Of a stretch of DNA of 36,926 nt, positions 1 to 36,926 are shown piece after piece. This DNA is from Chryseobacterium gleum (GTDB taxonomy: Bacteria > Bacteroidota > Bacteroidia > Flavobacteriales_D > Crocinitomicaceae). Positions within the stretch are counted from its first letter, which is position 1; each line of letters begins with the position of its first letter. The notes beneath the pieces were generated by a model. That model worked only from the letters and a program-made list of their open reading frames with translations, did not search any database and was not told where the DNA came from. The translations under genes and the position numbers were made by a program. The DNA lies in assembly GCA_945877005.1 (NCBI GenBank), contig CAMCQL010000002.1:1-36926 (forward strand). Reading direction: 5' to 3'.

Positions 1-372
1 TATGGAATTGGATGCGGAGTATCAGAAACATTCGAATCTGGGCACTTTATAATTGCGACTGAAGTAGGCAAAGAATATGTTGAAGCAACGCTCAATGAAA
101 TAAAATTTGAAATTGAACGTTTACAACAAGAAGAAGTTGAAAGTGATGAATTGACACTTGTAAAAAATTATTTACTTGGGCAATTACTAAAAAGCGCGGA
201 CGGACCAAATGCAATGACGGATTTATTTATTGGGGCATTCAATCAAGGTAAAGATTTATCTTTTTATCAAGATGTAATAAATAGAATTAATACTATCACT
301 TCAGAAGAATTAAAATTAACAGCAATAAAATATTTAAACTGGGAAAATTTGACAATTGTTACCGCTGGCTAA
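1..372 (+). CDS. M16 (insulinase-like) family metallopeptidase, C-terminal fragment (5' end outside window)
   Basis: Frame 1 is open from base 1 (YGIGCGVSETFESGHFIIATEVGKEYVEATLNEIKFEIERLQQEEVESDELTLVKNYLLGQLLKSADGPNAMTDLF...); the pattern is typical of the M16 C-terminal domain; stop at 370-372. Confidence 0.75.
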   Translation, partial: YGIGCGVSETFESGHFIIATEVGKEYVEATLNEIKFEIERLQQEEVESDELTLVKNYLLGQLLKSADGPNAMTDLFIGAFNQGKDLSFYQDVINRINTITSEELKLTAIKYLNWENLTIVTAG

Positions 373-379
373 TTAAACT

Positions 380-2386
380 ATGAAATCATTTATTGTATCT
401 TTCATTGTTTTACTTATAGTTTCACCTTTGTTTTCTCAAGGGAATTCAAAAAGAAACTGTGAAATAAACGCACCTAAAAGTGTATGTACAAATTATGACT
501 TAATCGATAGTTCAGTAACCTTGTCATGGGGAGAAATTAAAAACCCACTTTCAAATTACGCTAAAACTGAATTGCGATCCATAGAGAATGGTTTAATCAA
601 AACTACAAACGATATTACGATTCGCTCTACCTTAGTTACCAAAGAATATTTTTACGATCATTTCTATTTACTGATTTATTCTACTTGTAGCAATTCATTT
701 TATTCAAGCGATACAATACAAACCTTAACATTTTCTTTAACTAATCCATCAGATGGAACCGCCGTACTAAGATGGTCCGAAAAAAAAAGTTTATCAAACT
801 ATATTATAGAAAAATCAAAATCAACCCAACCTTGGGAAGTATTATCGACTGCAACATCCCTCGAATTTATAGATACAATAACAGCTTGTTCACCCACTAA
901 TTTCTCCTATCGAATCAAGCTAAATGAACAAGGATGCACAACACAAACTACAGGACTAACAGGTGTATTCAAAGATTTAATAGCGCCTTTTCCTCCAGAA
1001 TTTTCTGCAATCACCTATGATACAGCAAAAACTGGATTGTTCATCCGATGGAAAAAAAATCAATCTAAAGATATAGCAGGAGTGATCCTTTATAAAATTG
1101 AAAACAATCAAGCAATTACACTATCCGTTATTAATTCTCCAACAAACAACGAAATCAACCTACCCTCAACAGACATCAAAAACCCGTTTTCATATTCAAT
1201 TGCTGCATTTGATTTTTGTCCTTCTAGTGCTCCTCCAGCTCCTCAAACTTCAGCGAAACAAACACAAATTCATCGACCAATGTTTTTGCAGAACACTTAT
1301 AACATTTGTGAAAAACAAATAAAATTATCTTGGACCAATTATGTCGGATGGGAAGAGGTAACTAGCTATAGGATATTCTTTAAAAAAGAATCTGAAAACA
1401 AATGGAAATTAATTGACTCTACCCTAAATCAATTTTACAACTATACAGCAGAACCAGATAAAAGCTATCAATTTATAATAGAGGCAAAAGGAACAAAACA
1501 AGAAAAAGCATTTTCAAATAGTATTTATCAATTTTCGCATTCTCCCCAACAACCAAGTTTCAATTATTTGAATTATGTGAGCATTGAAAATGCAAAAGTT
1601 AAAATCAGTCACAAAATTGAAAGCAATTATGCAACAAATATTCAAGTAGAAAAGAAGAATGAAAAAGGAAAATTCGTTATAATTTCAAAGAGAAAAATAA
1701 ATACTGATGAAATCGTTTTTTATGATTCATTAGCAGACCCAAATTACAATAGCTTCACTTACAGAACACAAGCTTTTGATAGCTGTCTTCAACCTCTGAA
1801 TTATACTGAGGAAATAAATACCATTCAATTAAAGATTGAACCAAATGAAATGGAAGTAAACAACTTATTTACACCAACTAATTATCTAACATGGAATAAT
1901 TACGTTGGAAAATCGAACAATGTTATTTATTATGAAATATATAAAAACGATAATTTAACACCTATAGCGAGGGTATCAAGCAATCAATTATATCATTATG
2001 ATTACATCTACTTTCTTTCTGAAACTCAAAACACAAATTGCTACACCATTAAAGCGATAGAAAACAATAGTGATTCCAAAAGTAATTCGAATACTGTCTG
2101 TATCACCACACCACCAAAATGCTTTATCCCAAATACATTTGTGCCATCTGGTTTTAATAAAGTTTTTAAACCTGAAATAAACTTATACAATATAGAAAGT
2201 TACAGAATGTCAATAATGGACAGATGGGGACAGCTTATATATGACTCGAAAGAATACCATGAAGGATGGAATGGGAAAAATGGAGGATTTGACGCACCTA
2301 TAGGGTCTTATATGTACATCATACAATTCAAAGACAGCAATGAAAAAGAATACACTTATAGAGGATTTATAACTTTACTTAGATGA
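380..2386 (+). CDS. Secreted protein with FN3-like domains and a type B (gliding motility-associated, CHU_C-like) T9SS C-terminal sorting domain
   Basis: Signal peptide MKSFIVSFIVLLIVSPLFSQ; C-terminus CFIPNTFVPSGFNKVFKPEINLYNIESYRMSIMDRWGQLIYDSKEYHEGWNGKNGGFDAPIGSYMYIIQFKDSNEKEYTYRGFITLLR matches the type B CTD pattern. Confidence 0.85.
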   Translation: MKSFIVSFIVLLIVSPLFSQGNSKRNCEINAPKSVCTNYDLIDSSVTLSWGEIKNPLSNYAKTELRSIENGLIKTTNDITIRSTLVTKEYFYDHFYLLIYSTCSNSFYSSDTIQTLTFSLTNPSDGTAVLRWSEKKSLSNYIIEKSKSTQPWEVLSTATSLEFIDTITACSPTNFSYRIKLNEQGCTTQTTGLTGVFKDLIAPFPPEFSAITYDTAKTGLFIRWKKNQSKDIAGVILYKIENNQAITLSVINSPTNNEINLPSTDIKNPFSYSIAAFDFCPSSAPPAPQTSAKQTQIHRPMFLQNTYNICEKQIKLSWTNYVGWEEVTSYRIFFKKESENKWKLIDSTLNQFYNYTAEPDKSYQFIIEAKGTKQEKAFSNSIYQFSHSPQQPSFNYLNYVSIENAKVKISHKIESNYATNIQVEKKNEKGKFVIISKRKINTDEIVFYDSLADPNYNSFTYRTQAFDSCLQPLNYTEEINTIQLKIEPNEMEVNNLFTPTNYLTWNNYVGKSNNVIYYEIYKNDNLTPIARVSSNQLYHYDYIYFLSETQNTNCYTIKAIENNSDSKSNSNTVCITTPPKCFIPNTFVPSGFNKVFKPEINLYNIESYRMSIMDRWGQLIYDSKEYHEGWNGKNGGFDAPIGSYMYIIQFKDSNEKEYTYRGFITLLR

Positions 2387-2679
2387 AACTATCGACAAAA
2401 ACCATAATTAACCTAGCAACAACAGAAGGTATTTCATATTTAGCGTTATTTATAACAATGCCTTTGAAATACATGTATAAAATAAACTCACCAAATAAAA
2501 TTGTCGGTTTATTACACGGTTTATTATTTATAGCATATATTCTTGCAATATTTATCTATGCAAGAAAATCAAAACTACCATTTAAAAAAGAAGCTAAAGC
2601 ATATTTGGCTTCATTAATACCATTCGGAACATTTTTTATCACTTCTAATTATTTAACTGAACATGGATTTAAGAAATAG
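2383..2679 (+). CDS. DUF3817 family small membrane protein
   Basis: EGISYLALFITMPLKYMYKINSPNKIVGLLHGLLFIAYI is the typical DUF3817 motif; ATGA start/stop overlap with the upstream ORF. Confidence 0.8.
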   Translation: MKLSTKTIINLATTEGISYLALFITMPLKYMYKINSPNKIVGLLHGLLFIAYILAIFIYARKSKLPFKKEAKAYLASLIPFGTFFITSNYLTEHGFKK

Positions 2680-3394
2680 AGTCGAAGTTTGTTTTACACC
2701 CGGTGAATACGAATATTTTAAGAACGAGTTTGAAATTGTTGTAGTAATAGATGTACTTAGAGCTACATCAGCAATCTGCACAGCATTTGAATATGGTATT
2801 AAAAGCATAATTCCAGTTAGAAGTATCGAGGATGCATTGCGTTATAAAGAAAAAGGATATTTAGTTGGTGCTGAAAGAAAAGGCGAAATTGTAAAGGGAT
2901 TTGATTTTGGAAACTCACCTTTTAGCTACATGAATCCAAAGTTTAAAGGACAGGAAATAGTACTAACGACTACAAACGGCACAAAATCATTAGATGTTGC
3001 TAAAGATGCGGAAACAGTCGTAGTAGGTTCGTTTCTAAATCTTAATTATTTAAATGAATGGCTGTTACAAAGCAAAAAAAACATACTTTGTTTATGTTCA
3101 GGATGGCAAGATAAATTTAACTTGGAAGACACCATATGCGCAGGAGCAATTTGTGAATATTTGATTTCATCAGGAGAATATACATCGACAGAAGATTCTT
3201 CAATTGCTGCAAAATATTTATTTAAATCTGCAGAAAAAAACAATTTAGGTTATCTCAAATCAAGTTCACACAGAAGAAGATTAAAAAATTTAAATTTAAA
3301 TGAAGACATAAAATATTGTCTTACTCCCAATCAAACCAATGTAATTCCAATCCTCATTGATGGGAAATTAATTAAAATTGAAACTGTTGAATAA
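2663..3394 (+). CDS. comB: 2-phosphosulfolactate phosphatase family protein (ComB-like)
   Basis: VVIDVLRATSAICTAFEYGIKSIIPVRSIEDAL...GAERKGEIVKGFDFGNSPF...LTTTNGTKSL, the ComB family pattern; overlaps both neighbours by 17 nt. Confidence 0.8.
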   Translation: MDLRNRVEVCFTPGEYEYFKNEFEIVVVIDVLRATSAICTAFEYGIKSIIPVRSIEDALRYKEKGYLVGAERKGEIVKGFDFGNSPFSYMNPKFKGQEIVLTTTNGTKSLDVAKDAETVVVGSFLNLNYLNEWLLQSKKNILCLCSGWQDKFNLEDTICAGAICEYLISSGEYTSTEDSSIAAKYLFKSAEKNNLGYLKSSSHRRRLKNLNLNEDIKYCLTPNQTNVIPILIDGKLIKIETVE

Positions 3395-4301
3395 AAAAAG
3401 ATTCAAAATAATAATCGTATTAATAATTGCCTTTTCTACTCTAAGTTGGGGGTTTTACGGACATAAAAAAATTAACAAACACGCCGTTCTTATTCTACCA
3501 TCACCACTCATTAACATTTATAAAAAAAACATAATTTTCATTACGGAGCATTCTGTTGATGCCGACAAAAAAAGATATTCCATTGAAAACGAAAAATACA
3601 ATCATTATATAGACATCGACTCTTATAACTTGCCAATAGATAGCATCCCCCGAAACTGGCAAAAAGCTAACGAGCTGTTCAATAAAGATAGTATATTAAA
3701 ACATGGTATATTGCCTTGGAATATCCTATTTGTTAAATATTTATTACAAAAAGCATTTGAAGAAAATAATCTTGAAAAAATTTTGCAATTATCTGCAGAC
3801 TTGGGACATTATATAGGAGATTTACATGTTCCATTACATACAACAAAGAATTATAATGGACAACTTTCAAATCAACATGGAATACATTCATTATGGGAAA
3901 GTAGAATGGTTGAACTTTATTCGAATGAATGGAATCTATTTACCGGTCAAGCAACATATATTGAAAAACCAACAGCAATCATATGGGAAAGATTAAAAGA
4001 ATCAAACAAGTTAACCAAACAAGTATTTGAATACGAAACTGAGGCGTCGAATATAACTACAAATAAATTTGCATATGAAACTGTCAATCAACAAGTAAAA
4101 AAAGTCTACTCTCAAGAATTTTGTAAAAACTACAAAAAAATGATTGAAAAAATGATTGAAAACAGATTAAAGTTAGCAATAACTCTTACTGGTTCTATAT
4201 GGTATACATGTTGGGTAGATGCAGGACAACCTGAAATAAAACAAAGAAAAATAAAAAATAAAGAAAAATCTGTAGCTATTGAAGATGAATGTAATCATTA
4301 A
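3378..4301 (+). CDS. Zinc-dependent phospholipase C / S1-P1 nuclease-like protein
   Basis: WGFYGHKKINKHAVLILP ... LSADLGHYIGDLHVPLHTTKNYNGQLSNQHGIHSLWESRMVELY; His/Asp/Trp metal-site arrangement of the family. Confidence 0.8.
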   Translation: MKLLNKKRFKIIIVLIIAFSTLSWGFYGHKKINKHAVLILPSPLINIYKKNIIFITEHSVDADKKRYSIENEKYNHYIDIDSYNLPIDSIPRNWQKANELFNKDSILKHGILPWNILFVKYLLQKAFEENNLEKILQLSADLGHYIGDLHVPLHTTKNYNGQLSNQHGIHSLWESRMVELYSNEWNLFTGQATYIEKPTAIIWERLKESNKLTKQVFEYETEASNITTNKFAYETVNQQVKKVYSQEFCKNYKKMIEKMIENRLKLAITLTGSIWYTCWVDAGQPEIKQRKIKNKEKSVAIEDECNH

Positions 4302-4370
4302 ACACTTAAAGTAATGAAATTGAGTACTAAAACCTTAAACTTAAAATAACATTAAAAAAATAAAAAACAG

Positions 4371-4399
4371 TTGTTGTTTAAAACAAATAATTATATTTG
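4371..4399 (+). promoter_or_regulatory. Bacteroidota-type promoter upstream of the OmpA gene
   Basis: TTG (4371-4373) - 18 nt - TATATTTG (4392-4399), matching the TTG/TAnnTTTG -33/-7 architecture; start codon at 4428. Confidence 0.65.
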
Positions 4400-4427
4400 C
4401 ATAGAAATTTGAAACAAATAAATTAAT

Positions 4428-5744
4428 ATGAAAAAAATTATCCTTTCAGTTAGCTTACTTCTTTTGGGCAATGCATACGCTCAAGATACCAAGTTTAACA
4501 AGTTAGCAATTGATGCTAATATTGGAATTAACAACGTAATGACACCACGTAATACAAATGGATATGGAGAACTCGGTGGCATGGATAGGCTAAAAAATTT
4601 ATCGTTAAATATTAGTGGTAGATATAATTTTAGCAACAAATTTGGAGCTGGACTCTATTTAGGTTACAGTTCTATTCCTAATGTTAAAGATGATAACAGC
4701 TCTACATTCATTACTGTGAGTACACAAGGCGTAATAAATTTAAGTAATTTATTAGGTTTTGAAAGCATATTAAACAATAAATTAAGAGTATTAGCTCATG
4801 CAGGTCCTGGAATAGGTTCATTGACTAATTCTAAAACTAAAGGAAGAGATATGATGCTTTTAGTTACACTTGGTTTAACCCCTCAATTTAAAATTAATGA
4901 CAAATTATCTTTAAATTTAGAATTCCAAGCAATTGCAACATACTTACAAAACAGAAGATGGGACTTTAATTCAAAATCGCCAAGTAGAGATGGTGTGATG
5001 GCTCAAGCAACAATTGGAGTTTCATACTACGCTTTTGGACCTAACAAAGATAAAGTACACGCTGATTGGTATTCTGAAGAATCAGACATTGAAAACAAAT
5101 TAACTGAATTAAAAAATAAAATTGCTGCAGCTGAAGCTAAATTAGTAGATACTGATAAAGATGGTGTTGCTGATTATTTAGACGTAGAACCAAATACTCC
5201 TGAAGGATCAATTGTTAACACTAAAGGTCAAAGAATCGTTGATATGGATGGTGATGGCATTTTAGATACTGAAGATTATTGTCCTACTGTTAAAGGTACA
5301 TTAGAATTTAAAGGTTGTCCAACTGGATTTTCAGCTTCTGTTGAAGTAAAAGAAGAAACTTCTGATGAAGTTAATAATCTACCAGCTGAATTAGCTACAA
5401 AATTCAAAAATTTAACTGGTGATGTATTGTTCACTTTAAATTCTGATAAAGTTAAACCAGCATACCAAAAAACATTAGTTAAACTTGCTAAACAGCTTAA
5501 TGAAAATAAAAACATTAAAGTTACTATCAACGGACATGCTGATAATGTTGGTGAAGAAGGTGTAAACAACACTATCTCTGAAAACAGAGCTGTGAATGTA
5601 AAGAATATTCTTGTTAGTAACGGAGTTGATGCAAGTAGAATTTCTACTAAAGGATTCGGTGACAAAAAACCAAAAGAATCTAACGATACTGAAAAAGGTA
5701 GAAATGCAAATAGAAGATCTGAAATTATCACTACAATAAAATAA
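4428..5744 (+). CDS. OmpA family outer membrane protein with thrombospondin type-3-like Ca2+ repeats
   Basis: Signal peptide, beta-barrel-like N-terminus, DTDKDGVADYLDVEPNTPEG / DMDGDGILDTEDYCPTVKGT repeats, C-terminal OmpA domain INGHADNVGEEGVNNTISENRAVNVKNILVSNGVDASRISTKGFGDKKP. Confidence 0.92.
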   Translation: MKKIILSVSLLLLGNAYAQDTKFNKLAIDANIGINNVMTPRNTNGYGELGGMDRLKNLSLNISGRYNFSNKFGAGLYLGYSSIPNVKDDNSSTFITVSTQGVINLSNLLGFESILNNKLRVLAHAGPGIGSLTNSKTKGRDMMLLVTLGLTPQFKINDKLSLNLEFQAIATYLQNRRWDFNSKSPSRDGVMAQATIGVSYYAFGPNKDKVHADWYSEESDIENKLTELKNKIAAAEAKLVDTDKDGVADYLDVEPNTPEGSIVNTKGQRIVDMDGDGILDTEDYCPTVKGTLEFKGCPTGFSASVEVKEETSDEVNNLPAELATKFKNLTGDVLFTLNSDKVKPAYQKTLVKLAKQLNENKNIKVTINGHADNVGEEGVNNTISENRAVNVKNILVSNGVDASRISTKGFGDKKPKESNDTEKGRNANRRSEIITTIK

Positions 5745-5763
5745 TTTATTACTTTTGAATGTG

Positions 5764-5794
5764 AAGGGATGCCAATGGTATCCCTTTCTTTTTG
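5764..5794 (+). terminator. Rho-independent terminator after the OmpA gene
   Basis: AAGGGATGCC-AAT-GGTATCCCTT (10-bp stem with one G-T pair, 3-nt loop) followed by TCTTTTTG. Confidence 0.8.
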
Positions 5795-5808
5795 AATAAA
5801 ATTCAGAT

Positions 5809-7674
5809 ATGCTGCCTAAAATAAAAACCCCGAGATGGGTAATTCTTATTTGTGATGCAATGATTTCATCTATTGCATTATTAATCAGCTTTTTTATAAG
5901 ATTTGATTTAAACTTTGGTTTATTAAAACAAGAATTTTGGGATAATTCGTTAAATGCGTATTTTGCGTATATACTAATTAAAATTTCAGTATTGTATGCA
6001 TACAAAATTCACCAGGGTTTAATAAGATACACATCCTATTTGGATGTGGTTAGATTATTTTACGCCTCAGTTACATGTACATTTGTGTTTTTTTTAGCAA
6101 GTGTTATAAGATATAAAGGGATTGATAATCAATACTTATTACCACTCTCTATATTAATCATTGAATTTTTTATAAGTTTCTCAATGCTTATTATTTTTAG
6201 GTTTGGGGTAAAATTAATCTTTATAGAAACCCAACCAAAAAATGGTGAGAAATCAAATGTTTTAATTTATGGTGCAGGTGTATCAGGATTAATAACAAAA
6301 AGAACAATAGATAAAGACCAAAAAAGCAGCCTAGAAGTCAAAGGATACATCGACGATAACGAAAAAATAATCAATACGCGTATTCAAGGAATTAAAATAT
6401 ACAGCAGTAAAAACTTAAGTAATCTAATCGTTAAATACGATATTAAAAAAGTTATAATAGCAATTCAGACGCCTGATTATGAAAACAAAAACAAAATTCT
6501 TGAAACATGTTTGGAATATTCTGTAGAAGTACTTCAGGTACCCAGTTCTAAAAAATGGATTAATGGAGATTTTAGCACATCACAAATTCGAACAATTAAA
6601 ATTGATGATCTATTAGGAAGGAATCCTATATATCTAGAAAAGGAAATTGTAAGGCAAGATGTGAAGAATAAAATTATTTTGGTTACAGGTGCTGCAGGAT
6701 CAATAGGAAGTGGAATTGTAAAACAACTATCAACTTTTCAACCGAAAAAAGTAATTCTATTAGATCAAGCAGAATCAAATTTATATGAACTAGAGCAAGA
6801 ATTAAAATACAATCACAGCGATTTAAATTTTTCAATCGTAGTAGGCGATATCTGTAATAAACAAAGAATGATACGATTATTTGATTACTTTAAGCCAGAT
6901 TACGTATTTCACGCTGCAGCCTACAAACATGTTCCTTTAATGGAAGATAATCCATCAGAAGCAATATACACGAATGTTTATGGCACAAAAAACATAGTAG
7001 AACTTTCAGTGAAGTATGAAGTTAAAAAATTTATATTTGTCTCAACAGATAAAGCTGTAAACCCAACGAATGTAATGGGTGCATCAAAGAGAATTGCTGA
7101 AATACTAATTCAAACCCAAACAAATTCAAACACTAAATTTATTACAACTCGTTTTGGAAATGTTTTAGGATCTAACGGTTCTGTCATTCCACTTTTTAAA
7201 AAACAAATTGAGCAGGGTGGTCCAGTTACAATTACTGATGAAAGAATAACTAGATACTTTATGACAATTCCAGAAGCATGCCAACTAGTTCTTGAGGCAT
7301 GCTCAATGGGTAATGGAAGCGAAATATATGTATTTGATATGGGAGAATCTGTTAAAATCATTGATCTTGCAAAGAAAATGATAAAACTATCTGGTCTTGA
7401 AATAAATAAGGACATCGAAATAAAAATTACAGGATTAAGACCTGGAGAAAAATTATACGAAGAATTACTTGCATCAGATGAGAACACAAAACTAACTCAC
7501 CATCCTAAAATACTAATCGCATCGGTTAGAAAGAACGACTCGAATGTTGATGAAAAAATCAATCAACTTATTCAATTATATTATAATCAAAATAATATAG
7601 AAATTGTAAAATTGATGAAAGAACTAGTTCCTGAATACATTAGTAATAACTCAGAATATTCTAAACTCGATTAA
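5809..7674 (+). CDS. Membrane-anchored nucleoside-diphosphate-sugar epimerase/dehydratase (WbpM/CapD/FlaA1-like)
   Basis: N-terminal TM segments, Rossmann VLIYGAGVSG and ILVTGAAGSIGSGI, STDKAVNPTNVMGASKR (Met at the catalytic Tyr position, as in WbpM-type enzymes), GLRPGEKLYEELL. Confidence 0.92.
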   Translation: MLPKIKTPRWVILICDAMISSIALLISFFIRFDLNFGLLKQEFWDNSLNAYFAYILIKISVLYAYKIHQGLIRYTSYLDVVRLFYASVTCTFVFFLASVIRYKGIDNQYLLPLSILIIEFFISFSMLIIFRFGVKLIFIETQPKNGEKSNVLIYGAGVSGLITKRTIDKDQKSSLEVKGYIDDNEKIINTRIQGIKIYSSKNLSNLIVKYDIKKVIIAIQTPDYENKNKILETCLEYSVEVLQVPSSKKWINGDFSTSQIRTIKIDDLLGRNPIYLEKEIVRQDVKNKIILVTGAAGSIGSGIVKQLSTFQPKKVILLDQAESNLYELEQELKYNHSDLNFSIVVGDICNKQRMIRLFDYFKPDYVFHAAAYKHVPLMEDNPSEAIYTNVYGTKNIVELSVKYEVKKFIFVSTDKAVNPTNVMGASKRIAEILIQTQTNSNTKFITTRFGNVLGSNGSVIPLFKKQIEQGGPVTITDERITRYFMTIPEACQLVLEACSMGNGSEIYVFDMGESVKIIDLAKKMIKLSGLEINKDIEIKITGLRPGEKLYEELLASDENTKLTHHPKILIASVRKNDSNVDEKINQLIQLYYNQNNIEIVKLMKELVPEYISNNSEYSKLD

Positions 7675-7676
7675 AA

Positions 7677-8702
7677 ATGGTCAAATATCTATTTTCATTA
7701 CTTATTTACCTAAGCACACAACATTTAATCTCACAGATACAAGTTAAACCATCAAGCTGTTTAAATAAATCACCAAAAAAAGGAAAATATTTTGAGTGGG
7801 AATGTGGTAAATTAGCAGGTGTTGTAGATTGTAATGTGAAATTAGAATACGATGATAGAGCGAAGCTATATTTGTCAAGTACAGGAGGTAAGCCATATAC
7901 CGGTACCTGTGAAACATGTTTTGAAAATGGAATTAGAGAACGAAAAATATCATTTGTAAATGGAAAAGAAGTTGGTACTGATACTACTAAATATTTATCA
8001 GGATGTCCAATGGTAATTAGACACCATGTTGAAGGTTACGAAAATGGACGTTGGACCTATTTTTATGACTCAACAAATATAATTGCATGGGAAATGGATT
8101 TTTTATTAGGACAAAAACATGGGAAACATATCTATTATAATCGAAAAGGTGATACTACCTTACTTGAAACGTACAAACATGATCAATTAAATGGAGTAAA
8201 ACGTATTTTCTACTCAACAGGTAAAGTACATAGAGAAATACATTACACAAAAGGTCAGCTTGATGGTCAATTTACAGTGTTAAATAAAGAAGAAAAAGTA
8301 ATCGAAAAATTAAATTATTCACTGGGTAAAAAAAATGGAGTATTTTCCTATTATTATGATGATGGTACATTATTAAAAACAGAAACGTGGACCGATGAAA
8401 TGAAAAATGGTCCTTTTATCACCTATTATTACCAAGGGTTTGTACAAATTTCTGAAAATTGGAAAAAGGGTGTGAAAAATGGAGTTTTTGAAGAATACTA
8501 TAATAATAGAAGATTAAAACTAAAAACTATTTATAAAAAAGGGGAGATTATAGAAGAGCATGAATTTAATGAAAAAGGTAAAGAAATTAGAACCTTCCCT
8601 GAAATCATAAAAGAAGAAACTGAAAATGAAGATGATGAAATCGAGCTTGAAAAAACTGATAAACCAAAAAAGAAAAAAAGAAAAAATAAAGACGAAGAAT
8701 AA
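7677..8702 (+). CDS. MORN-repeat-variant protein with a charged K/E-rich C-terminus
   Basis: Repeated blocks such as NGRWTYFYDSTN, KHGKHIYYNRKGD, LNGVKRIFYSTGK, KNGVFSYYYDDGT, KNGPFITYYYQG, KNGVFEEYYNNRR. Confidence 0.85.
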   Translation: MVKYLFSLLIYLSTQHLISQIQVKPSSCLNKSPKKGKYFEWECGKLAGVVDCNVKLEYDDRAKLYLSSTGGKPYTGTCETCFENGIRERKISFVNGKEVGTDTTKYLSGCPMVIRHHVEGYENGRWTYFYDSTNIIAWEMDFLLGQKHGKHIYYNRKGDTTLLETYKHDQLNGVKRIFYSTGKVHREIHYTKGQLDGQFTVLNKEEKVIEKLNYSLGKKNGVFSYYYDDGTLLKTETWTDEMKNGPFITYYYQGFVQISENWKKGVKNGVFEEYYNNRRLKLKTIYKKGEIIEEHEFNEKGKEIRTFPEIIKEETENEDDEIELEKTDKPKKKKRKNKDEE

Positions 8703-8703
8703 A

Positions 8704-9345
8704 TTATTCCCTTTTTAATTTTCCACTTTTCCAATCATTTAAGAATTTACTCCAAGAATACGGATTTAAAAGATTGTTTACTGGTATCTGCCCCATAGAA
8801 TACAATTTAGAATAATTCTGGTTTCTTTGCCAACTATAAGTCATTGAAGCGTCATTTTCAATAGAGGCCGCAATAAAAGCTAAACTTTTACCGGATAATT
8901 GCTCTTGAGCTCTTCTTAAGGCATCATCATAGGGTTTCATTGCAACAAATGCACGTGCAAAATCTTCTAATGAAGGCCATGGATAAACATTCACAATAGG
9001 TAACTCTAATACTTCATGTTGTAGTAGATGAATTACTGAATACCTATTATGTTTTAAAGTGTCAGAAACAATGTAAGAAGAAAGTTTAAATCCAGAACTT
9101 TTAAAGTACAAAGTGTCATTTGGATGTACGACTAATGAAAAAAATCCGTGAAAATCAGTAATCATTCCCCTACCAGTTGACTTATTCAGAACAGAAACAT
9201 AAGATAATTGATCTAAACTATCGGCAGAAAGTACAACTCCAGAAAGCTGTATAAAAAACTCATCTTTATTGTTTGTGCTCTCTTGAGAGAAAAAAGTAAA
9301 AAAATAAAAAAAAATAAAACTAAAACCTAAAATAATAGAACGCAT
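8704..9345 (-). CDS. Exported protein with a carboxypeptidase-like regulatory (CarbopepD_reg-like) domain
   Basis: FIQLSGVVLSADSLDQLSYVSVLNKSTGRGMITDFHGFFSLVVHPNDTLYFKSSGFKLSSY; signal-like MRSIILGFSFIFFYFFTFFSQES indicates a start at 9345 rather than the track start at 9432. Confidence 0.75.
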   Translation of the reverse strand: MRSIILGFSFIFFYFFTFFSQESTNNKDEFFIQLSGVVLSADSLDQLSYVSVLNKSTGRGMITDFHGFFSLVVHPNDTLYFKSSGFKLSSYIVSDTLKHNRYSVIHLLQHEVLELPIVNVYPWPSLEDFARAFVAMKPYDDALRRAQEQLSGKSLAFIAASIENDASMTYSWQRNQNYSKLYSMGQIPVNNLLNPYSWSKFLNDWKSGKLKRE

Positions 9346-9389
9346 AAAGTAAATATTTGTTAAACTAATAAATACATCGTAAATATTAA

Positions 9390-9397
9390 TAAATTTG
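9390..9397 (+). promoter_or_regulatory. Candidate -7 box for guaB
   Basis: TAAATTTG (TAnnTTTG) 25 nt upstream of the guaB ATG; no convincing -33 element at the right spacing. Confidence 0.35.
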
Positions 9398-9415
9398 TGC
9401 AATTTAACAAAATAA

Positions 9416-10894
<1,479 letters not shown>

Positions 10895-10895
10895 A

Positions 10896-12848
10896 ATGAG
10901 AAAAAAAATCTTTTTAGCTCTATGTGGCTTATTATCAATCTATACGTCTGCACAAGAAAACAATCCTATAGTTTTAGAAATAAATAATAAACCGATAACT
11001 AAATCTGAATTTTTAAAAGTTTATTTAAAAAACAATCCTAACCCGAAATTTGACAAAGTAGCTATTGATGAATATTTAAATTTATATAAAAAATTTAAAT
11101 TTAAAGTATTGGAAGCTCAACATCTTGGATATGATACTCTTCCAAATTTGAAAACAGAATTGGCAGGGTATCGAAAAACACTTTCACTACCCTACTTAAC
11201 CGATAAAATTGAAAATGAAAAGTTAATAACAGAATGTTATGAGAGATTAAAAAAAGAAATTAGGGCATCTCATATTCTAATTAAAATTGATGAAAATGCA
11301 CAACCTGCAGATACATTAGAAGCCTATAATAGAATCACTCAGTTAAAAAAGAAAATCGAAAAAGGAGCTGATTTTGGGGCTATTGCAAGAGAATACTCTG
11401 ACGATCCTTCAGCACAATATAACAATGGAGATTTAGGTTATTTCACAGCATTTCAAATGGTGTTTCAATTTGAAAATGCAGCATTCAATACAAAAATTGG
11501 TGAAATTTCTAATCCTATACGAACAAAATTTGGATTTCACATAATTAAAGCAACTGATTCAAGATCCGCAAAAGGCACTATGAAAGCTGCTCATATAATG
11601 ATCTCTGCGAATGAAAAATCAACAGATGAAGAAAAATTAAACGCAGAAAATAAAATCCAAGAAATATATGAAAAACTAAAAAAAGGAGAACCATTTGAAG
11701 AATTAGCTCAAAACTTTTCTGAAGATTTATCCTCTTCTGAAAAGGGTGGTATACTTCCAGAATTCGGAACGGGTACTACTACAAGAATGATTACCGAATT
11801 TGAAACAAATGCTTTTTCACTTGAAAAAGATAACGATTTCAGTGCCCCGTTTAAAACAGACTTTGGATTTCATATTGTAAAACGAATTCAGTTAACACCA
11901 TTAGCAAGTTTTGAAAAATTGAAAAAAGAAATTCAATCTAAAATAAATAGAGATGATCGTGTTCATCTATCTCAAAATCATTTTATTGAAAAATTGAAAA
12001 AAGAATATAATTATCAAGTTCTTTCAACTAAAGAACTAAAATGGTTTTATAAAAACATCGATACAAACTACTATAACGGTGGATGGACAGGAAATGGACT
12101 AACCACCAATAAAGAACTCTTTAAAATAGACCAAAAAGTATTTACCCAAAAAGAATTTTCAAATTATTTAGCTGAAAATTATAGACAAATTAGAAAAACA
12201 TCGATCAAACAACTTGTTAATGATCAATTCAAAAATTGGGTTAATTTTGAATTATTAGCTTTTGAAAAGTCACAATTAGAAGTTAAATATCCTGATTTTA
12301 AAACGTTAATGCAAGAATACCACGATGGAGTTCTATTGTATGAAATCATGACGGATTTAATCTGGAATAAAGCATCATTAGATACAATTGGATTGAATAC
12401 TTATTTTGAAGCAAATAAAAATAAGTACATGTGGAAAGAACGTATCAACGCAACTGTCTACGAATGTGGTAGTCAAAAAATAGCAGATAAAGTCGTGAAA
12501 TTATTAAAAAACGACACCATAAACTCAAGGCATGTACTTCAAATTATCAATGATACGTCTGAATTAAATTTGTCTGTAAAAACAAATTTATACGAAAAAG
12601 AAAATACTGCATTTCTTAAAAATACAACTTTGAAAAAAGGAGTTAACTTACCTTATCAGCATGGACTTAAAATTTACGTGGTAAAAGTGGATGAAATTAT
12701 ACCTCCCTCTGCAAAATTATTGAATGAAACAAAAGGATTAGTAATAACAGATTATCAAAATTATTTAGAGCAAACTTGGCTTGAAGAACTTTCAAAAAAG
12801 TACAGCTTTAAAGTGATTGAAGAAAATATCTATAATCTACAAAATTAA
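10896..12848 (+). CDS. Peptidylprolyl isomerase with two parvulin (PpiC) domains
   Basis: Signal peptide; ASHILIKIDENAQPADTLEAYNRI...FGAIAREYSDDPSAQYNNGDLGYFTAFQMVFQFENAAFNTKIGEISNPIRTKFGFHIIK and a second copy AAHIMISANEKS...FEELAQNFSEDLSSSEKGGILPEFGTG...TDFGFHIVK. Confidence 0.9.
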   Translation: MRKKIFLALCGLLSIYTSAQENNPIVLEINNKPITKSEFLKVYLKNNPNPKFDKVAIDEYLNLYKKFKFKVLEAQHLGYDTLPNLKTELAGYRKTLSLPYLTDKIENEKLITECYERLKKEIRASHILIKIDENAQPADTLEAYNRITQLKKKIEKGADFGAIAREYSDDPSAQYNNGDLGYFTAFQMVFQFENAAFNTKIGEISNPIRTKFGFHIIKATDSRSAKGTMKAAHIMISANEKSTDEEKLNAENKIQEIYEKLKKGEPFEELAQNFSEDLSSSEKGGILPEFGTGTTTRMITEFETNAFSLEKDNDFSAPFKTDFGFHIVKRIQLTPLASFEKLKKEIQSKINRDDRVHLSQNHFIEKLKKEYNYQVLSTKELKWFYKNIDTNYYNGGWTGNGLTTNKELFKIDQKVFTQKEFSNYLAENYRQIRKTSIKQLVNDQFKNWVNFELLAFEKSQLEVKYPDFKTLMQEYHDGVLLYEIMTDLIWNKASLDTIGLNTYFEANKNKYMWKERINATVYECGSQKIADKVVKLLKNDTINSRHVLQIINDTSELNLSVKTNLYEKENTAFLKNTTLKKGVNLPYQHGLKIYVVKVDEIIPPSAKLLNETKGLVITDYQNYLEQTWLEELSKKYSFKVIEENIYNLQN

Positions 12849-14194
12849 TGAGAATTTTAATTATTACACTAATCTTACTTTTTTCAATATCTAATAGTTT
12901 TTCTCAGAAAAGTATTGTTGTTGACAAAATAATAGCTCAAATAGGCGAAAATATAATTCTAAAATCTGACATTGAAACTCAAAAAAATCAGTTAAAAAGT
13001 GATAATATCAAACTAAATTCTACTACAAATTGCTCAATACTAGAAAGTTTACTGATTCAAAATTTACTATTAAATCAAGCAGAAATAGATAGTATAAAAA
13101 TAACTGACAATCAAGTTGACTCAGAAATGGAAAACAGAATCAGAGTCATTGAAAATCAGATTGGGGGTAGACAAAAGATGGAAGAATTCTACAAAAAAAC
13201 AATTACTCAGATTAAAAATGAATTTCGACCTATTATAAAAAAAAGGTTGATGACAGAAGAAATGCAACGACAAATTTCCAATGGAATAACTATTTCTCCT
13301 AAGGAAATAGAAATATATTTTAACACACTTGTAACGGATAGTATCCCTTTAATTAATTCAAAATTAAGCTTCCAACAAATTGTAGTTTTCCCAGAAATAA
13401 CTAAAGAAGATAAACAAAATGCTATTAATAAACTTAAAGAAATTCGTGAGAAAATCATTGTAGGAAAAAGTTTTGATGCGCAAGCAAGAATACATTCTCA
13501 AGATCCTGGAAGTGCAGCCCAAGGAGGGAAAATCACTGCCAGTAGAGGGATGATGGTCGCGCCATTTGAAGCAACTGCATTCAGTTTAAAAGAAGGTGAA
13601 ATAAGTGATGTATTTGAAACAGATTATGGATACCATATTATCCAGTTAATTGATAGAAAAGGTGATGATTATACTTGCAGGCACATTCTAATTGTCCCTG
13701 AATTCAACAGTATAAGCCTATCAAAAGCGAGTACTCAAATTGAAGAATGTTATAAAAAACTTAAAGAAAATCAATTAACCTGGGATGAATCAGTAACTAC
13801 TTACTCAAACGATCTCAACACAAAACAAAACAAAGGAATAATTTCAAATCCAATAACTGGAGAAAATACTTGGAGTATGGAAGAATTAAATCAAATTGAT
13901 CAACAAATTTATCTTCTTACTGATGCTTTAGAAAAAGGTGATATTACAAAACCTTCAATGTACTTTGACATGAATGAAAAAAAACAAGGAATACGAATAG
14001 TTCGATTAGCAGAACGAACCTTACCACACAGAGCTAACCTGAAGGATGATTACACATTGATTCAAAAAGCATGTGAACATTCAAAAAAAGAAAAAGTTTT
14101 TTCAAAATGGATCAGCGATAAAATATACAATGCATTTATAAGAATAGACGAGGAGTTTACATCATGTAATTACAAATACAACTGGAAAAAATAA
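12848..14194 (+). CDS. surA: SurA-like periplasmic peptidylprolyl isomerase
   Basis: Signal peptide, SurA N-terminal IVVDKIIAQIGENIILKSDIETQ, parvulin FDAQARIHSQDPGSAAQGGKITASRGMMVAPFEATAFSLKEGEISDVFETDYGYHIIQLIDRKGDDYTCRHIL; TAATG coupling with the upstream gene. Confidence 0.88.
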   Translation: MRILIITLILLFSISNSFSQKSIVVDKIIAQIGENIILKSDIETQKNQLKSDNIKLNSTTNCSILESLLIQNLLLNQAEIDSIKITDNQVDSEMENRIRVIENQIGGRQKMEEFYKKTITQIKNEFRPIIKKRLMTEEMQRQISNGITISPKEIEIYFNTLVTDSIPLINSKLSFQQIVVFPEITKEDKQNAINKLKEIREKIIVGKSFDAQARIHSQDPGSAAQGGKITASRGMMVAPFEATAFSLKEGEISDVFETDYGYHIIQLIDRKGDDYTCRHILIVPEFNSISLSKASTQIEECYKKLKENQLTWDESVTTYSNDLNTKQNKGIISNPITGENTWSMEELNQIDQQIYLLTDALEKGDITKPSMYFDMNEKKQGIRIVRLAERTLPHRANLKDDYTLIQKACEHSKKEKVFSKWISDKIYNAFIRIDEEFTSCNYKYNWKK

Positions 14195-14199
14195 ATAAA

Positions 14200-15153
14200 A
14201 TGCAAGATATTGATAGAGCAAATAAATTACGATCAGACTACCAAATTTTAAAGAATGAAATTCACAAAATTATTGTAGGTCAAGATGAGGTTGTAGACTT
14301 AGTTCTCATTGCAATCTTATCTCGTGGTCATGCATTGCTAGTAGGTGTTCCTGGATTAGCCAAAACATTATTAGTAAATACAATTGCACAAGCGTTAGGA
14401 CTTAATTTTAATCGAATTCAGTTTACACCAGATTTAATGCCTTCAGACATTATAGGTTCTGAAATATTAGACGAATCAAAAAACTTTAAATTTATAAAGG
14501 GACCATTATTTAGTAATATTATACTTGCTGACGAAATTAACCGTACACCTCCAAAAACTCAAGCGGCATTATTAGAAGCAATGCAAGAAAAAAATGTTAC
14601 AGCAAGTGGTAATACCTATTCATTACCTCATCCATTTTTTGTTTTAGCAACTCAGAATCCAATTGAACAAGAAGGAACCTATCCACTTCCTGAAGCACAA
14701 CTTGATAGATTCATGTTCAACATATGGGTTGATTACCCCTCTTATAATGAAGAACTTGCTATTGTTAGAGCAACAACAGAAGACCAACTTATTGAAGTAA
14801 ATCAAGTGTTGAATGAGGAAGAAATAATAGAACATCAAAATTTGATAAGAAAAATTCCAGTTACAGACCATGTATTAGAATATGCGGTTAAATTAGTCGC
14901 AAAAACAAGAAAAGATGGTTTATTTGCTACCGAAATCACTAAAAACTATCTCTCATGGGGAGCAGGACCTCGTGCATCTCAGTTTCTAATAATTGGAGCA
15001 AAATGTCATGCTGTTTTACAAGGGAAATTATCACCAGATATAGAAGATGTTCAAGCAGTTGCTAAATCGATTTTAAGACATCGCTTAGTCAGAAACTATA
15101 GGGCTGAAGCAGAAGGTTATACCATGGATAAAATCATTGAATCGTTGCTTTAA
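14200..15153 (+). CDS. MoxR family AAA+ ATPase
   Basis: IVGQDEVVDLVLIAILSRGHALLVGVPGLAKTLLVNTIAQALG...ILADEINRTPPKTQAALLEAMQEKNVTASG...FFVLATQNPIEQEGTYPLPEAQLDRFMF. Confidence 0.95.
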   Translation: MQDIDRANKLRSDYQILKNEIHKIIVGQDEVVDLVLIAILSRGHALLVGVPGLAKTLLVNTIAQALGLNFNRIQFTPDLMPSDIIGSEILDESKNFKFIKGPLFSNIILADEINRTPPKTQAALLEAMQEKNVTASGNTYSLPHPFFVLATQNPIEQEGTYPLPEAQLDRFMFNIWVDYPSYNEELAIVRATTEDQLIEVNQVLNEEEIIEHQNLIRKIPVTDHVLEYAVKLVAKTRKDGLFATEITKNYLSWGAGPRASQFLIIGAKCHAVLQGKLSPDIEDVQAVAKSILRHRLVRNYRAEAEGYTMDKIIESLL

Positions 15154-15178
15154 TTTCCACTTATAGCTTACAACTAAA

Positions 15179-16048
15179 ATGAATTCGAATGAAATTGAAT
15201 CACTGATTAACCTTTTGGACGATCCAGATGAAAATATATTTCAACACATACAAGAAAAGCTAATTCAAAGTGGTAAAGAAATTGTACCCCTTCTAGAAAA
15301 ATATTGGGAAGAAAATAAATATAACACCCTTTTTTTAGAGCGAATTGAAACACTCATTGATATTATTCAATTTAACGAGATAATTGAAGAACTTAAAAAA
15401 TGGGTTTCTACAGAGAATAAAATTTTAGATGGGTGGATCATTTTAACTAAATGGCAATTTCCTGGAATAAATAAAAGTCAGATCAAGGAAAAGATTGAAG
15501 AAATTAAAAATGATGTTTGGATTGAAATTAAAGAAAAAAAAACTGCTCAAGAGATAATTCTAACTTTTAATAAAGTTTTTTATACTCATTACAAATTTAA
15601 AGGCAATACTAAAAATTATAATTCTCCAATTAATTCATTTATTCATACAGTTTTAGAAACTAAACATGGCAACCCATTAAGTTTGTCGATTTTATACAGT
15701 TCAATTGCTCAAATGCTTCATATTCCAATTTATGGTGTCAACCTACCAAATCATTTCATTTTAGCGTATGTTGATCCGGATTTACCTTCAAAAGATTACG
15801 AAAGTATAACAAAATCAAATATTCTATTTTATATAAATGCGTTTTCAAATGGAGTAATATTGAATGAAAAAGACATTCTAATTTTTTTAAAAGAACTTCA
15901 AATAGAACCTATTGAAAGTTTTTTTGTCCCCTGTTCGAAGAAAACCATTTTACTTAGAATAATTTCAAATTTAATTGCCTCTTATCAACAATTAGGAAAT
16001 AAAAGAAAAGTTGAACAATTAATTCAACTGAAACACATATTTGATTGA
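15179..16048 (+). CDS. SirB1/transglutaminase-like (Transglut_core2) family protein
   Basis: FIHTVLETKHGNPLSLSILYSSIAQMLHIPIYGVNLPNHFILAYVD, the SirB1-family core pattern. Confidence 0.8.
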   Translation: MNSNEIESLINLLDDPDENIFQHIQEKLIQSGKEIVPLLEKYWEENKYNTLFLERIETLIDIIQFNEIIEELKKWVSTENKILDGWIILTKWQFPGINKSQIKEKIEEIKNDVWIEIKEKKTAQEIILTFNKVFYTHYKFKGNTKNYNSPINSFIHTVLETKHGNPLSLSILYSSIAQMLHIPIYGVNLPNHFILAYVDPDLPSKDYESITKSNILFYINAFSNGVILNEKDILIFLKELQIEPIESFFVPCSKKTILLRIISNLIASYQQLGNKRKVEQLIQLKHIFD

Positions 16049-16065
16049 GGGTAATCTGAGCAAAG

Positions 16066-16118
16066 ACATTTTATAATATAAGAGCTGTTGTAAATTCAGC
16101 CCTTATATTGTAAAATGT
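16066..16118. terminator. Long inverted repeat between convergent genes, probable bidirectional terminator
   Basis: ACATTTTATAATATAAGAGCTG - TTGTAAATT - CAGCCCTTATATTGTAAAATGT: 22-bp stem with one A/C mismatch and one T-G pair; GC-rich apex flanked by AT-rich arms. Confidence 0.65.
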
Positions 16119-16120
16119 AA

Positions 16121-18358
16121 TTATCTTTCTAAGTGTATTGAAAGAGCGTTGTCATAAATATCTTTTGCTTCATGACAGAATCCATAATGATCATCATCAA
16201 TAACAAATTTACCTTTTGTAACATGTCCTAAAAGAGTGAAATTAACTCCAGAAGCTAACATAAATTCAATAAAATCTTCTTCTTTTTCTTCAGTAACTGT
16301 AACTACTGCTCTACCTTGAGATTCACCAAATAAAAAGGCATCTTCACGAATCTCAGAATCTGTTACAATATCAAAACCTAACCCTCTAGGGAAAGACATT
16401 TCTGCCAAAGTAATAAAAAGTCCACCATCTGAACAATCGTGAACAGCATTTACGTATTTATTTATGATCAATCCCTGAATTCCTTTATGTAATTCAAATT
16501 CATTTTCAAGATCAAAATGTGGTGCAGGAGAAGCTGCGATTTTATGGTAAGAAGCAAGATATTCTGAGGAAGCAATATCTTCAATAATATCACCTAATAA
16601 AAAAATTAAATCTCCTTTTTGTTTAAAATCAAGCGTCATCAAATTCGCTTTATCCTCTATAACCCCTATCATTCCAATAGTTGGTGTAGGGAAAACCGGC
16701 ACCTCTACTCCACCAATCACTGATTGATTATAAAAAGACACGTTTCCGCCAGTAACTGGGGTTGCATATTTTAAACATGCAGTTGACATCCCTTTTATAG
16801 CGCCAACAAATTGCCAAAATGATTCAGGATTGTATGGATTACCGAAATTTAAACAGTTGGTAATTGCACTTGGAATACCACCTGCACAACTAATATTTCT
16901 TGCTGCTTCAGAAACAGCAATCATAGTACCTACTTCAGGATCTGCATTCACATAGCGTGAATTACAATCAACAGTCATTGCCAAAGCTTTATTTGAACCT
17001 TTAATGTTCACAACTCCAGCATCTGAAGGTTGATTTGTAACCATATTTTTGGTCCCCACCATTGAGTCATATTGTTCGTAAACCCAACGTTTAGAAGCGA
17101 TGTTCGGATGTTGTAATAAAAATAAAGCAACCTCTTTTAAATCTTCAGGTTGTTGAATTTGATCAATTGTAAATTTCTTAAATTCTGCATAATAAGCAGG
17201 CTCAGTATATTCTCGTTGATACTGTGGAGCACCACCACCCAAAACAAGAGATTCTGCTGGTACATCCCCAACTAATTCTCCATTCATATAATAACGAATC
17301 CTCCCTGTATCAGTTACAGTTCCAATTTCTTCTGCATGTAAATCCCATTTATCAAAAATAGACTTCACAACTTGTTCTTGGCCTTTTTTAACAACAACCA
17401 ACATACGTTCTTGCGATTCAGATAAAAGAATTTCATAGGGCAACATATTATCTTGTCTTGTAGGCACTTTATCTAAATAAATTTCCATCCCAACACCTCC
17501 AGCTGCACTCATTTCACAAGTAGAACATGTAATACCCGCTGCCCCCATATCTTGCATACCGACAATTGCATCAGTATCTGCTAATTCCATCGTTGCTTCC
17601 AATAAAAGTTTTTCTTGGAAAGGATCACCTACTTGAACAGAAGGCAAATCTGAAGCAGACTCCTCTGTGATATCTTTAGATGCAAAAGCAGCACCAGCAA
17701 TCCCATCTTTACCTGTAGCAGAACCTACAATATAAACTGGATTTCCTGGACCTTTAGCTTTTGCCGAAATTACTTTTTTAGTGTCAATTAATCCAGCTGA
17801 AAAAGCATTCACTAATGGGTTTTGATTGTAGGAGCTATCAAAAAACACTTCACCACCAACAATTGGAATACCAAACGAGTTTCCATAATCTCCAATACCT
17901 TTAACAACTCCTTTCACCAACCATTTTGTTCGATCAGAGTTGATATCTCCAAATCGTAATGAATTTAATTGAGCGATGGGTCTTGCTCCCATTGTAAATA
18001 TATCTCTATTGATACCTCCAACTCCAGTCGCAGCTCCTTGATAAGGTTCTAACGCACTTGGGTGATTGTGAGACTCAATCTTAAATACACATCCAATACC
18101 ATCACCTAAATCAACAAGTCCTGCATTTTCCTCACCTGCCTTAACTAGCATGTGTGGACCATCTTTAGGGAGTTGTTTTAACCAATAAATAGAGTTTTTA
18201 TAAGAACAGTGTTCTGACCACATAACAGAATAGACACTTGTTTCTGTGAAATTTGGGGTACGTCCCAAAATGTCTTTTATCATTTCAAACTCATCAGCTC
18301 TAAGTCCAAGCTCTATTGCTTGATCTAAGGTTGCTTCTTGTTGTAAGGTACTTTCCAT
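16121..18358 (-). CDS. purL: Phosphoribosylformylglycinamidine synthase subunit II (FGAM synthase)
   Basis: SVMWSEHCSYKNSIYWLKQLP, VKAGEENAGLVDLGDGIGCVFKIESHNHPSALEPYQGAATGVGGINRD, MQDMGAAGITCSTCEM, VHDCSDGGLFITLAEM; start at MESTLQQ (18358) is more likely than the track start at 18412. Confidence 0.96.
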   Translation of the reverse strand: MESTLQQEATLDQAIELGLRADEFEMIKDILGRTPNFTETSVYSVMWSEHCSYKNSIYWLKQLPKDGPHMLVKAGEENAGLVDLGDGIGCVFKIESHNHPSALEPYQGAATGVGGINRDIFTMGARPIAQLNSLRFGDINSDRTKWLVKGVVKGIGDYGNSFGIPIVGGEVFFDSSYNQNPLVNAFSAGLIDTKKVISAKAKGPGNPVYIVGSATGKDGIAGAAFASKDITEESASDLPSVQVGDPFQEKLLLEATMELADTDAIVGMQDMGAAGITCSTCEMSAAGGVGMEIYLDKVPTRQDNMLPYEILLSESQERMLVVVKKGQEQVVKSIFDKWDLHAEEIGTVTDTGRIRYYMNGELVGDVPAESLVLGGGAPQYQREYTEPAYYAEFKKFTIDQIQQPEDLKEVALFLLQHPNIASKRWVYEQYDSMVGTKNMVTNQPSDAGVVNIKGSNKALAMTVDCNSRYVNADPEVGTMIAVSEAARNISCAGGIPSAITNCLNFGNPYNPESFWQFVGAIKGMSTACLKYATPVTGGNVSFYNQSVIGGVEVPVFPTPTIGMIGVIEDKANLMTLDFKQKGDLIFLLGDIIEDIASSEYLASYHKIAASPAPHFDLENEFELHKGIQGLIINKYVNAVHDCSDGGLFITLAEMSFPRGLGFDIVTDSEIREDAFLFGESQGRAVVTVTEEKEEDFIEFMLASGVNFTLLGHVTKGKFVIDDDHYGFCHEAKDIYDNALSIHLER

Positions 18359-18523
18359 AGTATTTGTAATTGAGAAACAAAAATAAGCATAAGGAAGATT
18401 AAATAAATACATTTTATATGAAAATACGTATTATGGATTCAAAATAATATTGAATTTATATTTGTGATATGAATTACGTTCAAAAAAATAAATAACTATC
18501 ATTGCATCTCTAACATCAATCAT

Positions 18524-19810
18524 TTGGAATTTATTCTATTTTTTGCTGTATTTCTATTTCTATTAATTAGTTTTAATAAATGGAATTTACTGAAATTTGA
18601 AGAAATTTCACCGCTAACTTTACAACTTATCTTTCTCATAAAATTAGGCATTGTATTTTTCGGTATCTATTTTTTTAGTAATTACAAAGGTTATGGTGAA
18701 AGCTCAGACATCTACTCATTTTTTAATGCAGCAATAAAAACGTCAAAAACAATTTCAATCATCGATCAATTAAAAATTATTTGTCATATCAGTCCATCAA
18801 ATGCAGCAATCAGCTATTTAGATCATTTAACCTATTGGAGAAAAGATTTTGACTACGGATTACCCAATGACAATCAAACAATGATTAAATTCAGTCTTTT
18901 TCTATCCGTAATTGGAATCAACAACTACCCTACACATGCACTAATTTCAACTTATCTTGGTTACTTTGGTATACTTATGGTTTTTAAGTCGCTTTATAAT
19001 TCTTCAAAAAAAACTTTATTTAACCTTCTATTCATCACATTATCACCAACTTTATTGTTTTTTAGTTCAGGGATTTATAAAGAAAGCCTTCTAATTCTTT
19101 ACATCGGAGTTTTAGTAAAAATAGTAACATCAAATTTGAAGTTTACATACCTCATTGCATTCTTATTTGTATATTACCTATTTCCAATTAAACCTTATTT
19201 TTTTATAATAATTACTCCTTCAATTCTTGTTTTACTGTTCTCAAAATATTTCAACTTAAGAAAACCATTTTTAATTCAATGTATTGTGTATTTAGGTTTA
19301 TTTTTCACCTTCACCATTTATTCTAGCATTCAAGAAAAAAAAATAGCTAAAGATGATGTCAAGTATGGAAAAATATTTGATCCTATAAAAATGATGACCT
19401 ATAAACAAGATGATTTTTTAGATGACGGGCTAGAAAAAAGTTCGAAAATGAACAAAACACTAATGGTTTTAGAAAAAAACAACACAAACATTTACAAAGC
19501 AATACCTATAGGACTTTTCAGCGGGTGGTTGCACCCTTCCATTTTTAATGTTTTAAAAAAAACATTTCTCCCTTTTGCTGTTGAGTACACGATCATCTTC
19601 TCCTTGATACTCATATTTGTTATACAAACTGTTCAAAAAAAAATAATCTTTAATTCAGAAACTGCTTTTGTTTTAACCATTTGTATTGTTTACAGTACCT
19701 TTATTGGAATTACCTCTCCAATAATTGGGAACCTAATTCGTTTTAAAACACCAATAATGCCTTTTTTCTATTATTTAATTAGTCTTATCCAGTTTAAAAG
19801 ATCTTTGTAA
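18524..19810 (+). CDS. Polytopic membrane protein of unknown function, paralogue 1 of 3 (TTG start)
   Basis: Many TM segments; shares DIYSFFNAA, YWRKDFDYGLPNDNQT, LSPTLLFFSSGIYKES and SPIIGNLIRFKTPIMP with the two following ORFs. Confidence 0.8.
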   Translation: MEFILFFAVFLFLLISFNKWNLLKFEEISPLTLQLIFLIKLGIVFFGIYFFSNYKGYGESSDIYSFFNAAIKTSKTISIIDQLKIICHISPSNAAISYLDHLTYWRKDFDYGLPNDNQTMIKFSLFLSVIGINNYPTHALISTYLGYFGILMVFKSLYNSSKKTLFNLLFITLSPTLLFFSSGIYKESLLILYIGVLVKIVTSNLKFTYLIAFLFVYYLFPIKPYFFIIITPSILVLLFSKYFNLRKPFLIQCIVYLGLFFTFTIYSSIQEKKIAKDDVKYGKIFDPIKMMTYKQDDFLDDGLEKSSKMNKTLMVLEKNNTNIYKAIPIGLFSGWLHPSIFNVLKKTFLPFAVEYTIIFSLILIFVIQTVQKKIIFNSETAFVLTICIVYSTFIGITSPIIGNLIRFKTPIMPFFYYLISLIQFKRSL

Positions 19811-21183
19811 TGTTGGCCACATTTATTTTTTTTCTTTTCACTTTATTCTTCATTTATAAATCAAAATTCTTTGAAGTTTCTCCAATTTCTAAACAGCTGA
19901 TTGTAGTTGCTTACTTAATCAAACTGTTCTTTGCAGCTTTACTTTATTCATTGTACACCTTTTATTATAAAGACCTTAGCAAAAATGATATCTATAAATA
20001 TTATACAGATTCGAAAGTACTCGTTGATTTATTTTACCATTCACCGAAAGATTTTTTTTCTTTTTTAAACGGAAATGGATTAAGAGAATTAAAATTAATT
20101 TATTGGGAGAAAACAAATAGTTATGGTTTTTTTAATGACAATAAAACATTAATATTATTTCAGACATTTCTTGGGATTGTCACATTTAAATCCATTGGTG
20201 TAAACTTTGTTGTATTTACATTCATTTCATTTTCAAGTATATTCGCCTTGATTAAGTGTTTTGAACACTTTCAACTCAAACTATCAAAACTTACTTTCTT
20301 TTTGTTTTTTTTCTTTCCGAGTGTATTATTATGGAGTTCCGGCCCAACAAAAGAGTCTTTGATCCTAAGTAGCATCAATATAATTGTTTATCAATTAGTC
20401 AAATACAATTCATCAAAAAAAATAGTAAATCTTTTTTTAGGTATATTTTTCCTGTTTTGTTTACTTATTTCCAAAAACTACATGTTTGGCTTGTTTGTGA
20501 TTGCTGCTGGTGTCTACATTTTATGGATCTTGTTCCCCAAGATCCCACTTTCTTTTACCGGTTTTTTATATACGATAATTTTACTATTTAGCATTTTTAT
20601 CATTGACCTTGTGCATCCAGCACTGAAAGGAATTGATTTTGAGAAAAAAAAGAATGAACAAAGAAGTGTCTCTGAACAAAAAAAATTAAGCGGTGCCTAT
20701 CAACTTCAAGTTTCAGGTAAAACTTACAATTTACTAAATACTCTCAGCTTCAAGCAAAGAGATAACCTAATCGAGAGTCACGAAGAAAATGCGAATAGTA
20801 TTATTGCTATCAATAAAATAAATGGATCATTTTTAAACTTTTTAATCGCTTTTCCTATTGCAATTTGGAACGTTCTATTTTTTCCAAGTTGTCCTTCTGT
20901 TTTTATTGGATTTAAAGCAATCTATTATTTAGAAAATACCTTTTTATTAATGCTTCTATTCTATTCAGTATACAACTACAATAGAAGCAATCATCCTAAT
21001 CTAAAAAAAATGACGATATTTCTCTTTCTCTTTTCATTTTTGGTATTCGCTTTTCAAGGTATGATTACACCCGTACTTGGTAATTTATACCGATACAAAA
21101 GTGTTGTTATTCCCGTTTTATGCTTTGCATTAATTCTTTCGTCTAACGCTAAGCTATTTTTCTCTAAAACTAAAGACACATAA
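19810..21183 (+). CDS. Polytopic membrane protein of unknown function, paralogue 2 of 3
   Basis: DIYKYYTDSKVL, YWEKTNSYGFFNDNKT, FFPSVLLWSSGPTKES, TPVLGNLYRYKSVVIP; TAATG overlap with paralogue 1. Confidence 0.85.
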   Translation: MLATFIFFLFTLFFIYKSKFFEVSPISKQLIVVAYLIKLFFAALLYSLYTFYYKDLSKNDIYKYYTDSKVLVDLFYHSPKDFFSFLNGNGLRELKLIYWEKTNSYGFFNDNKTLILFQTFLGIVTFKSIGVNFVVFTFISFSSIFALIKCFEHFQLKLSKLTFFLFFFFPSVLLWSSGPTKESLILSSINIIVYQLVKYNSSKKIVNLFLGIFFLFCLLISKNYMFGLFVIAAGVYILWILFPKIPLSFTGFLYTIILLFSIFIIDLVHPALKGIDFEKKKNEQRSVSEQKKLSGAYQLQVSGKTYNLLNTLSFKQRDNLIESHEENANSIIAINKINGSFLNFLIAFPIAIWNVLFFPSCPSVFIGFKAIYYLENTFLLMLLFYSVYNYNRSNHPNLKKMTIFLFLFSFLVFAFQGMITPVLGNLYRYKSVVIPVLCFALILSSNAKLFFSKTKDT

Positions 21184-21193
21184 ATAGAGATGC

Positions 21194-21201
21194 TATATTT
21201 G
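21194..21201 (+). promoter_or_regulatory. Candidate internal -7 box upstream of paralogue 3
   Basis: TATATTTG (TAnnTTTG) 18 nt upstream of ATG 21219; no clear -33 box. Confidence 0.3.
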
Positions 21202-21218
21202 TATAAATTAGTTTTGAA

Positions 21219-22532
21219 ATGATCAATACATTCCTCTATTTATTCTATTTATTACTGATTTTTATAGCATTTAAAAAAGTTTCTTTCTTTAAAAATTCAC
21301 CGCTTTCAATTTATCTGATTGTATTATTCTTCAGTCTAAAAATAGTGTCTTCTTTTGTCATGTATGCTATTTATAGTTACTACTACACCGACAGAGGAAC
21401 AGCAGATATCTTTAAATATTACGACGACGCGAATATTTTGTTCAATCAATTATTTCTTAAAAGTCCAATCGAATACATCAAGTTAACACTCGGACTACAG
21501 CAAGAATCTTCATTGATTTATAATGCATTGCAACAAACAAATTTTTGGTACAAACCAAGAGAATTTAACATCTACAATGACAATAGAACAATCATTCGTT
21601 TAAATATGTTTATTCGAATTTTTTCAAATAATTTTTACCATATCCACTCCCTCTTGATCATTTTCATCTCTTTCATTGGACTAGTTAGCATCCATAAAAC
21701 CTTTCTGTTTTTTTCAAAACAATCATCAACACTCATTGCTTGTTCAATTTTTCTTATTCCATCGGTAATATTCTGGAGCTCAGCGAATCTAAAAGAAGGA
21801 ATATTGATTGGGGCGTTAGGAGTATTCCTATGGATGTACACTCAATTACTCTATTTAAATCTCTCAATTAAAAGAAAAATCATTATTGTACTCGCGCTAA
21901 TAATAAGTAGTCTTATTCTAGCAGTTATTAAACCCTACATATTAATAGTTTCTATCCCTTCACTAATAGCTTGGACAATCGCTAAAATCATCAAAACTAA
22001 AAAAACATTACTTACTTTTATTTTAACCCATTTAATTGTTATCATCAGCGGATTGATCATCCATAAAATTATCCCTTCGATAAATATTGTTCAAAATATA
22101 ACCTTTAAAAACAATGACTTTATTAATGTTTCAAATGACACTAAAGCAGGTAGTTCGTTTACGATCAACAAACTTGATGGTAGTGTAACTACTATTATTA
22201 ATAATCTATTACCCGCATTCATCAATAACTTTATCAGACCTTTTCCTTCGGAATGCAATTCAATGCTTGTAACTTTAGCTTGTATTGAAAACTACTTGAT
22301 TGTACTACTTATCATCTTCTCTATATATTGTTTTATAAGATATAAAAAAACACTTCTTCCCATACAGTGCTATTCATTTTTCATGACTCTATTATTAGGA
22401 TTAATAATTGGTTTAATCGTGCCAGTATTTGGGGCAAGTGTTCGGTATAAAATTCCTTACCTTCCCTTTTTAATCCCATCACTACTAATGATTTTTTTTA
22501 AAACAAATCAAAAGAATTTATGCGAAAAATAG
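21219..22532 (+). CDS. Polytopic membrane protein of unknown function, paralogue 3 of 3
   Basis: DIFKYYDDANIL, FWYKPREFNIYNDNRT, LIPSVIFWSSANLKEG, VPVFGASVRYKIPYLP. Confidence 0.85.
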   Translation: MINTFLYLFYLLLIFIAFKKVSFFKNSPLSIYLIVLFFSLKIVSSFVMYAIYSYYYTDRGTADIFKYYDDANILFNQLFLKSPIEYIKLTLGLQQESSLIYNALQQTNFWYKPREFNIYNDNRTIIRLNMFIRIFSNNFYHIHSLLIIFISFIGLVSIHKTFLFFSKQSSTLIACSIFLIPSVIFWSSANLKEGILIGALGVFLWMYTQLLYLNLSIKRKIIIVLALIISSLILAVIKPYILIVSIPSLIAWTIAKIIKTKKTLLTFILTHLIVIISGLIIHKIIPSINIVQNITFKNNDFINVSNDTKAGSSFTINKLDGSVTTIINNLLPAFINNFIRPFPSECNSMLVTLACIENYLIVLLIIFSIYCFIRYKKTLLPIQCYSFFMTLLLGLIIGLIVPVFGASVRYKIPYLPFLIPSLLMIFFKTNQKNLCEK

Positions 22533-23857
22533 CCGCCGCAATTTCACTAATTTTCATCTGTTTATCATGTATGAAAGGAAAAAAAGTAGATGTAATTTTC
22601 CATAATGCCTCAATTAATTTACTCGATGAAAATCAGACAGTCCATCAGGCGATGGCAGTTAAAAATGGAAAAATAATTGAAACAGGCCCTGAACGTCAAA
22701 TACTGAATAAGTATTCTTCCAATGAAACAGTTGACTTACAGCAACATAAAGTATATCCAAGTTTTATATGTTCGTATGTACCGTTAGAACAATTAATGAT
22801 TCAAATGGAATCTACAGATCTAAAAACAGCTCAATCCGAAAATGCGATTTTAACTCTAATTGAAAAGCACTTTTCCATTTTCCCCAAACCAACTTCTTTC
22901 ATTTCACTCAATTTTCCATTAAAATTTCTAAATGGTAACTTAAAAATAGTTCAACTACTCAACGAAAAATACAAGGATAAAATCATCGTTTTTTATTCAA
23001 AAAATATAAATAAAGTTTTATACAAATTAAAAAAAGGAAGCTTTAAAGAGGTGGAAGTATCAGAAAATGAAGCCTACAATTGGATAACTAAAATAATTCA
23101 ACTTAATTCAGGCAAAAAACAACAAATTATCGATCAAATACTTACATCCTATCTAGAAAATGGATATACAACTTTAGACATTCCAATTAATCACTATGAA
23201 GACTTGAAAATAATTGAGAAAACCTCAAAAGAAAAAAAACTAACGACTCATTTTTACTTAACGGAAGAATTATTTCGGAAAAATATAAACGTAAAATCGA
23301 ATAAATATAATGGCTTAATCATCGACACACTTATTGATTTGTCACAGCAAATTTCATATGCGAAAAAGCATCAATTACAGATTGTATTTCCTTCAAATAT
23401 AAAAGATGAAAATATAAAACTAATCCAACAACATTTATCTGATTATACCAAAGACCATCGATGGAAAATCATCATCAATAAGACACCATCTGCTAATGAA
23501 CTCTCATTTTATACCAATAATAATTTTTCACTTATATTTCATTCAAATTTAGAGTATAAACTACAAAACGATTTCACTTACTTTTCCATTAGAAACAATA
23601 GTTCAAACCCTACTAGCTTCTTTAAATTAATCGATGATCAGAAAATAATTGACTTCGATATCGTTAACACCGCTTTATACAGCCAAACAAAATGGGCTTC
23701 TTATCAAAATTTTGAAGAATTAAATTTAGGAACACTTGAGAAAAATAAATGGGCTACTTTCATTGTATTGAATTCAAAACTCCGAGATAACAACAACTCT
23801 TCAGTTTTTCCATTACAAATATATTCGAAGGGGAAAAACATATATAAAGCTTACTAA
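22520..23857 (+). CDS. Lipoprotein, degenerate amidohydrolase_3 (YtcJ-like) homologue lacking metal-ligand motifs
   Basis: Lipobox-like ISLIFICLSC at the N-terminus; VDVIFHNASINLLDENQTVHQAMAVKNGKIIETGPERQIL...VDLQQHKVYPSFICSYVP and LYSQTKWASYQNFEELNLGTLEKNKWATFIVLNS align by eye to the amidohydrolase_3 N- and C-terminal composite beta-domain. Confidence 0.75.
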   Translation: MRKIAAAISLIFICLSCMKGKKVDVIFHNASINLLDENQTVHQAMAVKNGKIIETGPERQILNKYSSNETVDLQQHKVYPSFICSYVPLEQLMIQMESTDLKTAQSENAILTLIEKHFSIFPKPTSFISLNFPLKFLNGNLKIVQLLNEKYKDKIIVFYSKNINKVLYKLKKGSFKEVEVSENEAYNWITKIIQLNSGKKQQIIDQILTSYLENGYTTLDIPINHYEDLKIIEKTSKEKKLTTHFYLTEELFRKNINVKSNKYNGLIIDTLIDLSQQISYAKKHQLQIVFPSNIKDENIKLIQQHLSDYTKDHRWKIIINKTPSANELSFYTNNNFSLIFHSNLEYKLQNDFTYFSIRNNSSNPTSFFKLIDDQKIIDFDIVNTALYSQTKWASYQNFEELNLGTLEKNKWATFIVLNSKLRDNNNSSVFPLQIYSKGKNIYKAY

Positions 23858-23929
23858 TCATCAACTTAAAGATGTTTTTACTATATTTATATAAGTGAGC
23901 CTTACAACTTAATTATTCACATAATTCGT

Positions 23930-25693
23930 ATGACTATGAAACGATTGTTTGATATACCCTTGTACCAATTTGAAAAATACCCAAATAATGGAATGTTTGT
24001 TTCAAAAATAAATGGAACTTGGACACCAATTTCCACTAGCGATTTTATAGATCTTACCTACAAAGTTTCCAAAGCATTGATTGATCTTTCCATTCAAGCG
24101 GGAGATAAAATTGGAATAATTTCAACTAATAGATTAGAGTGGAATATTATCGATATTGCATGTCTTCAGATTGGAGCAATTGTAGTTCCACTCTACCCCA
24201 CTATTTCAGAGAACGACTATAAATACATCTTTAAAGACGCTGGTATAAAATTATGTTTTGTTGGGTCAATTGATTTATATAACAAAATAACAAACATTCA
24301 ACATGAACTAACTGAGCTGAAAAATATTTACTGTTTTGAAAAACAACCAACAGTAAATTATTGGAAAGATCTCCTGATTTTAGATTCAACAGCACAAAAT
24401 AGTGATGTAGAAAATCGAAAAAACAATATTCAATCAGAAGAACTTGCAACAATAATTTACACTTCAGGTACAACAGGGAACCCAAAAGGTGTTATGCTTT
24501 CTCACGCAAACATTTTAAGCAATGTTGCAGGTTGTATTGAAAGGATGCCCGCTGATGAACACTCTAAAGTGTTGACTTTTCTACCAGTTTGTCATGTATA
24601 TGAAAGAATGCTGCATTACCTCTACATGTATATGGGCTGTTCGATACATTTTGCTGAATCAATGGACACGATTGGGGAAAACATAAAAGAAGTACAACCT
24701 GATATGTTTACCGCGGTACCAAGACTAATTGAAAAAGTGTACGAGAAAATTATACGCAAAGGAGAAGAACTTTCAGGATTAAAAAAAGGATTGTTTTTTT
24801 GGGCTGTTCGACTTGCAGAAAAATATGATACATCTGGAACCTCTATTTGGTATCAAATTCAGCTTAAAATTGCTCGAAAATTAATTTTCTCTAAATGGCA
24901 AGAAGCCTTGGGCGGAAATGTAAAAGCTATTGCTTCAGGAAGTGCTGCTTTACAACCACGATTAGCACGAATATTTTTAGCCGCTGGAATCAATGTATTA
25001 GAAGGTTATGGATTAACTGAAACCTCACCAGTTGTATCAGTTAATTGTTTAAAAAATGGAATCAAAATTGGTACTGTAGGAACAACCATTGAGAAAGTAG
25101 ATGTAAAAATTGCTGCGGATGGAGAAATCTTAGTAAAAGGCCCCAATGTAATGATGGGTTACTACAATAATGAAAAAGCAACAAAGGAAGTCATCGATTC
25201 TGAAGGATACTTTCACACAGGTGATATAGGAGAAATTGTAGAAGGGAAATTTTTAAAAATTACAGACCGTAAAAAAGAGATTTTCAAAACTTCTGGTGGT
25301 AAATATATTGTACCACAAGTAATGGAAAATAAATTTAAAGAATCAAGATTTATCGAACAAATTATTGTTGTTGGTGAAAATGAAAAATATCCAGCTGCAT
25401 TAATTGTTCCAAATTTTGTTTACATTCGTGAATGGTTGCAGCTTCATTCAATTTCAGAAACGGGAGTAACAAACGAAGAATTAATCACAAAAAAAGAAAT
25501 TATTGAACGCATTGAAAAAGAAATAACACTATACAATCATCAATTTGGACATTGGGAACAACTTAAAAAATTCAAATTACTATCAGAAGAATTTTCTGTC
25601 GAAAATGGTGAACTTACTCCAACATTAAAGTTGAAAAGAAAAATAATCCTAGAAAAAAACAAACATTTACTCAAAGAAATATTTAACGATTGA
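23930..25693 (+). CDS. AMP-dependent synthetase / long-chain acyl-CoA ligase
   Basis: ELATIIYTSGTTGNPKGVMLSHANIL, VLEGYGLTETSPVVSVN, GYFHTGDIGEIVEGKFLKITDRKKEIFKTSGGKYIVP. Confidence 0.95.
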   Translation: MTMKRLFDIPLYQFEKYPNNGMFVSKINGTWTPISTSDFIDLTYKVSKALIDLSIQAGDKIGIISTNRLEWNIIDIACLQIGAIVVPLYPTISENDYKYIFKDAGIKLCFVGSIDLYNKITNIQHELTELKNIYCFEKQPTVNYWKDLLILDSTAQNSDVENRKNNIQSEELATIIYTSGTTGNPKGVMLSHANILSNVAGCIERMPADEHSKVLTFLPVCHVYERMLHYLYMYMGCSIHFAESMDTIGENIKEVQPDMFTAVPRLIEKVYEKIIRKGEELSGLKKGLFFWAVRLAEKYDTSGTSIWYQIQLKIARKLIFSKWQEALGGNVKAIASGSAALQPRLARIFLAAGINVLEGYGLTETSPVVSVNCLKNGIKIGTVGTTIEKVDVKIAADGEILVKGPNVMMGYYNNEKATKEVIDSEGYFHTGDIGEIVEGKFLKITDRKKEIFKTSGGKYIVPQVMENKFKESRFIEQIIVVGENEKYPAALIVPNFVYIREWLQLHSISETGVTNEELITKKEIIERIEKEITLYNHQFGHWEQLKKFKLLSEEFSVENGELTPTLKLKRKIILEKNKHLLKEIFND

Positions 25694-25730
25694 TTGAATT
25701 AACAGCAAAAAAGTTATCATCGTTTTTTTT
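25685..25730 (+). terminator. Possible Rho-independent terminator at the acyl-CoA ligase 3' end
   Basis: AACGAT ... ATCGTT outer stem, then bulged T and GAT/ATC, AAC/GTT inner stems, followed by a run of 8 T (25723-25730); the 5' arm overlaps the last codons. Confidence 0.45.
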
Positions 25731-25757
25731 GGAAAAACAGAACTATCAAAGAGCAAT

Positions 25758-26390
25758 ATGAATACAACGCCTGAAATAATTTACCACTATTTTAATCAAC
25801 TTACAGAAAATCAAAAAAATCAAATTGAAAAATTATTGAAGGTATATACCTATTGGAATGCTCAAATAAATGTTATTTCTAGAAAAGATTTAGATGCGTT
25901 TTATGAACGACATGTACTTCATTCATTAGCAATTGCAAAAATTATAACCTTTGCTCCAACTACAAATATTCTCGATATTGGAACCGGTGGAGGATTTCCT
26001 GGTATACCTCTCGCTATTTTATTTCCAGAATGTAATTTCACATTAGTCGATTCTATCGGGAAAAAAGTTAAAGTCGTTCAAGAAGTGGCATCAGAACTTG
26101 GAATTAATAATGTTACAGCCATCAAATCACGTGCTGAAGATATTCACGAAAAATTTGATTTCATAGTTAGTCGTGCAGTTACAGAAATGCCAAAATTCCT
26201 AACATGGACAAAAGACAAATTTAGCACTAAGCAAAAAAACGAGTTAAAAAATGGTATTTTATACCTAAAAGGAGGAGACTTAACAGAAGAAATGAAAGGT
26301 ATAAAAAAAGAAATCAACTACTTCGAACTTAAAAATATATTTAAGGAGGAGTTCTTCGACACTAAAAAAATTGTCTATTTAAAAAATTAA
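25758..26390 (+). CDS. rsmG: 16S rRNA (guanine(527)-N(7))-methyltransferase RsmG
   Basis: YTYWNAQINVISRKDLDAFYERHVLHSLAIAK...NILDIGTGGGFPGIPLAILFPECNFTLVDSIGKKVKVVQEVASELGINNVTAIKSRAED...FIVSRAV. Confidence 0.96.
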   Translation: MNTTPEIIYHYFNQLTENQKNQIEKLLKVYTYWNAQINVISRKDLDAFYERHVLHSLAIAKIITFAPTTNILDIGTGGGFPGIPLAILFPECNFTLVDSIGKKVKVVQEVASELGINNVTAIKSRAEDIHEKFDFIVSRAVTEMPKFLTWTKDKFSTKQKNELKNGILYLKGGDLTEEMKGIKKEINYFELKNIFKEEFFDTKKIVYLKN

Positions 26391-26927
26391 TTAGAGTTTG
26401 TATTTTTTTAAAAAAGCAGTCCAATCCCAGATGAAGTTTTGCATAATATCATCCATTCTTTTTAAGAAAAGTGGATTAGGAGCTTGAATTTTTTTATAAT
26501 AATCAGTTTGAAATTCGTTCAAGTTATATTTATAAAATAATGCTTTTGACATCCCATACAATACATTCTTAGAAGGTTTGTTGACACGAGATATGAACGA
26601 AATATAATCTTTCACTAATCCATCAAAATCGGTATCAGAAACCCCAAACAACGGGGCTACTTTTGCCACTATTAACTTCTTAATATTCTCATAATGTTCT
26701 GTTTCAAATGTAGATTGTAAAACCACAATATTACCTACAAAAACAATCATAATGAATTCACCACTATCATCTTCATCAATACCAGGAGTCAATTCAAAAG
26801 CTGGATCAACATTAATTAACGATGCAACATCCTTGAAACTTTTATCAATAACATCAAGCAAACCATTCACAAAAATGTTTGCAATTTGATTTTCATTTAA
26901 TCTTCGTTTCAAAAAAGATCCTAACAT
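26391..26927 (-). CDS. Conserved-looking hypothetical protein, 178 aa
   Basis: Complete ORF with plausible composition and no domain I recognise; candidate -7 box TAAATTTG on the minus strand at 26966-26959. Confidence 0.65.
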   Translation of the reverse strand: MLGSFLKRRLNENQIANIFVNGLLDVIDKSFKDVASLINVDPAFELTPGIDEDDSGEFIMIVFVGNIVVLQSTFETEHYENIKKLIVAKVAPLFGVSDTDFDGLVKDYISFISRVNKPSKNVLYGMSKALFYKYNLNEFQTDYYKKIQAPNPLFLKRMDDIMQNFIWDWTAFLKKYKL

Positions 26928-27065
26928 AGATTAATTATTTGTCTTTTAATTAATTTAACAAATTTAGCGTATATATCTAAAAACATGAGCGAACCAATAA
27001 ATGATTAATCAACAAGTTATTAACATTATTGGTGAATTATTTTAATTTGATTGTATCTTAGCATA

Positions 27066-28034
27066 GTGAATATTCGAAGTCTTCTTCTTTTATTAATTAT
27101 CTACAGTCCTACTTTTTTTGGACAAGATATGCATTGGTCACTCCCTACACAGAATCCAATTGGAATGAACCCCTCAAATGTCGGGAACTTTAAAGGCGAT
27201 TTAAGAATTATTTCCAATTACAAAGACCAATGGAGAACTGTAACAAAGCCTTTCAATACGATTAATTTAAGCGTGGACAAAGTAATCAACAGCAGGTTTT
27301 CTTTAGGTAGTACAATTTTGCACGATTTAGCTGGTGATGGTAAATACCGTACTTTAGATTTTAATATTCTCTCTTCGTATACCCTCTTCACAGGAAAAAA
27401 TAGTAAACTAACCGCGGGAGTTTCATTAGGAATAATTTACAAACAAATTTCACCTTCAAATTTTAAATTCGACAAACAATTTGACGGATACATGTTCCAA
27501 GAAAATTTTTCTTCGAATGAAAACTTTCAATCAACTTCCCAGTTTAATTTGAATGTTGGAACAGGGCTCCAACTGATTATTAAACAACATGAATTTGGAT
27601 TCTCTGTTTTAAATTTAAACCGGCCAAACCAAGGTTTTTTTAACACCACAATAAATAGACCTATACGACTGTTATTTAGCTATCAAACACTTTTGAACAA
27701 AAATGGTATACTTCAGTTCTCACCTTCTATTGTCTACCAGAAACAAAGTGTTTATTCAGAATTGATTACAGGAATAAAAAGCTCTTATCAAATCAATAAT
27801 AAAAAATTAAAGTCAATTAATTTAGGATTGAATATAAGATTCAAAGATGCTTTAATTCCTTATATAGGTTTTGAATTTAATCATTTACAAGTAGGAATAG
27901 GATATGATGTAAACACTTCAAGTTTAAATTTAGCTAGCAGAAACAGAGGCGGTACTGAATTGTACCTTCAATACCTATTCGTTAAGCCACCAATTAAAAA
28001 TTTAGAACATAGAAAATGCAAAGATTTTTTATAA
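27066..28034 (+). CDS. PorP/SprF family T9SS-associated outer membrane protein
   Basis: Signal peptide then QDMHWSLPTQNPIGMNPSNVGNFKGDLRIISNYKDQWRTVTKPFNTINLSVDKVI; GTG at 27066 (MNIRSLLLLLII) preferred over TTG at 27051. Confidence 0.85.
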   Translation: MNIRSLLLLLIIYSPTFFGQDMHWSLPTQNPIGMNPSNVGNFKGDLRIISNYKDQWRTVTKPFNTINLSVDKVINSRFSLGSTILHDLAGDGKYRTLDFNILSSYTLFTGKNSKLTAGVSLGIIYKQISPSNFKFDKQFDGYMFQENFSSNENFQSTSQFNLNVGTGLQLIIKQHEFGFSVLNLNRPNQGFFNTTINRPIRLLFSYQTLLNKNGILQFSPSIVYQKQSVYSELITGIKSSYQINNKKLKSINLGLNIRFKDALIPYIGFEFNHLQVGIGYDVNTSSLNLASRNRGGTELYLQYLFVKPPIKNLEHRKCKDFL

Positions 28035-30034
28035 TACTACTACTTATTTTTTTTAATAATTTAAACTTAAATGCTCAAGATAGTATCCCGAAGAGCAAAA
28101 AAGAACTTAAAAAAACCATTGAAAAAAACAAGGAAACTGGAGACTTCATTGAAGCACTCTCCTACTTAAAACAATTGTATCTTCAAGATACAACAAATAT
28201 CAAAACATTGTACAACTATGCACTAACACTCAAAGAATACAAAGATTATGTAAACGCAGAAAAAAAATTCACTGAATTAATTCTAAAAGATAAAAAAAAC
28301 GACTATGCTCCTTATGCTATTTTCGAATTAGCACAACTAAAGAAACATAACAAAAAATATTTAGAAGCAATTTCAACTTTTAAAAAAGCATTCGAACAGA
28401 ACAAAAGTGTGCAAGATAATTACATTCAACAAAAAACAAAGCGTGAAATTGAATCCTGTCAATTTGCAATGAATAGTCAAAAAGATTCGTTAGAATTTAA
28501 AGTAACAAAATTAGACACAACAATTAACAGTAAAAACAGCGAATTTATTCATACAATCAAAGACGGTAAAATAATATTTAGCTCTTTAAGATCGGATTCT
28601 ATTGATAGAAACGAAGTAGTTTATTCGGAAAATTATCTAAATAAACTATATAGCTACGATACACTTACAAAAAAAACTAATGAAATTAAAGAATTAAATA
28701 TTGAAAAGTTCAATACTTCCAATGGGACATTTTCCATTTACGGAAATCGTTTCTTTTATTCAGTTTGCGACACCAATTATCTTGATCCAAAATGTAAAAT
28801 AGTGAGTGCAAGCTATAGGAATAATAAATTTGGTGTAATTGATACTCTTTTTGGAGAAATTAATTCCGAAGTTGGGTCGTTTAGCATGCCTTATGTCACT
28901 AAAATAAATGGTAAAGAAATTATTTTTTACTGCTCAAACGAAAAATCAGGAAAAGGGGGATATGATGTTTATTCAGGAGAGTTAATACTAAATCAAGTAA
29001 TAAATTCAAAACCTGTGCCTGCAATTAACACAATCGACAACGAAATCACCCCCTTTTACGATACCACAACGAATGAATTATATTTTTCAAGTACTTGGCA
29101 CAACGGATTTGGAGGGTATGATGTTTTTAAAGTAAACTATATAAAACCCACAAAAAATTCAATTGTAAATTTAGGCCCAATAGTAAATAGCCCCGCAAAT
29201 GAAACCTATTTTTTCAAAAATAAAACAGCGTATTATTTTACAAGTAATCGTCTAGGATCAAATTACAGTAAAAACCCAACATGTTGTGGAGACATTTATA
29301 AAGCAGAGAAAAAGATTCTAATAAATGAAATAAAAGATTCAATTATTCCAAATTTAACACTTTCGAAAAAAAATATCGACTCACTTAAACTAAAAGTAGA
29401 AACAGAACAAAAAATTGAGGCTAGACAAACCGAACAAAAAAATAATTACATTCAATTAACCAAACTATTACCGCTTACATTGTATTTTCACAACGATGAG
29501 CCGAATCCAAAAAGCAATGACACAACAACAAATCTAAATTACGAAGAAACGTATCAAAAATACATCGAGTTACTCCCAAGATATCAATCTGAATACACAC
29601 AAGATTTAAAAAAAGAAAAAAAAGCTGAAGCTGAAGAAGATATTTTAAATTTTTTTAGCGATAAGGTCATACATGGATACAATCAATTAAATGATTTTTT
29701 GAGCCTTCTTGAACTGGAGTTAAAACAGGGAACATATTTCAAACTTGAAATCAAAGGATTTGCAAGTCCTTTAGCAAAAACAAAATACAATAGAAATTTA
29801 AGTAAAAGAAGAATAGAATCCTTTAAAAATTATATTCGAAAGTATAATTCAGGAGTTTTAATGGATTTCTATGAAAATAAAAAAACACTTGAAATAATAG
29901 AAGTGCCTTTTGGTGAAGAAAAAGCGGATCACTTTGTGAGTGATAATCCAAATGATACTAAAAAATCTGTTTATTCCAAAGCAGCATCTTTAGAACGTAA
30001 AATAGAAATCCTTTCTGTAGAGATAGTAAAATAA
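28016..30034 (+). CDS. OmpA family protein with TPR-like and PD40/WD40-like beta-propeller regions (PorE-like architecture)
   Basis: Signal peptide; TPR-like N-terminus (YVNAEKKFTELILKDKKNDYAPYAIFELAQL); propeller blades EIIFYCSNEKSGKGGYDVYSGEL, ELYFSSTWHNGFGGYDVFKVNY; C-terminal LEIKGFASPLAKTKYNRNLSKRRIESFKNYI. Confidence 0.85.
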   Translation: MQRFFIILLLIFFNNLNLNAQDSIPKSKKELKKTIEKNKETGDFIEALSYLKQLYLQDTTNIKTLYNYALTLKEYKDYVNAEKKFTELILKDKKNDYAPYAIFELAQLKKHNKKYLEAISTFKKAFEQNKSVQDNYIQQKTKREIESCQFAMNSQKDSLEFKVTKLDTTINSKNSEFIHTIKDGKIIFSSLRSDSIDRNEVVYSENYLNKLYSYDTLTKKTNEIKELNIEKFNTSNGTFSIYGNRFFYSVCDTNYLDPKCKIVSASYRNNKFGVIDTLFGEINSEVGSFSMPYVTKINGKEIIFYCSNEKSGKGGYDVYSGELILNQVINSKPVPAINTIDNEITPFYDTTTNELYFSSTWHNGFGGYDVFKVNYIKPTKNSIVNLGPIVNSPANETYFFKNKTAYYFTSNRLGSNYSKNPTCCGDIYKAEKKILINEIKDSIIPNLTLSKKNIDSLKLKVETEQKIEARQTEQKNNYIQLTKLLPLTLYFHNDEPNPKSNDTTTNLNYEETYQKYIELLPRYQSEYTQDLKKEKKAEAEEDILNFFSDKVIHGYNQLNDFLSLLELELKQGTYFKLEIKGFASPLAKTKYNRNLSKRRIESFKNYIRKYNSGVLMDFYENKKTLEIIEVPFGEEKADHFVSDNPNDTKKSVYSKAASLERKIEILSVEIVK

Positions 30035-30057
30035 AAAAAAATACTATATTTAAAACT

Positions 30058-31458
30058 ATGGAAAAACCAAAAAGAATATTGTTTTTAGATTTAATGCGTG
30101 TTTTAGCATTATTTATGATGATTCAAGGTCATACCACATATGATTTTTTAGACCTGACTATTAGAGATGGTCAGAGTACTGGAATTAAAATCTGGACTAG
30201 TTTAAGAGGATATACCGCGCCTTTTTTCATGATGGTATCTGGAGCTGTATTTACATTTTTAATGTTGTCTCAAGAACAAAAAGACGGTTCAAATCCAAGA
30301 GTAAAAGCAGGAATAAATCGTATATTTATTTTGCTATTTTGGGGATACCTATTAAATTTTCCAATTTATGAAATAGGGAAAATATTCACAAAAGAAGGAT
30401 TAGAATTGTTTTTATCAATCCATATTTTAGAAACATTATTCACGATAACTTGGATTTCTATTACAATCTATTTATATAAATTGATTACAAATACTGAGAG
30501 TTCATACCAAACTTCAATCATAAAACAATTATTTCGAGATGGTGCTTTGAAACATGTATTGTTTCGAGATAAACTTTTTAATAAAGATTTTTTTAGATAC
30601 GAAGAAAAAAAGAAAAGAATTACAAACTCTGTATTTTGGGGGGTGATAATTAGTATCCCTTTTTTGATTATTTCGAATGTCTTAACGATTGAGGAAAAAC
30701 AAAGAGCATTAAGGGTAGATGTCCTACACATCATTGCATTAGGCTTATTAACTATAATGCTTGTTTATTTTATGACATTACAAAAAAAATGGATGATGAC
30801 TACAATTTACTTTATACTCATGCTAATTATCATTGCATTATTTCCTTTAGTAAACAACGTAGATTTATCACACTTACCAATTTTTGTTGCTCCTTACTTA
30901 AACGATTTCGAAACAAAATCAATGTTTCCTTTGACTCCATGGTTGGCATACATATTTGCTGGCGCATTGTTAGGATTATGGTTGAATTACGAAGTAAAAA
31001 AAGATAATTTTGATAAGTTCATTGGATATAAATTAGCACTCGTTGGCGCTAGTTTTTTGTTATTGTCAAAATTCGGAGATAATTTTGAAGTAGCTTATTA
31101 TGGGAAAAGTTATTTCTGGCATGATAGTCCAAATCTAATATATCATAGAATTGGGATAGTACTATCGGTTGGATCTTTTATGTCTTTTCTGGGACTATTC
31201 ATCAAAGAACTCCCAAAGTTCATGACTCAAATGACTCGAAATACACTCTGGTTATACATCGGACATTTAATTATCATTTATCAATTTGTAAAACCAATAA
31301 TTGGGTACAAAACAAGATTTAATTTACCAATCACAATCGTGTGTATTGCACTTATGTTTGTACTTATGTATTTTCAAACAAAAATAATTCTTTTTGTACA
31401 AAAAAAAGGTGGATATATTTCCACCTTAAAATTATTATATACTAAAAAACCTAATTAA
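30058..31458 (+). CDS. DUF1624 / heparan-alpha-glucosaminide N-acetyltransferase-like membrane acyltransferase
   Basis: KRILFLDLMRVLALFMMIQGHTTYDFLD...YTAPFFMMVSGAVFTFLM...TPWLAYIFAGALLGLWLNY; polytopic. Confidence 0.8.
   Translation: MEKPKRILFLDLMRVLALFMMIQGHTTYDFLDLTIRDGQSTGIKIWTSLRGYTAPFFMMVSGAVFTFLMLSQEQKDGSNPRVKAGINRIFILLFWGYLLNFPIYEIGKIFTKEGLELFLSIHILETLFTITWISITIYLYKLITNTESSYQTSIIKQLFRDGALKHVLFRDKLFNKDFFRYEEKKKRITNSVFWGVIISIPFLIISNVLTIEEKQRALRVDVLHIIALGLLTIMLVYFMTLQKKWMMTTIYFILMLIIIALFPLVNNVDLSHLPIFVAPYLNDFETKSMFPLTPWLAYIFAGALLGLWLNYEVKKDNFDKFIGYKLALVGASFLLLSKFGDNFEVAYYGKSYFWHDSPNLIYHRIGIVLSVGSFMSFLGLFIKELPKFMTQMTRNTLWLYIGHLIIIYQFVKPIIGYKTRFNLPITIVCIALMFVLMYFQTKIILFVQKKGGYISTLKLLYTKKPN
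31401..31427 (-). terminator. Rho-independent terminator for the greA-HIT operon, embedded in the 3' end of the convergent acyltransferase CDS
   Basis: On the minus strand AAGGTGGA-AATATA-TCCACCTT (perfect 8-bp stem, 6-nt loop) with the stem running into TTTTTTT. Confidence 0.75.
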
Positions 31459-31844
31459 GCAGTAAAAATCAAATCTGCTAATTCGCTCATTTCAGTAGCT
31501 GATAAAGACAATTTAGTGTTACTAAAATTCATGTCATTTATAGAATTAATAGGAATTAAATGAATGTGTGCATGAGGAACTTCTAACCCCACAACAGTAA
31601 CGCCAATTTTTTTACAAGGTAGATGTAATTTCATTTTAGTTGCAACTTGTTTACTAAAACACATTAAATCTGAAAGAGTAGAATCTTCTAAATCAAAAAT
31701 ATAATCCACTTCTATCTTTGGAATTACTAAAACATGACCTTTCACTAAAGGTTGAATGTCTAAAAAGGCTAAAAAATGATCATTTTCTGCCACTTTATAA
31801 CAAGGTATCTGACCGTCGATAATTTTTTTAAATAATGTAGACAT
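31455..31844 (-). CDS. HIT family protein
   Basis: TLFKKIIDGQIPCYKVAENDHFLAFLDIQPLVKGHVLVIPK...GLEVPHAHIHLIPI (HxHxH motif). Confidence 0.95.
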   Translation of the reverse strand: MSTLFKKIIDGQIPCYKVAENDHFLAFLDIQPLVKGHVLVIPKIEVDYIFDLEDSTLSDLMCFSKQVATKMKLHLPCKKIGVTVVGLEVPHAHIHLIPINSINDMNFSNTKLSLSATEMSELADLIFTA

Positions 31845-32317
31845 TATCTTGTGATTTCAATTATTTCAAACTTAACCACACCATTAGGTGTCGTTACATC
31901 TGCAATATCACCAACTTTCTTACCTAATAATCCTTTTCCAATAGGTGAATCAATAGAAATCTTTTTTAATTTAAGATCTGCCTCATTTTCAGCCACTAAA
32001 GTATACTCCATTACAAAATTATTAGAAACATTTCTGATCTTAACATGCGATAAAATAAAAACTTTAGAGTTATCAATTATCGATTCATCAATGATTCTAG
32101 CATTTGAAATGATTGTTTCCATCTTTGAAATTTTCATTTCTAATAAGCCTTGAGCTTCTTTGGCTGCGTCGTATTCTGCATTCTCAGACAAATCTCCTTT
32201 GTCTCTAGCTTCAGCAATTTGATCAGAAATTTGAGGTCTTAAAACAGTTTTCATAACATAAAGCTCGTCTTTAAGCTTTTTTAACCCCTCTTCTGTATAA
32301 TAAGAAATTTGTGACAT
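31844..32317 (-). CDS. greA: Transcription elongation factor GreA
   Basis: MSQISYYTEEGLKKLKDELYVMKTVLRPQISDQIAEARDKGDLSENAEYDAAKEAQ...SPIGKGLLGKKVGDIADVTTPNGVVKFEIIEI; start corrected to 32317. Confidence 0.95.
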   Translation of the reverse strand: MSQISYYTEEGLKKLKDELYVMKTVLRPQISDQIAEARDKGDLSENAEYDAAKEAQGLLEMKISKMETIISNARIIDESIIDNSKVFILSHVKIRNVSNNFVMEYTLVAENEADLKLKKISIDSPIGKGLLGKKVGDIADVTTPNGVVKFEIIEITR

Positions 32318-32335
32318 ATTTAAAGTAATTAAAAT

Positions 32336-32360
32336 AAAAAAGAGGATCAAAGAGATCCTC
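32336..32360 (-). terminator. Rho-independent terminator downstream of the PorV-like gene, just upstream of greA
   Basis: Minus strand GAGGATC-TCTTT-GATCCTC (perfect 7-bp stem) followed by TTTTTTATTTT. Confidence 0.8.
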
Positions 32361-32380
32361 AATCAAAAAAATAAAAAAAA

Positions 32381-33445
32381 TTATTTAATGTTAATTGTAG
32401 TTCCAAAAGTATGAATGTACCCAAAAGGTCCAGTAGTTCTTATCGCATACTCAAAACCGATGGCAGATTTATTTTTACCATACAATGCATCAAATGAAAA
32501 ACCAGCAGTTAATCCCGTCAATGAATTAGTTCTTAATGTAGCGTCAAAAACACCATCTTCATACACATAACCAACCCTAACATTCAAAGCAGCCCAACTT
32601 TTAATTAAACCATAATCCAATCCAATTCTAAATTGATCTTTAGAAAATGAATTAGCTGTAAAAGCAAAAGAAGGTGTAAATTTAGATTCATTCGAAAATA
32701 AAAAGTCATAAGAAACACCAATCGCGAGCAAAGAAGGAAGTTCATACGATTGTGATCTTTGTTCTAAAGTAGCGTTACCTCCATTTTTTTGATAATTGAT
32801 TTGTGAAGATAAACCATCGCCCTCTTGTTTTATTGTAGGACCAACATTTTTTAAAGTAATACCCATTTTAAATTTATCCTTATCCCCTGTCACATAACGA
32901 ATACCTGCATCTAGCGCAACACCAAATGAATTGATATTTGAAATGGACTCAGATAACAATTTTAAATTAATACCTCCTGAAATAGAATGTGTAAACAATT
33001 TAGCATAACCTAAATTAACTGTATTATAAGAAGGGGCATAGGTCCCAATGTTTCCATCAGGATTCTCTTCTGTAGTACGTGCAATAGAACCAAAACTCAT
33101 TGATTGAACAGAAACTGCAATCGCACTACTTTCACCAATTTTTTGAGCAAATCCAGCACCAATGTATGGTATACCTGCATTTCCAAGCCAATTTGTATAA
33201 GAAAACTTTATTTGAGTTTTATCGGTGTAAGCAAGACCCGCAATATTGGTATAAGTCGCTTCTAAACCATTTGCATATGATAAATTAGCATCACCCAAAG
33301 CAACACTTCTAGACCAAGGATTCACTAATAATTGGGAAGCACCAGCTGAACCTACACGGTCCTCATTTCCTGCTAACGTTTGAAAAACAACAAGTGTAAT
33401 CGTTAACAAAAATCCTAATTTAGTAATATTAAAAATAGACTTCAT
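32381..33445 (-). CDS. PorV/PorQ family protein (T9SS-associated outer membrane barrel)
   Basis: Signal peptide MKSIFNITKLGFLLTITLVVFQTLAGNE; AGASQLLVNPWSRSVALGDANLSYANGLEATYTNIAGLAYTDKTQIKFSYTNWLGNAGIPYIGAGF; start corrected to 33445. Confidence 0.85.
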   Translation of the reverse strand: MKSIFNITKLGFLLTITLVVFQTLAGNEDRVGSAGASQLLVNPWSRSVALGDANLSYANGLEATYTNIAGLAYTDKTQIKFSYTNWLGNAGIPYIGAGFAQKIGESSAIAVSVQSMSFGSIARTTEENPDGNIGTYAPSYNTVNLGYAKLFTHSISGGINLKLLSESISNINSFGVALDAGIRYVTGDKDKFKMGITLKNVGPTIKQEGDGLSSQINYQKNGGNATLEQRSQSYELPSLLAIGVSYDFLFSNESKFTPSFAFTANSFSKDQFRIGLDYGLIKSWAALNVRVGYVYEDGVFDATLRTNSLTGLTAGFSFDALYGKNKSAIGFEYAIRTTGPFGYIHTFGTTINIK

Positions 33446-33520
33446 ATGTAAATAGTTTGTTTTATAATATAACCTCAACGAATGTGAATTCATTCAAAAA
33501 TTGAATTTATACTATCTTTA

Positions 33521-36500
33521 TTAAATTGTTTCTAAATCTATTTGTCTCATTCCACCGAAAAATTTAATCACTGTAGAACCAACACCTTCAACTTCAACAT
33601 GTATTAAATAAACACCACTAGCAATTGGAATAGCTTGACTGTTTTTCAAATCCCAATCAATATAGCTCAACGGCGATGCCTTTTTAAATGTTCTTATTAA
33701 TTTACCACTTATATTGTATATCTTAATTACACAATTTTCAGGCAAGTTAGTAATTTTAACCTTCGTATCTAATCTGTTCTTTTCATAAGTAGAAAATGCA
33801 TAATAAGGATTAGGTACAATATTAATCAATGACAATGCATCCACTTGACGGTCTTTACTAGCAACAGTAGTCGCAACTTCATCCATTTCCCAACCATACA
33901 TAGGTTGTCCATTATTTAATCCTGTCGCTGTGAAGTCATTGTATTCTTTGTTTACCCTAGCGCTAATTATACAATCAGTTTGAATGGAGAAATTTCTATT
34001 GATTGCTATAGGATTAGCAATCCACAATATGTTTTGATACACAGATAAATAATCGGAAACATTATCAGTAGACAATTTATCGTACACCCAATTATTTATC
34101 CCATCATAATAAGGACAGTTCTTCGAATTATCAGAATAACCATGAACATTTACTCCAAACACATAAATAGGATGCTGTCCTCCAAAGTGAAAATCACCAT
34201 TATTGTCTTGAGACACATTAGAAGGATTCCACATCATATCTCGACCATTATCTCCTGTAAGAAATGAATTTTCACCAAATGCAATATGAAGTCTCATACC
34301 AGACTCAACATCGACCGCATAGCCAGGAAACCAGCCCATACCAGTAGAAGAACCTAAGGGTCTACCTAACTTATCAACACTTTTACCTTTACGAAGTGTA
34401 CCAGGTTTAGCTAAGCCTTCGTTACCTGTAATTTTTCTACCCAATTCAATTACGGCACATCTTGTCCATAACGAAGTATCTTTAGTTATAACAATATCAA
34501 TATTGTTCAATCTCGAAATACTTGCAATATCTCTAACATCATTTGGACTTGATATTTTTTCCGGATAAGCTAAAGGCATAAATTCACCTTGATAACCAAC
34601 CAAACAATGAGGAGCGATAGTCCCACCTAAAAGCTTAGTGTATTTCTTGTCTGGATCCATAAATGCATCCCCATAAGTATTCTTTTGATCAGGATAAAAT
34701 TTAGGATTATAAATACCTAATAAATCATCATTAGGGTTTGGTTTGTACTCATTGGTCCCACTTCTTATCCAGTTGTAAGGTGTGTAATCATCGCGATCAC
34801 TAATTCCAGTTAACCACTTTTTAGATGAATCTTGAAAAGAAATTGTCGCATTAATTGGATCAGTAAAACGTTTGTATTCATCAGAAATAGAATACGTTTT
34901 CTTAGTTATATCTGTGAAATAATATTCACTTTGATTAATTTGAACAGAAACACCCCATTGTGGTACTATTTGTTCATTGTCACTTAGAATTGTCACTTCT
35001 GAAGTCACAGAATCTAATAAAACACCACCTTTTTTATCGTAACGATAAATAATCCAATTTGCAGTATCAATACCTTTGTTATTCTTTGCTTCGTTTAAAG
35101 ATTCAGATTTATAACCTCTAAATTTACACTCAAAATAACCTTTAGCTAAATTTAACGGATCAACAACCTTAATATTCAAAGGCCCTTTTCCATACTCATA
35201 AGTTGGTGTTTTATAAAATCCAGATTTGACGATAGAATCTCTTGAAGAAACAGTTAAATTAACAAATTTATTCCCATTACCACGACCATCTAAACGTGTG
35301 ATTTTTGGAGTCGTACCATAAATTGCATTTTGTTCTAAATTTTCAGTTCTAACATTGTGAGGCATAGCTTCCGAAGCAACAATTGGGCTACCATCAAATG
35401 AATTTCTTGAAGATAAATATGGCATTTTTTGACCATCTAACGAATTAGCATCATTTGGATTGTATGTTTTATAGCTATTATAAGCGTATGCTACCGCAAT
35501 ATAATAATACTGTTTAAAATTGACCAATCTTCTTTCGCCATTAGCAAATTGATCTTCAGTCACTTTAAATGAATGTTTAATTCCTCTATTTTCTGCATTT
35601 ACCTTAACTGTAGGAATTGAAAAACCTAATTCTTCGTCAAATTCAAAATTGATAATGTTTTTGATGTTGTTTTTAACATCACATTGAGCAATTAATCTCG
35701 CCTTATCAGTATTACCAATGTCAGCAATAGAACCATCTTTGGTTTTCATTTGATAAATTTGATAACCTTCAAAACGATAATTTTTATCAATTACAGCACC
35801 ATTGTCAGGATCTGGAATATTGAAATCTTCCTCAATATACTTTTCGTTTTTGTTATTGGATGTTGAAGGATTCTCTAACATCAATACCAATTCTCTATTC
35901 AATTCTTGAATTGTTAACTTAGGAGCACTTGGTGGCTCTAAGATTCTAAAACAATTGTCAAATAATGCTTGAGCTTTTGTATCCGCTCTTTTCAACGAAC
36001 GAACAGAAGCTAATAAATCACCTTCTGAACTTCTGGCATAAACGATACCAACAGTAATATTATTAACAGCACCAGGTCTAAGAGTAAACGGTCCTGCTGA
36101 CTGAACAAAACGACGGTCACCTGCAGGGTTATTATTTGTTTGTTCTGACCAATTTTTAAAACCTGGATCAACACCACCTGTACCCCAATTCAAAGTATCT
36201 GAGTCACCTGGGAACATGTAATCAGCAAACACAGAAGTTGCTCCAGCACTACCAGGAAAACCTGTACCCCCAAACACAGTTCTGTCTCCAAATCTCCATT
36301 TACCATTCATGTAATTATAGAAATTAGCAGCTGTTGTTGGATCAGATTGATTTTGAGCAGCATTCGCTGTATAATAATTGAATCGTTTCATACCAAAACG
36401 TTCATTATCTGGAATACCATCACCATAACCAATTCCTAAACCAGAATAAACGATACCCTTTTGATTAATCGCATCTGTAACTGTTGGTACTTTTATTTTT

Positions 36501-36926
36501 TTAGTAATCGGATCTTTATTTGGTCCAGGATTATCAATTCCATCTGCATCCTGGTAAGGTCCTTCAAAAAAGTCAATACCAATAGCAGGAGGATTAGAAC
36601 CATAACCAATTTTACCGGCATTATTTTGGTCAAAATTATCACCATTAAAACAATATCCTAAACCACGCGTAACGTCACAACCAACATAGTCATCAGCGTA
36701 GTTACCTAAATCTGCATCCACGTACTGGGAGAAATATGTATTATATAACGTTTGGGTACCACGGTTGATTAACTCATAGTTATAAAAAGTCATTCGATTG
36801 ACTTCATCATTTGTAGCAAACACGAACGCTTGAGCTCTAATTTCCATACCAATAGGTTCACCATTTGTTTCAGTATGAATATTACCTTTATCATTGAAAA
36901 CCCACCAATGCGTTTCATCACCAAAA
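33521..36926 (-). CDS. Very large secreted protein with a type A T9SS C-terminal sorting domain; N-terminus beyond the right edge
   Basis: C-terminus LINIVPNPYYAFSTYEKNRLDTKVKITNLPENCVIKIYNISGKLIRTFKKASPLSYIDWDLKNSQAIPIASGVYLIHVEVEGVGSTVIKFFG; the frame stays open upstream of 36847 to the window edge (FGDETHWWVFNDKGNIHTETNGEPIG-MEIRA). Confidence 0.88.
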   Translation of the reverse strand, partial: FGDETHWWVFNDKGNIHTETNGEPIGMEIRAQAFVFATNDEVNRMTFYNYELINRGTQTLYNTYFSQYVDADLGNYADDYVGCDVTRGLGYCFNGDNFDQNNAGKIGYGSNPPAIGIDFFEGPYQDADGIDNPGPNKDPITKKIKVPTVTDAINQKGIVYSGLGIGYGDGIPDNERFGMKRFNYYTANAAQNQSDPTTAANFYNYMNGKWRFGDRTVFGGTGFPGSAGATSVFADYMFPGDSDTLNWGTGGVDPGFKNWSEQTNNNPAGDRRFVQSAGPFTLRPGAVNNITVGIVYARSSEGDLLASVRSLKRADTKAQALFDNCFRILEPPSAPKLTIQELNRELVLMLENPSTSNNKNEKYIEEDFNIPDPDNGAVIDKNYRFEGYQIYQMKTKDGSIADIGNTDKARLIAQCDVKNNIKNIINFEFDEELGFSIPTVKVNAENRGIKHSFKVTEDQFANGERRLVNFKQYYYIAVAYAYNSYKTYNPNDANSLDGQKMPYLSSRNSFDGSPIVASEAMPHNVRTENLEQNAIYGTTPKITRLDGRGNGNKFVNLTVSSRDSIVKSGFYKTPTYEYGKGPLNIKVVDPLNLAKGYFECKFRGYKSESLNEAKNNKGIDTANWIIYRYDKKGGVLLDSVTSEVTILSDNEQIVPQWGVSVQINQSEYYFTDITKKTYSISDEYKRFTDPINATISFQDSSKKWLTGISDRDDYTPYNWIRSGTNEYKPNPNDDLLGIYNPKFYPDQKNTYGDAFMDPDKKYTKLLGGTIAPHCLVGYQGEFMPLAYPEKISSPNDVRDIASISRLNNIDIVITKDTSLWTRCAVIELGRKITGNEGLAKPGTLRKGKSVDKLGRPLGSSTGMGWFPGYAVDVESGMRLHIAFGENSFLTGDNGRDMMWNPSNVSQDNNGDFHFGGQHPIYVFGVNVHGYSDNSKNCPYYDGINNWVYDKLSTDNVSDYLSVYQNILWIANPIAINRNFSIQTDCIISARVNKEYNDFTATGLNNGQPMYGWEMDEVATTVASKDRQVDALSLINIVPNPYYAFSTYEKNRLDTKVKITNLPENCVIKIYNISGKLIRTFKKASPLSYIDWDLKNSQAIPIASGVYLIHVEVEGVGSTVIKFFGGMRQIDLETI

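Follow-up and report, generated by a model that had tools for sequence, protein, structure and literature searches.

A tandem triplet of diverged membrane proteins in Bacteroidota represents an unnamed family of probable GT-C_A-type glycosyltransferases

What could be the role of three adjacent genes for polytopic membrane proteins when none of them can be given a family name? The question was raised by a 36,926-nucleotide stretch of DNA (the window) from a freshwater member of the Bacteroidota, a contig of a 1.9-Mb genome assembly that is 80% complete. The first-pass annotation had described three tandem ORFs on the same strand, here A, B and C, as strongly diverged paralogues sharing four motifs (A-D). 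The ORFs were found at the positions and lengths it gave (Table 1), and each motif is present in them letter for letter. Pairwise identity is 23-27% over nearly the full length. BLASTP E-values were 3e-15 (A-C), 7e-14 (A-B) and 1e-28 (B-C), and Smith-Waterman z values among the three were 20-31 against 200 shuffles. By sequence comparison, A, B and C are thus true paralogues with a homology far above chance.

The immediate surroundings of the triplet were then inspected. No in-frame ATG was found upstream of the TTG start of ORF A. Since A shares 1 nt with B, 35 nt lie between B and C, and the end of C extends 13 nt into the next gene, all four are probably co-transcribed. This next gene contains no HxH metal motif compared with two in its 542-aa Fluviicola orthologue, and in the window's genus it is apparently either degenerating or taking on another role. 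Several Bacteroidota lineages keep purL and the family side by side, as synteny only. A functional link to purL, the SDR dehydrogenase, the acyl-CoA ligase or rsmG was set aside, because these genes are housekeeping or unrelated and vary between lineages. Elsewhere in the window, the ORFs at 7677-8702 (341 aa) and 28016-30034 (672 aa) gave no Pfam match at E 1e-5; the latter is conserved in nine of the compared loci.

Table 1. Positions of the triplet and its two flanking genes in the window.
Feature	Position	Strand	Description
purL	16121..18412	-	Divergent neighbour; named from sequence
ORF A	18524..19810	+	428 aa, TTG start; GT-C_A-like polytopic protein; predicted catalytic Asp62 at 18707-18709
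ORF B	19810..21183	+	457 aa; paralogue; predicted catalytic Asp60 at 19987-19989
ORF C	21219..22532	+	437 aa; paralogue; predicted catalytic Asp63 at 21405-21407
Next gene	22520..23857	+	Lipoprotein-like, amidohydrolase-related; weak Amidohydro_3 match; conserved neighbour outside the family

Scans of Pfam, NCBIfam and PHROGs returned no match for A, B or C, and neither ORF C nor a 51-member profile retrieved anything useful from the PDB sequences. The family is so far unnamed and absent from the three protein-family libraries searched, so its genes have likely been passed over as hypothetical. AF2 models of ORF C (m38a1c18fb9cc; pLDDT 92.6, pTM 0.92) and ORF A (mea449dbcdc51; pLDDT 89.8) were the basis of a Foldseek comparison with the PDB, a check that the first-pass annotation had proposed. 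ORF C matched ArnT (probability 1.00), OST (0.99), ALG12 (0.99) and AglB (0.95), and ORF A matched AftB (0.85), Pmt4 (0.84) and ALG12 (0.72), with DPY19 (0.38) first by E-value. The best matches were mainly GT-C enzymes; because all E-values exceeded 0.04 and no TM-score exceeded 0.42, they hold at the level of the fold class only. A viral fold library gave weak matches only.

Profile comparison pointed in the same direction. Aligned by hhalign with PMT_2 proteins, the family reached 88-93% probability (E 3e-6 and 4e-7) over only about 149 columns, compared with 0.04-3.4% for the controls (flippase, acyltransferase and reversed). Single members gave weak matches to PMT_2 (9e-4) and to the hexose transferase WsfD (1.3e-5). 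From models and profiles together, membership of the GT-C fold class is well supported, not proven. A polytopic protein of no known family might instead be a transporter or flippase with no enzymatic role. XPR1, a phosphate exporter, stood high in the fold list of ORF A at a low probability of 0.12, and transporters reached about 0.1 in the search with ORF C. Since the fold search favours GT-C enzymes and the flippase profile stayed below 1%, on which the flippase reading was rejected, a transport function is extremely unlikely.

The Wzy-like polymerases and ligases, which the first-pass annotation had offered as an alternative class, fared poorly. The profile probability of Wzy_C (PF04932) was 0.3-0.5%, on which membership of Wzy_C/WaaL was rejected, and the best match of the ORF C model to a SEDS-type fold was 0.15. 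In a Pfam scan PF04932 appeared in 2 of 51 members, at a best E of 0.1. The EpsG profile (PF14897) reached 19-43%, a range that comes from two EpsG sequences only, and no Pfam EpsG match was found among the 51 members.

For each protein about 11 transmembrane helices are predicted, in an N-out orientation. The number of Lys plus Arg per sequence was 0.08 before helix 1 and 3.12 in loop 19-32, and the alternation broadly continues along the later loops. Hence, the N-terminus, the first large loop and the conserved polar loop residues are placed outside; every strongly conserved polar loop residue falls on that side, and the conserved K41 lies within a helix. A fourth paralogue of the same genome (L007:661-3864, minus strand; 1067 aa) has a signal-peptide-like start and a right-handed beta-helix, followed by the family domain. 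It independently supports the N-out orientation, as an exported beta-helix domain ahead of helix 1 requires it. Open frames of this type, 1021-1088 aa long, occur in most genomes of the window's genus and in two of genus g9, and these copies group within the C clade of the tree. Loci L007 and L008 carry near-identical ends of the beta-helix copy with the same adjoining alcohol-dehydrogenase gene, and are probably strain variants within the assembly.

Conservation was counted over 100 family members in ORF C numbering. D63, P181 and P341 are invariant, followed by K192 (98%), R409 (96%) and E357 (95%); position 193 is E or D and position 238 is K or R in all 100. No His is conserved among these members, and a single Arg is near-invariant. 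D63, K192, E193 and K238 are retained by all three copies. A and C also have E357, as do 11 of 13 B members, and position 409 in A is R or K. The shared signature of the first-pass annotation thus stood in part: its acidic Asp is the invariant residue (100/100), but motif B, with its NDN, is typical of the triplet's branch only and is replaced in copies inside polysaccharide clusters. According to the C model and family conservation, D63 starts helix 63-79 directly after helix 31-55, with the loop placed outside.

The modelled fold, the PMT_2 profile comparison and the periplasmic placing of the conserved residues all support the earlier GT-C glycosyltransferase idea. We consider it likely that A, B and C belong to a new, unnamed family of GT-C_A-type glycosyltransferases at the periplasmic face, with a putative catalysis, donor and acceptor as follows. 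The invariant Asp would open the first large periplasmic loop and sit at the tip of a juxtamembrane helix, where ArnT, PglB and PimE have their catalytic base; for PimE this role is proposed for the Asp at the JM1 tip, which corresponds to that of ALG6, ArnT and PglB (PMC12041525). K192-E/D193, K/R238, E357 and R409, at the periplasmic loop ends, may bind a polyprenyl-linked donor through its phosphate or pyrophosphate. The enzyme would then transfer a sugar or oligosaccharide from this lipid onto a periplasmic acceptor, be it a surface glycan, a lipid or a protein. The three copies would be separate enzymes that work in parallel or successively, each most likely having an acceptor or linkage of its own.

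The genomic context differs between two types of family copy. Type-1 copies are often neighbours of purL, and in many genomes a gene for an SDR, for an amidohydrolase-like lipoprotein or for an acyl-CoA ligase comes after the copy; in some Bacteroidales a type-1 copy lies downstream of a GT4 glycosyltransferase gene. Type-2 copies mostly lie inside surface-polysaccharide clusters, together with glycosyltransferases, flippases, Wza/Wzc-like proteins, polysaccharide deacetylases and acetyltransferases; those of the host's own genus stand beside CDP-glucose-type sugar genes, as judged from sequence. All 15 copies labelled cluster-borne grouped together in a quick tree, with a low basal support of 0.24. 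At L108, L109, L191 and L192 the type-2 copy adjoins a GNAT-type acetyltransferase gene with a deacetylase-like gene near (Pfam domain confirmation in L109 only). At L091 a 902-aa YfhO-like membrane protein (8810-11518, minus strand) directly adjoins a family member, and at L106 the open frame at 12761-16000 starts in a way resembling the Cas9 N-terminus.

Such clusters bear on another reading, namely that the family is a Wzy-type polymerase or ligase built on a GT-C_A-like scaffold, with undecaprenyl-diphosphate-linked repeat units as the substrate. OST is a GT-C_A enzyme able to use lipid-PP-oligosaccharide donors (PMC10920833). In the clusters with a Wzx-type flippase of genomes G182, G011 and G146, some also with Wza/Wzc-like proteins, no other polymerase-like polytopic protein was seen in the surveyed region. 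The same was true of G338 within its own 16-kb locus, yet its flanks hold further polytopic proteins, untyped, and the clusters of G537 and G441 come with an apparent ABC exporter. Moreover, the window's triplet adjoins housekeeping genes outside any glycan cluster, and the conserved residues differ from the GT-C3 polymerase signature of two Arg, one Asp and one His (PMC10920833). With the low Wzy_C profile probability counted as well, this polymerase or ligase role is rather unlikely.

Co-occurrence of the copies was also counted. In the family of G193, 13 genomes had at least two matches, 18 had none and none had exactly one. For the family of G334 the listed matches were tallied manually, with E at most 1e-20 as the cut-off; of the 40 genomes that qualified, 35 had at least two and five had one. 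Since genomes with a single copy are common in the family of G441, the type-1/type-2 pairing is a tendency and no rule. One copy of each type was confirmed only for the loci that were read, and the counts were drawn from related genomes. Because all 13 matched genomes in the first case and 35 of 40 in the second have at least two copies, they fit a broader picture, in which both types, the extra copies of the genus and the beta-helix fusion would form an unrecognised periplasmic glycan-assembly pathway of Bacteroidota, with GT-C_A enzymes doing the work of a Wzy polymerase or ligase. We regard it as speculative and doubtful.

Are the three copies then distinct glycosyltransferases or parts of one machine? 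In the tree they form orthologous groups A, B and C, in agreement with the old duplication assumed earlier, although long-branch joins are unsure. Of 13 genomes of the window's genus, six have A-B-C with the order kept and seven have B-C without A; the B-C-only genomes present in the tree cluster together, so that a single loss of A fits. The triplet appears to stem from old duplications confined to one genus among the lineages looked at, and other Bacteroidota lineages mostly have one or two copies. A neighbourhood survey thus gave no sign, among these lineages, of a triplet conserved across Bacteroidota. Wherever calculable, dN/dS was 0.11-0.18 for each copy, which indicates that A, B and C are kept as separate proteins.

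The first-pass annotation had read three copies in a row as subunits of one complex or as successive steps on a glycan. The kept gene order in six genomes and the overlapping or nearly touching genes would suit one complex with a single catalytic member. However, the core residues are retained in all three copies, E357 mostly and R409 as R or K in A, and about half of the genus lacks A. One complex is thus improbable. Purifying selection on each copy together with the retained core residues argues for three distinct enzymes, and successive steps would be the better half of the earlier proposal.

A scan of genome contigs yielded 32 loci, almost all titled Bacteroidota. The locus L009, on a contig titled Candidatus Planktophila lacus (Actinomycetota), holds an A-B-C triplet with 68-79% identity to the window, and its title or binning is probably wrong. 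Matches were present in 135 of 150 genomes of the host's family and, in three other families, in 13/31 (that of G193), 41/61 (G441) and 52/60 (G334); the distribution is patchy by lineage. In a sample of the phylum at least 22 of 393 genomes had a match, a lower bound as at most four candidates were scored per genome. This number bears on the idea that the family is the oligosaccharyltransferase or ligase of the phylum-wide Bacteroidota O-glycosylation system, whose transferase/ligase is reported as undiscovered (PMC12871550). The fold class would be right, but that system is described as common to the phylum, and we dropped this highly improbable assignment on distribution.

The family is widespread in Bacteroidota and enzyme-like, and several periplasmic enzymes of surface-glycan assembly are unknown in this phylum. 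If it is a GT-C family, its members are testable candidates for the missing periplasmic steps, and the kept triplet would be a natural case of a GT-C-like enzyme diversifying its specificity.

Compared with known systems, the GT-C_A lipid-P-sugar transferases (ArnT/GT83, PMT/GT39 and PF13231 PMT_2) match the family's models at the fold-class level and share with it the first-loop Asp at the juxtamembrane helix tip and the profile likeness; the family differs by one more N-terminal helix (in the N-out reading), about 12% identity and the lack of Pfam-level membership. The oligosaccharyltransferases STT3/AglB/PglB (GT66) likewise match its models in fold class, with probabilities of 0.69-0.99 for the better matches, whereas the family has no large C-terminal soluble domain and no PDB sequence match to them. 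BP-Pol polymerases of clan GT-C3 (GT122-124) and EpsG have in common with it a long loop near the N-terminus and Asp plus Arg, but the His and second Arg set them apart. Wzy_C/WaaL (GT-C_B) proteins share the polytopic form and periplasmic chemistry without a fold match. GT136 and the Gtr-type three-component systems, likened here by description, use GT-C enzymes to add periplasmic sugars to surface glycans (PMC11127046). Unlike in the Gtr-type systems, no dedicated GtrA/GtrB-like pair was recognised beside the triplet; the founding GT136 enzyme has an extra periplasmic domain (PMC11127046), like the beta-helix fusion of this family.
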